Origin: Thermoleophilum album
GTDB taxonomy: Bacteria > Actinomycetota > Thermoleophilia > Solirubrobacterales > Thermoleophilaceae
Assembly: GCF_900108055.1 (NCBI RefSeq)
Contig: NZ_FNWJ01000001.1
Span: forward strand, 744,001 to 808,000
Direction: 5' to 3'
DNA length: 64,000 nt
This document shows positions 1 to 64,000 of the stretch, in pieces; the first letter of the stretch is position 1; each line of letters begins with the position of its first letter. The notes under the pieces were generated by a model that ran no database searches, was not told the DNA's origin, and worked only from the letters and a program-made list of their open reading frames with translations. A program made the translations under genes and the position numbers.

Positions 1-2
1 AC

Positions 3-1022
3 TACACCGACGCCTACTTCAACTTCACGAAGCGCCTGCTTGAAGAGCGCGGTATGCGCCCGCGCGTGACCATGCAGGTCTTTCAGAAGCACCACTCGGT
101 GCTCGGCGGCATCGACGAGGCGATTGCCGTGCTCAAGTTGTGCTCAGGGCGCCGGCGGCCGGACGGCAGCTGGCAGGACGGCTGGCCCGAGCTCGAGGTT
201 TACGCGCTCCACGAGGGCGACGAAATCGCCCCGTGGGAGACGGTGATGCTGATCGAGGGTGATTACTCGCTGTTCGCGCACCTCGAAACCGTCTATCTGG
301 GCTGTCTGGCGCGACGAACGCTGATCATGCGCAACGTGCGCGAGGTGGTGGAAGCGGCGCGCGGCAAACCGATCCTCTACTTCCCCGCGCGCCACGACCA
401 CTGGCTGGTGCAAACGGGAGACGGCTGGGCTGCGCACGTCGCGGGGGCGCTCGGCGTGTCGACCGACGCGCAAGCGTCGTGGTGGGGCGGTCGCGGTATG
501 GGCACCGTGCCGCACGCGCTGATCGCCGCCTTCGGCGGCGACACCGTCGCTGCTGCGCGCGCCTTCGCCGAGCGCTACCACCGGGAGATGAACGTCGTTG
601 TGCTCGTCGACTTCCAGAACGACTGTTGTCGCACGGCTGTCGAGGTGGCGGACGCGCTCGGCGAGCAGCTGTGGGGCGTGCGCCTCGACACCTCGGGGAC
701 GATGGTCGACCGCTGTCTGTGGGACGAGATGGGCGAGTTCGACCCGCGCGGAGTCAATCCGCGGCTGGTCGAGAAGGTGCGCACCGCCCTCGACCGCGCC
801 GGCCACGAGCGGGTGAAGATCGTCGTATCGGGCGGCTTCAACGCCGAGCGCATCCGCCTGTTCGAGGAGCTGGGCGTGCCCGCTGACGCCTACGGCGTCG
901 GCTCGGCTCTGCTGCGGGGCGAAAACGACTTCACCGCCGACGTGGTGCGGGTCGATGGACGCCCTTGCGCGAAAGCGGGGCGTCGCTACAAGCCGAACCC
1001 GCGGCTCGAGCGGGTCGAGTAG
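3..1022 (+). CDS. nicotinate phosphoribosyltransferase-like protein, 5' end outside window
   Basis: About 339 C-terminal residues are visible; the frame is already open at the first bases (reading YTDAYFNFTK), so the start lies to the left. The best match is the alpha/beta-barrel nicotinate/quinolinate phosphoribosyltransferase family, which joins nicotinate and PRPP to make nicotinate mononucleotide for NAD salvage in the cytoplasm. Supporting segments are the N-terminal TDAYFNFTKRLLEE helix, the barrel strands VLVDFQND and GVRLDTSG with acidic ends, and the glycine-rich VVSGGF and GVGSALL strands expected to bind phosphate. The protein ends cleanly at a TAG. Nothing visible links it to the accessory pocket that follows. 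Family assignment is fairly firm; the exact substrate is inferred. Confidence 0.72.
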   Translation, partial: YTDAYFNFTKRLLEERGMRPRVTMQVFQKHHSVLGGIDEAIAVLKLCSGRRRPDGSWQDGWPELEVYALHEGDEIAPWETVMLIEGDYSLFAHLETVYLGCLARRTLIMRNVREVVEAARGKPILYFPARHDHWLVQTGDGWAAHVAGALGVSTDAQASWWGGRGMGTVPHALIAAFGGDTVAAARAFAERYHREMNVVVLVDFQNDCCRTAVEVADALGEQLWGVRLDTSGTMVDRCLWDEMGEFDPRGVNPRLVEKVRTALDRAGHERVKIVVSGGFNAERIRLFEELGVPADAYGVGSALLRGENDFTADVVRVDGRPCAKAGRRYKPNPRLERVE

Positions 1023-1168
1023 CACGCTTCCTGATCACGAGCCGATGGGCCGGGGATTTCCGCTCCATTACCCTTGCCGCTCCCCGCGGTGGGCGCGAGC
1101 TTCACGAGCACGATCCGTCGCTCCGCAGCCTGGCGCGCGATCGCCCAGCGAGGCTGTCTGCCGCGCTT

Positions 1169-1564
1169 TCAGCGCCCAGAGAGACACTCGCCGATCGCGC
1201 CGATCGACGCGACCACAAACGCGATTCCCGAGACAAGATCGGCTCGCCCGGTGCGCGTTGACTCGCTAACCAATGCGGCCCCTATCGCCAAGCCGGACGC
1301 GAGCGACGCAGCTTGGAGCGGGAAGCGCTGGCTGTCCGGGCGCCGCACGAAGGGTGCGCGCAACCTCCCGGGCTCCCGCCGCGCACACAGAATCAACTCC
1401 GCGGTCGCCATCAGCCCGCAAAGCACACCTGCAGCGAGGCTCAGCCCGGAACCGGTGACAGCGCCAGAAATTACCCATACTGGTAGTCCCAGAAGAAGGA
1501 CGAACAGGACCGCATACCACCTCACCCACGCGACTGCCCTGCTCACGAGCCCCGCTTCACCCAT
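1169..1564 (-). CDS. small four-helix membrane protein, unknown function
   Basis: Not recognised as a named family. About 131 residues with four likely membrane segments (roughly residues 10-33, 37-57, 78-95 and 103-124) and a basic loop in the middle. I chose the ATG at 1564, not the GTG at 1579, because it sits one base after the TGA of the upstream 47-codon ORF (TGA-G-ATG), a translational-coupling arrangement. It is the last gene of a minus-strand series of small membrane proteins lying downstream of a secreted protein with a bacteriocin-like tail. Position and topology suggest an immunity-type protein, but no motif proves this. GC and codon use look lower than in flanking genes. Confidence 0.5.
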   Translation of the reverse strand: MGEAGLVSRAVAWVRWYAVLFVLLLGLPVWVISGAVTGSGLSLAAGVLCGLMATAELILCARREPGRLRAPFVRRPDSQRFPLQAASLASGLAIGAALVSESTRTGRADLVSGIAFVVASIGAIGECLSGR

Positions 1565-1565
1565 C

Positions 1566-1709
1566 TCACCCCCAGACACCGTTCAAAATGGCGAATACGG
1601 GTGAACATAAAGGGTCGACGACGATCGGGTAGGTTTGGGTCCCTTCGGGTGAAGGCGGAAGTGGGCGAGCACGACTCTGCGTTTGTGGGCGCCTTCTCAC
1701 GTTAGTCAT
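1566..1709 (-). CDS. 47-residue ORF with a YPIVVDP pre-tip junction, possible toxin-tip remnant
   Basis: This ORF begins at an ATG overlapping the last codons of the upstream membrane protein (the stop TAA at 1702-1704 lies inside its start region) and ends in a TGA one base before the next ATG. Its middle reads EGTQTYPIVVDP, repeating the WAYPIVVDP junction of the larger frameshifted gene at 2767-3398. The final residues are short and hydrophobic (VFAILNGVWG). It may be the debris of a second secreted protein's C-terminal cassette, or a real small peptide kept in the operon by coupling. No signal peptide is visible. Confidence 0.4.
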   Translation of the reverse strand: MTNVRRRPQTQSRARPLPPSPEGTQTYPIVVDPLCSPVFAILNGVWG

Positions 1710-2070
1710 GTGGGGGCCCGTAGTCGAGTACCATCCTAACGAGTCTTAATGCAAGACTGCCCAACGCGAACACAGCTATCCCCGCAATCACTTGTGACAA
1801 GTACTCCGGCAAAGCAAGAGCCATCTGAAGAAGGCGACCCCCGAGTAACAAGCCGCCTAAAAACGGAAGCGTTCGTATGGCTGCGCTAGCGAGTCGCCTG
1901 AAGTACAGGCCGAACCACGAGCCTGCAGCGTCGTCATAAGCCGGCACAGCGGACGTGATCCCAACTAGCGCAATGATCCACATCCGCTCGTTTTTCGAAA
2001 CGGCTGTGAGGTAATCCAGTCGCTCTAGTACGACAGAAGCAGCACCACTTGTGAGAAGTATGATAACCAT
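1702..2070 (-). CDS. small four-helix membrane protein, unknown function
   Basis: Unrecognised 122-residue hydrophobic protein, starting at the ATG at 2068-2070. A stop codon lies only a few codons upstream in frame, so the start is well bounded, although no convincing ribosome-binding site is visible. Likely membrane segments are near residues 1-15, 29-46, 63-84 and 92-115, with a short C-terminal tail rich in charged residues. It overlaps the start of the 47-codon ORF downstream, so the three cistrons between 1169 and 2070 look like one transcript. Its size and topology resemble the other two membrane proteins of the pocket, although the sequences are not obviously similar. Immunity function is only a hypothesis from context. 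Confidence 0.5.
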   Translation of the reverse strand: MVIILLTSGAASVVLERLDYLTAVSKNERMWIIALVGITSAVPAYDDAAGSWFGLYFRRLASAAIRTLPFLGGLLLGGRLLQMALALPEYLSQVIAGIAVFALGSLALRLVRMVLDYGPPHD

Positions 2071-2322
2071 AAATCGTGCCGAGCGCGATCACGACAGGCG
2101 GCTAAAGAGAAACACAAGTGAAGTAGAGGCCTCCCGATTCGAGCTCACGCCATTTGAGCCATGTCTATCCATTGCGATCAAAGCAGAGCTAGGCGTGTTA
2201 CCCGAAGAGCGCGCCTACGACACAACCAGCGGCGGCCGCGAGCGCAAGCGCGCGCGCGGACCCCGCGGCCCTTGAATTCCTGCGCCAAAGATACTTGTAG
2301 TGGCGCGCTTCGCGCGTGCCGA
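2071..2322. other. 252-bp gap inside the accessory pocket, no convincing gene
   Basis: Mixed AT-rich and very GC-rich sequence. A minus-strand frame ending near 2198 gives an Ala/Gly-rich C-terminus (AAAAGCVVGALFG), faintly like the tail of the gene at 2767-3398. It lacks a credible start and overlaps the neighbouring membrane protein in a different frame. I see no clear promoter or terminator. Confidence 0.4.
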
Positions 2323-2697
2323 TCACTGTCGCTGCGTGAAGTAGCGGCGGGCACCGTGCCGCAAGTAAAACTCGAAAGCGAAAGCGGACACCAGTAACCA
2401 AAAAAGCCATGAAGCAAGATGCACAATACTACCCCGCTCAATACCTAGCAGGGGTATTGCGTAATACGAGATGAAGGCGTAAACAAACGCGATCACCGCT
2501 CCTCTCCAACCAGCGGCACCTTGCTCACGTGCGGGCCGCTTCTTCCGCACGACCTTCTCGTAGACCGCAAAGGCAATAATGAAAAGCGCCGAAAGAGCCT
2601 CGGGCAGAAAACTAGATCCCTGTCCAAGCGCCTCCGCTAGGCGAAAAGGCGTAGCGGTCAGGGCCACCACGAGTAGCGTATCCTTCCACGTAAGCAC
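2323..2697 (-). CDS. small four-helix membrane protein, candidate immunity protein
   Basis: A 124-residue protein starting at GTG (2695-2697) behind a strong AGGAGG (complement of 2707-2712), about nine bases upstream, so this start is well supported. Four hydrophobic segments are visible near residues 6-24, 30-47, 65-84 and 92-113. A highly basic loop (KVVRKKRP) lies between the second and third. It is the first gene downstream of the frameshifted secreted protein with the glycine-zipper tail, about 70 bases away and on the same strand. Immunity proteins of pore-forming peptides are often small multi-span membrane proteins, hence the suggestion. No family motif confirms it. Confidence 0.58.
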   Translation of the reverse strand: MLTWKDTLLVVALTATPFRLAEALGQGSSFLPEALSALFIIAFAVYEKVVRKKRPAREQGAAGWRGAVIAFVYAFISYYAIPLLGIERGSIVHLASWLFWLLVSAFAFEFYLRHGARRYFTQRQ

Positions 2698-2766
2698 CGC
2701 GGGACGCCTCCTAACTGAGCCTTAGCTAGTTTCTTATGGCGCGTGTCTGCCTATAGTGGCCGGAGT

Positions 2767-3398
2767 CTAGAAGGGATTGAGACCGCTGAGGATGCCAGCG
2801 CCGCAACCGATCGCTGCTCCAGCCCATCCACCGCCGCGAAGCGCCCCGGCCGCACCTCCTACGGCGCAACCCCAAGCAGCTTTCCCTAATTTGCGTAGCC
2901 ACTTCGGGTCCACGACGATCGGGTATGCCCAGTCGCCGGTGGTGTGGGGGACGTGGAGGGTGAGGGTGTTGCCGTTCACGCTCGCGGTCACCGGCACAGG
3001 GTTGCCGTTCGCATCGTAGGCTTGCGGTGGGGTTGCGACCGCCACCGGGTTGCCGTCAGGGTCGACGATAGCGACCGCCCCCGAGTCGAGCAAAACAAGC
3101 CGCTGCCCCTCGCCCCGCAGATCGACGGTGTAGCTGTAATCCTCAGGCGACTCGGGGCCGCGGATCTGCACGAACGTCTCCAAACCAAGCGGGTTTGCCC
3201 GCACAACCTGGTCCGCACCCGGCTGGGTGTTCGCATAAACGACCGCGTCACCCGCCCGCACCCCGCGGTCCGCTGCTGGCGAAACGTCCTGCGGCCTGAC
3301 CACAAGATCCGGGGCGTCCCCCGCACCCTCAAGCGGGAACCCGCCCCCGCGACAACACACACCGCCAAACAAGCGGCACGCGAGCGAGAAATCCTCAA
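2767..3398 (-). pseudogene. secreted protein with RHS/wall-type pre-tip domain and glycine-zipper tail, frameshifted
   Basis: Two frames must be joined. From TTG at 3396-3398, behind AGGAGG (complement of 3403-3408), one frame encodes a signal peptide: RISRSR, then the hydrophobic AACLAVCVVAGAG. The frame then changes by one base within a G-rich run (3339-3348) into a second frame that starts FPLEGAGDAPDLVV and stays open to 2767. The body contains repeated beta-type motifs (IVDPDGNPVAV, YDANGNPVPV) and the WAYPIVVDP junction seen in large actinobacterial wall/RHS-like proteins. The tail is rich in Gly and Ala with two well-spaced Cys (WGCAVGG, AIGCGAG) and ends GLNPF, resembling two-Cys glycine-zipper bacteriocins. 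It may be a broken gene, a sequencing error, or a switchable gene. Pore-forming function is inferred. Confidence 0.55.
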
Positions 3399-3440
3399 GA
3401 AACCTCCTCTAAACCAGAACCGAACCTTGCCGCGCAAACC

Positions 3441-3469
3441 AATAAACGAGAGAGAGAGAGAGACGTCAA
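3441..3469 (-). promoter_or_regulatory. sigma-70-type promoter with a dinucleotide-repeat spacer
   Basis: On the minus strand, TTGACG (complement of 3464-3469) and TTTATT (complement of 3441-3446) are separated by exactly 17 bases (3447-3463). The spacer is (TC)8 followed by G. Matches to consensus are five of six at -35 and four of six at -10. The ribosome-binding site (3403-3408) and TTG start (3398) follow at a normal leader length. Gain or loss of one repeat unit would change the spacing to 19 or 15 bases. Confidence 0.6.
3448..3463. repeat. (GA)8 dinucleotide microsatellite
   Basis: Sixteen bases of perfect GA repeat on the plus strand (TC on the minus strand), lying between the two promoter hexamers of the secreted-protein gene. 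Perfect repeats this long are unusual in the rest of this window. Confidence 0.9.
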
Positions 3470-3653
3470 GACCAAAACACAAAAAATTCACGCGCCAGGG
3501 GCGAGCGGCAGCACAACCGGCAGCTCCGGCTCTCAGGAGCGCGAAGCACCGACGCTCCGGGCCCCCTCCTGCCGCAGGCCGGGGCGACCCGAGCGACAGT
3601 GGTTGACACCTCCCGCTGGCGGCTTTTCGCGCGAACCGCCATCCTTGATCGAG

Positions 3654-5186
3654 ATGACGGCGGCGGGTATCGACGTGGCGGGCATCGATCTGAGGCAGCT
3701 CCAGGACATCGCGATCACCTGGCTGCCGATCGTCTTCATGGGGCTGATCGCAGTAGTGCTCTTGATGACCCTGCGCTACATGCCCCGCACCAAGCCGCAG
3801 ACGCTCAAGCCCGAGTCAGCTGGGTCGGTGCGTTGGGACGACGTCGCGGGTGTCGACGAGGCAAAGGAAGAGTTGCGCGAGGTCGTCGAGTTCCTGCGCG
3901 ACCCGCGCCGCTTCCGCAAGCTCGGCGCGCGCGTGCCCAAGGGCGTCTTGCTGCACGGGCCGCCGGGGACCGGCAAGACGCTGTTGGCGAAAGCCGTCGC
4001 CAACGAGGCCGGGGCGGCCTTCTTCGCGCAGTCGGCGTCGTCGTTCGTCGAGATGTTCGCCGGCCTCGGCGCGGCGCGCATCCGTCGGCTCTTCCGCGCC
4101 GCCCGCAAAGCAGCGCCAGCGATCGTCTTCATCGACGAGCTCGACGCCGTCGGTGCCACCCGCGGCCGCGACATCTCCGGCGAGAAGGACCAGACCCTCA
4201 ACCAGCTGCTCGTCGAGCTCGACGGCTTCTCCGAGCACGAAGACGTCGTCGTGATCGCCGCCTCCAACCTGATCGAAAAGCTCGACCCCGCGCTGCTCCG
4301 CCCTGGCCGCTTCGACCGCCGGATCTTCGTAGCCCCACCCGACCTCCGCGGCCGCAAAGCGATCCTGCGGGTCCACGCACGTGGCAAGCCGCTCGCGGGG
4401 GGCGTCGACCTCGACCTCGTCGCGCGCCAGACCAGCGGACTCACCGGCGCCGACCTCGCCAACATCTGCAACGAGGCGGCGATCTTCGCGGCGCGCGACG
4501 GCCGGACGGTGATCACCCGGCGCGACTTCGACCGCGCGATCGAGCGGGTAATCGCGGGTGCCGAGTCGCGCCGCGCGTTGACCGAGCGCGAAAAGCGCGT
4601 CGTCGCCTACCACGAAGCCGGCCACGCGCTCTGCTCGGAGCTCTTGCCGCGCGTCGAGAAGGTGCATCGGATCTCGATCGTGCCGCGCGGGCGCGCGCTC
4701 GGCTACACCCTCAACCTGCCCGAGGAAGACCGCTATCTGAAAACGCGGGAAGAGCTCATCGACTACATGGTCGTGCTGCTCGGCGGCCGCGCCGCCGAAC
4801 AAGAAGTGTTTGGCGAGGTGACGACCGGCGCTGCCGACGATCTGCGCAAGGTCCACGAGATCAGCCGCGCGATGATCGCCGAGTACGGGATGGGCAGCCA
4901 GTTGCGGGCGAAGCAAGTGCCGACCGACGACTACTCGCTCTCGGACGCCACGCGTCGCCTGGTCGACGAAGAGCAACTGGAGCTGGCGGCGCTCGCCGAA
5001 CGGCGGGCGCGGGCGATCGTCCAAGAGCACCGCGACCGTCTCGACGCCCTCGCCCTGGCGCTGCTCGAACGGGAGACCCTCGAACGTCGTGACATCGAGG
5101 CGCTGATCGGAAATAGCGCCAAGCGGCCAGTGGCTGCCGACCGTGAGGACCTCGACACCCAGGCGCTCGCGCGTGGTCGCGGTTAG
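3654..5186 (+). CDS. ftsH: short-form FtsH/AAA+ zinc metalloprotease
   Basis: Membrane-bound ATP-dependent protease that unfolds and degrades misfolded membrane and soluble proteins. I start at ATG 3654 (510 residues); a longer TTG frame from 3603 adds an unlikely N-terminus. One membrane helix (about residues 20-41, ITWLPIVFMGLIAVVLL) precedes the AAA+ module: Walker A GPPGTGKT, Walker B FIDELDA, and the second region of homology RPGRFDRR. The protease domain has the HEAGH zinc motif and a third-ligand segment TTGAADDL. Typical FtsH has two helices around an external domain and about 600-650 residues; this one lacks that external domain. The pore loop reads MFAGLGA instead of the usual FVG. 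The gene is followed 11 bases later by the epimerase. Confidence 0.88.
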   Translation: MTAAGIDVAGIDLRQLQDIAITWLPIVFMGLIAVVLLMTLRYMPRTKPQTLKPESAGSVRWDDVAGVDEAKEELREVVEFLRDPRRFRKLGARVPKGVLLHGPPGTGKTLLAKAVANEAGAAFFAQSASSFVEMFAGLGAARIRRLFRAARKAAPAIVFIDELDAVGATRGRDISGEKDQTLNQLLVELDGFSEHEDVVVIAASNLIEKLDPALLRPGRFDRRIFVAPPDLRGRKAILRVHARGKPLAGGVDLDLVARQTSGLTGADLANICNEAAIFAARDGRTVITRRDFDRAIERVIAGAESRRALTEREKRVVAYHEAGHALCSELLPRVEKVHRISIVPRGRALGYTLNLPEEDRYLKTREELIDYMVVLLGGRAAEQEVFGEVTTGAADDLRKVHEISRAMIAEYGMGSQLRAKQVPTDDYSLSDATRRLVDEEQLELAALAERRARAIVQEHRDRLDALALALLERETLERRDIEALIGNSAKRPVAADREDLDTQALARGRG

Positions 5187-5197
5187 ACTGCCCGCTC

Positions 5198-5605
5198 GTG
5201 TTCGGGCGGATCGATCACATCGGCGTCGCGGTCACTGACCTCGACGCCGCTGTCGCGCTCTACGAGCAGACCTTCGGAATGCCGGTCGCTCATCGCGAGA
5301 CGGTCGAGTCGTTCGGGGTGGAGGCGGTGCTCTTGGACGTCGGCGAGAGTCACGTCGAGCTCCTTCGACCGGTCAGCGACGACAGCGCGATCGCGCGCTT
5401 CCTCGAACGCAACGGGCCCGGCTTGCACCACGTCGCCTACGCGACCGACGACATCGAGGCCGCCCTTGAGCGCTGCCGTGCTGCGGGCTTGCGGCTGATC
5501 GACGAGCGCCCGCGGCGCGGTATCCGCAACAGCCGGGTCGCGTTCCTGCATCCAAAAGCTGTCGGTGGCGTGCTCACCGAGCTCGTGCAGCCGGCTGCGC
5601 ACTGA
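5198..5605 (+). CDS. mce: methylmalonyl-CoA epimerase
   Basis: A 135-residue vicinal-oxygen-chelate (glyoxalase fold) protein that interconverts the 2R and 2S forms of methylmalonyl-CoA, linking propionate and odd-chain or branched fatty acid breakdown to succinyl-CoA. It starts at GTG with RIDHIGVAVTDLDAAV, and a second half carries GLHHVAYATDDIEAAL. The His pair and the Glu residues in ESHVELL and LTELVQP are the expected metal ligands. Length is typical for the family. It lies between ftsH and a short conserved protein on the same strand with tight spacing, suggesting cotranscription. Confidence 0.85.
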   Translation: MFGRIDHIGVAVTDLDAAVALYEQTFGMPVAHRETVESFGVEAVLLDVGESHVELLRPVSDDSAIARFLERNGPGLHHVAYATDDIEAALERCRAAGLRLIDERPRRGIRNSRVAFLHPKAVGGVLTELVQPAAH

Positions 5606-5608
5606 GGA

Positions 5609-5836
5609 GTGAAATTGGCGGAGCTCCGTAGCGTCGACGTCGGCTTCCACGGAGGTCAGGTTTTGACGCTGCGCCTGAGCGAAGAAGAACGCTCGGCGCT
5701 GGTCGATGCGGTACGTGCCGCCGGCGAGGGCCGCTCGTTGCATACCGTGCGTTCGCCCGACGCCGAAGTGGTGCTCGATCTCGCCCGCGTCGCCTACGTG
5801 CGCTGCGAGCTCGAAGAGCAGCGCGTCGGCTTCTAA
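5609..5836 (+). CDS. conserved small protein of unknown function
   Basis: A 75-residue soluble protein starting at GTG three bases after the epimerase stop, with GAGG just upstream. It reads as two short beta-rich halves (VGFHGGQVLTLRLSEEE and VVLDLARVAYVRCE), with an amphipathic helix between. I do not recognise a named family; the layout is reminiscent of small actinobacterial DUF3107-like proteins, but that is a loose comparison. The tight coupling to mce suggests a real gene. Confidence 0.6.
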   Translation: MKLAELRSVDVGFHGGQVLTLRLSEEERSALVDAVRAAGEGRSLHTVRSPDAEVVLDLARVAYVRCELEEQRVGF

Positions 5837-5899
5837 GGCTCGGTCCGGGGCGCGCTGATCCGCTTCCCGCAGTCGCTCGACCGCCTCGAATCACCCGCC

Positions 5900-6376
5900 G
5901 TGGCTGCCGCGGTTGGCATTGTCCGGGGGACGGCGCTAGAGAGCGCCGCGCGCGTCGCCGCAACGTTCGGGGAGTACGGCCTCGGCTGGTTGCTGTTGGC
6001 AATAGGTGGCGCTGGCTGCAGCGCGATCCGTGGCGATATGCGCGCGGCGCGACGCTGGCTTGCGGCTGCCCGCGCGGTCGTGCTCGCCTTCCTCGCCTCG
6101 CAAGTGATCAAACGGCTGGTCCGCCGGCGCCGCCCTGGCGCCAAGCTTGCGCGCGTGAAGCTGTACTCCGATCGCTCGTTCCCGTCCGCCCACGCTGCCT
6201 GCGCAGCGGCCTTCGCCAGGTCCGCCCCCTACCGCTCAGCTGCCGCCGCCGTGGCGAAGCTGGCGGCGGCCTGGGTCGCCCTTTCCCGATTCCTCGTTGG
6301 GGTGCACTATCCGAGCGACGTCGCTGTCGGCTTGGCCATCGGTGCGCTGATCGGACGGGAGGTAGTCGAGCGGTGA
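5900..6376 (+). CDS. PAP2-family membrane phosphatase
   Basis: A 158-residue membrane protein of the type-2 phosphatidic acid phosphatase family, which removes phosphate from lipid phosphates such as phosphatidate or polyprenyl pyrophosphate. The three signature motifs are present: KRLVRRRRP (KX6RP), FPSAHAA (PSGH-type) and SRFLVGVHYPSD (SRX5HX3D). Several hydrophobic segments alternate with basic loops. The GTG at 5900 is the annotated start; the frame is open for about 20 more codons upstream, so the N-terminus could be slightly longer. Its stop overlaps the start of ychF by four bases (GTGA), implying translational coupling. Confidence 0.82.
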   Translation: MAAAVGIVRGTALESAARVAATFGEYGLGWLLLAIGGAGCSAIRGDMRAARRWLAAARAVVLAFLASQVIKRLVRRRRPGAKLARVKLYSDRSFPSAHAACAAAFARSAPYRSAAAAVAKLAAAWVALSRFLVGVHYPSDVAVGLAIGALIGREVVER

Positions 6377-7488
6377 AGCGGATCGGGATCGTTGGGCTCC
6401 CGAACGCCGGCAAGAGCTCGCTCTTCCGGGCGCTTTCGCGACAGGCCGCCGAGGTCGCGCCTTACCCGTTTACGACGGTCGAGCCGAACGTGGCGGTCGT
6501 GCCGATCCCCGATCCCCGCCTCGACCAGGTGGCGCGCGTTTTGAACGCGTCCCCGGTTGTCTACGAGACCATCGAGCTGCGCGATATCGCGGGTCTCGTG
6601 CGCGGGGCGCACCGCGGCGAAGGTCTTGGCAACCGCTTTCTGGCGCAGATCCGCGAGGTCGACGCCGTAGTAGTCGTCGTGCGTGCGTTTTCGGCGCCCG
6701 ACGTCCCGCATCCCGACGGGCGCGTCGACCCCGTCGCCGACGCGGAGCTCCTAGAAACCGAACTCCTCTTCGCTGATCTTGAGCGAGTCGAGGAACGCCT
6801 GGAGCGCGCTCGCCGACGCGCCCGCTCGCTCGAGCGTGCAGCCGTTGCGGAGCGCGACTGGCTGGAGGCACTCAAAGCACGGCTCGAGCGCGGCCAGCCG
6901 GCCCGCGGTCTCGAGCCCCCCGAGGACGCGCCGCAGGCCGCCCGCGAGCTGGGCGCCATCACCGCCAAACCGTTCCTGTACGTAGCGAACGTCGACGAGG
7001 GCTCGGCGCTCGAGCCTCCGGCCGAACTGGTGGCCCATGTCGCGCGGCGCGGCGCCCATGCGATCGCGGTGAGCGCACGGCTCGAAGCTGAGCTGGCGGA
7101 GCTGGAGCCTGCCGAGGCCGAGGCGATGCGCCGCGACCTCGGCTTCTCCGAAGGTGTGCTCGAACGCGTGGTCGGGGCCGCTTTCCGGTTGCTGGGGCTC
7201 GTCGTTTTCTTCACCGCGCACGAGGGCGCCGAGGCGCGGGCCCACGCGGTCCCGGCCGGCACCGTTGCGCGACGCGCCGCCCGCGAGGTGCACAGCGACA
7301 TGGAACGCGGCTTCGTAGCGGCGGAGGTGGTGGCTTGGAACGATCTCGTCGCCGCCGGCTCACTGCAGGCCGCCCGTGAGCGCGCGCTTTTGCGCACGGA
7401 GGGACGCGATTACCTGGTGCGCGACGGCGACGTGCTGCGTTTCCGCTTCACACCGCCGAGGGTCAGCGCAGGGCGAGCGGCGGGGTGA
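6373..7488 (+). CDS. ychF: YchF/OLA1-family ATPase
   Basis: A 371-residue Obg-superfamily P-loop protein that, unlike most relatives, prefers ATP; family members bind ribosomes and respond to oxidative stress. Seen: G1 loop GLPNAGKSS at residues 7-15, DIAGLV as the G3 region, NVDE in place of the GTPase NKXD specificity motif (expected for YchF), a long Arg/Glu-rich coiled-coil insert, and a C-terminal TGS domain beginning LVVFFTAHEG. The tail has the usual GRDYLVRDGDVLRFRF. The start overlaps the PAP2 phosphatase stop, and the 3' end overlaps the convergent SpoIID gene by 26 bases. Confidence 0.92.
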   Translation: MKRIGIVGLPNAGKSSLFRALSRQAAEVAPYPFTTVEPNVAVVPIPDPRLDQVARVLNASPVVYETIELRDIAGLVRGAHRGEGLGNRFLAQIREVDAVVVVVRAFSAPDVPHPDGRVDPVADAELLETELLFADLERVEERLERARRRARSLERAAVAERDWLEALKARLERGQPARGLEPPEDAPQAARELGAITAKPFLYVANVDEGSALEPPAELVAHVARRGAHAIAVSARLEAELAELEPAEAEAMRRDLGFSEGVLERVVGAAFRLLGLVVFFTAHEGAEARAHAVPAGTVARRAAREVHSDMERGFVAAEVVAWNDLVAAGSLQAARERALLRTEGRDYLVRDGDVLRFRFTPPRVSAGRAAG

Positions 7489-8848
7489 CCACAGAGCCCA
7501 CGCGGGCGCGCCAAACGCCGGGCTTCGCAAGCGCTACCCGGAAGCCGCCGCCCCGGGTCAAGACGGCGACTCCGGCCTGCCGGAAGCGCCCGCCTTCGAG
7601 GCGTTCCAGAACCAGTAGTCGGGCGGCCGGAGCGGGGTCGAGCAGTCCGCTGAACAACCACCTGGTAGGCGGCCCCGCGCTGCTCGCCGCATGCGCCGAG
7701 ACGCGTCGCGCGCTGACGTCAACGCGCGTGATTGTGAACCACGTCGAGCGCAGGCCAAGGCGTCGACGCAGCACCTCGCCGGTAGTCGACACGGACCCGC
7801 CGGTGCCGTCGATGCGTGCCCGCAAGACACGCGGCGAGACACCTCGCTTGGTTGCGACGATGCGGCGCAGGTGGCCGCGTAAAAGCCCGCGCAGCCGCGC
7901 CTCGATCGCGCGGGGCGCGAAGCTCACTTGCCAGCGGTGGTACGGCGAGATCTTGTCGCCCGGATCATCGACCCCGACGAGATACGCGAGCGGCGAGGCG
8001 AAGACGTTCTCCACGTTCTCGGTCTTGCCACCGGAGCTCGAATGGAAGAAGGTGCGCGCGATCTCACCCTCGTAGGTAACGACCTCGCCGCGAGTGGCGG
8101 CGACTGCGTTGTCGGTGGACGGCGTCTCGGCCGCGACGCCCCGGTAGACCTGCGAACGCGTGTCCGGGTAGAGCTGGAACCAACCGCCTGAGCGCGTCGA
8201 CAAGGCGTAGCTGCGCGCCGCCACCGCTTGAGCCTTCAGCGCCTCGGGCATCCAGCTCGGTGGGACCTCATCAGGCACCACCCCGCGCAAGTAGTCCTCC
8301 ACGCTCACGACGTTCACCACCGCCAGACGCCCGCCCTCCACGCGCAGCTCGAGCGCACCCCGCCAACGACCTGCGCGCAGGCCGGCAAGGGTGGGTGCCA
8401 GCAGAGTCAAGGTTTCGCCGCGTGGAGGCTGGAATACGAGCGGTTCGCGCGACTGCGCAAGCGTCCGGCGAGCCGCATCACGGACCTTCATGCGTCCGCG
8501 GTCCAGCACGACCGTCAGCGGTTGCTCGGGCTCGCTCGAGCGCTCGCCGACACGCGCGGCTCCCCCCACCTTCAGCGATTTCAGTCCGGTAGCGAGTAGC
8601 ACGCGCACCGTTACGGTCGGCAAGCGCTCGATTGTGGTTCCGGGGTAGAAGTGGTCGAGAATTTCGCGGTAGTCGGCACCGGTCAGCGCCATCCCCTGCG
8701 CTCCCCACTGACTCATCCCAGCGCCATGACCGAAGCCCGCGCCACGCACCACGAACGTGCTCTTCGCCTGGCCCTTCGCCTGCGCCGTGGCGCCGAGCAA
8801 CAAGGCGAGGACGAGGGCCAGCACTGTCGGGCGAAGCGTCAAGCTCAT
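7463..8848 (-). CDS. secreted SpoIID/LytB-domain protein
   Basis: A 461-residue exported protein. An N-terminal signal peptide (PTVLALVLALLLGATAQA) is followed by VRGAGFGHGAGMSQWGAQGMA, a motif of SpoIID/LytB proteins. The central SpoIID domain has the conserved VEDYLRGVVPDEVP, LKAQAVAARSYAL and FFHSSSGGKTENV segments. Relatives are peptidoglycan-degrading or amidase-enhancing enzymes; here there is no sporulation context, so a cell-wall remodelling role is inferred. The C-terminal 100 residues form an additional beta-rich region of uncertain role. It is divergent from the aldehyde dehydrogenase gene and convergent with ychF. Confidence 0.85.
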   Translation of the reverse strand: MSLTLRPTVLALVLALLLGATAQAKGQAKSTFVVRGAGFGHGAGMSQWGAQGMALTGADYREILDHFYPGTTIERLPTVTVRVLLATGLKSLKVGGAARVGERSSEPEQPLTVVLDRGRMKVRDAARRTLAQSREPLVFQPPRGETLTLLAPTLAGLRAGRWRGALELRVEGGRLAVVNVVSVEDYLRGVVPDEVPPSWMPEALKAQAVAARSYALSTRSGGWFQLYPDTRSQVYRGVAAETPSTDNAVAATRGEVVTYEGEIARTFFHSSSGGKTENVENVFASPLAYLVGVDDPGDKISPYHRWQVSFAPRAIEARLRGLLRGHLRRIVATKRGVSPRVLRARIDGTGGSVSTTGEVLRRRLGLRSTWFTITRVDVSARRVSAHAASSAGPPTRWLFSGLLDPAPAARLLVLERLEGGRFRQAGVAVLTRGGGFRVALAKPGVWRARVGSVVTPPLALR

Positions 8849-9002
8849 CGAGTAGAAGGAACGCGCTGCTTGAGCGAGAGTAGCGCTCGCACCCTAGCCT
8901 TGAGGCCGCACGTGCGCGGCGTGCGCCGCTCTTCGGGTGGCGTCCGGGCGCAGACCTACTGCGTCTCACCGAGCACCGACAAGGCGGAGAAGGGGGTTAG
9001 TG

Positions 9003-10472
9003 ATGGCCGTCGCCGCTGCTGCGAGAGAGGTCGTCGAGGCGGTACCAAAGGCGCTTTTGATAGCCGGTGAGTGGCGGTCGGCGACGGGCGGGGGCCGCTT
9101 CGCAGTCGAGGATCCGGCCACCGGCGAAGCGCTCTGCGAGGTCGCCGACGCGACGTCCAGCGACGCCCTCCAAGCGCTTGCCGCGGCCGCCGACGCGCAG
9201 GCATCGTGGGCGCGATCGGCGCCTAACGAGCGCGCCGAGATCCTCTGGCGAGCGTTCGAGCGACTGCGTGCGCGCGCCGACGAGCTGGCGCTCTTGATGA
9301 CGCTCGAGATGGGCAAGCCGCTGGCCGAGTCGCGCGCGGAGATCCTCTACGCGGCCGAGTTCTTTCGCTGGTTCTCCGGCGAGGCGCTCCGGCTCGACGG
9401 TTACCTGAAGCGTTCCGGTGATGCGCGCAGCCGCATCCTCGTCGCTCGCGAGCCGGTCGGTCCTTGCCTGTTCGTCACGCCTTGGAATTTCCCGACCGCG
9501 ATGGGAACCCGCAAGATTGGACCGGCGATCGCCGCCGGTTGCACGATGGTTTGGAAACCGGCCCGACTGACGCCGCTGTCGGCGCTCGCGCTCGCCGAGT
9601 TGCTCAGCGAGTGCGGACTGCCAGCGGGCGTGCTCAACGTCGTGACCGCCAGCAGCGCTTCGGCGGTGACCGAGCCGCTGCTGCGCGACCCACGGCTACG
9701 CAAGCTGTCCTTCACCGGTTCGACGGAGGTGGGACGCCAGCTAATGGCGGCGGCGGGCCAGCGGATCCTGCGCGTTTCGCTGGAGCTCGGCGGCAACGCA
9801 CCGTTTGTGGTCTTCGACGACGCCGACTTCGAGGCCGCCATCGAAGGCGCCGTGCTCGCCAAGATGCGCAACATCGGTGAGGCCTGCACCGCTGCCAACC
9901 GCTTCCTGGTGGCTGAGCCGCTCGCCGAAAAGTTCGCGAGGGCGCTAGCTGAGCGCTTGCGGGGTCTGCGACTTGGGCACGGCAGTGACCCGAAGGTCCG
10001 CGTCGGCCCTCTGATCGACGAGCAGCAGCGGACGAAGGTGCGCGACCTCGTCGATGACGCGGTCGCGCGGGGCGCGCGGGTGCTGGTCGGCGGACGTGCT
10101 CCCGAGGGCCCCGGCTACTTCTACGAGCCGACCGTCCTCTACCCGGTTCCCGAGGGTGCGCGTCTGCTTAGCGAGGAGATCTTCGGGCCGGTCGCACCGA
10201 TCCGTGCGTTCGCGAGCGAGGAGCAGGCGATCGCCGAGGCGAACGCCTCCGAGTACGGCCTCGTCGCCTACGTATACACGCGCGATCTCGATCGCGCGCG
10301 CCGCGTCTGCGAGCAGCTGGAGTTCGGGATGATCGGCCTCAACCAGGGGCTGGTGTCGAACGCGGGAGCGCCGTTTGGTGGCATCAAGCAGTCGGGGGTC
10401 GGTCGCGAGGGAGGCAACGAGGGTGTTCGCGAGTACCTCGAGACGAAGTACGTCGCCCTCGCCGCGCCCTAG
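9003..10472 (+). CDS. gabD: succinate-semialdehyde dehydrogenase (NADP+-type)
   Basis: A 489-residue aldehyde dehydrogenase. I start at ATG 9003, behind a purine-rich AAGGGGG, rather than at the in-frame ATG 8937, whose extra 22 residues are Arg-rich and lack homology. Catalytic features are the general base in LELGGNAP, the nucleophile in GEACTAANR, and the Rossmann segment FTGSTEVGR. The MGKPLAESRAEI, VTPWNFPTAM and GLNQGLVSNAGAPFGGIKQSG segments are those of GabD-type enzymes, which oxidise succinic semialdehyde to succinate in GABA catabolism. No transaminase gene (gabT) is nearby, so the physiological substrate is inferred from the family. Confidence 0.87.
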   Translation: MAVAAAAREVVEAVPKALLIAGEWRSATGGGRFAVEDPATGEALCEVADATSSDALQALAAAADAQASWARSAPNERAEILWRAFERLRARADELALLMTLEMGKPLAESRAEILYAAEFFRWFSGEALRLDGYLKRSGDARSRILVAREPVGPCLFVTPWNFPTAMGTRKIGPAIAAGCTMVWKPARLTPLSALALAELLSECGLPAGVLNVVTASSASAVTEPLLRDPRLRKLSFTGSTEVGRQLMAAAGQRILRVSLELGGNAPFVVFDDADFEAAIEGAVLAKMRNIGEACTAANRFLVAEPLAEKFARALAERLRGLRLGHGSDPKVRVGPLIDEQQRTKVRDLVDDAVARGARVLVGGRAPEGPGYFYEPTVLYPVPEGARLLSEEIFGPVAPIRAFASEEQAIAEANASEYGLVAYVYTRDLDRARRVCEQLEFGMIGLNQGLVSNAGAPFGGIKQSGVGREGGNEGVREYLETKYVALAAP

Positions 10473-10498
10473 ACGCGCCGTCCCCGTGGCTTCTGAAC

Positions 10499-10639
10499 GC
10501 GCCGCGCGCTAAACGCGACTACCCCTGAACGCGCCGCGCGCTAAACGCGACGGCCCCTGAACCCGCGCCGCGCAAAACGCGCGCCGCGCGCTAAACGCGA
10601 CGGCCCCTGAACCCGCGCCGCGCAAAACGCGCGCCGCGC
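10499..10639. repeat. exact 50-bp tandem repeat between convergent genes
   Basis: Two identical 50-bp units (10531-10580 and 10581-10630) are followed by the first nine bases of a third and preceded by a diverged partial unit (10499-10530). Each contains GCGCGCTAAACGCG and GCGCAAAACGC elements able to form GC-rich hairpins. The array fills the gap between the gabD stop and the fumC stop, so it may serve as a two-way terminator or simply be unstable GC-rich DNA. The unit is not a multiple of three and carries no gene. Confidence 0.85.
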
Positions 10640-10642
10640 TTG

Positions 10643-11983
10643 CTACGCGCTCGCCTTCTTGGCGGTCGACTCGCCGCGTGCCATCGCCGCGAGATCGAGT
10701 GCGGCGTCTAGGACGTCTTCGGCGACACCCTTCTCCAGTGCGACCTCTCGGATCGTGCGCTGCGAAGCGACCGCCTCTTTGACGATCTCGGTGGCACGGT
10801 CGTAGCCGATGTACGGGTTGAGCGCCGTCGCGATCGCCGGCGTCGACTCTGCGTAGCGGCGCAGTACCTCGACGTTGGCAACGAGGCCGTCCACGCACTT
10901 CTCGGCTAGCAGGCGCGAGCCGGAGGCGAGGATCTTGATCGAATGCAGCAGGTTGCGGGCGATCAGCGGTACGCGCACGTTCAACTCGAAGTTGCCTTGA
11001 CTGCCCGCCATCGCGATCGCGGCGTCGTTGCCGACCACCTGGTTGGCGATCTGCAGTACCACTTCGGGAATCACCGGGTTGACCTTGCCCGGCATGATCG
11101 AAGAGCCCTTCTGGAGTTCGGGAATCTGTAGCTCGGCTAGGCCACAGCGCGGTCCCGACCCCATCAGCACGAGGTCGTTGGCGATCTTGGTGAGCGAGAC
11201 TGCCAGCACGCGCAGGGCTCCAGAGAGCTCGACCAGGGCGTCGCGATTGGCCTGAGCTTCGAAGCGGTCGAGCGGCTCCCGCGGCTCGAGCCCGGTCTGC
11301 TCGTGGATCTTGCGGTGCACGCGACTCGCGAACTCCGGGTGGGTGTTCAGACCCGTGCCGGTCGCGGTGCCGCCGAGTGGTACCTGCAGCACGCGCGGGA
11401 GGGCTGCCAGGACGCGCTCACGGCCAAGGCGTATCTGGGCCGCGTAGCCCGCGAACTCCTGACCGAGGGTGACCGGTACGGCATCCATCATGTGCGTCCG
11501 CCCGGCCTTGACGACGTCACGCCACTCCTCGGCCTTCGCGGAGAGCGAACGCTCGAGCCGTTCGAGTGCCGGCAACAGGTCGTCGCGGACCTCCGCTGCT
11601 GCCGCGAGGTGGACGGCGGTCGGGAAGACGTCGTTCGAGGACTGCCCCATGTTCACGTGGTCGTTGGGGTGGACGTCGTCGCCCGCGAGACGCGCGATCA
11701 CCTCGTTCGCGTTCATGTTCGACGAGGTTCCCGACCCGGTCTGGAAGACGTCGACCGGGAACTGGTCGTCGTGCATACCGGCTGCCACCTCGTCGGCGGC
11801 GCGTGCGATCCGCTCGGCGCGGTCGGGGTCGAGCAGACCGAGCTCGCCGTTGACGCGCGCCGCCGCGGCCTTGATGCGACCGAGCCAGCGCACGACCGCT
11901 GTCGGCACCCTCTCCCCCGAAACCGGGAAGTTCTCGATCGCCTTGCGCGTTTCTGCTCCCCAAAGCTCGGTACGTGCGGTCAT
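10643..11983 (-). CDS. fumC: fumarate hydratase class II
   Basis: A 446-residue homotetrameric enzyme of the aspartase/fumarase superfamily that interconverts fumarate and L-malate in the TCA cycle. The superfamily signature [11 protein letters not shown] is intact, as are [25 protein letters not shown] and [10 protein letters not shown], which form the active site and substrate-binding regions. Start is GTG/ATG at 11983 behind a strong GGAAGGAGG. Length is normal for class II enzymes, which lack the iron-sulfur cluster of class I. It is transcribed divergently from the MerR-type regulator, with a 182-bp shared intergenic region; regulation of one by the other is possible but not shown. Confidence 0.95.
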
Positions 11984-12165
11984 CGGCCTCCTTCCGGGTC
12001 CGCCGGTCCGCGCGGGAGGCTACCGCGGCGCCGTCGCTGCCGTTCGGCGGTGCCGTGCGTGCTTTTTGCAAGAACGGTTTCAGAGCTTGTGCAACACCCC
12101 TCGGACGTGATCAGAATTCGCTCTGGTCGCCTCTCCCGGCGCCGGAGACGAGATCTTCTTTCGAA

Positions 12166-13104
12166 ATGAGAGCGGACCCAGGCACGCTCATCGGCATCCG
12201 CACGAATGCGGCCGCCGAGTTGCTGGGCGTCAGTCCCAACACCTTGCGCAGCTGGGAGCGCCGCTTCGGCTATCCACGACCGCGGCGTACGCCAGAGGGT
12301 CACCGACAGTACGACCTCCAGGAACTCGAGGCTCTGCGTCGCGCGCTGGTCGAGACCGGCAACATCTCTTCGGCGATCGAGATTGCGCGCCGTCGTGGCG
12401 AAGGTCCGAGCAACGAGCGGCGGCTGCTCGAGACGCTCGAATGCTTCGATGAGGAAGGCGCCGACCGGGTGCTCGAAGAGAGCCTCGCCGTGCGCTCGGT
12501 GGAGCGCACCGTCGAGGAAGTGCTGCTGCCGGCGCTCGAGGCGCTAGCGGCACGCGAGCGTCGCGAGGCCGAGCTGGAGGCTGCCTGCCGCTGGGCGACT
12601 GGCTGGATCCTCGCGGCTCGGCGAGTGGTGCCACCCGCCTCGCGGCCGCAAGGCGTGTTCCTGTTCGACGCGTCTGAACGTCTCGACGTCGAGGCGATTC
12701 ACGTACAAGCCCTCGAGCTCGCCGTGCGCCGCGCCGGTTTCCGGACGCTCCTGCTGCGCAGCGAAATCGCGCCCGACCGGCTGCTGCGCGCGATCCGTGC
12801 ACTCGATCCGATCGCCTTCGTGTTCTGTGGCGGCCGGACCACGCTCGACCGGATTGGCAGGCTGGTGCACGCGGTGCGCAAGCTGGGCTCATCTGCGCCG
12901 GTGCTCGAGTACCGCGATTCGATGCCGGTGCGCGGTGATCGCTCGCTGCCGACGCTTGGCCGCACACCGACTGAGGCGGTCGAGGCGCCACGCGTACTGG
13001 CCGAAGGCTCGAGTCCGTCAATCAAGAAGGCCTTCACTGCTCGTCGAGCAGCCGGCGCGCAAACGGCGACCGATCGTCCGCTCGCCGACGCGCTCCTAGC
13101 TTGA
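12166..13104 (+). CDS. MerR-type regulator with degenerate cobalamin-domain architecture
   Basis: A 312-residue protein; I start at ATG 12166 rather than the long upstream extension, whose sequence is unrelated. Residues about 10-80 are a MerR winged helix (NAAAELLGVSPNTLRSWERR, then a GHRQY wing). Residues about 85-165 form a helical bundle, and 170-260 a Rossmann-like domain (GVFLFDAS, LLLRSEI, IAFVFCGG). This is the layout of CarH/LitR-type light- or B12-responsive regulators. The DXHXXG cobalamin motif and the helical-bundle His expected in those proteins are not visible, so the ligand-binding domain may be cofactor-free or bind something else. Its target is unknown; divergent fumC is one candidate. 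Confidence 0.72.
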   Translation: MRADPGTLIGIRTNAAAELLGVSPNTLRSWERRFGYPRPRRTPEGHRQYDLQELEALRRALVETGNISSAIEIARRRGEGPSNERRLLETLECFDEEGADRVLEESLAVRSVERTVEEVLLPALEALAARERREAELEAACRWATGWILAARRVVPPASRPQGVFLFDASERLDVEAIHVQALELAVRRAGFRTLLLRSEIAPDRLLRAIRALDPIAFVFCGGRTTLDRIGRLVHAVRKLGSSAPVLEYRDSMPVRGDRSLPTLGRTPTEAVEAPRVLAEGSSPSIKKAFTARRAAGAQTATDRPLADALLA

Positions 13105-13132
13105 GCCCATCAGCGCCGTAGAATCGCGCGCC

Positions 13133-16100
13133 ATGCCTCGCTTCGAGCCAGTGGAGCCGAGCGTCGACCTGCCGCGGCTCGAGGAAAGCGTGCTCGAGCG
13201 CTGGCGTCGTCACGGCGTGTTCGAGGAGTCGATCCGGCGACGCCGTGGTGCGCCCCGCTTCGTCTTCTACGAAGGGCCGCCGACGGCCAACGGGCGTCCT
13301 GGCTCTCACCACGTGCTGTCGCGGGTTTTCAAGGACGTCTTCCCGCGCTACAAGACGATGCGCGGCTATCTCGTCGAGCGCAAGGCCGGGTGGGACTGCC
13401 ACGGTCTGCCGGTCGAACTGGAGATCGAACGTGAGCTCGGGCTCAGCTCCAAGCAGGAGATCGAGCGCTTCGGGATCGCCGAGTTCAACAAGCGTTGCCG
13501 GGAGTCGGTGTTCAAGTACATCGAGGACTGGAACCGCCTGACCGAGCGCATCGGCTTCTGGATCGACCTCGACGACGCCTACGCAACGCTCACCAACGAC
13601 TACATCGAGTCGGTTTGGTGGTCGCTGCGCCAAGTCTTCGACAAGGGTCTGCTTTACGAGGGCCACAAAGTCGTCCCCTACTGCCCCCGTTGCGGGACCG
13701 CGCTCTCGTCGCACGAAGTTGCTCTCGGTTACCGCGAGGTCAGCGACCCCAGCGTCTACGTGCGTTTCCCGCTGGTGGACGAGCCCGGGACGTCGCTACT
13801 CGGCTGGACGACCACGCCCTGGACCTTGCTCTCGAACGCGGCCCTCGCTGTTAACCCGCAGGTCGAGTACGCCCGCGTGCGCTACCGGGGCGAACAGTTG
13901 ATCCTCGCTGCCGAGCTCGTCGAACGGGTGCTCGGCGAGGATGCCGAAGTGATCGAGCGGATGCCTGGCTCGGCGCTGGTCGGCCGTCGCTACCGCCCGC
14001 CGTTCGACTTCATCACCGATTGGGGACCCCACGGCCACACCGTGCTTCCTGCCGACTTCGTGACGGTCGAGGAGGGCACCGGTGTCGTGCACACGGCGGT
14101 GGCCTTCGGCGAAGACGACTTCCGGCTGGGGCAGGAGTACGGCCTACCGGTGCACAACCCGGTTCGCGAGGACGGCACCTTCGACGAGCGGATGGGGCAA
14201 TTCGCGGGGCTATTCGTCAAGGACGCCGACCCGCGCATCATCGAGGCGCTGCGGGAGTCGGGACGGCTGCTGCGCGCCGAGGAGATCGTCCACTCCTATC
14301 CCCACTGCTGGCGCTGCGACACACCGCTCCTCTACTACGCCAAGACGAGCTGGTACGTCCGTACCACCGCCGTGCGCGAGCGCATGCTCGAAGAGAACGA
14401 GCGGGTGCGCTGGTACCCCGAGCACATCAAGCACGGTCGGTTCGGTAACTGGCTCGCCAACAACGTCGACTGGGCGCTCTCGCGTGAGCGCTACTGGGGT
14501 ACGCCGCTGCCGATCTGGCGCTGTGGCGAGGGGCACCTGCACTGCGTTGGATCGATCGCCGAGCTGCGCGAGCTCGCTGGCGCGGTGCCCGACGACCTGC
14601 ACAAGCCCTACATCGACGAGGTCGTTTTCCCGTGCCCCCAATGCGGCGGGTCGATGCGTCGGGTGCCGGAGGTCATCGACGCTTGGTGGGACTCGGGCGC
14701 AATGCCGTTCGCGCAGTGGCACTTCCCGTTCGAGAACCGCGAGCGCTTCGAGCAGAACTTCCCCGCCGACTACATCAGCGAGGCCATCGACCAGACCCGT
14801 GGCTGGTTCTACTCGTTGCTCGCGGTCTCGACCCTGCTGTTCGATCGCAGCCCCTACCGGACCGTCCTGTGCCTCGGGCTGATCCTCGACGAGCAGGGCC
14901 AGAAGATGTCGAAGTCGCGCGGCAACGTCGTCGACCCGTGGGACGTAATCGGCAGTTTCGGGGCCGACGCCTTCCGCTGGTACTACTTCACCGCCAAGCA
15001 GCCCTGGGACGGCTACCGCTTCTCGCTGGAGACGGTCGGCGAGGCGACGCGCCCGTTCCTGCGGACGCTCTGGAGCACCTACCACTTCTTCGTGCTCTAC
15101 GCGAACCTCGCCGAGCAGGAGCTGCCGGAGCTCGACGAGGTCGCGTTGGCGCCGCTCGACCGCTGGCTTCTGTCGCGCCTGGCTGGCCTCTGCGAGCGCG
15201 TGATCGAGCGCATGGACGACTACGACACGACGAGCGCCGGGCGGGCGATCGCCGACTTCGTCGACGAGCTGTCGAACTGGTATGTGCGCCTCACGCGCCG
15301 GCGTTTCTGGGACGGCGAGCCCGCCGCCTTGGCGACGCTCCGCCACGTGCTCGTCGAGCTGGCGAAGCTGATCGCGCCGTTTACGCCCTTCCTGGCCGAT
15401 GCGATCTACACCAACCTCGACGGTCGCGAGACGTCGGTGCACCTCTGTGACTTTCCGCAGCCCGGCGCTCGCGACCGCGAGCTCGAGTGGCAGATCGATG
15501 TGGTGCGCGAGGTCGTCGAGCTGGGGCGGGCCGCGCGTGCTCAGGCCGGCGTCAAGCTGCGCCAGCCGCTGCGTGAGGCGGCGGTCTTAGCGCCCGGGCG
15601 CGAGCGTGCGGCGATCGAGCGCTTCGAGGACCTGGTGCGTGACGAGCTGAACGTCAAGAGCGTTCGCTACGTCGAAGCAGCGGAGCAGCTCGGACGGGTC
15701 GCGATCAAGCCGAACTGGCGGCGCCTCGGCCCACGTTTCGGGCCACGGATGCCGCGACTTGCCGAGGCCATCGCTGCACTGCCGGGAGCCGAAGTGGCGA
15801 GCCGCTTGCGCGCTGGCGAGCCCGTGACTATCGAGCTCGAAGGCGAGCGAATCGAGCTGGGCCCCGACGACCTGCAGGTCGTGCTCGAGCCACTAGAGGG
15901 CTATCAGGTCGAGCGCTCCGGCACGCATGCCGTCGGCGTCGATCTCGAGATCGACGAAGCGCTGCGCCGGGAGGGTCTTGCTCGAGAACTCGTGCACGCG
16001 ATCCAGAACGCTCGCAAAGAGGCCGGCTTGCGGGTCGAGGATCGCATCCGCCTGGCCTTGGCCGGCGACGACGAACTGCTCGCCGTCGCCCGTCAGTTCG

Positions 16101-16228
16101 AGCGCGAAATCGCCCGCGAGACGCTCGCCCTAGAGGTTGCCTACGGCGCCGACCGCACTGAGCGGCGCTTCCAAGCGCGGGTCGACGGACGCGAGATCGT
16201 TATCGGCCTCGAGCCGGCGTCGAGCTGA
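13133..16228 (+). CDS. ileS: isoleucyl-tRNA synthetase
   Basis: A 1031-residue class I synthetase that charges tRNA-Ile with isoleucine. The HIGH-type signature appears as PPTANGRPGSHHVLSR near residue 45 and the KMSKS loop as KMSKSRGN near residue 590. A large editing (CP1) domain lies between them, including the GWTTTPWTL segment. The G-x-HHV form of the signature and the long C-terminus resemble the second, eukaryote-like IleRS subtype often found in actinobacteria and thermophiles, a type commonly less sensitive to mupirocin; that is inference. ATG start is 28 bases after the MerR gene stop, with thioredoxin convergent at the 3' end. Confidence 0.95.
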   Translation: MPRFEPVEPSVDLPRLEESVLERWRRHGVFEESIRRRRGAPRFVFYEGPPTANGRPGSHHVLSRVFKDVFPRYKTMRGYLVERKAGWDCHGLPVELEIERELGLSSKQEIERFGIAEFNKRCRESVFKYIEDWNRLTERIGFWIDLDDAYATLTNDYIESVWWSLRQVFDKGLLYEGHKVVPYCPRCGTALSSHEVALGYREVSDPSVYVRFPLVDEPGTSLLGWTTTPWTLLSNAALAVNPQVEYARVRYRGEQLILAAELVERVLGEDAEVIERMPGSALVGRRYRPPFDFITDWGPHGHTVLPADFVTVEEGTGVVHTAVAFGEDDFRLGQEYGLPVHNPVREDGTFDERMGQFAGLFVKDADPRIIEALRESGRLLRAEEIVHSYPHCWRCDTPLLYYAKTSWYVRTTAVRERMLEENERVRWYPEHIKHGRFGNWLANNVDWALSRERYWGTPLPIWRCGEGHLHCVGSIAELRELAGAVPDDLHKPYIDEVVFPCPQCGGSMRRVPEVIDAWWDSGAMPFAQWHFPFENRERFEQNFPADYISEAIDQTRGWFYSLLAVSTLLFDRSPYRTVLCLGLILDEQGQKMSKSRGNVVDPWDVIGSFGADAFRWYYFTAKQPWDGYRFSLETVGEATRPFLRTLWSTYHFFVLYANLAEQELPELDEVALAPLDRWLLSRLAGLCERVIERMDDYDTTSAGRAIADFVDELSNWYVRLTRRRFWDGEPAALATLRHVLVELAKLIAPFTPFLADAIYTNLDGRETSVHLCDFPQPGARDRELEWQIDVVREVVELGRAARAQAGVKLRQPLREAAVLAPGRERAAIERFEDLVRDELNVKSVRYVEAAEQLGRVAIKPNWRRLGPRFGPRMPRLAEAIAALPGAEVASRLRAGEPVTIELEGERIELGPDDLQVVLEPLEGYQVERSGTHAVGVDLEIDEALRREGLARELVHAIQNARKEAGLRVEDRIRLALAGDDELLAVARQFEREIARETLALEVAYGADRTERRFQARVDGREIVIGLEPASS

Positions 16229-16243
16229 GCTGGGCGTGGCGAA

Positions 16244-16573
16244 CTAGGAGCTGAGCGCTGGCTCGAGCTCCTGCACGATGCGGTTCTTGGGCATTGCCCC
16301 CACGATCTGGTGAACAGCCTGCCCCGCCTTGAAGAGGATGAGGGTCGGGATCGACATGACGCCGAAGCGAGCCGCCGTTTCCGGGTTCTCGTCGACGTTC
16401 AGCTTCACGATCCGCAAGTCGTCGCGCTCGGCGGCGAGCTCCTCGAGGTGCGGCGCGATCATTCGGCAGGGCCCGCACCAGGGAGCCCAGAAGTCAACCA
16501 GCACCGGCTTGTCCGACTCCACTACCTCGGCTTGGAAGGTGCTGTCGGTTACGTCCTTGATCGATCCTGCCAC
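16244..16573 (-). CDS. trxA: thioredoxin
   Basis: A 109-residue cytoplasmic disulfide reductase with the classic [10 protein letters not shown] active site, the DFW strand start, [19 protein letters not shown] with the cis-Pro loop, and a FKAGQ turn. It reduces protein disulfides using electrons from thioredoxin reductase, which is not in this window. Start is GTG behind GAGGAGAAG. The start region lies inside the last codons of the upstream glycosyltransferase (25-base overlap), so the two are probably cotranscribed. It is convergent with ileS. Confidence 0.93.
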
Positions 16574-17349
16574 CTGCTCTTCTCCTCTCGAGACGTTGCT
16601 TCAAAAAAGATAGCGTCGCGCGGGCGGGAGCCGACCGACAAGCGCAGCGCAGGCACTCGCCAGGCTGCCTCGAGCGCGATCGCGGCGTTCATCTTCGAGC
16701 TGCCGTGGCCGCGTTCGCGGAAGGTGATCGGTACCTCGCGGACCACGAAGCCGGCGCGCACCGCGCGATAGGTGAGTTCGATCTGAAACCCGTAGCCGTT
16801 GGTGCGCAGCGTGGCCGGGCCGATGGTCTCGAGAACCTGCCGCCGCATGCACTTGAAGCCGCCCGTGAGGTCGCGAACGTCGACTCCGAGCACGCGGCGC
16901 GCGTAGCTGCAGCCCGCCCTGCTAAGCGCACGGCGCAGCGGGCCCCACCGTTCGATCGCGCCACCGGCTACGTAGCGCGAGCCGAGCGTCAGGTCGGCTT
17001 CCCCGGCGAGCACCGGTGCGATCAAGCGCGGCAGGTCGTCAGGGTCGTGCGACAGATCGGCGTCCATCTGCAGCACGAGCTCCGCACCCTCGGCGAGGGC
17101 GTGCTCGAAGCCGGCCACGTACGCGGGCCCAATACCCGCCTTGCCCGAGCGGTGCAAAACACGCAGGCGCGGCTCCCTGGTCGCCAACTCTTCGGCAATG
17201 CGACCGGTTCCGTCCGGGGAGGCGTCGTCGACCACGAGCAGCGTCGGATCGACCTCACTGTGTTCGAGCGCGCGTAACGCGCGCTCCACCAGCGTGGGCA
17301 GGTTTTCCGCCTCGTTGTAGGTGGGCACTATCAGCCAGGCCGACGGCAC
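16549..17349 (-). CDS. polyprenol-phosphate mannosyl/glycosyltransferase (GT2)
   Basis: A 266-residue family 2 glycosyltransferase of the dolichol-phosphate-mannose synthase type. It transfers a sugar from a nucleotide sugar to a polyprenyl phosphate at the inner face of the membrane, for glycan or protein mannosylation. Seen: [11 protein letters not shown] at the N-terminus, [11 protein letters not shown], the [10 protein letters not shown] metal-binding motif, and TGGFKCMRR followed by [11 protein letters not shown]. No C-terminal membrane domain is present, as in the soluble bacterial Ppm1 catalytic type. The C-terminus runs over the start of trxA. Sugar specificity is inferred from the family. 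Confidence 0.85.
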
Positions 17350-17400
17350 AGCGCCCTACAGTAGCCGGACGCGTCGCCGTCGCCGAGTAGCGCGACCCCG

Positions 17401-19167
17401 ATGCTCCGAAACGTCGACATAGCGGAAATGCTCGAGCGCCTCGCGGCGCTCTACGAGCTTGACGGGGCGGACCCTTACCGGGTGAACGCTTACCGCCAAG
17501 CGGCGGAGTCGGTGCGACACGCCACCGTTTCCGTCGCCGAACTGGCACGCCAGGGCCGCGCGACCGAGCTCGACCGCGTTGGACCGACGATCGCTCGCAA
17601 GATCCGTGACTTTGTGGAGACCGGGACGACGCCTGCGCTCGAACGCCTGCAAGCAAAGTATCCGCGTGGTCTACTCGAGGTAATGCGCGTACCGGGGCTT
17701 GGTGCCAAGCGGGCGCGCTTGCTGTGGGAGAGGCTCGGTGTCGGCTCGCTCGAGGACCTCGAACGCGCGCTTGAGACCGGGCAGCTGAGTGAGCTCCCGG
17801 GTTTCGGTGAGCGGACGGTGGCGCGTCTGCGTGCCGCGGTCGAGCGCCTGCGCGAGCGCCCGCTCGACGAACGGCCTTTGCTGTTGATCTCGCATGCCGA
17901 GGACGCCGCCCGTCGCATCGCCGAGGCGCTCGCCGCCACCGCTGGCGTACAGACAAGCCACGCCGTTGGCGGTCTGCGGCGCGGCGTCGAGGCGACCGGC
18001 GACGTCGACCTGCTGGCCGTCGCTCCCAGCTCGGCAAGCGAGCTTGCCGGTCTACTCGCAAGGAGCGGTGCAGTGGCCGAGGCGCGCCCCGGCGACCCAC
18101 GTCTCACCGGCGTGCGGTCGGATGACGTGGGGCGCGCGCTGGTCGTCACGCACGACGGCATCGAGGTGGATCTGTGGTCGGTGCAGCCGGCTGCGCATTA
18201 CGCAGCGCTGCAGTGGCTCACGGGGTCGCGCGCGCACAACGAGCGCCTTCGGCAAATCGCCCAAGAGAAGGGCGTCGAGCTGGGGCCGGCGGGCGTGCGA
18301 CGGGGCGGCAAGCCTCTGCAGGTGGCGTCGGAGGACGACGTCTACGAGCTGCTGGGGATGGCATGGGTCCCACCCGAGCTGCGCGAGGACCGGGGCGAGG
18401 TAGAGGCGGCGCAGGTGGGCTCGCTGCCTGATCTGATCACGGTCGAACAGCTGCGTGGCGACTTGCACTGCCACACCACCCTCTCGGACGGACGCGCTGA
18501 CGCGCGCACGATGGCGCTCGCCGCGCGCGAGCGCGGCTACGAGTACCTGGCGATCACCGATCACTCCGCCAGTCACGGTTTCGGCAACGCCGTCTCGCCA
18601 GCCGAGTTGGAACAACAGATCGAACGGATCGCTGCGCTCAATGCGGAGCTCGAGGGCATCCGCCTTTTGGCTGGCAGCGAGATATCGCTGCGTCCGGACG
18701 GTTCGCTCGACTATCCGGAGGAGCTGGTCGCCCGCCTGGATTGGGTGATCGCCAGCGTGCACACCTCTTTCGCTCTGTCGGAGCGCGAAATGACGGCGCG
18801 GATCGCGGCCGCAATGGAGAACCCCCTAGTGGACGCGATCGGGCATCCGACTGGTCGTCTGATCGGTCGCAGGGACCCGTATGCGGTCGACGTTGAGCGG
18901 CTGATCGAGGTTGCCGCGGCGACCGGCACGATGCTGGAGATCAACAGCAACCCGGACCGCCGCGATCTCTCCGAGGTCTGGGCGCGCTTGGCTGCCGAAG
19001 CGGGCGTGATGCTCGTGATCAACTCTGATGCGCACTCGGTCGAGGGACTTGACGTCGTGCGCTACGGCGTGGCAACCGCGCGCCGCGCGTGGCTGGCGCC
19101 CCGCTCGATCGCGAACACGCTGAGCTGGGACCAGCTCGCGCGTCGACGCAAGCGCGTGCGGGCGTGA
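17401..19167 (+). CDS. polX: PolX-type DNA polymerase/3'-5' exonuclease
   Basis: A 588-residue two-domain repair enzyme. The N-terminal family X polymerase has helix-hairpin-helix elements (VPGLGAKRARLL, LPGFGERTVARL) and the nucleotidyltransferase motif ATGDVDLLAV near residue 200, with the third acidic residue in IEVDLWSV. The C-terminal PHP phosphoesterase begins about residue 354 with GDLHCHTTLSDG and continues with ITDHS, SEI, SVHT, HPTGR and NSDAHS metal-binding segments. Bacterial PolX acts in base-excision and gap repair. Start is ATG 17401, divergent from the glycosyltransferase with only about 50 bases between. The 3' end overlaps the convergent membrane gene by about 105 bases. Confidence 0.93.
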   Translation: MLRNVDIAEMLERLAALYELDGADPYRVNAYRQAAESVRHATVSVAELARQGRATELDRVGPTIARKIRDFVETGTTPALERLQAKYPRGLLEVMRVPGLGAKRARLLWERLGVGSLEDLERALETGQLSELPGFGERTVARLRAAVERLRERPLDERPLLLISHAEDAARRIAEALAATAGVQTSHAVGGLRRGVEATGDVDLLAVAPSSASELAGLLARSGAVAEARPGDPRLTGVRSDDVGRALVVTHDGIEVDLWSVQPAAHYAALQWLTGSRAHNERLRQIAQEKGVELGPAGVRRGGKPLQVASEDDVYELLGMAWVPPELREDRGEVEAAQVGSLPDLITVEQLRGDLHCHTTLSDGRADARTMALAARERGYEYLAITDHSASHGFGNAVSPAELEQQIERIAALNAELEGIRLLAGSEISLRPDGSLDYPEELVARLDWVIASVHTSFALSEREMTARIAAAMENPLVDAIGHPTGRLIGRRDPYAVDVERLIEVAAATGTMLEINSNPDRRDLSEVWARLAAEAGVMLVINSDAHSVEGLDVVRYGVATARRAWLAPRSIANTLSWDQLARRRKRVRA

Positions 19168-19706
19168 GGGGGTCGCCCGGCGGGCGAGTGCTCGGCCCCT
19201 TGCGGCTCGATCTTGCGCAGTCCCGGCAAGCGGAGTAGGCGAGGCGGCTTGAAGGGCGAGCCGCGCTCCAGCCAAAACTCCACGCCGTCACGCTCCTCGA
19301 TCGCTTGCACGGCCCGTGCTTGGTGGCGCCAGCGCAGGGCCGCGAACAGCGCGTAGCCGGCCGCAACCGCCGGGACCTGGGGGAACCAGACGCCAGCGAC
19401 CGTCGCCCCTAGCGAGATCAAAGCCAGCGGCCAGTGCCGGTTCAGCAAGATCGTTCCGGGCTCGAGCTCGGGGAGCGTCGTCGTCGTGCGCGCTCCAGCG
19501 AGCAGTCGCGTGATCCCAGCGGTCGGGCGCTGGCGTGCGCCGAGGATCGTCCCGAGGACCGCTGCCAGTACGAGCCAGGCGAGGGCGAGCGCCGCCAGCA
19601 AGTCGTCGTCGCGGCGCGAGATCGCCAACATCGCGCCCACCGCGAGTGCCGTAGCGGCCGCGGCGAGCAACAGCACCGAGGCCCTCAGGAAGTCGCGAAA
19701 GCGCAC
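19062..19706 (-). CDS. membrane protein of unknown function
   Basis: A 214-residue protein starting at GTG 19704-19706, behind GGAGGG located inside the end of otsB, so the two are coupled. It has two N-terminal membrane segments (about residues 7-29 and 39-58) and a second pair (about 93-125) after a soluble loop, followed by a basic Arg-rich C-terminal tail. No family recognised. The last third overlaps the convergent polX gene by about 105 bases, which is long; the true protein may be functional only up to the membrane pair and its following loop. Confidence 0.58.
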   Translation of the reverse strand: MRFRDFLRASVLLLAAAATALAVGAMLAISRRDDDLLAALALAWLVLAAVLGTILGARQRPTAGITRLLAGARTTTTLPELEPGTILLNRHWPLALISLGATVAGVWFPQVPAVAAGYALFAALRWRHQARAVQAIEERDGVEFWLERGSPFKPPRLLRLPGLRKIEPQGAEHSPAGRPPHARTRLRRRASWSQLSVFAIERGASHARRAVATP

Positions 19707-19707
19707 G

Positions 19708-20517
19708 TCATCCCTCCGCCAGTCGGCGGAGCAGCGAGGCGAAGCCGCCGATTCCCTCGACGACGACGTCGGCGAAGCGATAGAGGTCGGGCGGGGCTTC
19801 GTCGGAGCGCACCGCTACCCGCACGACCTGTTCCAAGTGTCCGTCGGCACGCAGCCGCTCGAGCTCGGCGAAGGCGTCGACATCGGTCGCGTCGTCGCCG
19901 CCGAACAGAGCCCTACTGAAGCCAAACCGCGTGACCAGCTGACGAACTGCGCGATGTTTGCCGATCTCGATCGGTGGTCGACACTCGAGGACCTTGCGAC
20001 CGCGGTGAACGGCGAGTCCGGCGGCGGTCGCGCGGCGCTCGATCTCCTCGATCATCGCTAGTGCACGCCGCTCGTCGCGCGCACCGCGCCAATGGAAGGC
20101 GACGATCGGCCCCTTGTCCTCGCGGCGGATCTGCGCGAGCCTGAGCTCGCGCGCCGGCAGCGAGTCCGCGAAGCGGTGCACACGCCCTTCCCACGATCTG
20201 AACTCGGCAGCGACCTCCGGCTCGCGCGCCCCGGGCAAAAGCAGCTCGGCACCGTGCGAACCGGCGTAGGCAATCGCGCCGACACCGACCAGCCGCCGGG
20301 CTTCGCTCGCGCGGCGCCCGGAGATGCAGGCGACGAGACGGTAGCGGCGGGCTAGCCGTGCGAGCAGGCGTGCGATCTCTTCGCTGACGTGCGCTTCTTC
20401 CGGGCGCTCCACGATCGGGGCAAGCGTGCCATCGATGTCGCAGAGCACGGCGGAGCGGCCGGGCTCCGCCAGGAGCGGCTCGAGGGCTGCCTGCGCCTCC
20501 GGGGGAGCGAGCGCCAC
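19708..20517 (-). CDS. otsB: trehalose-6-phosphate phosphatase
   Basis: A 269-residue HAD-superfamily phosphatase that converts trehalose-6-phosphate to trehalose, a compatible solute. HAD motif I is LCDIDGTLAPI, motif II lies in CISGRRASEA, and the metal motif is FGGDDATDVDAF. The substrate cap includes GSHGAELL and the HRGRKVLECRPP segment typical of OtsB. No otsA (trehalose-6-phosphate synthase) is in the window, so the substrate could come from a distant gene. The gene precedes a membrane protein one base later on the same strand. Confidence 0.88.
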   Translation of the reverse strand: MALAPPEAQAALEPLLAEPGRSAVLCDIDGTLAPIVERPEEAHVSEEIARLLARLARRYRLVACISGRRASEARRLVGVGAIAYAGSHGAELLLPGAREPEVAAEFRSWEGRVHRFADSLPARELRLAQIRREDKGPIVAFHWRGARDERRALAMIEEIERRATAAGLAVHRGRKVLECRPPIEIGKHRAVRQLVTRFGFSRALFGGDDATDVDAFAELERLRADGHLEQVVRVAVRSDEAPPDLYRFADVVVEGIGGFASLLRRLAEG

Positions 20518-20538
20518 TCTCCTTAGTATGCAGAGCTG

Positions 20539-20898
20539 ATGAGCGCCCGTCTGGCCCGACTCGCCGTGATCGGCACCGCGGGCGGAGCGTTCAGTGGCCT
20601 CTTCGGAATTGGTGGCGGCACGGTGATCGTGCCGCTGCTGATCGTGTGGCTCGGCTACGGCGAACGCCTAGCGACCGGCACTTCACTGTGTGCGATTGCG
20701 GTGATCGGTGCGCTCGCAGCCGCCGCGCATGCCCTCCACGGCAACGTCGACGTGGCGGCGGCGGCCGTGATCGGAGCGCCAGCGCTGGCCGGTGTGGTCG
20801 CCGGAGTCGCCCTCCAGCAACGCCTCTCCGAACGAGCGGTTGCCGGGATCTTCAGCGTCGTACTGGTGCTATCGGCGATCAAACTCGCGTTCTTCTGA
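20539..20898 (+). CDS. half-size TauE/SafE-family transporter protein (first)
   Basis: A 119-residue hydrophobic protein with four to five membrane segments and the family signature GLFGIGGGTVIVPLL. TauE/SafE proteins export sulfite or sulfonates and are normally about 250 residues with two such repeats; this one contains only one repeat. A second half-size gene follows 27 bases later, so the two probably form one heteromeric transporter. The transported anion cannot be told from sequence. Confidence 0.78.
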   Translation: MSARLARLAVIGTAGGAFSGLFGIGGGTVIVPLLIVWLGYGERLATGTSLCAIAVIGALAAAAHALHGNVDVAAAAVIGAPALAGVVAGVALQQRLSERAVAGIFSVVLVLSAIKLAFF

Positions 20899-20925
20899 AG
20901 CGGTGAAGGGTTCCCGCGGACTTCG

Positions 20926-21342
20926 ATGAGTGTGGGCGACGTCGTCGGGCTCGTCGTCGTCGGCTTGGCGGCAGGTGTGGCGAGCGGTCTGCTCGGGGTC
21001 GGCGGGGGGGTGCTGTTCGTACCGGGGCTCGTGACGTTCCTCGGGATGTCCCAGGTAGAGGCGGAAGCGACCTCGCTCTTGGCAGTCGCGTTCGTCGCTG
21101 TCGTTGGTGCGTGGCGGCAGCACGGCTACGGCAACGTGCGTCTCCGCGACGGTTTGCTTGTGGGAGCAATGTCGCCGGTCGGCGTGGTGGTGGGAACCGA
21201 GCTGGCGAACGCCCTACCCGACCGCGCGCTTGCGGTTAGCTTCGCCGGTATCCAGCTGTTTTTCGCCTGGCGTCTGGCCAGGCGAGCTCTCAAGCCGCCG
21301 GCCGCAGCAGCGCCGAGTGCACCGCAGCGTCCAGCTGATTGA
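20926..21342 (+). CDS. half-size TauE/SafE-family transporter protein (second)
   Basis: A 138-residue partner of the preceding gene, with the equivalent signature GLLGVGGGVLFVPGL and four membrane segments, then a Pro/Ala-rich cytoplasmic tail. It too is half of a normal TauE/SafE protein. Each half carries the glycine-rich motif of one repeat, so the pair resembles a split two-repeat transporter rather than a truncated one. The tail overlaps the 3' end of the convergent HD-domain gene by about 50 bases. Confidence 0.78.
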   Translation: MSVGDVVGLVVVGLAAGVASGLLGVGGGVLFVPGLVTFLGMSQVEAEATSLLAVAFVAVVGAWRQHGYGNVRLRDGLLVGAMSPVGVVVGTELANALPDRALAVSFAGIQLFFAWRLARRALKPPAAAAPSAPQRPAD

Positions 21343-22219
21343 GGCGGTGCAAAGCCGCCGCTTCGGCTGAGCGAAAGCGTCTGCCCGGGACGAGCTCCGG
21401 CCCGTGGTGGGTGAGCAGGCAGTGGATCAGCGCGTCGAGGCGAGCGTCGTCGAGTGCGGGAAGCGCCCGAGCGCGGTCCTCCACGAGCCGTTGTCCGAGC
21501 GCGAGATGGCCGATTAGCTCGCCTTCCCGAGTCAGCGTGATTTCCCCACCGAGCTGGAACTCACGAGTTTTTCCGACGTCGTGAAGCAGCGCCGCCGCCA
21601 GCAGTAGCGAGCGGTCGAGGCGGGGGTGCACCTGGCAGAGCTCGTGAGCGAGGGTCGCCACCGCAACCGTGTGCTCGAGCAGGCCGCCGACGTAAGCGTG
21701 ATGCCCATCGCGCGTGCACGGTGCCTCGCGAAACTGCTCCCGGAACTCGTCGTCGTCGACGAACGCACGCACCAGCGCGGCGAGGGGAGGGTCGGTGATC
21801 TCGCGCGCCAGGTACTCGAAGAAGCCGTCGAGCTCGCCGAGATCGCGCCGCGTGTGGGGAAGTACACGGGCCAGCTCCACTGCCTCAGGCTCGACCCGGT
21901 GAATCGATTGCAGCTCGGCGACGAGCTCGCCGCGGAAAAGCGTGACTTGGCCCTCGACCTGCACGAGATCGCCGCGCTCGAAGTTCGCTGCCAACGAGGC
22001 GGCGTCGCGGAAGGCCCGAGCGGTGATCCGGCCGCTGCGGTCGGCGAGCTCGACCGCCAAATACGGCCTACCGTTGCGCGCCACCAACAGGTCCTTGCGC
22101 GTGCACGCGTAGACGCCCGATAGCGGGGTTCCCGCTGTCAGCGCTGCCAGCGGCGGTCCTCCCGCCCCGTTGTCGTCGAGCGCTGTGGCTTTCTCCCCCA
22201 CGATGCGAATGCTGCGCAC
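21290..22219 (-). CDS. YhaM-like 3'-5' exoribonuclease (OB-fold plus HD domain)
   Basis: About 309 residues from the GTG at 22219; the frame stays open for another 190 Arg-rich residues upstream, but these lack homology. An OB-fold nucleic-acid-binding region (residues about 35-110, YLAVELADRSGRITARAF) precedes an HD phosphohydrolase domain: HHAYVGGLLEHT, LLAAALLHDVGKTREF, and LLTHHG. This is the architecture of YhaM, which trims RNA or single-stranded DNA from the 3' end. A paralogue with the same layout lies at 60797-61894. The start is uncertain because no good ribosome-binding site is visible. Confidence 0.75.
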   Translation of the reverse strand: MRSIRIVGEKATALDDNGAGGPPLAALTAGTPLSGVYACTRKDLLVARNGRPYLAVELADRSGRITARAFRDAASLAANFERGDLVQVEGQVTLFRGELVAELQSIHRVEPEAVELARVLPHTRRDLGELDGFFEYLAREITDPPLAALVRAFVDDDEFREQFREAPCTRDGHHAYVGGLLEHTVAVATLAHELCQVHPRLDRSLLLAAALLHDVGKTREFQLGGEITLTREGELIGHLALGQRLVEDRARALPALDDARLDALIHCLLTHHGPELVPGRRFRSAEAAALHRLNQLDAAVHSALLRPAA

Positions 22220-22336
22220 GGGGGCGGACGGAGTCGAAGGATCGTGTCGAGCCCGGCGGGCCGCGGGGATCGCCAGCGCGCGGCGGGCGGTGCTGGGCTC
22301 AAGGCGGGGGCCGCTCGCGCCGATCACCCTCGGCGC

Positions 22337-22627
22337 ATGACTCTCTCGCCTCGTGATACGCAGCCCCCTGATCGTTTGACGTTGTGGCCGGTCGGGGACG
22401 GGCGGTTCGGACTCGATGTGTGGTGGACCGGTCGCCACGGTCTTGCCAGTGCCGAGCAGTTGCGTTCGGCGCTCGACGCTTCGGGGTTGAACTCGCGCAT
22501 CATCCAGTCGATCGACGGGCGCTCGTGGGCTCTGCGGGTCGGCCCGATCGACGAGCGTGAGACCGCTCGCGTGGTCTCCCACTTTCTCGCCGTCGCGACG
22601 GCGGGCGTGCCGCCACCACCCGTGTAG
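22337..22627 (+). CDS. small conserved-looking protein, unknown function
   Basis: A 96-residue soluble protein starting at ATG 22337; an in-frame GTG at 22244 would add an Arg-rich stretch that looks non-coding. The body (LTLWPVGDGRFGLDVWW through GRSWALRVGPID) reads as a compact alpha/beta domain of about 75 residues and ends in a Pro-rich tail. No family recognised. It is divergent from the YhaM-like gene and precedes the PAC2 gene by 68 bases. Codon use matches its neighbours. Confidence 0.5.
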   Translation: MTLSPRDTQPPDRLTLWPVGDGRFGLDVWWTGRHGLASAEQLRSALDASGLNSRIIQSIDGRSWALRVGPIDERETARVVSHFLAVATAGVPPPPV

Positions 22628-22695
22628 GGGTATTCGACGCCGCGGCGGCGGGCACGATCTGCGCCCCGGGCAGCTCCGTCGGCTACCGTGAAATC

Positions 22696-23592
22696 GTGAG
22701 TTCGCCGCTGATCGTTGACGAACTACCGCTCGCCCGACGACCCGTACTGGTCTGCGCGTTCGAGGGTTGGAACGACGCCGGCGATGCCGCATCGTGCGCG
22801 GTCGATTTCATCCATCGGCGTCTCGGCGCGCGGGAGTTCGCGCACATCGACCCGGAAGAGTTCTACGACTTCACGGCCGTCCGTCCGACTGTCTCGTTGA
22901 CCGCCGACGGTAAGCGCGAGCTGACTTGGCCGCGCAACGTTTTCTCGTTCGCCGAGGTGCCGGGGGCGGATGGCGATCTAATCGTTCTGCGCGGCGTCGA
23001 GCCTTCGCTGCGCTGGCGCACCTATACACGACTCGTGCTCGACCTAGCCGAGCGTTTGAACGTGCGGCTGGTGGTTTCGCTCGGTTCGCTGCTCGCCGAT
23101 GTTCCACACACGCGCCCGGTGACGATCACCGGGTTCGCGTCCGACCCGAGTGTGCTGGACCGGCTCGGGGTCTCGCGTTCGAGCTACGAGGGTCCCACCG
23201 GGATCGTCGGTGTTCTTCACCACGCCTGCGCGCAGGCAGGCCTCGCGGCGATCAGCCTCTGGGCGTCTGCGCCCCACTATGTCGCCGCGACGCCGAACAC
23301 CAAGGTCGCGTTGGCGCTAGTCAGGGCGTTCGAAGGTGCCGCGAAGGTCGTCGTCGAGGCCTCGGAGCTCGAGCAAGCGGCGGAGGAGTACGAGCGACGC
23401 GTCACGGCGGCCGTCCAACAGGATCCTGAGGCGCGTGCCTTCGTCGAGCGCCTGGAGTCGGCGGCGGACGATGACGAGGAACTCGCCGGCCCCCGCCGGA
23501 TCCCCTCTGGCGACACCATCGCGCGCGACTTCCAACGCTTCTTGCGCCAGCGCGGCAGCGGCCGCAAGCCGGGCGACGACGAGCAGGGCTGA
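22696..23592 (+). CDS. PAC2-family protein (proteasome assembly chaperone-like)
   Basis: A 298-residue protein of the PAC2 family, whose archaeal and eukaryotic relatives help assemble proteasomes; the actinobacterial role is not established. Seen: VCAFEGWNDAGDAAS at the N-terminus, a central IVLRGVEPSLRW, VVSLGSLLADVPHTRP, and GPTGIVGVLHHACAQAGL with SLWASAPHYV, which together define the domain. The C-terminal 60 residues are acidic and probably helical. Start is GTG or nearby codon at 22696. The window also contains a PafBC regulator whose mycobacterial relatives are linked to the proteasome locus, but they are far apart and no proteasome subunit is present here. Confidence 0.8.
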   Translation: MSSPLIVDELPLARRPVLVCAFEGWNDAGDAASCAVDFIHRRLGAREFAHIDPEEFYDFTAVRPTVSLTADGKRELTWPRNVFSFAEVPGADGDLIVLRGVEPSLRWRTYTRLVLDLAERLNVRLVVSLGSLLADVPHTRPVTITGFASDPSVLDRLGVSRSSYEGPTGIVGVLHHACAQAGLAAISLWASAPHYVAATPNTKVALALVRAFEGAAKVVVEASELEQAAEEYERRVTAAVQQDPEARAFVERLESAADDDEELAGPRRIPSGDTIARDFQRFLRQRGSGRKPGDDEQG

Positions 23593-23642
23593 CGCTCCGC
23601 GCGGCTGCTCGTTCGGTGGCCCGCGTCGCTACCCGCGCCGGC

Positions 23643-26600
23643 TCAGAGCGCGCTGGCCGGACAGATGATCCGGTAGTCGCAGGCGGCGCAAAGATGCGGC
23701 TCGGGACGCGGTTCGAAGCGCTGTGCCGCGATGCTGGCGGCCAGTTCGCGTACGCGTTCGCTCACCCGCTCGATGTTCTCCTCGGTGGCCGGTACCGCCA
23801 CCTTCTCGCCCGAGAGCAGATAGAGGTAGCTCTGCGATCCGCACTCGATGCCCCAGGCCTCGCGCGCGCCGAGCTGGTACAGCGAAAGCTGGATGTCGTC
23901 GGCAAGGTCGACGGCGGAGCGCTCCTTGCCGGTCTTGTAGTCGATCAGCTCGTAGCTGCCGTCGCGGTGGAGATCGACGCGGTCCACACGGCCCCGCACC
24001 AGGTGTGGCCCGAGTCGGAAGGCGAAGTTCCGTTCGAACCAGACGGGACGACCGGAGTCGTCGGCGGAGAGGCTTTCCCAATAGCGTTCGAGCGCTCTGC
24101 GAGCGCGTTCGAGCAGCGCGCGCTCGCGGGGGCCATCACCGATGCCTGACCTGCGCCAGCAGGCTTCGAGCGCCCGCAGCAGGGCATTACGCGAGCCGTC
24201 GCCGTGGAGGTGAAAGCGCTCGAGCGCCTGATGCAGCACGATCCCGAAGCGTTGTTGAAGGGTCGGCTCCTGCGGCACCCGGTAGACCCGCGCGAACTTG
24301 TAACGCAGGGGACAGAGGCGGTAGGTCTCGAGGTCGGAGGCGGAGAGCATCAGGCCCTCGCCGCTGCGCGGGATGAACGGATCGAGGCGTTCCTCGGTGC
24401 CGACACCAGGGGCTGCTCGGTCGGCTCGCCACTGGCCGTGACTCGTCGTCAGCAGTTCCTCGAGGCGGGAGTTCGCCAAGAGCTCGCGCTGGGCCGGTGT
24501 CGCCGCACGCGCGATCACCGCGCTTACGTCGCGCAGCATCGCCAGCGCCTCGCGATCGCTGCGACCGCCGGCTGCCAGCGCGGTTACCGCGATCAGTTCG
24601 AGGCACGCGACCACCGCCCGATCGATTTCCACGTGCGTATCGAGACGCATCTCGGCGATCCGCTCAGCGACCTCGTCGATCGTCTCGTTGAGCCGGGTGC
24701 GCAGCTCGCCGAGCAGTAGCTCGAGCGGTGTTCGGGCGAGCGGATCGGCGACCAACTCCTCGGCCTCCGCTCGCAACCGCTCGCGCAGTTCGCGCGCTGC
24801 GACGCTGCCAGCGTCCACTACGACCACTTGTTCCCGTGCCTGCGCGGCGTGCTCGACGAGCCACGCAAGATCCGTGGTCGGACCAGCGAGGAGGACCAAT
24901 CGCGCGACCTCGTCGACCGGCGGCTCCCCGGCGTAGACGACGACCACGCCCCCACCAGCGCCATCGGCTGGCTCCGGCTCGATCCCGGCGCGAGCCGCGA
25001 CGTTCACCAAGCGCACGAAGTCGGCAACGTTCGCGTCGGGGTCGCGGTCGGCCAGGCGTGCGGCAACCTCGACCAGCAGGGCGAGGTTTCGAGCACGCTC
25101 GACGGCCGCTGTCTCCGTGCAAGAGTTGCTGCGATCGAGCCCGACCCGTTGGATCAGCCTCAGAACGAAAGCGTCGGGCCGCACCTGCGTCGTTGCCTGC
25201 GATGCGCGTCGAAACAGTTCCAGGAAGGTGCTCGCGCGCTCGCGCCCTTCCGGCGACAGCTGCGGGCCACTCAACGCGATCTCGACGGCTCGCGGAATTT
25301 CGACGCGACGGCGTCGCGCGACCTGCGTGATGCGCGCGACATCAGCCGCGGCCAGAGCGATTGGGGGGCGCGTGAGCGCGCGCACTGCCGCCGCTGCATC
25401 GGTGGGATCGCAGAGCGCACGCAACCACGCCAGCACATCGCGGACCTCCGGACGGCGGAAGAATGCTCCCCGGCCGGCTGTCTTCGCCGGGACCCCGTGT
25501 CGCTCGAGCGCGAGCGCGATCCGTTCCGCCGAGGCCTGTTCCTCACAGACCACGGCGACCAGGCCGGGGTCCGCGGCTGCCGCAACCAGCTCGCCACAGA
25601 CACGCGCTGTCGCCTCGATCGGGTCGTGGTCCCGTGGTAAATGCAAGAAACGCCAACCGGAGGACGCCGAACGATAGGAGCGATCACCCGCGGCGGGCGC
25701 GTCGGTCTCGCTGGCGACCAGGATCCGCACCGGCTCGCGGTGAGTCGGCGTGAGGCGCACGGTTGAGCGCGTTGGCCCGAGGTCGGCGGCGACCTCCCGC
25801 GAGCGCCGGGCAGCCTCGCCGTCGCGCACCCAGAACTCATCTCGCACGGCAACCGTGACGGTCTCGGCGTGCGCCGCGAGCGCCGCCACCAACGCCGCCT
25901 CGGCGAGCGTTAGGCGCTCGTACTGATCGACGAATAGGTGACCAAGCCAGCGCGCGCATGCGCGGCGCGTTTCTGGCTCGCGGCGTAGCAACTCGACCGT
26001 TCGCAACACCGCTCCCGGGCGGTCGATCCAGCCGCGTTCAGCAAGTAGTCGCTCGTGGAGCTCGTAAGCACGCGCGACCTCCACCGCGCGAGCGGCCCGC
26101 GCACGCTCGGCGTCGTCACGGCCGCTGCTCAGCGACTTCTCGGCACGCTCGAGCGCATCACGAGGTAACAGCAGCTCGCCTTTCAGGCGGTCGATCCCCT
26201 CGACCAAGGTTGCTGCCAGTACCGCAGGGTCCGAGGCGGGATCGTGGGCGACGAGGGCAAGGTGATCGAGATGCTCGTGAATCAGCAGCACCCGCGTTGC
26301 ACGGTCGACGAGCGGGAACGCCGGATCAAGGCCGGCCGGCCGCGCGTGTCGACGCAGGATCTGCGCCGCTGCGTCGGCTACCGAGAGGACGTTCAAACGT
26401 TCGAAGGCGCAGCCGATCTGCGCCTCGGTGCGGGCAAGTAACAGCTCGGCGGAGCGTCGATCCGCCGTGAGCAGGCTGGCGGACGGCTTCCCCCCCGCGC
26501 TCGCCTCGAGAAGCGCTAGGAAGCGGTTGAGCAGCAACGTCGTGCGGCCGGCGCCCGGTGGGCCCGAGATCAACGTGGTGCGCGGCTCGCTCTCGGCGGA

Positions 26601-26720
26601 GTCGCAACGGGGTACCGCTGGGTTCCGTTGCCCGCCGGCCACCTGGTCCGCTTGCGCTCGCCGTTCGACCGCTACGGCATCGGGCCCCGCCGAGCCAGCA
26701 GCGTCCGCTTCGGGCGCCAT
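23643..26720 (-). CDS. AddB/AdnA-like helicase-nuclease with altered ATPase motifs
   Basis: A 1025-residue superfamily 1-type protein with a C-terminal RecB-family nuclease. The Walker A equivalent reads GPPGAGRTT (Arg for the catalytic Lys), and the motif II region reads LFVDQYERL (Gln where Glu is expected), so the motor may be inactive. The nuclease is intact in outline: GIVLHQALERF, the ELIDYKTGK core with Asp and Lys, and QLSLYQLG. Four Cys (one in YRLCPLRY, three in CAACDYRIIC) would hold an iron-sulfur cluster, as in AddB and AdnB. Double-strand break resection with a separate active motor subunit is the likely role. No partner gene lies nearby. Confidence 0.78.
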   Translation of the reverse strand: MAPEADAAGSAGPDAVAVERRAQADQVAGGQRNPAVPRCDSAESEPRTTLISGPPGAGRTTLLLNRFLALLEASAGGKPSASLLTADRRSAELLLARTEAQIGCAFERLNVLSVADAAAQILRRHARPAGLDPAFPLVDRATRVLLIHEHLDHLALVAHDPASDPAVLAATLVEGIDRLKGELLLPRDALERAEKSLSSGRDDAERARAARAVEVARAYELHERLLAERGWIDRPGAVLRTVELLRREPETRRACARWLGHLFVDQYERLTLAEAALVAALAAHAETVTVAVRDEFWVRDGEAARRSREVAADLGPTRSTVRLTPTHREPVRILVASETDAPAAGDRSYRSASSGWRFLHLPRDHDPIEATARVCGELVAAAADPGLVAVVCEEQASAERIALALERHGVPAKTAGRGAFFRRPEVRDVLAWLRALCDPTDAAAAVRALTRPPIALAAADVARITQVARRRRVEIPRAVEIALSGPQLSPEGRERASTFLELFRRASQATTQVRPDAFVLRLIQRVGLDRSNSCTETAAVERARNLALLVEVAARLADRDPDANVADFVRLVNVAARAGIEPEPADGAGGGVVVVYAGEPPVDEVARLVLLAGPTTDLAWLVEHAAQAREQVVVVDAGSVAARELRERLRAEAEELVADPLARTPLELLLGELRTRLNETIDEVAERIAEMRLDTHVEIDRAVVACLELIAVTALAAGGRSDREALAMLRDVSAVIARAATPAQRELLANSRLEELLTTSHGQWRADRAAPGVGTEERLDPFIPRSGEGLMLSASDLETYRLCPLRYKFARVYRVPQEPTLQQRFGIVLHQALERFHLHGDGSRNALLRALEACWRRSGIGDGPRERALLERARRALERYWESLSADDSGRPVWFERNFAFRLGPHLVRGRVDRVDLHRDGSYELIDYKTGKERSAVDLADDIQLSLYQLGAREAWGIECGSQSYLYLLSGEKVAVPATEENIERVSERVRELAASIAAQRFEPRPEPHLCAACDYRIICPASAL

Positions 26721-26742
26721 GCGACCCTAGGATACGCCGCCC

Positions 26743-27576
26743 ATGGTGGGCGGCGGGAGCCGAGATTGGCTGGCGATCGCGCGCAGTGTCGCTGAATGCG
26801 CGCGAGCTGCTTTAGCCGGGCTCGGCAGCACGCGTGAGCGGGGCGAGCCACGGGGTCGCGGTGCAGGGGGCGACGTCTCGCTGACCGTTGATGCCGTCGC
26901 CGAGCAGGCCGCGCTCGACGAGCTCGAACGACTCGGTGTGGCGGCTTCGGTGCTGTCCGAGGAACGCGGCCTGGTTTCGGTGGGCGGAGGCGGCCGCACC
27001 CGCATCGTGCTGGACCCGGTTGACGGTTCCTTGAACGCGAAACGCGGGCTTCCCTTCGCGGCGATCTCGTTCGCGGTGGCCGAGGGCGAAACGGTCAACG
27101 CGGTGCACTTTGGCTACATCGCTGAGCTGGCGGGCGACGGCGAGTGGTGGGCGCAGGCTGGCGGGGGCGCCTTTGCGAGGGGCGTGCGCCTCACGTTGGG
27201 TGACGCGCCGCGGGGAGAGCTCGAGGTGTTGGCGTTGGAGTGCGCTCATCCCGGGGCGGTCGCCGAGCAAGCGTTCGCGATCGCCAGCTCGGGAGCCGAG
27301 CGCGTGCGCATTCTCGGGGGCGTCGCTGCGGCTCTCTGTTTGTTGGCCGAGGGTCGCGTCGACGGCGTCGTTGCTTTGCGGCCGGTGCGCGCGGTCGATC
27401 TGGCCGCAGCCCAGCTCGTGGTACGCGAAGCGGGTGGGAGCCTCGACTTGGGGCCGCTCGGTCTCGACCTGCCGCTCGACGCACGACCACGCGCCCGGCT
27501 GATCGCCGCCCGGGCACCCGCGCTGGTCGCGCGTCTGCGCCCGCTTTTTTGGGGCTCGGCGGGCGACCGGCAGTAG
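26743..27576 (+). CDS. inositol monophosphatase-family protein
   Basis: A 277-residue lithium-sensitive-type phosphatase family protein that hydrolyses inositol phosphate, fructose bisphosphate or related substrates with magnesium. Metal ligands are visible in VLSEERGL and DPVDGSLN, and the C-terminal AVDLAAAQLVVREAGG is the expected helix with an Asp. The N-terminal Gly/Arg-rich 40 residues are unusual. Start is ATG at 26743, only about 22 bases from the divergent helicase gene start. Substrate cannot be deduced. The next gene is convergent, 13 bases beyond the stop. Confidence 0.82.
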   Translation: MVGGGSRDWLAIARSVAECARAALAGLGSTRERGEPRGRGAGGDVSLTVDAVAEQAALDELERLGVAASVLSEERGLVSVGGGGRTRIVLDPVDGSLNAKRGLPFAAISFAVAEGETVNAVHFGYIAELAGDGEWWAQAGGGAFARGVRLTLGDAPRGELEVLALECAHPGAVAEQAFAIASSGAERVRILGGVAAALCLLAEGRVDGVVALRPVRAVDLAAAQLVVREAGGSLDLGPLGLDLPLDARPRARLIAARAPALVARLRPLFWGSAGDRQ

Positions 27577-27589
27577 TTAGCGGCGCGCG

Positions 27590-28294
27590 CTAGCGGCGGC
27601 GGCCGAAGTCAACCGTGTACGTAAGACCGGGAGCGGCCGGTTGGCCGGGCACACCTGCGGCGATACCGATCCCCGCCTCCTGGAACAGGGGCGACAACAG
27701 ATTCGCGCGATGGGGCGGACTGTTCATCCACATCTCGACCGTATTGCTCGGGCGAGCTGCCGCGGCGACACCCCAGGAGATGTTCTCGCCGACTGTCCAG
27801 TTGCGCGCCCGCCGCAGGTAGCCGCTCTTCGCGATGCGTGCGAGGAACGACCGCCCACCGGGCGCGGTGTGCGAGAAGTAGCCGCGCCTAACCATGTCCT
27901 TCGAATGCTGCTCGGCGGCACGCGTCAGGAGAGGGTTGAGACGCATGGGGCGTAGACCGTGCTCAGCGCGAACGGCGTTGATAGCGCACAGTGCCGCGCG
28001 CACGAAGGCCCGTTTTCTCGATCGTCGCTGCGCTGGCGGCAAGCTCGCGAACGAGGCAACGTTGGCGGCGGCGGCCGCTGCACGTGCACAGCTCACCTCC
28101 ACCTTGCTGGCAGCGGAACCAAACGCCGCTCCAGCTGGCACGAGCGCCGCAGCGAGCAAGGTCGCGGACACGGTGAGCAGTGCGGCGCCGCCACATCTGG
28201 TTATTCGCTCGCGTCTCCCCCTCGGGCCAGCAGGATTGGGGTCTGCGCGACATTTGCGCAAGCGTGCTGGCTGCAGGCGTGCTCCGGGGGGCAC
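27590..28294 (-). CDS. secreted CAP-domain (SCP/PR1-like) protein
   Basis: A 234-residue protein with a basic N-terminus, a hydrophobic signal sequence (about residues 37-62) and a cysteine-containing CAP domain. The domain is recognisable from ALCAINAVRAEHGLRPM, AAEQHSKDMVRRGYFSHT, NWTVGENISWG and MWMNSPPHRANLL. Bacterial CAP proteins are extracellular with unclear roles, often in wall or stress biology. The initiation site may be further in; the first 30 residues are not typical. It is convergent with the inositol phosphatase gene. Confidence 0.83.
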   Translation of the reverse strand: MPPGARLQPARLRKCRADPNPAGPRGRRERITRCGGAALLTVSATLLAAALVPAGAAFGSAASKVEVSCARAAAAAANVASFASLPPAQRRSRKRAFVRAALCAINAVRAEHGLRPMRLNPLLTRAAEQHSKDMVRRGYFSHTAPGGRSFLARIAKSGYLRRARNWTVGENISWGVAAAARPSNTVEMWMNSPPHRANLLSPLFQEAGIGIAAGVPGQPAAPGLTYTVDFGRRR

Positions 28295-28345
28295 GTACCA
28301 CCCGTCGGCACCACACTGCCGGACTTGATGCCCACGGCCGGCGAA

Positions 28346-28891
28346 TCAACGAATGTCCGGGAGGGTTGCGCCGGGATAACTCAAGCGTGTGCCGTCGAAC
28401 CGGGCAAGTGGGCTTAAGCGGTGCCGCTCGAGTCGCCCGTCAGGCAGGATGTGGAGGACTACCGCACCGCTGACGAGGAGGGCGTCCGCGAGCAGTTGCC
28501 GGTGGCAGCGCCGCCAATCACCTTCAGCGCACATCACTGCTAGCCGGTGGTGATCCGCGAGCTTCAGCAACTGCGCGCACGCCTCGCGGAACTCGTCGGT
28601 CAGCATGTGGTCGGCGTAGCCGCGAAATTGTGGCGATACGAGCCCCAGGTTCGGGCTGTCCGCTCGCGGGGTTCGGCGCCCGCCGAGGTGCGGAAGATGC
28701 AGGTAGTCGGCGCCCGCGTGTGTGCCTAGATCGCGCTCGAGGTTGACGCGTGCGAAGTGCGGGTAGCGCCGAGAGCTTGGGAAGCGCCGTACATCGACGA
28801 CCAGATCGATCCCCTGGCTCGCCACAAGCTGCGCGAACTCTCGTGCCGGGTGGGTCGAATGGCCGATCGTGAAGAGCGAGTTCTCTGCCAC
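28346..28891 (-). CDS. DUF488-family protein
   Basis: A 181-residue cytoplasmic protein of the DUF488 family, whose biochemical role is not established. Conserved features are FTIGHSTHPAREF at the start, VVDVRRFPSSRRYPHF, and the Cys/His cluster CAEGDWRRCHRQ. Family members often sit near nucleic-acid or stress genes, but the neighbours here (CAP protein, histone-like protein) give no clear hint. ATG start at 28891. It is transcribed divergently from the histone-like gene with a 74-base shared region containing the predicted promoter. Confidence 0.85.
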   Translation of the reverse strand: MAENSLFTIGHSTHPAREFAQLVASQGIDLVVDVRRFPSSRRYPHFARVNLERDLGTHAGADYLHLPHLGGRRTPRADSPNLGLVSPQFRGYADHMLTDEFREACAQLLKLADHHRLAVMCAEGDWRRCHRQLLADALLVSGAVVLHILPDGRLERHRLSPLARFDGTRLSYPGATLPDIR

Positions 28892-28915
28892 CGCGGCCAG
28901 GGTAGAAGTGCGCGG

Positions 28916-28944
28916 GTGACGGAGCTAGTTAGATCTAATAAACT
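28916..28944 (+). promoter_or_regulatory. predicted promoter with a palindrome in its spacer
   Basis: GTGACG at 28916-28921 and TAAACT at 28939-28944 are separated by 17 bases. The spacer holds the perfect 10-bp palindrome TTAGATCTAA (28929-28938), which could bind a dimeric regulator. Both hexamers match consensus at four of six positions. This is the AT-rich patch upstream of the histone-like gene and the only obvious signal there. Confidence 0.45.
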
Positions 28945-28974
28945 TCGCGAACACAAATCGAAGAGGTGATCAAG

Positions 28975-29610
28975 ATGGCCGAAACCACTACGAACGTTCA
29001 GCAGGAGAGGACCACCACGGAGGCGACACGACCGTCGCAGACCGGGAACGGTGCGTCCCGCACGGGAGCCGCGCGTACGAGCGCAAGCGCCCGTACCGGC
29101 GCCCGACGCGCCGCTTCTGGCGCCAAGCGCTCTACGACCCGCGCTCGTCGTGCCACGAGCCGCGCCAGCGCGAGCCGCACCGGCGGTGCCCGCACGACCG
29201 CGGTCGATTCTGCGGGTGGCCCCGCCGCGGTTCTGCGCAGCGTCGGCGAGCAGGCCGAGCGCGCACTGCTGATTCAGGTCGGTGCGGTGCTCGAGGCGCG
29301 CGACGCAGTGGTCGAGGCGGTTCGGCCGCTTGCGAACGACCCGGAGGCCGAGCTCCAGCAGCTGCAGCGCCAAGTGCGCGAAAATCTCCGGCGCTTGGAG
29401 CGGCGCGGCGCGACCGCCCGTAACCGCCTCCAACGGGAGGTGCGTCGTGTGCGCACCCAGCTCGAGCGCGAGCTGCGGCAGCGTCGACGCAGCGCTGAGC
29501 GCACCTTGCGCCGCAACCGGCGGGAGCTCGAGCGCCAGGTAAGCCAGACACAGCGCGAGCTGCGGAACTTGCTGTCGCGCCTCCAGTCGCAAGCCTCCGG
29601 GCTCGTTTGA
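28975..29610 (+). CDS. basic histone-like coiled-coil protein
   Basis: About 211 residues from ATG 28975 (AGAGGTGAT upstream; a GTG at 28966 is in frame). The first 70 residues form a low-complexity tail rich in Ala, Arg, Thr and Ser with repeats such as ARTSASARTGARR, resembling H1-like or HupB tails. A short hydrophobic linker (GGPAAVLRSVG) follows, then a 110-residue heptad-type helix full of Arg, Glu and Leu (LQRQVRENLRRLERR). The layout is that of nucleoid-associated or HBHA/phasin-like proteins, but no named family is certain. A strong predicted terminator follows and a palindrome-bearing promoter precedes it. Confidence 0.62.
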   Translation: MAETTTNVQQERTTTEATRPSQTGNGASRTGAARTSASARTGARRAASGAKRSTTRARRATSRASASRTGGARTTAVDSAGGPAAVLRSVGEQAERALLIQVGAVLEARDAVVEAVRPLANDPEAELQQLQRQVRENLRRLERRGATARNRLQREVRRVRTQLERELRQRRRSAERTLRRNRRELERQVSQTQRELRNLLSRLQSQASGLV

Positions 29611-29642
29611 CCAAACGACCCTGAAAACCCTCCTCCCTCCCG

Positions 29643-29669
29643 GTGCGGCGCCTCGACGAGGCGCCGCAC
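29643..29669 (+). terminator. GC-rich hairpin after the histone-like gene
   Basis: A near-perfect inverted repeat, 13 bases each side of a single central A (GTGCGGCGCCTCG and its complement), giving a practical stem of about ten pairs with a short loop. It lies 33 bases after the stop codon and 23 before mrp. The following bases include only a short T-containing stretch, so termination is likely but may not be complete. Confidence 0.6.
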
Positions 29670-29691
29670 TCGTTCTGCGACAATCGCGGGC

Positions 29692-30831
29692 GTGCCGAGT
29701 AGGTCGGAGATCATCGAGGCGCTGCGGGCCGTCATCGACCCCGAGCTGCGGCGCGACATCGTTTCGCTTGGGATGGTCCGCTCTGTCGAAATCGCGCCGG
29801 ACGGCCGCGTCTCGGTTGTGGTTGCTCTGACCACTCCGGGCTGTCCGATCCGCGCGCAGTTCGAGCGTTCGGTGCGGCAGGTGGTCTCCGGTATCGAGGG
29901 CGTGGCCTCGGTTGACGTGGCCTTCGACGTTTTGTCGCCCGAGGAGAAGCAACGCTTGCAGCAGCAACTCGGCCGCCCGCAAGGTCTGCCCGATGGCGCG
30001 CTCGCACAGGTCGCGAACGTCATCTGCGTGGCTTCCGGCAAAGGCGGCGTCGGCAAGTCGACGCTAACTGCGAACCTCGCTGCCGCCTTGTTTGCCGAGG
30101 GGCATCGAGCGGCTGCGCTCGACGCCGACGTTTGGGGTTATTCGATTCCCCGCATGCTCGGTGTCCACGGGCGGCCGCGGGTGTCCGCGCAGCGCAAGAT
30201 CGTGCCGCTAGTTGCGCACGGCGGGATCCGGGTGATCTCGATCGAGTTCTTCCTCTCCGAGCGCGACCAGGCGATCACCTGGCGGGGTCCGATGCTCCAC
30301 AAAGCGCTCCGTCAATTCCTAGAAGACGTCGAGTGGGGTGAGCTCGACTACCTCTTGATCGATCTGCCGCCGGGAACCGGCGACGTTTCGATGACGCTCG
30401 CGCAACTGTTGCCGCAGGCGCGCTTCCTGATCGTGACCACCCCTCAGCCGGCGGCTCAGAGCGTCGCCAAGCGCGCTGCTGAGCTGGCGCGGCGTTACGG
30501 GCTGGAGATCGCTGGTGTGGTCGAAAACATGTCGGCGTTCGTGGCGCCCGACGGCTCCCGGCACGCGATCTTCGGGTCGGGGGGTGGCGAAGCGCTAGCT
30601 GAGGAGCTTGCCGCGCCGCTGCTTGCCAGCGTGCCGCTGCAGCCCGAACTTCGTGCCTGCGCCGACCAAGGGAAGCCGCTCGTGCTGGTCGATCCCGATG
30701 CGCCCGCGTCGCAGGCGATTCGCCACGCCGCGCGTGGCCTAGTCGCGGAGATGCCACCCGCCCCGCCGTCGCTGGCGTCCCCGGCGCGCGGAGCCGGTAT
30801 CAGCGGCACACCTTTGCCGATGGCCCACTAA
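29692..30831 (+). CDS. mrp: Mrp/NBP35-family iron-sulfur carrier ATPase
   Basis: A 379-residue P-loop ATPase that carries iron-sulfur clusters to apo-proteins. An N-terminal DUF59/MIP18-like domain (IDPELRRDIVSLGMV) precedes the deviant Walker motif GKGGVGKSTL near residue 120, and the switch segment LLIDLPPGTGDV. The usual CXXC cluster-binding pair is absent: the region reads AFVAPDGSRHAIFGSGGG. Loss of this pair is common in actinobacterial Mrp, so cluster binding may differ or occur elsewhere. Start is GTG at 29692. The predicted SDR gene follows after 12 bases. Confidence 0.9.
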   Translation: MPSRSEIIEALRAVIDPELRRDIVSLGMVRSVEIAPDGRVSVVVALTTPGCPIRAQFERSVRQVVSGIEGVASVDVAFDVLSPEEKQRLQQQLGRPQGLPDGALAQVANVICVASGKGGVGKSTLTANLAAALFAEGHRAAALDADVWGYSIPRMLGVHGRPRVSAQRKIVPLVAHGGIRVISIEFFLSERDQAITWRGPMLHKALRQFLEDVEWGELDYLLIDLPPGTGDVSMTLAQLLPQARFLIVTTPQPAAQSVAKRAAELARRYGLEIAGVVENMSAFVAPDGSRHAIFGSGGGEALAEELAAPLLASVPLQPELRACADQGKPLVLVDPDAPASQAIRHAARGLVAEMPPAPPSLASPARGAGISGTPLPMAH

Positions 30832-30843
30832 TCGGGGTCGGCC

Positions 30844-31716
30844 TTGCTGCTCGTCACCGGCGCAACCGGAACGGTCGGCCGCGCGCTCGTCAACAGGCTG
30901 GTCGCCGCCGATCGGCCGGTGCGTTGCCTGGTGCGCGACCCGACCAAGCTCGGCGACCTGCGGGCGCGGGTACAGATCGCGATCGCCGACCTCGCTGAAC
31001 CGCCCCTACCGCGCGCCGCGATGCGCGGTGTCGAAACCGTCGTCCACCTCGCGTCGGCGAACCGCGACGCCGACGGCGCCACGATCGAGGAGGTCGTAGT
31101 AGGCGGGACGGCGCGGCTGGTCGCCGCCGCGCGAGCGGCGGGGGTCGAGCGGTTTGTTTTTTTCTCCGCGCTCGGTGCCCGCCCTTGGGCCCGACCGCGC
31201 CTGTTGCGGGCCAAGGCGGTGGCCGAGCAGATCGTTCGCGAATCGGGTCTTCGGGCGACGATCGTTAGGCCGTCGCTTGTCTATGCCCGCGGTGACCGCT
31301 ACCTGCAGACGATCGAGGCTTGTGCCCGTGGGCTCGGCTTCGTGCCGCTGATCGGGCGCGGGACCGCTCGCTACCGGCCAATCTGGGCCGACGACGTCGC
31401 GGCCTGCGCGCAGCGCCTCGTCGCGCTCACTTCGCTGCCGGCGACGGTTGAGCTTTGTGGGCCCGAGCTGCTAACGCAGCGCCAGTTCTGCGCTGCCGTG
31501 CTCGAGGCGCTCGGCCTGGGGCGCCCGTTAGTGCCGATGCCGTGGCCGCTCGTCCAGCGTGCCCTAGCGTGGAGTAGCTCCCTTGCAGGTGACGCGGTCC
31601 CCGCACCTGACGAGGCGGAGTTGCTGCTCGAGTCGGGCCTGTGCGTGGATTCGACGGCGGCCGACGTGCGATCACTCGGGGTAGAGCCGTTGCCGGTCGC
31701 ACGCGTGCTTTCCTGA
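30844..31716 (+). CDS. atypical short-chain dehydrogenase / NAD(P)-binding epimerase-like protein
   Basis: A 290-residue Rossmann protein starting TTG at 30844. The [11 protein letters not shown] glycine loop is at the N-terminus, followed by [13 protein letters not shown], and a helix-rich substrate region. It resembles NDUFA9-like or NmrA-like atypical SDRs: the classical YXXXK catalytic pair is not clearly present, since the corresponding stretch reads FSALGARPW. Such proteins act as NAD(P)-binding sensors, assembly factors or epimerases; which applies is unknown. Tight spacing to mrp (12 bases) and msrA (five bases) suggests a stress or redox operon. Confidence 0.75.
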
Positions 31717-31721
31717 TCGCT

Positions 31722-32402
31722 ATGTGGTCGTGGCGCAAGAAGGTCGCGATGCCCCGCCCAGAGGAGGCACTGCCGGGCAGGTCCCAACCGATCTGGACGC
31801 CTGGACGACATTTCGTTCTCGGCACGCCGATGGCGCCGCCGTTCCCGGAGGGCACAGAGCGAGCGATCTTCGGCATGGGCTGCTTCTGGGGGGCGGAGCG
31901 GGTCTTCTGGAGCCTGCCGGGGGTGTACACGACCGCCGTCGGCTATAGCGGCGGCTTCACTCCCAACCCCACTTATGAGGAGGTCTGTTCCGGACTCACC
32001 GGTCACGCCGAAGTTGTGCTCGTGGTGTTCGATCCGCAGAAGATCGACTACGGCGAGCTGCTTCGGAGCTTCTTTGAAGAGCACGATCCGACCCAGGGCA
32101 TGCGCCAGGGCAACGACATCGGCACTCAGTACCGATCGGCGATCTACAGCACGAACGAGCGCCAGCTGACGCTGGCGCGAGCCGCTCGCGACCGCTACGG
32201 CGAGGAGCTGGCGAAGGCCGGTTTCGGGCCGATCACCACCGAGATCGCGCCGGCGGGACCCTTCTACTACGCGGAGGAGTATCACCAGCAGTACCTCGCC
32301 AAGAACCCGAGCGGGTATTGTGGTCTCGGGGGGACCGGTGTTCGCTGTCCGTCGTCGGCGACGAGACCGTCGCCACCGTCGAGACCGATCCCTGGCGCCT
32401 AA
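31722..32402 (+). CDS. msrA: peptide-methionine (S)-S-oxide reductase
   Basis: A 226-residue repair enzyme that reduces methionine-S-sulfoxide in proteins. The catalytic Cys lies in [13 protein letters not shown], and the substrate pocket segments [10 protein letters not shown] and [11 protein letters not shown] are present. Resolving Cys residues are in [15 protein letters not shown] near the C-terminus. I start at ATG 31722, five bases after the preceding stop; the longer upstream frame belongs to the SDR region. A residual Pro/Arg-rich tail after the last Cys overlaps the start of the broken GH31 gene by about 85 bases and may be out-of-frame debris. Confidence 0.9.
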
Positions 32403-34620
32403 CCGTGCGTGCGCGGCGCGGTGGGGCGGTGCTCGAGGAGGCAGTGGGCGCCGAGCTGGGTTTTTCGACCGTGCTCGGGCGGCGGCGCGCTACGCGCGTG
32501 TTGGCGGCGACACGGGATGACCAGGGCCTGAGGTTGGTGGTCGCGACCGACGATCCCACCGGCACTCGGCTGCTCGTGCGGATCGCACGAGGACCTTCCG
32601 GCGGCGTTTCGCTGTGGGCGAGCGCCGACCGCCTCCTGCCGCCGCCCTCGAGCTTCGAGATCGGCTTTCGAAGGGTTGCTGGGGAGCGACTGTTGGGACT
32701 CGGAGAGCGCGCCGATGCCGTCGATCACTCAGGGCGCGAAGTCGAGTCGTACGTCGCTGATGGCCCCTATCAGCCCGGCGCCGAGAGCACATTAGTTTCC
32801 CTTTTCGTGCCTCCCTGGGGGTTCCGCGCGCGCGCCGACGCGACCTACTACCCCGTCCCGTGGGTGCTCTCGACGCGAGGCATCGGTGTGCTGGTGGAAA
32901 ACGACGAAACCGTCTACCACCAGCTCGGCGCGAGCAACGCGGCTGTTTGGTCGCTGTCGGTCGTGGATCGACCGCGCGACACCGGTCTCGTGGGGGCACC
33001 GAGCGAGCTGCGCTTGCACTTCTTCGCGGGCCGCACGCCGAGGGATGTACTCGGCCAATTCACCGCCTACGTTGGGCGACAGCCACCGGTCGCGGCGCCA
33101 TGGGTCTTTGGTCCGTGGTACCAGCCGGGCGGTGAGGTGGAGGAACGCGTCGCCCAAATTCGCAAGCTCAGGGCCGCTGGCGCCCCGTTATCGGTCGCCC
33201 AGACCTACACCCACTACCTGCCCTGCGGCGACCAGGTCGGCAAGCGCGACCGCGAGCGGGCGCCGATCCGACCGCCCAGACCGTCGGGCGTCGCACCGGC
33301 ATGTTCCTGGTCGGACAGTTCGACTTTTCGGCACCTGCCGGGCGTGCCTTGTTCCGGCGGGTGCTCGACGAGGCGGTCGCCGACGGACACGACGGGTGGA
33401 TGGAGGATTTCGGTGAGTACACGCCGCTCGACTCACTCGCTAGCGATGGCACCCTGGGTACGCGCCTCCACAACGCCTACCCCCGCCTCTACCACTGCGA
33501 GGCCTACCGCTATGCGAGTGCTGCACCGCGTCCCCTCGTTCGCTTTCAACGCTCCGGCTACACGGGCGCAGCCCGCTGCGCTCAGGTGGTCTGGAGCGGT
33601 GACCCGACCACCGGCTGGGACTTCGACGGGCTTGCTTCGCAAGTCAAGCTCGCGCTCAGCGCCGGTCTTTCCGGCGTGTCCGTGTGGGGCTCTGACATCG
33701 GCGGCTACTTCGCCCTTGGCGATAACCGTCTGACACCCGAGTTGCTCCAGCGTTGGGTGCAGTTCGGTGCTTTCTCGCCGGTGATGCGCACGCAACGATC
33801 GGGCTTCGCCCTGCCTCCCCGCGACCGGCCACAGGTCGAGGATCCCGACCAGATCGCAAACTGGGCGCGCTACGCGGCCATCCACAACCGCTTGTACCCG
33901 TACCTATTGGCTGCCGATCGCGAGTACCAGCGCACTGGCATGCCGATCGTGCGGCACCTCGCGCTCGCCTATCCACGCGACGCGCAGGCAAGTGCACGCG
34001 AAGACGAGTACCTGTTCGGTCCCGACCTGCTGGTCGCGCCGGTCCTTGCGCCAGGTGCCCGCAGCCGCCGACTGTATGTACCAGCGGGAACCTGGATCGA
34101 CCTCTGGCGATCGGTTGCGGTCGGTCGACGGCCGGGCCTACTACGGCTAGAACAACCGCGGCTGCTCGCTGGCGGGCGCGAACTCGAGCTGCCGGCGCCA
34201 CTCGCTGAGATCCCGGTGCTGGTGCGCTCGGGTGCGTTGATCCCCCTGCTGAGCCCTGATGTCGAAACGCTCGCCCCCTACGGTGGTGGCCGAGTCATCA
34301 GGCTTCGTGACCGCGCCGATCGTCTGGAACTCCTGGCGTTTCCGCGTGGCAGCTCAAGCCGCAGGTTCCTTGAAGACGGCTTCGTGCGCTCGACGGAGCG
34401 CCGGCGTGGGTGGCGGTTGGAGATCGCCGGTAAGCGCACACGCAGTTATCTCGTCCGCGCTTCGCTTGCGACTCTCCGCAGACCGTTCACTCCCTGCCGC
34501 GTACTCGTCTCCGGGTGCGTCCTGCCGCCGCGCAACTGGCGTTGGCTGCGGTCCACGCAGTCGCTCGAATTGCGCGTGCGGGCGCGCCGCGCGGTGCTCT
34601 CGGTACGGCCCTGTCGCTGA
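32318..34620 (+). pseudogene. GH31 alpha-glucosidase/sulfoquinovosidase-like gene with internal deletion and frameshift
   Basis: Two overlapping frames together give a family 31 glycoside hydrolase. The first (from TTG 32318) has the N-terminal domain and barrel start, ending in QTYTHYLPCGDQ near 33230. The second (in frame from about 33256, past ATG 33301) has VGQFDFSAP, the nucleophile motif WMEDFGEY, VVWSGDPTTGW with the likely acid/base Asp, and GSDIGGYF. Homologues carry about 40 further residues between GDQ and VGQFDF, so a segment is missing and the frame shifts by one. The WMEDFGEY form resembles sulfoquinovosidases (YihQ), a suggestion only. Either a decayed gene or an assembly fault. 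Confidence 0.7.
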
Positions 34621-34658
34621 GCGCGAGCCCCTCAGCGCGAGCCCGCTTGCAAAGAGAA

Positions 34659-34688
34659 GGCGGGCCCGGCCGTCTGGCCGGGCCCGCC
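34659..34688 (-). terminator. rho-independent terminator of groES-groEL
   Basis: A perfect 13-bp stem (34659-34671 with 34676-34688) closes a four-base GTCT loop. On the minus strand the stem is followed by the T-rich TTCTCTTTG. It lies 30-60 bases beyond the groEL stop, exactly where termination is needed. It may also stop transcription of the convergent GH31 gene in the other direction, though no T-run follows on that side. Confidence 0.85.
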
Positions 34689-34717
34689 GCAGGACTGGGA
34701 AGCGGTGGTTTGGCGGA

Positions 34718-36349
34718 CTAGAAGTCCATGCCGCCGCCGCCGGGCATGCCAGCGCCCGCCTGCTCCTTCTCCGGGATCTCCGCCACGATCGCCTCGGTGG
34801 TGAGAATGTTCTTGGCGATCGAAGCGGCGTTCTGGAGCGCCGAGCGGGTCACCATCGCCGGGTCGATCACGCCCGCCTGGACCAGGTCGACGAGCTCTCC
34901 GGTCTCCGCGTTGAGACCGTAGTTGATGCCCTTCGACTCGGCCTCGCGGACGTCGTTGACCACCACCGAGCCCTCCAGGCCGGCGTTCTCGGCGATCTGC
35001 CGCAACGGCTCCTCAAGCGCTCGGTAGACGATTCGCGCACCGGTGCGCTCGTCGCCCTCGAACTTGTCGAGGTCGATCGCCTTCTGCGAGCGCAAGAGGG
35101 CCACGCCGCCGCCCGGCACGATGCCCTCTTCGAGCGCCGCGCGAGTCGCTTGCAGGGCGTCCTCGACGCGGTGCTTCTTCTCCTTCATCTCGGTCTCGGT
35201 GGCGGCACCAACCTTCACCACGGCGACGCCGCCGGCGAGCTTCGCCAGCCGCTCCTGGAGCTTCTCGCGGTCGAAGTCGGAGTCGGTGTTCTCGATCTCC
35301 GTCTTGATCTGGTTGATCCGACCCTTGATCTGCTCCGGATCGCCGGCGCCGTCGACGATCGTGGTGGTGTCCTTAGTGACCACCACGCGACGGGCCCGCC
35401 CGAGCTGCGAGAGCTGCGTGTTCTCGAGCTTGAGGCCCATCTCCTCGGTGATCACCTCGCCGCCGGTGAGGATCGCGATGTCCTCGAGCATCCGCTTGCG
35501 GCGATCACCGAAGCCCGGGGCCTTCACCGCGCACGCCTGGAAGGTGCCGCGGAGCTTGTTGACGACGAGCGTCGCGAGCGACTCGCCCTCGACGTCCTCC
35601 GCGATCACGAGCAGCGGCTTGCCCGCCTGGATTACCTGCTCGAGCACCGGCAGCAGGTCACGGACGGCGCCGATCTTCTGATTGGCGATGAGGATGTAGG
35701 GGTCCTCCAGGACGCACTCCATGCGGTCCTGGTCGGTGACGAAGTAGGGCGAGATGTAGCCCTTGTCGAACTGCATGCCCTCGGTGAACTCGAGGTCCAT
35801 GCCGAGGGTCTGGCCCTCCTCGACGTTGACGACGCCGTCCTTGCCAACCTTCTCGATCGCGTCGGCGATCACATCGCCGATCTCGTCGTCGCCGGCTGAG
35901 ATCGCTGCGACACGCGCGATCTGCTCCTTGCCCTCGACCTCGGTCGCCATCTCCTTGATCCGCTCGACGACCTGGTCTACCGCGCGCTCGATGCCGCGCT
36001 TGAGGGCGATGGGGTTGGCGCCAGCGGCGACGTTCTTGAGGCCGTCGCGCACCATCCGCTGGGCCAACACAGTGGCGGTGGTGGTGCCATCGCCGGCAAC
36101 GTCGTTGGTCGCCGTCGCGACCTCACGCACGAGCTGCGCGCCCTGGTTGACGAACGGATCCTCGACCTCGATTTCGCGGGCGATCGTGACGCCGTCGTTA
36201 GTGATCGTCGGCGAGCCGAACTTCTTGTCGAGGACCACGTAACGGCCCTTCGGCCCGAGCGTCACCTTCACGGCGTTGGCGACCGTGTCAACGCCCTGCT
36301 CGAGCGCCTGGCGCGCCTCGTGGTCGAACTTGAGCTCCTTGTGTGCCAT
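34718..36349 (-). CDS. groL: 60-kDa chaperonin GroEL
   Basis: A 543-residue ATP-dependent chaperonin that folds proteins inside a double ring with GroES as lid. The N-terminus has [19 protein letters not shown] and [12 protein letters not shown] for nucleotide binding, the apical domain runs through the middle, and the C-terminal tail is the Gly/Met type ([12 protein letters not shown]) typical of GroEL1-class folding chaperonins, rather than the His-rich tail of some actinobacterial paralogues. It follows groES by 24 bases and has a strong hairpin terminator after its stop. ATG start is preceded by a good AGGAG. Heat-shock regulation is inferred from the CIRCE sites upstream of groES. Confidence 0.98.
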
Positions 36350-36373
36350 CAGGGACTCCTCCTTTGGAAGTCG

Positions 36374-36667
36374 TTACCCCTCGACCTTGGCGAGCACGTC
36401 CGACTCCCGCAGCACCAGGAGCTCCTCGCCGTCGACCTTGATCTCGGTGCCGCCGTACTTGGAGTAGAGGATCTCGTCGCCCTCCGAGACGTCGAGCGGA
36501 ATACGGCGCTCACCGTCTTCGTCCCAGCGACCCTCGCCGACGGCAAGGACCTTACCGCGCTGCGGCTTCTCCTTCGCGGTGTCGGGCAGCACGATGCCGC
36601 TCGGGGTCTTTTCCTCCTCCTCGATCGGCCGCACGATCAGCCGATCGCCTAGAGGCTTCAACTTCAT
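36374..36667 (-). CDS. groS: 10-kDa co-chaperonin GroES
   Basis: A 97-residue lid protein forming a heptamer on GroEL. The sequence [19 protein letters not shown] opens as in all GroES, the mobile loop is [13 protein letters not shown], and the roof and base strands ([21 protein letters not shown]) follow. Start is ATG with GGAGG nine bases upstream. It is the first gene of the operon and is preceded by the promoter and two CIRCE operators. Confidence 0.98.
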
Positions 36668-36713
36668 GGGCAGAACCTCCGTTCCGCGTCGAAGACTTGT
36701 TTAACCGCCTGTT

Positions 36714-36738
36714 TGGCACTCACATGGCACGAGTGCCA
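36714..36738 (-). promoter_or_regulatory. CIRCE operator, proximal copy
   Basis: Inverted repeat TGGCACTC-N9-GAGTGCCA (36714-36721 and 36731-36738), perfectly complementary. This is the recognition site of the HrcA heat-shock repressor, lying downstream of the -10 hexamer in the groES leader. HrcA itself is not in this window. Confidence 0.9.
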
Positions 36739-36743
36739 CGGCT

Positions 36744-36768
36744 CGGCACTCTAACACGGCGAGTGCCA
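36744..36768 (-). promoter_or_regulatory. CIRCE operator, distal copy
   Basis: A second inverted repeat, CGGCACTC-N9-GAGTGCCA (36744-36751 and 36761-36768), with one mismatch between its arms. It overlaps the -10 and spacer of the predicted promoter, so bound repressor would block RNA polymerase directly. The two copies are separated by five bases. Confidence 0.85.
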
Positions 36769-36776
36769 GATGTCAC
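36748..36776 (-). promoter_or_regulatory. groES-groEL promoter
   Basis: On the minus strand, GTGACA (complement of 36771-36776) and TAGAGT (complement of 36748-36753) are separated by exactly 17 bases, matching consensus at five and four of six positions. The distal CIRCE overlaps this promoter and the proximal CIRCE follows it, as expected for HrcA control. Confidence 0.65.
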
Positions 36777-36984
36777 AGGTATTCACTGACTTTTCACGGT
36801 CCGAGAGCGGCCTCGACGGTTCACGGTCGGAGAGCGCTCCCGAAGGATCGCGGCGTCGCCGGCTGTCGGCTCGAGGCAGCGCTCGTTATCGGGCGGCTGC
36901 TTGCCCCGCCGCAGCCGACCGCGCCGCTGCGGCACGTGCGCTGCGAGCCACGCTGGTGCGGTCCTCGCGCTAGTTCTGGCGCCG

Positions 36985-37383
36985 CTAGTTCTGGCTCGGT
37001 GCGGACGGCCGCATGCGCTCCGTCAGCTCCGGCGGGCGGTCGACGATCTGCGAAAAGCGGACCACCGTGACCGTGTCGTCGTGGCTGATCTTGCGCCCGT
37101 AGATCTGCTCGAGGAAGTGGATCGTCTCCTCGAGGCGGCGGAACTCAGGGTTGTCGTGCTCGATGTCGCGCGGCGATAGGTCGCGCACGCGCTTGACCTC
37201 GACCGAGTCGATCACCGCCTCGAAGATCCGCTCACGCGGCGAATGCTGGTAGCCGACGGTGACCATCACGACCGTGCCCTTGCGGTACTTCTGGCTCTTG
37301 TCGCCGAGCCGAATGGTCGCCGTCTTGCGGCCGCGCCTGAGCTGGTCGATGAAGACCGGCGAGTAGAAGTTGAGCACGTACAC
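36985..37383 (-). CDS. ASCH-domain protein
   Basis: A 132-residue protein of the ASCH/PUA-like fold, whose members are thought to bind RNA or act in RNA modification. The N-terminal VLNFYSPVFIDQLRRGRKTATIR carries the conserved GRKTATIR core, followed by GDKSQKYRKGTVVMVTVG and a C-terminal VTVVRFSQIV strand. Specific function is unknown. It follows the NUDIX gene by 11 bases on the same strand. Confidence 0.78.
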   Translation of the reverse strand: MYVLNFYSPVFIDQLRRGRKTATIRLGDKSQKYRKGTVVMVTVGYQHSPRERIFEAVIDSVEVKRVRDLSPRDIEHDNPEFRRLEETIHFLEQIYGRKISHDDTVTVVRFSQIVDRPPELTERMRPSAPSQN

Positions 37384-37394
37384 GGCGGCGCAGC

Positions 37395-37859
37395 CTACCG
37401 TTCGTCGGCGGCCGGCGCGGTCCTCTCGGCGACAATCGCTTGCGCCTTTGCCGCGATCTTCCTTTCCCCGCGGTAAGACAGCCGCTCTGGGGCTTCGCTA
37501 AGCGGTATCCAGGACGCGCCGAGCACCTCTTCGCGGTCGTAATCGCGCAACGCGCCTGCCCGGTAGCGACAGAGAAAGAACACCACCCGCTTGTAAACCC
37601 GACGCCCGCCGCGCGTGTACCAGTAGCGAGTCTCACCAAGCTCGCAAACCGGCTCGACCGTCAAGCCGGTTTCCTCCCGCACCTCTCGGACTGCTGCTTC
37701 GATCGGCGTCTCGCCCGGCTCGACGTGGCCCTTGGGCAGCGCCAGCACGCCCTTGCGCGGCTCCACTACGCAGATGAACGGACGCCCCGCGAACCTTCTG
37801 ACCACCACGCCACCGGCAGAGAACTCGTCGGGCGGCCGCTCGCGGTCAGCTCTCGCCAC
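37395..37859 (-). CDS. NUDIX hydrolase
   Basis: A 154-residue hydrolase that cleaves nucleoside diphosphates linked to another moiety. The Nudix box is complete: GHVEPGETPIEAAVREVREETG. The early KGVLALPKG and the YTRGGRRVYKRVVFF strand are those of the MutT/Ap4A-like branch. The substrate cannot be deduced. It sits between the ASCH and Crp genes with short gaps, likely in one transcript. Confidence 0.88.
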   Translation of the reverse strand: MARADRERPPDEFSAGGVVVRRFAGRPFICVVEPRKGVLALPKGHVEPGETPIEAAVREVREETGLTVEPVCELGETRYWYTRGGRRVYKRVVFFLCRYRAGALRDYDREEVLGASWIPLSEAPERLSYRGERKIAAKAQAIVAERTAPAADER

Positions 37860-37866
37860 GGGCCCC

Positions 37867-38688
37867 TCAATGGATGTAGTTGCGCAGGCGTTCGGGCTCG
37901 TGGACGATCACGCGCCCGCGCCTCAGTGTGACCACTCCGTCACGTGCGAGTTCCTGGAGGAACCGACTGGCGCTCTCGCGCGTGGTGCCGGCGAGCGTCG
38001 CGATCTCCGCCTGGGTCACCTGAATCTCAACGTCACGCGGGGGCGCACCCTCGCGCTGGCGGGCTGCGACTTGTGCGAGGAGTGTCGCCGCCACCCGACC
38101 AGGGACCGTCTGGAACGACTGTTGCACGAGCCGGTCGGTGGTGCGACTCACCCGCTCGGCCATGGCCGCCAGCATGCGTAGCGCGATCGAGGGGTCGGCT
38201 CGAATCAAGCGTTCGACGTCGCCGGCCAGAAGCGCCAGCGCGGTGGTCGCCTCGAGTGCCTCGGCGGTGGCGGATCGGCGCTCCCCCCGGAAGAGCGCGA
38301 GCTCGCCGAACATCTGCCCGGCGCGCAGTTCGGCGATCGCCAGCGTTCGCCCGTCCCGGTGCTGACGGGTGAGCAGCACGGCGCCGCTACGGACGACGTA
38401 ACAAGTGTCGCCCTCGTCACCTTCGCGGAAGATCACCTCGCCCCGTTGCCAGCTGCGTGGGACGGCGACTGTGGCGAGCTCCAAAAGCTGCGGGCGGTCG
38501 AGCGCCGAGAAGACATCGGTTCGCGCGAGGAGGTCGGCGGCCTCCTCGCGTCCGATCACGAGCGTTTGGCGTGGCACCGGAACTCCTCCCGAGGCGGACA
38601 CGCCGGAACCGCGCCCGCGGCTGGCGGGCATCGCGGTCGGCGCGTCGCCAATGATCGCCGACGCAGCGCGATCCTTGGTGGTCGTCAC
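37867..38688 (-). CDS. Crp/Fnr-family transcription regulator
   Basis: A 273-residue regulator. I start at GTG 38686-38688, behind GAGGAGG, which also overlaps the upstream gene's stop by four bases (GTGA). A low-complexity N-terminus of about 40 residues precedes the cyclic-nucleotide-binding domain: IFREGDEGDTCYVVRSG and FGELALFRGERRSATAEA, the latter a phosphate-binding-cassette-like RSAT. The C-terminal helix-turn-helix is QAEIATLAGTTRESASRFL. No iron-sulfur cysteines are present, so it is Crp-like rather than Fnr-like. cAMP dependence is inferred, not shown. Confidence 0.88.
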   Translation of the reverse strand: MTTTKDRAASAIIGDAPTAMPASRGRGSGVSASGGVPVPRQTLVIGREEAADLLARTDVFSALDRPQLLELATVAVPRSWQRGEVIFREGDEGDTCYVVRSGAVLLTRQHRDGRTLAIAELRAGQMFGELALFRGERRSATAEALEATTALALLAGDVERLIRADPSIALRMLAAMAERVSRTTDRLVQQSFQTVPGRVAATLLAQVAARQREGAPPRDVEIQVTQAEIATLAGTTRESASRFLQELARDGVVTLRRGRVIVHEPERLRNYIH

Positions 38689-39410
38689 GCCGCCTCCTCG
38701 GCTGTGATCGCTCGCCGGCCAGCGAGCGAGGAGAACAAGGAGGGGTCGTTGGTGATCACGCCGTCGACACCGAGCCGCTCCAGCCGCTCGATCTCCCGCG
38801 CGTCGTCCACCGTCCAGACGTACAGCTCGCCGCCGGCTTCGTGCACAGCTTCGAGCAGGCGCGGTCCGACCAGCAGGCGGTGCGCCATCAGTGCCTCGCA
38901 GAGGCCCGAGCGAATCGCCCGGGCGGCGCGCGCCGGTAGGCGTCGTCGCCACCAGACGAGCACGGCGTAGGCTGGCAGCGCGAGCGCCGTGCGCGTGTAG
39001 TCACGGCGCACGCGCGGGACCGAGAGCCCTCTGCGCAGCCCGGGCGCGATCTTGCCGATCAGCTCGAGGCTTTGCGGCCACGTGCTCGACACGAGGGTCC
39101 GCTCCAGCAATCCGCGAGCGGCCAGCGCCGCCACAACCTCGCGCTCGTAGCCGGGAAGCTTGAGGTCGACGTCCAACTCGACGCTGTCGTACGACACCCC
39201 GGCCAAGTGGTCGAGCGCGTCCTCGAGCGTCACCGGCTCGCGGTGGAGGAGGTCGTGCTCGTCGTGCGCGAGAACGAGCCGGCCGTGAGCGTCGCGCAAG
39301 ACGTCGAACTCGATCATGTCGACCCCGAGCCTGAGCGCCACGTCGAAACTCGCGAGCGTGTTGCCCGGTGCGACGTGGGCGGCTGCGCCCTTATGCCCAA
39401 CACGCTTCAC
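38685..39410 (-). CDS. glycerophosphodiester phosphodiesterase
   Basis: A 241-residue TIM-barrel phosphodiesterase that releases glycerol-3-phosphate from deacylated phospholipids. Conserved GDPD segments are VGHKGAAAHVAPGNTLASF, IEFDVLRDAHGRLVLAHD and the C-terminal VWTVDDAREIERLERLGVDGVITNDP. I start at GTG 39408-39410, which overlaps the nei stop by four bases; the frame extends further upstream but through the antisense of another gene. It is coupled at both ends to its neighbours. Confidence 0.86.
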   Translation of the reverse strand: MKRVGHKGAAAHVAPGNTLASFDVALRLGVDMIEFDVLRDAHGRLVLAHDEHDLLHREPVTLEDALDHLAGVSYDSVELDVDLKLPGYEREVVAALAARGLLERTLVSSTWPQSLELIGKIAPGLRRGLSVPRVRRDYTRTALALPAYAVLVWWRRRLPARAARAIRSGLCEALMAHRLLVGPRLLEAVHEAGGELYVWTVDDAREIERLERLGVDGVITNDPSLFSSLAGRRAITAEEAA

Positions 39411-40288
39411 GTGTCCGCTCCCTCTCCCTTGTCGCGTGTCTCCCCTTGACAGTACGGGCACCAGTAGAGAGTGCGCGCCTGTTCGCCGGTACGGCGGGCA
39501 CGGATCGGGGTGCCACAGCGCCGGCACGGCTGGTGCGCACGCCCGTAGACGTTGGCGGGTCGGGGCCGTGTGCTGCCGTTGGCGACTGCCCGCAGCATCA
39601 GCTCGCGGGCAGTCAAAAGCAGGCGCTGGAGGTCCTCCGGCTCGGTATCTGCGAGGCGGCGGAAGGGATCGATGCCCGCAGCGAAGCACGCTTCCGAGCG
39701 CCAGATGTTGCCGATCCCCGACACGGCACGCTGCTCGAGCAGTGCGTCGGCGATCGTCAAGCGAGCGTCGAGTGCGCGTAGCCGGATCGCTGCCGCTTGC
39801 GCATCGAAGTCCGCTGCCAGGAGGTCCGGCCCGAGACCTGCCAAGAGCGGTTCGAGGCGGGTCGCGGCGCGCGTGCGAAGTTCTAAGAGCGGCCCGCCGT
39901 ACTGGAAAACTTCGTGGCGCTCGGTTACCAAGTGAAGCCAGGGCTGCCCCCGTCTGGTCGCGTGCCGACGGGCGGCAGTTGTGGTTTTCGCCCCTGCGGC
40001 CGGATCCGCTCGATCGGATTCGGTCACGTCGGGCGGCGGCGTGCGCGGCCGAACCACCCATCTACCGCTCATCCGCAGGTGGGAGTGCAGCAGCACATCA
40101 CCTTCGAACTCGATCAGCAAGTGCTTGCCGCGGGCTTTGACGTCAAGGCACCGCCGGCCCACCAGTGACCCGATGCGCAAGAGCGAGGGAAGTCGCGCGG
40201 CGGGCGCCGAGGCTTGCACGATCCGCTCGCCGCAAAGTGCGCGCCGCAGCCGCTGGGCGGCGAGATGGATCGTGTCGCCCTCGGGCAC
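39407..40288 (-). CDS. nei: endonuclease VIII-like DNA glycosylase
   Basis: A 293-residue Fpg/Nei-family bifunctional glycosylase/AP lyase that excises oxidised bases. The N-terminal MPEGDTIHLAAQ is the Nei-type signature, with Pro1 as catalytic nucleophile. The helix-two-turn-helix is in LEQRAVSGIGNIWRSE, and the zinc finger is CRRCGTP with CPYCQ near the end. A 35-residue Pro/Ala/Arg-rich insertion near residues 80-115 (RTPPPDVTESDRADPAAG onward) is unusual. Its stop overlaps the next gene's start, giving a nei-GDPD-Crp coupled trio. Confidence 0.88.
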   Translation of the reverse strand: MPEGDTIHLAAQRLRRALCGERIVQASAPAARLPSLLRIGSLVGRRCLDVKARGKHLLIEFEGDVLLHSHLRMSGRWVVRPRTPPPDVTESDRADPAAGAKTTTAARRHATRRGQPWLHLVTERHEVFQYGGPLLELRTRAATRLEPLLAGLGPDLLAADFDAQAAAIRLRALDARLTIADALLEQRAVSGIGNIWRSEACFAAGIDPFRRLADTEPEDLQRLLLTARELMLRAVANGSTRPRPANVYGRAHQPCRRCGTPIRARRTGEQARTLYWCPYCQGETRDKGEGADT

Positions 40289-40392
40289 GATCCTGATGCT
40301 AGGGGGCGCCTTCCTTTGTCTCGCCGGGGCGTTTTCCGGCGCCGCGGCGCGCGGCGGTGAGCGGCACGGGCGGGCCGGCTAAGTTGCGGACC

Positions 40393-41385
40393 ATGGATAC
40401 AACCGGCTCACCGACCGTCTCCGTCGGGGGCACGCAGACCTCGCCGTCGACGGCTGGGCTCGCAGTGCTGGTCAGAGGCCTCGAGCGCTCTTACGGCGAT
40501 GTGAAGGCGGTGCGCGGCGTCGATCTGGCGGTTGTGCGGGGCGAGGTCTTCGCTTTCCTCGGGCCGAACGGCGCAGGCAAGACGACCACCGTCGAGATCC
40601 TCGCCGGCTACCGCCACCGCGACGCCGGGAAGGTGAGCGTGCTCGGGGTCGATCCAGCACGAGCCGACCGTGCCTGGCGCGCGCGGATCGGCATCGTCTG
40701 CCAGGAGACCGCGCTCGACGAGTATCTGACCGTGGGCGAAACACTCTCGATGTTCGCCCGCTATTACCCGTCGCCGCGACCGCTCGGCGAGCTCCTCGCG
40801 ATGTGCGGCTTGAGCGACCTCGCGAAACGGCGGGTGGGAGTGCTATCCGGTGGTCAGCGGCGTCGACTCGACGTCGCCGTGACGCTGGTTGGTCGCCCCG
40901 AGCTTTTGTTCCTCGACGAACCGACGACCGGTTTCGATGTCGCCGCCCGTCGGGCCGCGTGGGACTTGATCAGGCAACTGCGGGACGCCGGCACCACGAT
41001 CTTCCTAACCACTCACAACCTGGAGGAGGCCGAGGCTCTCGCCGACCGGGTGGCGGTGATCGTGGGCGGACGAATCGTTGGCGAGGGGAAACCCAGCGAG
41101 CTGGCGACGCTGATGGGCCGCTACCGAATCTCGTTCACCATCGACCGCCCGGGGGAGACGCCCCCGGTCGGTCACCCCGACGCAGATGGGCGCTGGTCGC
41201 TTGCGGCGGAAGATCCCCGTGAACCGCTGAAGTGTCTGGTCGACTGGGCGTTGGCAGCCGGCGTCGAGCTTGCGGACCTCGAGGTGCGGCGCCCGACGCT
41301 CGAGGAGATCTATCTCACGCTCACCGGTGCGGCGACCGCGGGCGACCAACGGTCGCCAGCACGAGCGGAGGAGCACGCCTCGTGA
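40393..41385 (+). CDS. ABC-2-type transporter, ATP-binding protein
   Basis: About 330 residues from ATG 40393; the GTG at 40357 is an alternative. Walker A GPNGAGKTT, Q-loop VCQETALDE, signature LSGGQRRRLD, Walker B LLFLDEPTTGFD and the switch His TTHN are intact. A C-terminal region of about 90 residues resembles drug-exporter ATPases (DrrA/CcmA-like). It overlaps the permease start by four bases (GTGA), forming a two-gene export system for an unidentified substrate. Confidence 0.88.
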   Translation: MDTTGSPTVSVGGTQTSPSTAGLAVLVRGLERSYGDVKAVRGVDLAVVRGEVFAFLGPNGAGKTTTVEILAGYRHRDAGKVSVLGVDPARADRAWRARIGIVCQETALDEYLTVGETLSMFARYYPSPRPLGELLAMCGLSDLAKRRVGVLSGGQRRRLDVAVTLVGRPELLFLDEPTTGFDVAARRAAWDLIRQLRDAGTTIFLTTHNLEEAEALADRVAVIVGGRIVGEGKPSELATLMGRYRISFTIDRPGETPPVGHPDADGRWSLAAEDPREPLKCLVDWALAAGVELADLEVRRPTLEEIYLTLTGAATAGDQRSPARAEEHAS

Positions 41386-42179
41386 GCGCACGAGTGGAGC
41401 GCTTGCCCTCGTTGGCGGTACTCGTTCCCTGGCAGGCACGGTTCTCGCTGCGCGCGTTCCTGCGCAATCCCGCAGCTGTCTTCTTCTCGGTGCTACTGCC
41501 GGTCTTGTTCCTCGTGTTGCTGTCGGCGATCTTCGGCAACCAGCGGCTTCCGGGGCGCGGCATCAGCGTCGCCACCTACTACGTCCCCGGCGTTGCGGTG
41601 CTCGGGATCGTCAGCACGACCTTCATGAACCTCGCCATCCAAACCGTCGTGCGGCGCGAGCGGGGCGTGCTCAAGCGTCTGCGCGGCACGCCGCTGCCAC
41701 CGCTCGCCTACGTGCTCGGCGAGGTCGCCGCTTCATGCCTGCTCGCGCTCCTGATGGTCGCCGTCGTAATCGCCGTGGGCGGACTGCTGTTCGGTGTCGC
41801 CGTGCCCGGCACGCCGCTTACCGCGGTTGCCATCGGTACGGTCGTCGGCGCCGCCTCGTTCAGCGCCCTCGGGCTGGCGTTGGCGGCGGCAATACCGAAC
41901 GAGCAGTCGGCGCCGGCGGTGGCCAACGCGATGGCGCTACCGCTGTACTTCGTGTCGGGGCTGTTCTTTGACGTCGACCGAGCACCGGCGTGGCTCGTCA
42001 CGGTCGCCGAGATATTTCCGCTCAAGCACCTTCTGGAGGTCTTTCTGCGCGCGTTCGAGCCGGGTGCCACGGGAGTTCCCTTAGCGCTCGGTGACCTCGC
42101 CGTCGTTGTCGGCTGGGGGGCTTTCGGCGTGGTGCTCGCTGCTCGCTCGTTCCGCTGGACACCTCGCGGGCGCGACTAG
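41382..42179 (+). CDS. ABC-2-type transporter permease
   Basis: A 265-residue membrane protein with six predicted helices; I start at GTG 41382, coupled to the ATP-binding gene. The segments FFSVLLPVLFLVLLSAIFG, YVPGVAVLGIVSTTFMNLA and ALPLYFVSGLFFDVD are typical ABC-2 membrane helices, and VVRRERGVLKRLRGTPL is the cytoplasmic coupling loop. Stop codons of this gene and the convergent lhr gene overlap in a CTAG. The pair probably exports a drug, lipid or polysaccharide; which is unknown. Confidence 0.87.
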   Translation: MSARVERLPSLAVLVPWQARFSLRAFLRNPAAVFFSVLLPVLFLVLLSAIFGNQRLPGRGISVATYYVPGVAVLGIVSTTFMNLAIQTVVRRERGVLKRLRGTPLPPLAYVLGEVAASCLLALLMVAVVIAVGGLLFGVAVPGTPLTAVAIGTVVGAASFSALGLALAAAIPNEQSAPAVANAMALPLYFVSGLFFDVDRAPAWLVTVAEIFPLKHLLEVFLRAFEPGATGVPLALGDLAVVVGWGAFGVVLAARSFRWTPRGRD

Positions 42180-45100
42180 CGCGAGCGACCGAGCACGAGA
42201 CGGCGCGGTCCCCGTCGGAACCCGAGTTCGAGCAGCAGCGGCTCAAGCGGCGAGTCGCTGACCGGCTCGCCGTCGATCCGTTCTAGCGCCAGGCGCGGGC
42301 AGTTGCCGCGCGCTGCCGCTTCCGCAAGCGCGCGCAGCGAGCGCACCAGCCAGGCGCTCGGCGATCCGTCGCGTTCGAAAGGACGCTCGGCGAGCGTCAA
42401 GAGTGCCTTGCCGCCGCGCTCCACGTACAGGCAAGCGTGCCCCCTGTCGAGCACTACCTGAGCCCCTGACGTACGTTGCGGGCGGTGCCGTTGTTGGCGC
42501 TTCGGCCACGGCAGCACGAGCCCGTAGGGCTGCGCGGGATCGACCGCCGAGAGCACGACGGGTGCCTCCTCCGGTTCGTCGCGTGCCGCGCGCAGGCGTT
42601 CGACCGCAGCTGGCAGCGCAAACTGCAGGCCGCCGAGCCCTTCGACGAAGTAACCCCGGCGCACGATCCCGAGCAGTTCGAGCTTCTGGAGCTCGGGGTA
42701 GAGCGCAGCGAACCCGCCGGGGATCGCCTCCGCGCGCGCGGTTTCGCGAGTCACGACGCCGTAGCGCTCTAGCAGGAGCTCGGCGCGCGCCCGCATCCGC
42801 GCGCCGTAGGCGGGGGGATCGCGGAACAGGCGCTCGCTGAGCGACCAGCGCCCCACCAGATGGGGGGCGGGGCCGCGGCGCCGGCGCGCGAACCGAGTGC
42901 CCTGCCGTCGCTGCCGGAGATGTTCGCTGCGGCCACGCGGGCGCGCCCGCAGCGGCGCGAACGAGTCGTTCGTGACCTCACCCGCCCAGACGAGATCCCA
43001 GAGGGCGCTGGCCAGCTCCTCGGCTGGGTGATCGGAAAGCTCTTCGGCCAACTCGTACCAGAAGCGGGCACCACCGGCGAGCACCGATCGCAGCGCTTCG
43101 TGGAGGGGCCCTGTGGGTCGCTGCGTGGGGTCGCTCGGGGCACCGAGCAATCGTGCGTCCTCGCGGAAGTAGAAGGCGACTCGGCCGCTGCGCCCGCGGG
43201 CGCCCGCCCCGATCCACACGACTTCGCCGCTGGCCAACAGCTCGTCGAGCCAGATCGGCGAGTACCCACCGAGTCGCGCGGGCAGAACCTCCCCTTCCCA
43301 CGTCTCGGCTGGCAGCGCCAGGCTCTGGAGGGCGACCAGTGCATCGCGCAAGCTTTCGCTGCCGCCGGTCGGGGCTCCGGTGACGCCCTGCCAACGACTG
43401 AGGAAACGTCCGTAAGTGGCCTGTTCGACCGGCTCGAGCTCGTGCCGCAGGCGCGCCAGCGAGGCGCGACGCAGGCGGCGCAGCACCTCCGGGCAGCACC
43501 ACTCACGCTCGTGGCCACCGGGGCGTAGCTCGCCGCGCACCAGTTCGCCGCGACGCTCGAGTTCGCGCAGCTCGGCGAGCAGTGGCAGCCCATAGCGTTG
43601 CTCAACCTCAGCGGTCGTGAACGGCCCGTGTGTGCGCGCGAAGCGGCGCACTAGACGCAGGCGCGCCTCCGGCTCGTCGGCGAGGAACCGTTCGGGTAGG
43701 CCGGGTGGCGGCGCGCAGCCGAGGGCGTCGCGGTAAAGGCCGGCGTCGTCGGCGGCGATCAAACGTTCTTCGCCGGCGATGCGTACGCGCACTGCTCGGC
43801 GCTTGCGCTCGAGTTCGCCTGTCAGGGCGCGTGGCGAGACCAACCCCACGCAGCGCATCGCTAGTTCGCTTTCCGAGAGGTCGCCGACGGCGCGCAGCAC
43901 GTCCAAAAGTTCCTCGGCGTTCGCCGCCCGGCGCCGCTCGGCGGTGCGCTGGAGCTCGGCTTCGACTTCGGCGATCGCGTCGGCGTCGAGCAGTTCGCGC
44001 AGCTCGTCTTGTCCGAGCAGTTCGCGCAACAGCTCGCGGTCGAGGGCGAGCGCAGCGGCACGCCGCTCGGCGTTGGGAGTGTCGCCCTCGTACATGTACG
44101 TCGCGACGTAGTCGAAGAGCAGCGAAGACGCGAACGGCGACGCGTGCTCGGTCGCGACCTCGACGAAGGCGACCTCGCCGCTTTCGATGCGTCGCAGCAG
44201 GCTCTCGAGACCAGGCAAGTCGAGCACGTCCCGCAGGCACTCGCGGTAGGTCTCGAGGACGATCGGGAAACGCGGGTAGCGTCCGGCGACCTCCAGCAAC
44301 GATTGCGCCTTGAGGCGCTGCTGCCAGAGCGGTGTGCGCTTGCCCGGTCGGGAGCGCGGAAGTAGCAGCGCTCGCGCTGCGTTCTCGCGGAAGCGAGCAC
44401 CGAAGAGGGCCGAGCCGCGCAGCTCCGAGACGATCAACTCCTCGAGCGAGTCCGGGTCGACAAGCGCTAGCTCCCCGCGCGGCGGCTCCTCGGCGTCGGG
44501 GAGATGCAGCACGACCCCGTCGTCGGACCAGATCGCATCGCACTCGATGCCAAGCTCTTCGCGTATCCGCGCCGAGATCGCGAGCGCCCAGGCGGCGTGC
44601 ACGCGGCCACCCCAGGGCGAGAGCACGCAGAGGCGCCAGTCACCGATCTCGTCTCGGAAGCGCTCGACGACGACCGCGCGGTCGGAGGGGAGGGTGCGTG
44701 TCGCGGCTCGCTGCTCACGCAGGTAGGCGACGAGGTTGCGCGCGGCGCGCTCGTCGAGGCCGTAGCGGCGGGCAAGTTCGCGCGGGTCGGCGTCGACTGC
44801 GCTGCGCACGAACTCGCCGATCGCGCGGCCGAGCTCGCTCGGTCGTCCGGCCCCTTCGCCGCGCCAGAAGGGCACCATCCCAGGGAGGCCTGGCGCGGGC
44901 GTGACGATCACCCGGTCGTGCGTTATTTCCTCGATCCTCCAGGTCGTCGCGCCGAGCAGGAAGGTCTGGCCGGGGCGCGCCTCGTAGACCATCTCCTCGT
45001 CGAGCTCACCGACCCGCCGTCCATCGGGCAGGTGCACGCCGTACAAGCCGCGATCGGGGATCGTGCCGGCGTTGACGGTCGCCAGTTGGAGAGCCCCGCG

Positions 45101-46594
45101 ACGCGCGCTCACCGTGTCGGCGACGCGGTCCCAGACGATCCGGGGCCGCAGCTCGGCGAACTGCTCCGATGGGTAGCGACCGTCGAGCATGTCGAGCACC
45201 TCGTCGAGCAGCTCACGCGAGAGTTCGGCGAACGGCCAGGCCCGTCGCACGAGCGCGTGCAGCTCGCGGACCGCCAGCTCTTCGGCGCTTGCAACCATCG
45301 CGACGATCTGCTGACAGAGCACGTCGAGTGGGTTGCGTGGCACCGAGATCGGCTCGATCGCTCCCGCTCGCATCCGCTCTGCGACGACCGTGGCCTCCAG
45401 AAGGTCGCCGCGGAACTTCGGGAAGATGCGTCCCTTGGAGACTTCGCCGACGCCGTGGCCGGCGCGGCCGATGCGTTGCAGGCCCGTGGCCACTGCCTTC
45501 GGCGATTCGACCTGGACAACCAGGTCGACCGCGCCCATGTCGATACCCAGTTCGAGCGACGAGGTAGCGACGATGCAGGGAATCTCGCCCGCCTTGAGCA
45601 GCTCCTCGACCGCCTTGCGCTCTTCGCGCGACAGCGACCCGTGGTGGGCGCGCGCGATCACGACCGCCCGGCCCGCGCGTTCCGACGCGAGCTCGTTCAG
45701 TCGCATCGCCAGACGCTCGGCGCCACGGCGGTTGTTGACGAAGACGATCGTCGAGCGGTGCTCGCTAATGAGCTCGAGCAGCGCGGGGTAGATCGCAGGC
45801 CAGATCGACCGCTGGGTACCCGCTCCGTCGGCGGTGGGCGCGAGCTCGCCGCCGCTGTCGGGTTCCGTCATGTCCTCGACGGGCACGCAGATTTCGAGGT
45901 CGAGACGCGGCTTTTCCCCGGCATCGATCACGCGGCAGCGGCGCTCGCTGCCGACCAGGAAACGACCGACTTCATCGAGCGGGGAGGCGGTGGCGGAGAG
46001 CCCGATGCGCTGGAGCTCGCGACCCGCTGCAGCCTCCAGTCGTTCGAGCGTGATCGCGAGATGCGCTCCACGTTTGCTTGGCGCGAGCGCGTGGACCTCG
46101 TCGACGATCACGCACTCGCAGCCCGCGAACAGCTCGCGTGCCTGCGAGGTGAGCATGAGGTAGAGCGATTCGGGCGTGGTGATGAGGATGTGGGGGGCGC
46201 GACGGAGCATCGCCCGACGCTCACGCTGGGGCGTGTCACCGGTGCGCAGACCAACGCGGATCGCGCTCGCTGTTTCCCCACCGGGCTGGGCGGCGATGCC
46301 GCGCAGCGGTGTGCGCAGGTTGCGCTCTACGTCGTAGGACAGTGCCTTGAGCGGGGACACGTAGACGATCCGCACGCCGCTCTTCTCAGGTAGCGGCTCG
46401 CGCACGAGGCGATCGATTCCTCCGAGGAAGGCGGCGAGCGTCTTGCCCGAGCCGGTCGGCGCGGAGACGAGCACGTGCTCGCCGGCGGCGATCGCCGGCC
46501 AGGCGAGTTCCTGGGCGCGCGTCGGCCGCTCGAAGGCGCGCCTGAACCACTGTCTAACCGGCGCCGAGAACGCTGCCAACGGGTCTGAGCCCAC
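42176..46594 (-). CDS. lhr: Lhr-like superfamily 2 helicase
   Basis: About 1472 residues from GTG 46594 (the frame extends upstream through antisense of the UDG gene, an unlikely start). The helicase core has SAPTGSGKTLAAFLGGIDR, VDEVHAL, GLSATASPLDEVGRFLVG, SSLELGIDMGAVDLV and QRIGRAGH. The long C-terminus has the winged-helix and beta-barrel modules of bacterial Lhr, a 3'-5' helicase induced by DNA damage in mycobacteria. Size matches that group (about 1500 residues). It follows the uracil-DNA glycosylase gene with a 32-base gap, suggesting a small repair operon. Confidence 0.93.
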   Translation of the reverse strand: MGSDPLAAFSAPVRQWFRRAFERPTRAQELAWPAIAAGEHVLVSAPTGSGKTLAAFLGGIDRLVREPLPEKSGVRIVYVSPLKALSYDVERNLRTPLRGIAAQPGGETASAIRVGLRTGDTPQRERRAMLRRAPHILITTPESLYLMLTSQARELFAGCECVIVDEVHALAPSKRGAHLAITLERLEAAAGRELQRIGLSATASPLDEVGRFLVGSERRCRVIDAGEKPRLDLEICVPVEDMTEPDSGGELAPTADGAGTQRSIWPAIYPALLELISEHRSTIVFVNNRRGAERLAMRLNELASERAGRAVVIARAHHGSLSREERKAVEELLKAGEIPCIVATSSLELGIDMGAVDLVVQVESPKAVATGLQRIGRAGHGVGEVSKGRIFPKFRGDLLEATVVAERMRAGAIEPISVPRNPLDVLCQQIVAMVASAEELAVRELHALVRRAWPFAELSRELLDEVLDMLDGRYPSEQFAELRPRIVWDRVADTVSARRGALQLATVNAGTIPDRGLYGVHLPDGRRVGELDEEMVYEARPGQTFLLGATTWRIEEITHDRVIVTPAPGLPGMVPFWRGEGAGRPSELGRAIGEFVRSAVDADPRELARRYGLDERAARNLVAYLREQRAATRTLPSDRAVVVERFRDEIGDWRLCVLSPWGGRVHAAWALAISARIREELGIECDAIWSDDGVVLHLPDAEEPPRGELALVDPDSLEELIVSELRGSALFGARFRENAARALLLPRSRPGKRTPLWQQRLKAQSLLEVAGRYPRFPIVLETYRECLRDVLDLPGLESLLRRIESGEVAFVEVATEHASPFASSLLFDYVATYMYEGDTPNAERRAAALALDRELLRELLGQDELRELLDADAIAEVEAELQRTAERRRAANAEELLDVLRAVGDLSESELAMRCVGLVSPRALTGELERKRRAVRVRIAGEERLIAADDAGLYRDALGCAPPPGLPERFLADEPEARLRLVRRFARTHGPFTTAEVEQRYGLPLLAELRELERRGELVRGELRPGGHEREWCCPEVLRRLRRASLARLRHELEPVEQATYGRFLSRWQGVTGAPTGGSESLRDALVALQSLALPAETWEGEVLPARLGGYSPIWLDELLASGEVVWIGAGARGRSGRVAFYFREDARLLGAPSDPTQRPTGPLHEALRSVLAGGARFWYELAEELSDHPAEELASALWDLVWAGEVTNDSFAPLRARPRGRSEHLRQRRQGTRFARRRRGPAPHLVGRWSLSERLFRDPPAYGARMRARAELLLERYGVVTRETARAEAIPGGFAALYPELQKLELLGIVRRGYFVEGLGGLQFALPAAVERLRAARDEPEEAPVVLSAVDPAQPYGLVLPWPKRQQRHRPQRTSGAQVVLDRGHACLYVERGGKALLTLAERPFERDGSPSAWLVRSLRALAEAAARGNCPRLALERIDGEPVSDSPLEPLLLELGFRRGPRRLVLGRSR

Positions 46595-46626
46595 CGATCG
46601 GCGAGCGTAGCGGCGGGCTTCGGCGT

Positions 46627-47418
46627 TCAGCCGCGGTCGCTGGCGAGCCTGCGCGCCCGCGCCAGCACGGCGTCGATCATCGCCTCGGTCAGGCGTCCGG
46701 TGAAAACGTTCTGTTGGCTCGGGTGGTAGCAGCCGAGGAGCACGCGTCCGGAGGGCAGCTGCGTCTCGGCGGCGTGGGCGAAGCGCGGACGCGGGCGCGC
46801 CGGTCGACCGCTCACTCGCGCGTCGGCGCGCAGCGCTGCGTCCCAGGCGAAGGCTCCGAGCGCGACGATCACGCGCACCCGCTCGAGCTGACCGAGCTCC
46901 GCCACCAGCCACTCCAGGCACGCGTCGCGCTCGGCCGGCGTCGGCTTGTTGTGCGGAGGGGCGCAGCGCACGGCGGCGGTCACAAAGCAGTCGCGCAGCT
47001 CGAGCCCGTCGCCGGGAGCGAGCGAAGTCGGTTGGTTGGCGAGACCCGCCCGGTGCAGCGCCGCGAACAAAAAGTCGCCGGAGCGGTCACCGGTGAAGAT
47101 CCGACCGGTGCGGTTGCCGCCATGGGCGGCTGGTGCGAGTCCGAGCAGGAGGAGGCGTGCGGCGGGGTCGCCGAAGCCCGGGACGGGCTTCGCCCAGTAC
47201 TCCCAGTCGCGGTAAGCAGCGCGCTTGGCCAGCGCCACCGTTTGGCGCCAGGTAACCAGGCGAGGGCACCGTCGGCAGGCGACGATCCGCTCCTCGAGCG
47301 CGCGCAGCGCCGCCGGCCAGCGCTCATCGCCGAGCACGATGGCAAGTCGTTCGTCGCGCGATGCTGCCGACAGAGCGCTAGGGGGCGGTTGCGGCGGTTG
47401 TCGTCGTGCCACAGTCAA
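46627..47418 (-). CDS. uracil-DNA glycosylase, family 5 type
   Basis: A 263-residue uracil-DNA glycosylase with an iron-sulfur cluster, which removes uracil and some deaminated bases. The [14 protein letters not shown] motif and [13 protein letters not shown] segment mark the UdgB (family 5) branch, whose first catalytic motif lacks the Asp or Asn of other families. Two cluster Cys are in VACRRCPRL, with others in CFVTAAVRC and downstream. It precedes lhr on the same strand. Family number is assigned from motif form. Confidence 0.86.
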
Positions 47419-47512
47419 GCCGTCCGATCGAGCAGAGCGGGCGTGCTAGAGGCTGCGTACTAGGAGCATGCAGGAGATGCGACTTGCACGTAAGCCCACC
47501 CTGTCTGCGCCC

Positions 47513-48355
47513 CTACGCCTTGAGCTTCTTGCCGCTGGCGAACAGCCACTGTGCCCAGGCGTAGAGGGGCAGCGCCAGCGCGGCGCAGATGGCGAGCGAC
47601 AAGGCGACCGAGACGTCGGAGTGACCGAGGAAGCCGTAGCGGAAGGCGTTGATCAGAAAGAACAGCGGGTTGACGTGCGAGATCTCCTGCCACGGCGAGG
47701 GCAGCACGGACACCGAGTAAAAGGTCCCGCCCACAAACGCCAGCGGTGCGATCACGATGTTCTGGATGAACGCTGTGTGGTCCCAGCTCTGCGCGTAGAT
47801 CCCCGCGATCAAGCCGAGCGCCGAGAACGCCAACAGCCCGAGCGCACAGGCGGCTGCGAGGACCAGCGGGTGGGCGACACCGACACCGGTGAGCGGCGCC
47901 GCAACGGCGACCAAAAGCGCGCCGATCAGCAGCGCCCGGCACACGCCACCGACGAGGAACCCAATCGTCATCTGCCAGGGGCGCATCGGCGCCGACAGCA
48001 CGTCGTGGATGTAGCGGTCGAAGCGGGCCTGGAAGATCGTCGCCGAGTTGTTCGAGTAGGCCGCCTGCACCATCGACATCGCCACCAAACCGGGGACGAT
48101 GAACTGGTCGTAGGGGATGCCGTCGATGCCGCGAATGCGCCCCGAAAGCGAGAGTCCAAAGACGAGGATGAACAGCGCCGACGATACGACCGGGGCCAGA
48201 ATCGTCTGCGTGTAGACCTTGCTGAAGCGCAAAATCTCGCGCCGCGCAAGCCACGCCATCCCGCGCATCCCGTCGGGCGCCTGGCGGTCGCGGGCGAGGT
48301 TGCGTGGACGCCGCCCTAGCGAGCGGACCGGTGTGGAGCTCGAGCCGGCGCTCAC
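47513..48355 (-). CDS. ABC-2-type transporter permease
   Basis: A 280-residue six-helix membrane protein starting as the C-terminal part of an ABC exporter; its start overlaps the stop of the ATP-binding gene (48352-48355). Conserved ABC-2 segments include QTILAPVVSSALFILVFG and VPGLVAMSMVQAAYSNNS, a helix pair common in the YadH-like branch. A cytoplasmic loop with APMRPWQMTIGFLVG follows. Substrate unknown. It is the second ABC-2 exporter in the window, on the opposite strand from the first. Confidence 0.86.
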   Translation of the reverse strand: MSAGSSSTPVRSLGRRPRNLARDRQAPDGMRGMAWLARREILRFSKVYTQTILAPVVSSALFILVFGLSLSGRIRGIDGIPYDQFIVPGLVAMSMVQAAYSNNSATIFQARFDRYIHDVLSAPMRPWQMTIGFLVGGVCRALLIGALLVAVAAPLTGVGVAHPLVLAAACALGLLAFSALGLIAGIYAQSWDHTAFIQNIVIAPLAFVGGTFYSVSVLPSPWQEISHVNPLFFLINAFRYGFLGHSDVSVALSLAICAALALPLYAWAQWLFASGKKLKA

Positions 48356-49095
48356 GCGGCGGTCGTCTCCATCCCCATCGCCTTCACGTACACCTCCGCC
48401 AGCGAGTCCGCGTCGTAGCGTTCACGCAGCCCATCGGCAGTGTCGCGCGCCAGCAGGCGTCCGCCGCGGATCAAGGCGATCTCGTCGCACAGTTCCTCCG
48501 CCTCCTCCAAGTAGTGCGTCGTAAGGAGGATCGTCGTGCCGTTCTCGTGGAGCTTGCGGATGTAGCGCCAAAGCTCGAGGCGCAGCTCGAAGTCGACCCC
48601 CGCCGTCGGTTCGTCGAGGATCACCAGTCGCGGCCGATGCATCAGCGCTCTGGCCAGCTGCAGGCGCCGCTTCTGGCCGCCCGACAGCCGTGGTGCCCGC
48701 ACGTCGGCTTTTGCTTCGAGGTCGAACACGCGGATCATCTCAGCGGCGCGCTCCTCCGCTTCTCTCTTCGTCATCCCGAAGTAGCCGCCGTGGTAGACGA
48801 GCGTCTCACGCACGGTCAGGAAGCGGTCGAGGTTGATGTCCTGCTCGGCAAGCCCGACCCACGATCGGGCCAGCAGTGAGTCGCCCGGCTCGCCGAAGAC
48901 GCGTACCTCCCCCGCGGTGATGCGTATCAGGTTGCAGACGGCGCTGATCAGCGTCGTCTTGCCGGCCCCGTTGGGTCCCAACAGGCCGAAGAAGGCGCCG
49001 TCGGGAATCACTAGATCGAAGTCGCGCAGTGCGACGGTGCCGTCGTCGTAACGCTTTGTGAGACCCCGCAGTTCGAGTGCCGGCACCGAAGACAC
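48352..49095 (-). CDS. ABC-2-type transporter, ATP-binding protein (YadG-like)
   Basis: A 247-residue ATPase with Walker A LGPNGAGKTTLI, Q-loop GLAEQDIN, signature LSGGQKRRLQLAR, Walker B LVILDEPTAGVD and switch TTHYLEEAEEL. The partner permease follows in a four-base overlap. The pair resembles YadGH-type exporters of unknown substrate. It is divergent from the Rrf2 regulator of the Suf operon with a 95-base gap. Confidence 0.9.
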   Translation of the reverse strand: MSSVPALELRGLTKRYDDGTVALRDFDLVIPDGAFFGLLGPNGAGKTTLISAVCNLIRITAGEVRVFGEPGDSLLARSWVGLAEQDINLDRFLTVRETLVYHGGYFGMTKREAEERAAEMIRVFDLEAKADVRAPRLSGGQKRRLQLARALMHRPRLVILDEPTAGVDFELRLELWRYIRKLHENGTTILLTTHYLEEAEELCDEIALIRGGRLLARDTADGLRERYDADSLAEVYVKAMGMETTAA

Positions 49096-49190
49096 GAGGG
49101 CCGAGGGTACTCACTTTCGGTAAGAGTTCAGCCGTGGCCACTCCCGCAGCGGGCGTCGTTTATTTGCTACTCCGCTGGTAGGATTTCGCC

Positions 49191-49715
49191 GTGATCTTTT
49201 CGGCGAGAGCGGAGTACGGGGTTCGCCTGATGGTCGAGCTCGGGCGGGCGCAGATCGGTCATCCGGTCTCGCTGAAGGCGATCGCAGACGCCGAACAGCT
49301 GCCGCTTTCGTACCTCGAGCACGTCGTCGCCCGCCTCAAGCGCGCGGGGCTCGTGCGCAGCGTGCGGGGGGCGCACGGTGGATACACCCTCGCGCGACCG
49401 GCGGCCTCGATCACGATGGATGAAGTCGTCGCCGCGCTCGAGGGGGCGATCGCTCCGATGGACTGCTTCGTGTCGGTGCGTCCCGACCGGGTCGCCTGCT
49501 CGCACGAGGCGGACCGCGGCCGGACCTGTGCCACCAAGCTCCTCTGGACGCGCGTCCAGGGCGGCATCACGCGCGCCCTCCAGCAGACGACGCTGGCCGA
49601 ACTGGTTGCCTTCGCCGAGCAGGGGCCGCGTAGCGAACAGCAGCGCGGCGGTCGTGCGAGCAAGAGCAAGAGGCGCGGCAGCGACACAGCTGCCAGCGCG
49701 CCGGTTGTCGCCTAG
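49191..49715 (+). CDS. Rrf2-family iron-sulfur regulator of the suf operon
   Basis: A 174-residue winged-helix regulator of the Rrf2 family (IscR/SufR-like). The DNA-binding domain opens IFSARAEYGVRLMVEL and has VSLKAIADAEQLPLSYLEHVV; the sensor part has three Cys (MDCFVSV, RVACSHEA, TCATKL) as expected for a [2Fe-2S] ligand set. A Ser/Arg/Lys-rich tail of about 30 residues follows. It stands at the head of the suf genes and presumably represses them when clusters are plentiful. GTG start at 49191. Confidence 0.86.
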   Translation: MIFSARAEYGVRLMVELGRAQIGHPVSLKAIADAEQLPLSYLEHVVARLKRAGLVRSVRGAHGGYTLARPAASITMDEVVAALEGAIAPMDCFVSVRPDRVACSHEADRGRTCATKLLWTRVQGGITRALQQTTLAELVAFAEQGPRSEQQRGGRASKSKRRGSDTAASAPVVA

Positions 49716-49766
49716 CGTGGCTAGGCCCTACTCAACTCTCTAGCCGAGACCAAGAGCGGAGAAGCA

Positions 49767-50531
49767 ATGGCAGATCTGGAAATTCGAAACCTGCACGTCA
49801 GAGCCGAGGACAAAGAGATTCTTCGAGGCGTCGACCTGGCCGTAAACAAGGGCGAAATTCACGCCCTGATGGGGCCCAACGGCTCCGGTAAATCGACGCT
49901 CGCCAACGTGATCATGGGTCGGCCCGACCTCGAGATCACGGAGGGGCAGATCCTCTTCAAGGGACAGGACATCACCGACGCCGATCCCGATGAGCGGGCC
50001 CGCATGGGACTCTTCATGGCCTTCCAGTACCCGGTCGCGGTGCCGGGCGTGACGGTTTCCAAGTACCTGCGCACCGTCCTTAACGCCCATCGCGAAGCGC
50101 GGGGGGAGGAGCCGATCTCGCTCAAGGAGTTCCGGCAGACGGTGCAAGCGGCGATGGACCTGATGCAGGTCCCCCGCGACTTCGTCAACCGCTACCTCAA
50201 CGACGGCTTCTCGGGGGGCGAGAAGAAGCGGATGGAGGTTCTACAGCTCGCCCTCTTGCGCCCCGAGATCGCGATCCTCGACGAGACCGACTCGGGCCTT
50301 GACATCGACGCTCTGAGGATCGTCGCGGAGGGCGTGAACTCCGTCGCGGGGCCGGAGATGGGCGTTCTCATCATCACCCACTACCAGCGCATCCTCCACC
50401 TGGTGAAGCCGCACTTCGTGCACGTGCTCTACCAGGGCAGGATCGTCAAGGAGGGCGGCCCCGAACTCGTCGCCGAGCTCGAGCAGAAGGGTTACGGCTG
50501 GATCCGGGAAGAGGTCGAGGCGGCCGCTTAG
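49767..50531 (+). CDS. sufC: Suf iron-sulfur assembly ATPase
   Basis: A 254-residue ABC-type ATPase that powers the SufBCD scaffold. Walker [11 protein letters not shown] near residue 35, the SufC-type insertion [14 protein letters not shown], signature [13 protein letters not shown], Walker [13 protein letters not shown] and switch ITHYQRIL are intact. GAGAAG precedes the ATG. It is the first structural gene of the operon, an unusual order because sufB and sufD more often come first. Confidence 0.95.
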
Positions 50532-50541
50532 CCGCGCGGGG

Positions 50542-50976
50542 ATGGACGATCTCTATCGCGAGCAGATCCTCGAGCACTACAAGCATCCGCGCAACTGGGG
50601 GACGCTGGAACCTTGCGACCTTGAGTTCGAGGATTCGAACCCGCTCTGCGGGGACGAGCTGCGGGTGCAGATGCGTCTCGGTGAAGACGACCGTGTCACC
50701 GACGTCCGCTTCTCCGGCCAGGGGTGCGCAATCAGCCAGGCGGCAGCATCGCTCTTGTCGGAGGAGCTGGTCGGCAAGTCGGTCGACGAGCTGCTGCGCC
50801 TCGGGCGCGACGACGTGCTCGACCTGCTCGGGATCGAGGTCTCGGCGACGCGCATGAAGTGCGCTTTGCTGTCGCTCAAGGTGGTCAAAAGCGCCGCCCT
50901 TGGCAAGGCAGCGGCCTGGGAGGAGGGCACGCCCGAGTCGCTACCCGTTCCGCCCTCCGCTCGCCACGGGCTGTGA
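50542..50976 (+). CDS. sufU: SufU-type iron-sulfur scaffold or sulfur-transfer protein
   Basis: A 144-residue IscU-fold protein. Three conserved Cys are visible in [18 protein letters not shown] and RMKCALLSL, and the insertion between the second and third Cys is the SufU kind, which transfers sulfur from SufS to the SufBCD complex with a zinc site. It is 10 bases after sufC. The sulfur donor gene sufS is not next to it, as it is in many Gram-positive operons. Confidence 0.92.
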
Positions 50977-51103
50977 GCGCTCTGCTCCCGGTCTCGGGCG
51001 GCGCGGCGGCCGGCCGGCGCGGCAGCGCGCTACACTTCGCTCGCAATTCCGATTCTCGCGGTCGGACTTAGCAACTCACCGCACCAATCGCGCCTTTTCG
51101 CAG

Positions 51104-51421
51104 ATGACCAAGCTAGTAGAGGTATGTCGGCTCTCCGAGTTGCCGCCCGGCGAACGGCGGATCGTCAGCCATGGTGATCTCGAGATCGGTGTGTTCAACT
51201 GCGGCGAGCGGATCTACGCGATCGAAGACCGCTGCTCGCACGACGACGGACCGCTCGCCGAGGGCCCGTTCGATCCCGAGCGCTGCACCGTCGAGTGTCC
51301 GCGGCACGGCTCGCTCTTCGAGCTCTCGAGTGGGCGTCCCTTGACGCTGCCGGCATACGAGCCGGTCGAGACGTTTCCGGTCGTGATCGAAAACGGCGTG
51401 ATCAAGCTGGAGGTCCCCTGA
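51104..51421 (+). CDS. Rieske-type [2Fe-2S] ferredoxin
   Basis: A 105-residue non-heme Rieske protein starting at ATG 51104. The cluster ligands are CSHDDGPL and CPRHGSLFE (CXH and CXXH). It has no membrane helix or leader, so it is a soluble electron carrier. It lies between sufU and sufB and four bases before sufB, so it is cotranscribed with the assembly genes. It may supply electrons for cluster assembly or be a client protein. A 127-base gap before it could contain a secondary promoter. Confidence 0.9.
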   Translation: MTKLVEVCRLSELPPGERRIVSHGDLEIGVFNCGERIYAIEDRCSHDDGPLAEGPFDPERCTVECPRHGSLFELSSGRPLTLPAYEPVETFPVVIENGVIKLEVP

Positions 51422-51424
51422 ACC

Positions 51425-52858
51425 ATGGCGACGACCGAGCAGCTCAAAGAGCAAGAAGAGCTTCGACGCATTAACGCCGACTACGCGGAGCGCTTCGGCT
51501 TCCACGATCCCGAGCGTTACCTCATCAAGTCGCCGAAAGGCCTCTCGCGCGAGATCGTCGAGCAGATCTCCGAGTACAAGCAGGAGCCGCAGTGGATGCG
51601 CGAGTTCCGGCTGAAGGCGCTCGAGCACTTCCTCCAGCGACCGCAGCCGACCTGGGGCTCGCCGCTCTTGCAGCAGGTCAACTACGACGACATCCACTAC
51701 TTCGTGCGCGCGTCCGAGAAGCCAGCGCGCTCGTGGGACGAGGTTCCCGAGGAGATCAAGCGGACCTTCGACCGTCTGGGCATTCCCGAGGCTGAGCGCA
51801 AGTTCCTGGCCGGGGTGGGGGCGCAGTACGAGTCGGAGGTCGTCTACCACCAGGTCCGCGAGGACCTCGAACGGCAGGGCGTGATCTTCCTCGACATGGA
51901 CTCCGGCCTGCGCGAGCACGAGGACCTTGTGCGGGAGTACTTCGCCACGGTCATTCCCCCCAACGACAACAAGTTGGCGGCGCTCAACTCGGCGGTCTGG
52001 TCAGGGGGCTCTTTCATCTACGTACCGCCCGGCGTGAAGGTCGAGATGCCGCTCCAGGCCTACTTCCGCATCAATGCGCAAGCCGTCGGGCAGTTCGAGC
52101 GCACTTTGATCATCGCCGACGAAGGCTCTTACGTGCACTACGTCGAGGGCTGCACGGCGCCGATCTACTCGACCGACTCGCTGCACGCGGCGGTGGTCGA
52201 GTTGATTGCTAAGCCCGGTGCACGGATTCGCTACACGACCGTGCAGAACTGGTCGACGAACGTCTTCAACCTTGTCACCAAGCGCGCCGTCGCCTACGAG
52301 GAAGCGACGGTCGAGTGGGTCGACTGCAACCTCGGGTCGAAGCTGACGATGAAGTACCCGAGCGTGTACCTGCTCGGACGGCGCGCGCACGGCGAGATCC
52401 TGTCGATCGCTTTCGCCGGTCGCGGTCAACACCAGGACGCGGGCGGCAAGATCATCCACGCCGCTCCCGAGACGACCTCGAACATCTTCTCGAAGTCAAT
52501 CTCCAAGGACGGTGGCCGTGCCAGCTACCGCGGCCTGCTCGAGATCGCCAAGGGTGCGCGCGGTGCGCGCTCGAAGGTCGTTTGCGACGCCTTGCTGCTC
52601 GACGAGCACTCGCGCTCGGACACCTACCCGACGATCCGCATCAAGGAGGACGAGGTCGACGTCGGCCACGAGGCGACGGTGTCGAAGGTCGGCGAAGAGC
52701 AGCTCTTCTACCTGATGGCTCACGGCATCCCGGAAGAGGAAGCCTCGAAGGTCATCGTCAACGGCTTCATCGAGCCGATCGTCAAGGAGCTGCCGATGGA
52801 GTACGCGGTCGAGATGAACCGCCTCATCGAGCTCCAGATGGAGGGTTCGATTGGCTAG
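51425..52858 (+). CDS. sufB: Suf scaffold protein SufB
   Basis: A 477-residue beta-helix scaffold on which new iron-sulfur clusters are built. The N-terminal domain (residues 1-110) is followed by the core with [44 protein letters not shown] and the conserved C-terminal helices. It is four bases after the Rieske gene and overlaps sufD by eight bases. Cluster-binding Cys in the VEGCTAP segment is retained. Confidence 0.96.
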
Positions 52859-54128
52859 CGCTGCCGCCGCGCGCGGCACGGAACCGAGCTGGCTCTCCGA
52901 TCGCCGACGCCGGGCGGCGGAGGCGGCCGCTCAACTGCCCCTCCCGGACAGCAAGACCCCAGGCTGGGAGTTCACCGACCTTTCCGGCCTCGACTTCGAA
53001 CGCTACGAGCTGCCGGCCGTCGACGCGGCTGCGGCGGCTTCGCCGATTCCCCTGTTCGACGCTTTGCCCGAGGGCCTCGAGCTTGCTTGCGTCGACGGAC
53101 AATGGCGGGCGCACGGGGGCGAGGCCCCTGGTGGAGCGCTGCTCCTGCCGCTCGAGGAAGCGATCGAGCGGATTCCTTCGGTCGTCGAACGGAACCTCGG
53201 TTCGATCGTCGCCGTCGACGATCCGTTCGTCGCCCGCAACGAGCTCGCGTGGCGGCACGGGGCGGTCGTTTACGTGCCCGAGGGCGTGCGCGTTTCGCTG
53301 CCGCTGGTGGTCCGTGCGGGCCTTTGCGGCGAGCACCTGCAGCTTCCGTGGCGCACCTTGATCGTCCTCGAGCGGGGAGCTCAGGCGGAGGTTTTCGAGG
53401 AGTACCTGGGGCCACTCGGCGAGGCCGGTGAAGGGGTCGACGCGTTGCTGAACGCGGTGGTCGAGATTGTCGTCGGCGAGGGGGCGAGCCTCACCTATGT
53501 CTGCGGGCAGCGTCTCTCGGAGCGTTCCTGGGGGTTCGCCACCCAGCGCGCGAGGGTCGCGCGCGATGGGCGACTGGATTGGGTGGTGCTGGGCTTCGGC
53601 GGTGCCAACGGGAAGTTCCGGACCGAGACGCAGCTGGTCGGAGAAAACGCTTGGGCGCGCGTCACGGGTGCCTACGCCGGCCGCGCGCGCCAACACCTCG
53701 ACTTCGACACCACGCAAGAGCATGCGGCTCCGCACACCACGTCAGACCTGGCCTTCCGGGGCATCCTCAGCGACCGCGCGACAGCTGTTTGGCGCGGGAT
53801 GATCAGGGTCGACCCTGGTGCGCAGCGAACCGATGCCTTCCAGGAGTCGCGGAACCTGCTGCTGTCGCGAAATGCGCACGCGGACGCGATCCCCGGGCTG
53901 GAGATCGAGGCCAACGACGTTCGCTGCACCCACGCCGCAGCGGTCGCGCAGATCGACCGCGAACAGCTCTTCTACCTGCGCGCCCACGGAGTTCCCGAAG
54001 CGGCCGCACGGCGACTCGTGATCGAGGGGTTCCTGCAGGAGCTGGTCGAGCGGTTCCCGGAGGGAGAGGTTCACGACACGCTCTCCGCGGCGCTCGAGCG
54101 GAGGCTCGTCGAGCTGCTCGGCTCCTGA
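52851..54128 (+). CDS. sufD: Suf scaffold partner SufD
   Basis: A 425-residue partner of SufB in the SufBC2D complex. The N-terminal residues and the beta-helix core ([26 protein letters not shown]) and the conserved [16 protein letters not shown] and [10 protein letters not shown] segments match the family. Start TTG overlaps the sufB stop by eight bases. It ends the operon; the next gene is on the other strand. Confidence 0.93.
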
Positions 54129-54153
54129 GCGGCCCGGCGACCGCCGGCTCCGC

Positions 54154-55044
54154 TCAAGAGATCGGCAGCAGCCGCGCCACTCGCTCGCCGCGCGCGATGC
54201 GGGCGCGCTCGGTCCGCGCGACGAGCTCGTAGGCACTAGCGCACCGACCTCGCGTGAGCGCGCGCGGCGCCAAAGAACGGGTGCCCCGCAGCAGCGCGAC
54301 CGCGATCGTGAAGGCCGCACGGTGCTGGCGTCCAAAGGGAAGTCCGTAGAGCTCGCGAACGCGCTGCGGCAGGCTGCCCAGGATCAACGCGTCATGCAGG
54401 CGCTTAGCGGGCGCAAGTCCCCGCGGCAGCGGCAGCTCGAAAGCGCTCAAAAGGCCTGCGTGACGGGCCTCCTCGGTGAGGTACATGCGATCGCTGGCGA
54501 GGCGCGTCTCGTACCACTCCCGAAACTCGCGCCAGCTCGTGGGCGCGACGCTCCGCGGCATCCCGAAAAGCTCGCCGAACAGCAGGTAGTCACGCCACAG
54601 AGCGTCCCGCTCGTCGTCCTCGAGCGGTCGCACCAAGAGCTCGAAGAAGCAGGCGGCGGAGTCGCAGGTGACGGCGACGGTCCAGAGCATCAGCTCTGGG
54701 TCGAACGCCGAGTAGGGGGTGCCGGCGGGGTACGGCCCGGCTGGCTTGGGCAACTCACCGCGCACGCGCTGGTGCAACGTGCGTACCCGCTCGAGGATCG
54801 CGTCGGCCTCCCGCCGCGGTGCAAAGAACACGCGCTCGAACGCGATCGCCGTGTGCGCGAGCCGCTGGAAGGGTGCGTCGCGACCGCGCGTGTGCAGCGC
54901 GGTGCCGATGAAGTTGCGGGGATCGAGGGCACCGATGCAGAGCGCCCGCTGCCCGTAGTGAAGCCCGACAAGGCGCTCTTCGTGCACGCGTCTCAGCAGC
55001 GATCGGCCGCGTGGGAAGTAACCCTCCTCCGGCGGGGCGCCCAC
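54154..55044 (-). CDS. DUF2236-family protein (MpaB-like oxygenase family)
   Basis: A 296-residue helical protein of the DUF2236 family, whose fungal and bacterial relatives include the latex oxygenase Lcp and MpaB. The conserved His appears in the TALHTRGRDA and AHTAIAFERVFF segments. Function in this organism is unknown. It is convergent with sufD and precedes the rhamnose genes on the same strand with a 69-base gap. Confidence 0.8.
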   Translation of the reverse strand: MGAPPEEGYFPRGRSLLRRVHEERLVGLHYGQRALCIGALDPRNFIGTALHTRGRDAPFQRLAHTAIAFERVFFAPRREADAILERVRTLHQRVRGELPKPAGPYPAGTPYSAFDPELMLWTVAVTCDSAACFFELLVRPLEDDERDALWRDYLLFGELFGMPRSVAPTSWREFREWYETRLASDRMYLTEEARHAGLLSAFELPLPRGLAPAKRLHDALILGSLPQRVRELYGLPFGRQHRAAFTIAVALLRGTRSLAPRALTRGRCASAYELVARTERARIARGERVARLLPIS

Positions 55045-55113
55045 GTAACAACCTTACGTGCGGCGTATGGCGCCTGCAAACCCGCGGCGCGAGCGCGAGC
55101 GCAGGCACTGTCG

Positions 55114-56124
55114 CTAAGCCGACGTGGCGCTCTTTAGCGGTCGTCCGTAGTGGCGCTCGTAGTACTCGCGGTACTCGCCGCGTCGGATCGGCTCCCACCA
55201 CCAGCGGTTGTCGCGGTACCAGGCGACGGTCCGCGCGATCCCTTCGTCGAACCGCACTTGCGGCTCCCAACCGAGTTCCTCCCGGATCTTTTGCGAGGAC
55301 AGCGAGTAGCGGCGGTCGTGCCCCGGACGATCGCGGACGTGCTCGATCAACGACTCGTCTCGCCCCGTCAGCTCCAGCACGCGCCGCACGACCTCGAGGT
55401 TTTCGCATTCGTCCGGCCCACCCACGTTGTAGGCCTCACCAGGCCGGCCCTCGCGCAGGGCCAAATCGATGGCTCGGCAGAAGTCCTCAACGAACAGCCA
55501 GTTACGGACTTGACGACCGTCGCCATAGACCGGGATCGGATCACCGTGCAGGGCGTTCAGGATCGTCAACGGGATTAGCTTCTCGGGGTGTTGGCGTGGC
55601 CCGTAGTTGTTCGAGCCGCGGCAGATGACAGCGTCGATCTTGTAGGTGGTGACGTGGGCCGAGACGAGCAGGTCGCCGGCCGCCTTCGTGGCCGAGTACG
55701 GCGAGCTTGGGTCGAGCGGTGACTGCTCGGTGAAGGAGCCGTCGAGGATCGATCCGTAGACCTCGTCGGTCGAGACTTGCAGGTAGCGCTCGACGCCCAA
55801 CTCGCGTACCGCATCGAGCAGTACCGCGGTTCCGAGCACGTGGGTGCGGCAGAAGTCGTACTGGGCCTTGATCGACCGGTCGACGTGCGACTCGGCGGCG
55901 AAGTTGACGACTGCGTCGCACCCCTCCATCGCTTCGCGGACGATCTGGGGGTCGTCGATCGAGCCGACGATCAGCTCGCAATCAACGCCCTCGAGGTTTT
56001 CGCGCCGGCCAGCGTAGGTGAGCTTGTCGAGCACGACGATTTGATCGTCCGGTCGCAGCTCGCGCACCGTGCGCACGTATTGGGAGCCGATAAATCCGCA
56101 CGCTCCCGTGACGAGAAGTTTCAT
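55114..56124 (-). CDS. rfbB: dTDP-glucose 4,6-dehydratase
   Basis: A 336-residue extended SDR that makes dTDP-4-keto-6-deoxyglucose from dTDP-glucose, the second step of dTDP-L-rhamnose synthesis. The TGACGFIGSQYVR Rossmann loop, STDEVYGSI with the catalytic residues and YSATKAAGDLL (YXXXK) are present, as are NNYGPRQHPEKLIPL and the C-terminal DRPGHDRRY. Its stop overlaps the rfbD start by four bases. Confidence 0.95.
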   Translation of the reverse strand: MKLLVTGACGFIGSQYVRTVRELRPDDQIVVLDKLTYAGRRENLEGVDCELIVGSIDDPQIVREAMEGCDAVVNFAAESHVDRSIKAQYDFCRTHVLGTAVLLDAVRELGVERYLQVSTDEVYGSILDGSFTEQSPLDPSSPYSATKAAGDLLVSAHVTTYKIDAVICRGSNNYGPRQHPEKLIPLTILNALHGDPIPVYGDGRQVRNWLFVEDFCRAIDLALREGRPGEAYNVGGPDECENLEVVRRVLELTGRDESLIEHVRDRPGHDRRYSLSSQKIREELGWEPQVRFDEGIARTVAWYRDNRWWWEPIRRGEYREYYERHYGRPLKSATSA

Positions 56125-56999
56125 CCGGTCTTGACCTCCGGCGGTACTACGTCGTCCTCGCGCCTACTTGCGAGCAGCCCCCGCTCGGCCAGATAGGCAC
56201 GAAGACCGGTCCGCCAGTGCGGCAAGCGCGGGGTCTGCTCACGCGTAGCGCGCAGTACGGAGTTCGCCGGACGCGCGGCGGGACGCGGGAACTGATCGGT
56301 GGTGCACGGCTCGACGGCGCACTCGATCCCCGCTAGTTGGACCGCCTCGCTGGCAAACTCGAACCACGAGCAGGCACCGCCGCCCGCGACGTGGTGCACA
56401 CCGCGCGCCGGCGATTCGAGGAGCGCGGCGATAGCGGCAGCCAGGTGCCGAGTGTAGGTCGGGCAACCGACCTGGTCGTGGACAACTAGCAACGACTCGC
56501 GCTCGCGTGCAAGCGCAAGGATCGTCTCCACGAAGTTGCGACCGTAAGGCCCGAACAACCAGGCAGTGCGCACGATCAGGTGGTTGTTGTTGGATTCGCT
56601 GACGGCACGCTCACCGGCCAGCTTCGATCGCCCGTAAGCGGAGATCGGATTGGTCGGGTCGTCTTCGACGTACGGGGAACGCTTCGAGCCGTCGAACACG
56701 TAGTCGGACGAGATGTAGACGATTCCCGCCCCCACCTCTGCGGCCGCCCGCGCGACAATCCCGGCGCCTTCACCGTTCACGCGGTTCGCCACTTCGGGCT
56801 CCGACTCGGCAGCGTCGACGTTCGTGTAGGCGGCGCAGTGCACCACCCAGTGAGGCCGTTCGCGTTGTAGGGCGCTGCGGACGGCGCGTTCGTCGCAGAC
56901 GTCCAGTTGTTGGTGGGTGAAGCCGACGCTGCCGGCGATCTCCTCAAGCACGGCACGGCCGAGCATGCCGCCGGCGCCGGTGACGACCACGCGACTCAC
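56121..56999 (-). CDS. rfbD: dTDP-4-dehydrorhamnose reductase
   Basis: A 292-residue SDR-type reductase giving dTDP-L-rhamnose. It opens VVVTGAGGMLGRAV, has the VVHCAAYTNVDAAE and YISSDYVFDG segments and the catalytic YGRSKLAGE. It overlaps both neighbours (four bases with rfbB, four with rfbA), so the three are translated as one unit. Confidence 0.94.
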   Translation of the reverse strand: MSRVVVTGAGGMLGRAVLEEIAGSVGFTHQQLDVCDERAVRSALQRERPHWVVHCAAYTNVDAAESEPEVANRVNGEGAGIVARAAAEVGAGIVYISSDYVFDGSKRSPYVEDDPTNPISAYGRSKLAGERAVSESNNNHLIVRTAWLFGPYGRNFVETILALARERESLLVVHDQVGCPTYTRHLAAAIAALLESPARGVHHVAGGGACSWFEFASEAVQLAGIECAVEPCTTDQFPRPAARPANSVLRATREQTPRLPHWRTGLRAYLAERGLLASRREDDVVPPEVKTG

Positions 57000-58069
57000 A
57001 GGATCGCGATCTCCGCGCTGTCGCCGACCACAAAGCGGTAGGCGCGCGGCACTCGTGGACCCCGCCCGATGCGAACGTCGCGACCGATCAGGCTCGCCTC
57101 GACCCGATGATCGAGGTCGCGAATCTCCGAGCCCGACATGACGATCGAGTGCTCGAGCTCGGCGCGCTCGATCGTCACGTCGTTGCCGATTGCCGTGTAG
57201 GGACCGATGTAGGCGTCGACGATCCGGGACCCCGCACCGATGATCGCCGGACCACGGATTGTCGAGCGCTCCACGCGGGCGCCCTCCTCGATTCGCACGC
57301 GCCCCTCGACTCGGCAGTCGCTGACCTCACCCTCGATCTCGGGTTCGAGGTCGTCGAGGATCAGGCGGTTCGCCTCCAGCATGTCCTGCACCTGGCCGGT
57401 GTCCTTCCACCAGCCGTGCACCACGTGGGGATCGACGCGCAGACCGCGATCAAGCAGTCGCTGGATCGCGTCGGTGATTTCGAGCTCTCCGCGCCACGAA
57501 GGCTCGATCTCGCGGGCGGCCTCGAAGATCGAGGGCGTGAACATGTAGACGCCGACGAGCGCGAGGTTCGTCGGCGGATCCTTGGGCTTCTCGACCAGGC
57601 GCACCACGCGACCGTTGTCAACCTCGGCGACTCCGTAGTGCTGCGGGTCGGGGACAGGGGTTAGCAAGATCAGCGCATCGGGCTGTTCCCGTTTGAAGGT
57701 CTCGACGAGTTCGGTGATGCCGTCGCGGAGCAGGTTGTCGCCCAGGTACATCACGAACGGGCTTGCACCCATGAACGACTCCGCACACAGCACCGCGTGG
57801 GCCAGGCCGCGCGGTGCGTCCTGCTCGATGTAGGTGATTTCGAGCCCGAACTGCGATCCGTCACCGGCGGCAGCCTTGATCTCGGGGCCGGTCTCCGGCG
57901 CGATGATGATCGCCACTTCGCGGATACCCGCCGCCGCCATCGCTTCCAGTCCGTAGAAGAGGACGGGCTTGTTGGCCACGGGCACCAACTGCTTAGCGCG
58001 GGTGTGCGTTATCGGCCGCAGTCGGGTCCCCTTCCCGCCAGACAGGATCAGACCCTTGAGTTCGGACAT
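56996..58069 (-). CDS. rfbA: glucose-1-phosphate thymidylyltransferase (long form)
   Basis: A 357-residue nucleotidyltransferase that makes dTDP-glucose from glucose-1-phosphate and dTTP. The N-terminal LSGGKGTRLRPIT, the YLGDNLLRDGI and the KPKDPPTNLALVGVYMF segments are those of RmlA. The C-terminal 100 residues carry left-handed beta-helix repeats (IRGPAIIGAGSRIVDAYIGPYTAIG), giving the long form found in archaea and actinobacterial deoxysugar pathways. No rfbC (3,5-epimerase) is in this cluster, so a distant gene or another sugar is implied. Confidence 0.95.
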   Translation of the reverse strand: MSELKGLILSGGKGTRLRPITHTRAKQLVPVANKPVLFYGLEAMAAAGIREVAIIIAPETGPEIKAAAGDGSQFGLEITYIEQDAPRGLAHAVLCAESFMGASPFVMYLGDNLLRDGITELVETFKREQPDALILLTPVPDPQHYGVAEVDNGRVVRLVEKPKDPPTNLALVGVYMFTPSIFEAAREIEPSWRGELEITDAIQRLLDRGLRVDPHVVHGWWKDTGQVQDMLEANRLILDDLEPEIEGEVSDCRVEGRVRIEEGARVERSTIRGPAIIGAGSRIVDAYIGPYTAIGNDVTIERAELEHSIVMSGSEIRDLDHRVEASLIGRDVRIGRGPRVPRAYRFVVGDSAEIAIL

Positions 58070-58114
58070 CTCGTCGCCTTCAGGTACTGGTCGATGGGGG
58101 CAAGAGCTGGCCGG

Positions 58115-58579
58115 TCAGTAGGTACCGGGTGCGAGCTTGCGATGATCCCAGCTCGCGATCCGCCGGGGCACGAAACGCAAACCTACCCGCTTGGGCGCCT
58201 GCGCCGCAACCATCGCGCGGATGTCGTCGTTCAGCTCGCCGAAGTAGCGGCGGAAGAGCTCGCTACCGAAGCGCTCGAGTGAGGCGACGTCGTAGTCGAG
58301 CTCGACCGTGCACTCCATCATCACGCCGCGCAGCTCGTGGTACTGCTCGCCCGCCTCGATACCGATCGTGGCGCGCGGATCGCGCTCCAGGTTGCGGGCC
58401 TTTTGCGACTTGCGGAAAGTCCAAGCTCTCAGCTCGAGGCCGTCCGGCACATACCAGAGAGGCACCAGATGTGGCCAACCGCGCGGACCGATCGTGGCGC
58501 ACTGCAGAGTTTTCTGCTCGGCGAGGAAGGCGCGCACCTCGTCTTCGCTCATGCGAATCTGTTCGCGTCGCGAAGGCAT
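58115..58579 (-). CDS. PPOX-class flavin-dependent or F420-dependent oxidoreductase
   Basis: A 154-residue split-barrel protein related to pyridoxamine phosphate oxidase. TLQCATIGPRGWPHLVPLWYV and the KARNLERDPRATIGIEAGE segment are typical of the FMN/F420-binding subfamily common in actinobacteria. Which cofactor it binds, and the substrate, are unknown. It lies between rfbA and pafBC on the same strand. Confidence 0.82.
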   Translation of the reverse strand: MPSRREQIRMSEDEVRAFLAEQKTLQCATIGPRGWPHLVPLWYVPDGLELRAWTFRKSQKARNLERDPRATIGIEAGEQYHELRGVMMECTVELDYDVASLERFGSELFRRYFGELNDDIRAMVAAQAPKRVGLRFVPRRIASWDHRKLAPGTY

Positions 58580-58622
58580 CAGCGGCAGCCTATTTCGTTG
58601 TCGTTGAGGGGTGCCTTTGTAG

Positions 58623-60698
58623 CTAGCTGTGGGCGATTGCCCCGGCGAGTTCCAAGGCCGCTTCCAAGATCGCCTGTCGCGCGTCGGCCGGCTCGAGCAC
58701 CACCGCGTCGCCGGCCTCTTTGAGGATCTCGCGCACCAGGTAGTCGTGACCGGCGTAGGGCAGTGCGATGATCACCGACCCGTCCTCGAGCTCTGCCACG
58801 ACGCGTCGGTCCTCGCGCGCCCAACGGGCCCGTTCGGGAGAGATCCAGACGCGGGCTAGCTGCGCGTTCGGAACCTCGCCGGTGCGCGGCCAGCCCTTGA
58901 GGTCCGGCTCGACGCCTGCGCGAGGCGTGAAGCGCTCCTCGCGCATTGCCGCCGTCTTGATGCGGTCGAGGCGGAAACTGCGGGGCGCGTCCTTGGTGAG
59001 ATCCCAGGCGTGGACGTACCACCCCTCGAGCCCGTTGATCAGCTTGTACGGCTCGATGCATCGCCGTTCCAATAGGTCGGCATGCTCCTTGTAGTAGTCG
59101 ATATCGAGCAGCCGCCTTTGGGCGATCGCCCCGCTGACCACCCGCGCGATCTCGCTGTCGTCGCCGCTGGCGTGGGTCATGTAGAGCTCTTCCTGGGCGG
59201 GGTCGCGACCGAGCGCAGCGACGATCTTTTCGCGGGCGGAGGTCAGTGAGCCCTCGGGCAGGTGCTCGCCGATCAAATCGATAGCCGCTATCAGCGCTTT
59301 CGCTTCGAGCGGCAACAACCGCGCCGGTCGCGCGAAGCTGTCACCGTAAGGCTCTGGATCGACCTCGATCGTGTCGCCTGCCACCTCGGCGTAGAGCACG
59401 TAACTGCCCCCGCCGAAGTTCACGACGTTCAGGAGATCGATGTCCTGGCGCAGCTCGTCTTCGTCGATCGCGAGCGTGCGACACAGTTCCGCTGCGGAGA
59501 GCTTGCGGCCCTCGCGGGCGGCCTCGATCAGGATGCCCGCGAGCGTGATCAGCCGCGCGAACCGTTCGGGCCGAATCGAAGGCTCGTTCGTCTGGTCGGC
59601 TTTCGCGCCCCGGCGATCCTCGTGCGCTTGCTCGGCTGCCGGCGGCCGTTCAGGCGCCAGCTCGAAGTCGCCACGGTGCCGTTCGACGATCAGCTCGAGC
59701 CGCCGGTCGAGCTCCGCCACGAGCTCCGGTGGACCGAGCAAGCGTGCCCGCTTGCCGAGACCGAGCACCCACGACACCAGGGCGCGCTCGTCGGCGAAGT
59801 CGGTCTCGAAAACGATCCCGTGGTCGGGAGCGTCAGCCACCTCGGCCGCTGGAGTCGTTTTTCCGGCGTGCCCGAAGTGGCGCAAAACCAACCAGTCGAT
59901 GCGATCCGACAGCCACACGCGGGCCGTTCCGCGGCGCTCCCCGAGCTGCCAGCCAACGCGCCGCGCGTACTCGCGCGGATCGAAATCGGCTGGACGCGCG
60001 AAGTCTCGCTCGGCCTTCGTCGCGTAACCGATCTTCCCGCGGATCCGCGAGACCCGGAAGACACGCACTGCCCCCCGTTCATGGGAGTAGCCGATAAGGT
60101 AAAACTGCCCGCCCTTATAGAGCAGGTGATAAGGGTCGACCTTGCGCGTCTCGACCGCATCACGACCGATCGTGTAGTAGTCGAACACGACCGTCTTGCG
60201 CCGGAAGATCGCGTTCTCCAGTTTCTGGAGGCGCTGCGAGAGCTCTTTACCGCCCGGCCCGGCCTTGATCGCGAGGGCGACGGACGTTTCCTCTGGTGCC
60301 TCCAGCGGCGAGGGCTTGCCCCAGGCGAGATGCTGCAGGGCGAGGCGCAGCGGCTCGGCATAGGCAAACTCGCCGTCCAGCAGGGCAAGCGCGGTGCGCA
60401 GGGCCGCGAGCTCCTGGTCGGTGAACTCGATCGGCGGCAGGTAGAAGTTTTCGGGTGGCAGCTGGTAGGTCTCGGACTCGAAGTAGCCGTCCGGGGCCTT
60501 TTCGACTCTCAGTCGGATGCCTAGCGCCTCAAGTTCCGCTCGGTCCGCGTAGAAACGCCTGGCGAAGGCCTCCTCGTTCATCTCCGCGTAGCCCTCGACG
60601 TTCTGCTTGATCTCGAGCGCGGTTACCGGACGCCGCTCGGCCATCAAGTACGAGATCAAGGAGAGCTGGCGGATGAGTTTGTCCGTGTCCTTCGCCAC
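58623..60698 (-). CDS. pafBC: fused PafB-PafC WYL-domain transcription activator
   Basis: A 691-residue fusion of two WYL-type regulators. Each half has a winged helix then a WYL domain: first KLIRQLSLISYLMAERRPV and DYYTIGRDAVETRKVDPYHLLY, then ERFARLITLAGILIEAAREG and DIDYYKEHADLLERR. In mycobacteria PafB and PafC are separate proteins that activate DNA-damage genes independently of LexA; some actinobacteria carry natural fusions, and this is one. Target genes are not known here, although lhr and repair genes elsewhere in the window would fit. Pro/Glu-rich linker near residues 345-375. Confidence 0.9.
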   Translation of the reverse strand: MAKDTDKLIRQLSLISYLMAERRPVTALEIKQNVEGYAEMNEEAFARRFYADRAELEALGIRLRVEKAPDGYFESETYQLPPENFYLPPIEFTDQELAALRTALALLDGEFAYAEPLRLALQHLAWGKPSPLEAPEETSVALAIKAGPGGKELSQRLQKLENAIFRRKTVVFDYYTIGRDAVETRKVDPYHLLYKGGQFYLIGYSHERGAVRVFRVSRIRGKIGYATKAERDFARPADFDPREYARRVGWQLGERRGTARVWLSDRIDWLVLRHFGHAGKTTPAAEVADAPDHGIVFETDFADERALVSWVLGLGKRARLLGPPELVAELDRRLELIVERHRGDFELAPERPPAAEQAHEDRRGAKADQTNEPSIRPERFARLITLAGILIEAAREGRKLSAAELCRTLAIDEDELRQDIDLLNVVNFGGGSYVLYAEVAGDTIEVDPEPYGDSFARPARLLPLEAKALIAAIDLIGEHLPEGSLTSAREKIVAALGRDPAQEELYMTHASGDDSEIARVVSGAIAQRRLLDIDYYKEHADLLERRCIEPYKLINGLEGWYVHAWDLTKDAPRSFRLDRIKTAAMREERFTPRAGVEPDLKGWPRTGEVPNAQLARVWISPERARWAREDRRVVAELEDGSVIIALPYAGHDYLVREILKEAGDAVVLEPADARQAILEAALELAGAIAHS

Positions 60699-60796
60699 GA
60701 GGGGCAGGATAGGCGGCCCCGACGCCTGTCGGTTAGCGTCCCGAGCACGCTTTTCACCGCTATTTGCGGTGAGCTAGAAGTTCGGCGAAGCGGCGG

Positions 60797-61894
60797 TCAA
60801 GCTGCGATCGAACCGCCTCGTGAAGCGCGTCGTTCTGCGGACTCCGCGGCCGCGGCGCGGGTGTCGGCTGCCGTGTCAGAGGACCCTTGGTCGGCGCCTT
60901 CGGCACGGCTCGGAAAGTAGGCGGAGGCGGAGATTCCGCGGTCGAACGGAGCCCAGCGCTCGCCAGCTGGCAACTGCTTCTCGATGCGATCGAAGCTACC
61001 GAGCGTGCCACCGAGGTTGTCGACCATGTGCACCAACGTGGCTTCGCGCGTGCACGGCACGACTGGACTGCCGTGTTCGAGCTTCCCGTGGTGCGAGAGG
61101 ATGATGTGCAGCAGCGCTTGGGCGTCGGCGGCCGGGAACCCCGGCAGCTGCTCGATCGCGCGTCGCACCTCGTAGTAGCCGAGCGCGATCTCGCCGTGAA
61201 GACGACCGACGTCGGTCATTTCGACGGCACCGCCCCGCTCCTCGTAGGTGAACACCTTGCCGATGTCGTGCAGCAGCGCCCCGGTTACCGCCAGATCGCG
61301 ATCGATGCCGGGAAACGTCGCCGCCATCGCGGAAACCCCTTGCGCGACCGTTAGCGAGTGCTCGAGCAACCCGTGGCGGTAGGCCTGGTGGTAGTGCTTC
61401 GCCGCTGGGGCCACTCGCCACCGCCGGCCGGTCTCGCTGTCGGGGCTCAGCAGCCGCTCAACCAAAAGGCGCAAGTGCGGACGCTGGATCGTGGCTACCA
61501 GTTGATCGAGCTGTTCGCAGAGCCGCTCGTAGGAGGTGGCCGGTCCGTCGAGGAGATCCGCCGGGTCGTATTCGTCGTCCTTGGCGGGGCGCACGCTGTG
61601 CAGGCGCAACCGCGCGCCGAAACGCTCGTGGACATCGAACTGTCCGCGTGCCACGACTGCGCGCCCCGGCTCACAGATTTCCTCGACAGTGTCGAGGTCG
61701 TCCCAAGCGACGGCTTCGACCGCGCCGCTGGCGTCGGCCAGGCTCAGTCGGATGAACTCGCCACCTTGGCGGGTCGGCCGACGACTGCGCTCGCGAACCA
61801 CGAACACCGATTCCACGTGCGCGCCGTGAGACAACTCGCGCACGAACTGCTTCGGTTTTGGTTGAGCGCTCTCGCCGAGCGAAGGCTGACGCAT
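60797..61894 (-). CDS. YhaM-like 3'-5' exoribonuclease paralogue
   Basis: A 365-residue OB-fold plus HD-domain nuclease with the same plan as the gene at 21290-22219: an early OB region (EFIRLSLADASGAVEAVAW) and HD motifs HQAYRHGLLEHS, VTGALLHDIGKVFTY, and LSHHGKLEHGSP. It carries a charged C-terminal tail absent from the first copy. Two paralogues in one 64-kb window suggest duplication and perhaps divided roles in RNA or DNA end trimming. Start is ATG at 61894. Confidence 0.85.
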   Translation of the reverse strand: MRQPSLGESAQPKPKQFVRELSHGAHVESVFVVRERSRRPTRQGGEFIRLSLADASGAVEAVAWDDLDTVEEICEPGRAVVARGQFDVHERFGARLRLHSVRPAKDDEYDPADLLDGPATSYERLCEQLDQLVATIQRPHLRLLVERLLSPDSETGRRWRVAPAAKHYHQAYRHGLLEHSLTVAQGVSAMAATFPGIDRDLAVTGALLHDIGKVFTYEERGGAVEMTDVGRLHGEIALGYYEVRRAIEQLPGFPAADAQALLHIILSHHGKLEHGSPVVPCTREATLVHMVDNLGGTLGSFDRIEKQLPAGERWAPFDRGISASAYFPSRAEGADQGSSDTAADTRAAAAESAERRASRGGSIAA

Positions 61895-61965
61895 ACAGAA
61901 GCGAAACTAGAGGCCTGAGCGGACGTTTCCCCGTTGGTGTCTCGGGAGCTGAGAAAGGGGGGTCG

Positions 61966-62649
61966 GTGGGTCAGCGGGTGGTTCTGATCGCAGGCGTGAC
62001 TGGGGCGCTCGGGCGTGCTGTTGCTGAAGAGCTCAGCGAGCACGGGTACGAGCTGAAAGGAATCGGTCGCAACGAGTCCGCGATGGCGGAACTGAAGCAG
62101 CGGCTTCCCGCGCTCGAGTTGGTGGCGGCCGATCTCACCGATCTTGCCGAGGCTGGGGAGGCCGTGTCGAGGCTCGCACCGTTCGACGCGGTGGTCGACG
62201 TGGTCGGCGGTTTTGCGCTTGGCCCGCCGCTCCACGAAACCGACCCGACGGCTTTCCGTGAGCTTCTTGACCTGAACCTGACTACTGCCTACAACCTCGC
62301 GCGGGCGGCTTTGCCGGTGCTTCTGGAGCGCCAGGGAGGGCCATTTGTGGTGACCTCCGCTCGAGCCGCCCTAGAGCCGTTTGCCGGTGCCTCGGCATAC
62401 GTCATCTCGAAGGCTGCATTGCTCGCCTTGATGCGCATGATCGACGTGGAGTACCGCAAGCGCGGGATCAGAGCTAACGCGATCCTCCCAGGAGTGATCG
62501 ACACCGAGGCTAACCGCCGCGCTAACCCGGGCGCCGACCGCTCGAGCTGGGTCGACCCGCGCGCGATCGCGCGCGTCGTGCGCTTCCTCGTGTCGGACGA
62601 CTCAGCGCCGATCGCGGGTCAGCTTGTGCCGGTCTGGGCTGCCCCCTGA
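61966..62649 (+). CDS. short-chain dehydrogenase/reductase
   Basis: A 227-residue classical SDR from GTG 61966, preceded by GAAAGGGGG; the longer upstream frame crosses the end of the neighbouring gene and lacks homology. The GVTGALGRAVAE cofactor loop, VVDVVGGFAL, catalytic VTSARAA and SAYVISKAA (YXXXK) are complete. Substrate unknown. It is convergent with fabI and overlaps it by about 31 bases. Confidence 0.85.
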   Translation: MGQRVVLIAGVTGALGRAVAEELSEHGYELKGIGRNESAMAELKQRLPALELVAADLTDLAEAGEAVSRLAPFDAVVDVVGGFALGPPLHETDPTAFRELLDLNLTTAYNLARAALPVLLERQGGPFVVTSARAALEPFAGASAYVISKAALLALMRMIDVEYRKRGIRANAILPGVIDTEANRRANPGADRSSWVDPRAIARVVRFLVSDDSAPIAGQLVPVWAAP

Positions 62650-63428
62650 GCGGCCCGCTTACGCCCCGCGGCGACGAAGTTGAAGCCGGCGTCGACGTGC
62701 AGGATTTCGCCGGTTATCGCGCGCGAGAAGTCGGAGAACAAGAAGCAGGCCGCATCGGCGACTGGGTAAGGGTCTTTGGGATCCCACGGCAGCGGGGCGC
62801 GCTCGGCCCACGCCTCGGTCAGGATCTCAAAGCCCGGGATTCCCTTACCGGCACGCGTCTCGAGGGGTCCGGCGGCAATCAGATTTGAGCGGATGAGGCG
62901 CTCGCCGAGGTGGAAAGCGAGATAGCGGTTGATCGACTCGAGCGCCGCCTTGCAGACGCCCATCCAGTTGTAGATCGGCCACGTCACCGCGGCGTCAAAG
63001 TCGAGGCCGACGAGCGATCCGCCTTCCGGTGGGCAGAGCTCGCGGAGCACGCGGCCGAGCGACATGTAAGAGAAGCTGCTGGTGTTGAAGGCGAGGTTCA
63101 CGCGCTCAGGCCGTACGTCGAGGAAATCGCCGGCGAGCGTCTCGCGGGGGGCGAAGGCGACAGCGTGCAGGGCGCCGTCCACCTGTCCCCACTTGGCCCG
63201 CAAGTGTTCGATCAGACGGTCGAAGTGCGAAAGGTCGGTGACGTCGAGGTCGATCACCTCCGGCTCGCTCGGCAACTGCTTGACCGCTTCTTCGCACAGT
63301 TCGCGGTCTTGCGGACGAGCGGTGGCGACGATCTCGGCGCCGAGCTCCTGCGCGCGCTTAGCGCACGCAAAGGCGATGCTCTGGTCGTTGACGATGCCAG
63401 TGATGATCAGACGCTTGCCTTCGAGCAT
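62619..63428 (-). CDS. fabI: enoyl-ACP reductase FabI
   Basis: A 269-residue NADH-dependent reductase completing each fatty acid elongation cycle. The N-terminal KRLIITGIVNDQSIAFACAK, the SSFSYMSLGR segment with a catalytic Tyr, and YNWMGVCKAAL (YX6K) are of the FabI/InhA type. I start at ATG 63428, behind GGAAGGGAG; the longer frame is antisense to purE. It is the usual target of triclosan-type inhibitors in related bacteria. Confidence 0.92.
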   Translation of the reverse strand: MLEGKRLIITGIVNDQSIAFACAKRAQELGAEIVATARPQDRELCEEAVKQLPSEPEVIDLDVTDLSHFDRLIEHLRAKWGQVDGALHAVAFAPRETLAGDFLDVRPERVNLAFNTSSFSYMSLGRVLRELCPPEGGSLVGLDFDAAVTWPIYNWMGVCKAALESINRYLAFHLGERLIRSNLIAAGPLETRAGKGIPGFEILTEAWAERAPLPWDPKDPYPVADAACFLFSDFSRAITGEILHVDAGFNFVAAGRKRAAQGAAQTGTS

Positions 63429-63465
63429 GCTCTCCCTTCCGGTGTGCCTACGGTCGCTGGAGGCG

Positions 63466-63969
63466 CTAGTCGCGGAGGCCGGCGCGGATTTCGCGATCCT
63501 TTGCGCGCACGCGCTCGGCCTGTCGAGCGCGGAAGTCTTCCACGGCCTGCGCCACGCGCGCATCCTCGAGTGCGATGATGCGCGCGGCCAAGAGGCCGGC
63601 ATTGCGTGCCTGCCCGATCGCGACCGTCGCGACCGGTACGCCCGCCGGCATCTGCACGATCGAAAGCAAGGAGTCCATGCCGTCGAGGTGCTTGAGCGGC
63701 ACGGGGACGCCGATCACGGGCAGCACCGTTACCGACGCGAGCATCCCGGGCAGATGGGCAGCGCCGCCGGCGCCCGCGATCAACACCTTGAGACCCCGTT
63801 CGGCGGCGCTCGCCCCGTAATCGAGCATCTCCCGCGGTGTGCGGTGGGCCGAGACGATCCTCAGCTCGTAGGGGATGCCGAACTCCTCGAGTGCTTCGGC
63901 GGCCCCGCGCATGACCGGCAGGTCGGAGTCCGACCCCATCGCAATGCCGACCTGCGGTGTCGGGCTCAC
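63466..63969 (-). CDS. purE: N5-carboxyaminoimidazole ribonucleotide mutase
   Basis: A 167-residue class I PurE that rearranges N5-CAIR to CAIR in purine synthesis. [29 protein letters not shown] and [10 protein letters not shown] define it, with conserved active-site His and Ser. Start is GTG, overlapping the upstream gene's TGA (GTGA). The expected partner is purK, consistent with the partial gene at the right edge. Confidence 0.94.
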
Positions 63970-64000
63970 GCTTGCCCCTCGAGGATGCGAGCCGCTCGGT
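63966..64000 (-). CDS. C-terminal end of the gene upstream of purE, possibly purK
   Basis: Only about 11 codons are visible, ending [10 protein letters not shown] then TGA, and overlapping the purE start by four bases. The overlap and purE context make purK (N5-CAIR synthetase) likely, but the residues alone cannot prove it. Confidence 0.4.

What the first reader, a model, noticed from the sequence alone, without database searches (positions are those of the whole stretch)
3441..3469. Promoter whose 17-nt spacer is (TC)8 plus G: candidate phase-variable switch
Minus-strand TTGACG and TTTATT are exactly 17 bases apart and the whole spacer is a TC repeat plus one G. A correct leader, AGGAGG and TTG start follow. 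In established systems such as the Haemophilus hif promoters, slippage of dinucleotide repeats between hexamers switches expression. Here a change of one unit would give 15 or 19 bases and strongly weaken the promoter. I have not seen this described for Thermoleophilia-like bacteria.
Basis: partly seen in the sequence, partly recalled or inferred. Interest (0 to 1): 0.75.

Follow-up and report, generated by a model that had tools for sequence, protein, structure and literature searches.

The report
Stuttering promoter spacer before toxin-like genes
In a heat-loving actinobacterium and its two nearest relatives, the gap between the two halves of a promoter is a TC stutter whose length differs from copy to copy (6 to 9 units). 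This probably lets the cells switch a family of toxin-like secreted proteins on and off at random, although the copy in this window now leads to a broken gene.

Summary
TTGAC-N17/18-TTTATT is a genuine promoter design in this family: it lies upstream of mihF (integration host factor) in nine genomes of at least four genera, with unrelated spacers (17, once 18). The genus carries five copies of the TC promoter, and every (TC)>=6 run found in its three genomes is one of them. Repeat numbers are 8 and 9 (own genome), 7 and 8 (second species) and 6 (third), so spacers are 17, 19, 15, 17 and 13. The two own-genome copies are otherwise identical for 94 flanking bases. The genus lacks MutS. A slippage-prone promoter of the Haemophilus hif type is therefore well supported; switching itself is inferred.

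Compared with its intact paralogue, the window copy has lost the ATG (now AGG) and a net 226 bp, so the TTG reading is out of frame. The intact genes encode a signal peptide, a conserved domain and interchangeable tails, each followed by a small membrane-protein gene. Tail-plus-partner pairs move together, and promoterless spare cassettes occur, as in polymorphic toxin/immunity systems. A (GT)4/5 tract in the signal peptide may be a second lock.

The parts
3464..3469 (-). -35 element TTGACG
   Evidence: Read directly. TTGAC[A/G] is kept in all five TC promoters and in the mihF promoters; homology between G000 and G001 copies begins about here
3448..3463 (-). (TC)8 tract, the variable spacer; 9 units in the paralogue, 7 and 8 in G001, 6 in G002
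3441..3446 (-). -10 element TTTATT, 17 nt from the -35 (base 3447 is the G that closes the spacer)
   Evidence: same hexamer at 17-18 nt upstream of mihF in nine genomes
3403..3408 (-). Shine-Dalgarno AGGAGG
   Evidence: read directly; kept in all five copies
3393..3398 (-). TTG (3398-3396) followed by AGG (3395-3393); the four relatives have ATG at the AGG position, so the start codon is lost here
   Evidence: alignment with paralogue B and relatives
3355..3362 (-). (GT)4 tract in the signal-peptide codons; (GT)5 in the three intact copies, (GT)4 in the frame-broken G001 copy
3348..3355 (-). approximate junction of a net 226-bp deletion relative to paralogue B (226 mod 3 = 1), which puts the signal peptide out of frame with the rest
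2905..3348 (-). remnant of the conserved domain (91% DNA identity to paralogue B), in the frame of ORF 2767-3372
2767..2904 (-). variable C-terminal tail after YPIVVDPKW: two Cys, Gly/Ala-rich; a 73% identical decayed counterpart lies in the G001 array (L031:11955-12163)
2323..2697 (-). small membrane protein, 124 aa, about 3 hydrophobic segments; candidate partner (immunity) gene of the tail
   Evidence: position and hydropathy; no Pfam family
1702..2070 (-). small membrane protein, 122 aa, 53% identical to the partner of an orphan cassette in the paralogous array
1169..1579 (-). small membrane protein, 136 aa, 64% identical to a partner gene in the paralogous array

Best explanation
The feature is one of five related promoters in this genus whose -35/-10 spacer is a slippage-prone (TC)n tract. 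Slippage during replication, with no MutS-type repair, adds or removes TC units and so moves the spacer in 2-nt steps (13, 15, 17, 19). Only 17, at (TC)8, matches the spacing used by the same hexamers elsewhere in the family, so (TC)8 should be ON and 7, 9 or 6 weak or OFF. The promoter drives a secreted protein with an interchangeable C-terminal tail, followed by a small membrane protein that travels with that tail, like a toxin and its immunity protein. The result would be random, reversible expression of a contact or bacteriocin-like weapon (or of the tail-bearing surface protein). Shown here: the sequence anatomy, the promoter design, the repeat variation, the absence of MutS, and the tail/partner co-inheritance. 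Inferred: slippage inside a clone, ON/OFF expression, and toxicity. In the window itself the gene is broken, so this copy is a relic or drives only the downstream membrane-protein genes.
For: Five copies in three species have repeat numbers 8, 9, 7, 8 and 6 in conserved flanks. Own copies A and B are identical for 46 nt upstream and 48 nt downstream yet differ by one TC unit; the G001 pair is identical for 95 nt downstream yet differs by one TC unit and then by one GT unit. TTGAC-N17/18-TTTATT lies upstream of mihF in G000, G001, G002, G003, G007, G018, G021, G024 (17) and G010 (18) with different spacers; 6 of 22 regions had it in the first set against 0.002 in shuffles. Genome-wide in 25 genomes of the family, the non-TC spacers of this hexamer pair were 17 (nine times), 18 (twice) and 20 (once) out of 16 allowed lengths. 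No (TC)6 or longer was found elsewhere in the genus. MutS is absent in 6 of 6 genomes, with the family found in 11 of 14 controls; NucS is present in the genus, and NucS does not correct indels (PMC8228993). Tail-plus-partner pairs are co-inherited and orphan cassettes exist.
Against: No reads, strains of one species, or expression data were available, so the variation is between paralogues and species only. TTTATT lacks the usual A at position 2, and tRNA promoters of this genome use TANNNT. The window gene is broken, so this copy cannot show a full switch. In the sequenced genomes no copy is both 17-spaced and in frame. A 16-bp dinucleotide tract is short, and actinobacterial DnaE proofreading can suppress indels (PMC8228993).
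Confidence: 0.6

Rival explanations
1. Neutral stutter. The promoter is real but the TC tract is only an unstable spacer; lengths drift, and copies that leave 17 nt become silent and decay. No reversible switching is selected.
For: Two of five genes are broken and the window copy is clearly degenerate. G002 has lost TTTATT next to (TC)6. Only five copies exist.
Against: The intact genes are the ones with off-length spacers, the reverse of what decay after silencing predicts (small numbers). The tract stays pure and 12-18 bp long in all copies of three species although such runs were found nowhere else in the genus.
Confidence: 0.22
2. Evolutionary tuning knob. Repeat number sets a fixed promoter strength for each copy and lineage and changes rarely, so it is not phase variation within a population.
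For: Every length difference seen is between copies or species.
Against: Copies with otherwise identical flanks already differ, so length changes faster than base substitution here; MutS is absent.
Confidence: 0.15
3. The tract is not a spacer but acts in RNA or as a recombination seed (for example a pyrimidine-rich 5' UTR, or a site where cassette copies recombine).
For: Homology between G000 and G001 copies starts near the -35, and G002 diverges right after GTTTA, so breakpoints flank the tract.
Against: The same hexamers at 17 nt without a TC tract form the conserved mihF promoter; no other -10-like TANNNT was seen by eye just upstream of the tract or in the G000/G001 leader (sequences).
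Confidence: 0.05

Closest known systems
Haemophilus influenzae hifA/hifB fimbrial promoter, (TA)9-11 between -35 and -10 (van Ham et al. 1993, as described in PMC2651432)
   Same: A dinucleotide repeat fills the promoter spacer; repeat number changes the -35/-10 spacing in 2-nt steps; the target is a secreted or surface product.
   Different: TC instead of TA, a single promoter instead of two divergent ones, a high-GC actinobacterium without MutS, targets with toxin-like interchangeable tails, and switching not yet shown.
Orphan toxin/immunity cassettes of Rhs and CdiA polymorphic toxin systems (own knowledge)
   Same: Conserved N-terminal part, variable C-terminal tail followed by a co-inherited partner gene, promoterless spare tail-plus-partner cassettes in the array.
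   Different: No Rhs, YD or toxin family detected in Pfam; proteins of about 280-290 aa with a signal peptide; tails of about 40 aa that look membrane-active.
Homopolymer-tract phase variation in Mycobacterium tuberculosis (espR 5' UTR, espACD upstream region; PMC11898584) and Gardnerella (PMC11287997)
   Same: Slippage-based variation in Actinomycetota, in part upstream of genes.
   Different: Homopolymers, not dinucleotides; the espR tract acts on translation; in the passages read none is described as a -35/-10 spacer repeat.

Membership tests
Repeat-in-promoter-spacer phase variation (hif type) | Simple repeat lies exactly between -35 and -10 | tested here: met
Repeat-in-promoter-spacer phase variation (hif type) | The two hexamers form a real promoter with a defined best spacing | tested here: met
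   Comparative only: mihF promoters, 17 (eight genomes) and 18 (one); family-wide spacing peak at 17. Transcript start not mapped.
Repeat-in-promoter-spacer phase variation (hif type) | Repeat number varies while the flanks are fixed | tested here: met
   8/9, 7/8 and 6 in three species; flanks of paralogue pairs identical
Repeat-in-promoter-spacer phase variation (hif type) | Repeat number varies within a clonal population and reverts | not testable with these tools
   no reads or strain sets held
Repeat-in-promoter-spacer phase variation (hif type) | Expression follows repeat number | not testable with these tools
   no expression data
Repeat-in-promoter-spacer phase variation (hif type) | A functional gene lies behind the promoter | tested here: inconclusive
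   Not met for the window copy (broken); met for paralogue B, L031 and L034 (intact); L032 is frame-broken
Polymorphic toxin/immunity system | Conserved N-terminal part with interchangeable C-terminal tails | tested here: met
Polymorphic toxin/immunity system | Tail and downstream partner gene are inherited together; orphan cassettes exist | tested here: met
   L031 tail+partner matches orphan L005:6610-7355 (80%), L032 tail+partner matches orphan L005:11062-11623 (77%)
Polymorphic toxin/immunity system | Known toxin or immunity domain | tested here: not met
   no Pfam family above cut-off in tails or partners; NCBIfam likewise for the proteins scanned
Polymorphic toxin/immunity system | Tail is toxic and partner protects | not testable with these tools
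   needs expression in a laboratory strain
Rhs/YD-repeat proteins | Rhs/YD repeats | tested here: not met
   no such Pfam match in the short proteins nor in the scanned parts of the large related ORFs of other genera

The most novel reading that the evidence does not exclude
A two-lock stochastic weapon. A (TC)n promoter spacer and a (GT)n tract in the signal-peptide codons both vary by slippage in a bacterium without MutS. Together they gate an expression site into which silent tail-plus-immunity cassettes can recombine, combining phase variation with cassette switching of a toxin-like secreted protein. To my knowledge this would be the first slippage-based promoter switch described in the Thermoleophilia.
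Probability: 0.3. Interest if true: 0.8.

Novelty: new variant of a known kind. Interest (0 to 1): 0.62.

Why it matters
Promoter-spacer repeats are a classic switch of AT-rich host-adapted pathogens. Here the same design appears in a high-GC, apparently thermophilic actinobacterium, with a toxin-like cassette family as target. It suggests that bacteria without MutS, relying on NucS (which ignores indels), may use dinucleotide slippage for bet-hedging in competition. It also gives a simple, directly testable prediction: (TC)8 ON, (TC)7 and (TC)9 OFF. No paper in the searched library combines Thermoleophilia with phase variation.

Tried and rejected
(1) I first doubted the promoter: the built-in scan does not list it because it demands A at position 2 of the -10, and tRNA genes of this genome use TAGACT-like -10 boxes. 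The mihF comparison overturned this doubt. (2) The sixth long TC run in the order (G033) lies 5 bases from a contig end and looks like an artefact. (3) One further exact-spaced hit, G001:1129467 with TTGACA-N16-GTTTAGA, lies in dense ORF overlap and was set aside. (4) Pfam and NCBIfam gave no usable family for the target protein. (5) Structure prediction of paralogue B was poor (pLDDT 44), so no fold search was run; only the tail was moderately confident, as helices. (6) The TC promoter pattern has no match in the viral contigs. (7) The genome-contig scan found only the third species, bacterium HR41. (8) The association of 17-nt spacers with broken frames (2 of 2 against 0 of 3) has a chance of 1 in 10 and is not relied on.

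Full report
Observation. The minus strand at 3469-3441 reads TTGACG-(TC)8-G-TTTATT with a 17-nt spacer. The string is unique in the window, with no match in shuffles. In the whole genome (2.2 Mb, 5 contigs) runs of seven or more GA/TC units exist at only two places, this one and C1:1225391-1225408. Among 41 genomes of the order, (TC)6 or longer was found at six places. Five are this promoter in the three genomes of the genus; the sixth lies at a contig end.

Paralogue. The second place is the promoter of a paralogue, called B (L005:5461-6309, 282 aa, ATG start, signal peptide). Window copy A and B are identical for 46 bases upstream and 48 bases downstream of the tract, yet A has (TC)8 and B has (TC)9. 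In B the spacer is 19 nt. The ORF that does carry the conserved domain (2767-3372) lacks the signal peptide.

Relatives. Both other genomes of the genus have the promoter. G001 has two copies: L031 with (TC)7, gene intact, 289 aa, and L032 with (TC)8, frame broken because a GT tract in the signal-peptide codons has four units where the intact genes have five. The two G001 copies are identical for 95 nt downstream of the TC tract up to the GT tract, so the only early differences are one unit in each of two dinucleotide tracts. An in-frame GTG start just inside L032 could still give a shortened signal peptide. G002, which is bacterium HR41 (BEIR01000037), has (TC)6 with an intact gene of 290 aa; there the leader diverges directly after GTTTA, so TTTATT is lost. 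Upstream sequences of G000 and G001 copies are unrelated, and homology begins at about the -35.

Is it a promoter? TTTATT lacks the A at position 2 that is normally vital, and tRNA genes of this genome use TANNNT boxes, so I tested the design independently. A genus-wide search for TTGACR-N-GTTTA found the same hexamers at 17 nt without a TC tract upstream of an actinobacterial integration host factor gene (mihF; the name rests on my reading of the protein) in two species. Orthologous upstream regions show TTGAC[G/A]-N17-TTTATT in G000, G001, G002, G003 and G007, and N18 in G010, with different spacer sequences. Many other genomes carry TTGAC with a TAGGTT- or TAAGTT-like box at 17-18 nt at the corresponding place. 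Shuffled regions give 0.002 such matches against 6 of 22 observed. Three more mihF promoters (G018, G021, G024) also have 17. Searching 25 genomes of the family for this hexamer pair with any of 16 spacings gave, outside the TC promoters, 17 nine times, 18 twice and 20 once. The best spacing is therefore 17, which is (TC)8.

Why it should slip. No MutS was found in six genomes, although the family was found in 11 of 14 control genomes; NucS is present in the genus. NucS-type repair does not correct indels (PMC8228993); the same review notes that DnaE proofreading may. Length differences without base changes in the flanks show that the tract changes faster than its surroundings.

What it controls. 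The intact proteins have a signal peptide, a conserved domain without a Pfam family, and after YPIVVDP a tail that differs between copies. Most tails are Gly/Ala-rich with two Cys. Weak relatives in other genera are N-terminal parts of large secreted ORFs. Each tail is followed by a small membrane-protein gene. DNA comparison shows that tail and partner move together. The tail and partner of the L031 gene match a promoterless cassette at L005:6610-7355 (80%). Those of L032 match L005:11062-11623 (77%). The window tail matches a decayed fragment at L031:11955-12163 (73%). Two further membrane-protein genes in the window (1702-2070, 1169-1579) match partner genes in the paralogous array. This is the arrangement of polymorphic toxin/immunity systems; toxicity is inferred, not shown. 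The structure model was too poor to search with.

Verdict. The switch is best regarded as a candidate hif-type promoter switch shared by a small gene family of one genus. In the window it sits before a broken gene. Both copies with the ideal 17-nt spacer have broken frames and the three with other spacers are intact; with five copies this has a chance of 1 in 10, so it is only a lead. It would fit either selection against constant expression or a second lock at the GT tract.

Noticed in passing
L005:6528-11621 (G000:C1:1226528-1231621): Array of promoterless tail-plus-membrane-protein cassettes behind paralogue B, like orphan toxin/immunity cassettes; counterparts sit behind the TC promoters of G001.
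   Followed up: partly
L069:1916, L074 (reverse strand) and other mihF upstream regions: TTGAC-N17/18-TTTATT is a conserved promoter of the integration host factor gene in nine genomes of the family.
   Followed up: yes
G000 tRNA upstream regions (L038-L067): 24 of 30 tRNA genes have a TAGACT-like (TANNNT) box just upstream but no recognisable -35 element.
   Followed up: partly
L032, about 95 nt downstream of the TC tract: (GT)4 against (GT)5 in signal-peptide codons shifts the frame of one G001 copy; possible second slippage site.
   Followed up: partly
window 3603-5186: FtsH-like protease gene, divergent from the promoter, matching the FtsH model only from position 145, so without the usual N-terminal extracellular part.
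   Followed up: no
window 10493-10640: GC-rich tandem repeats of 16, 32 and 50 bp (two identical 50-bp copies).
   Followed up: no
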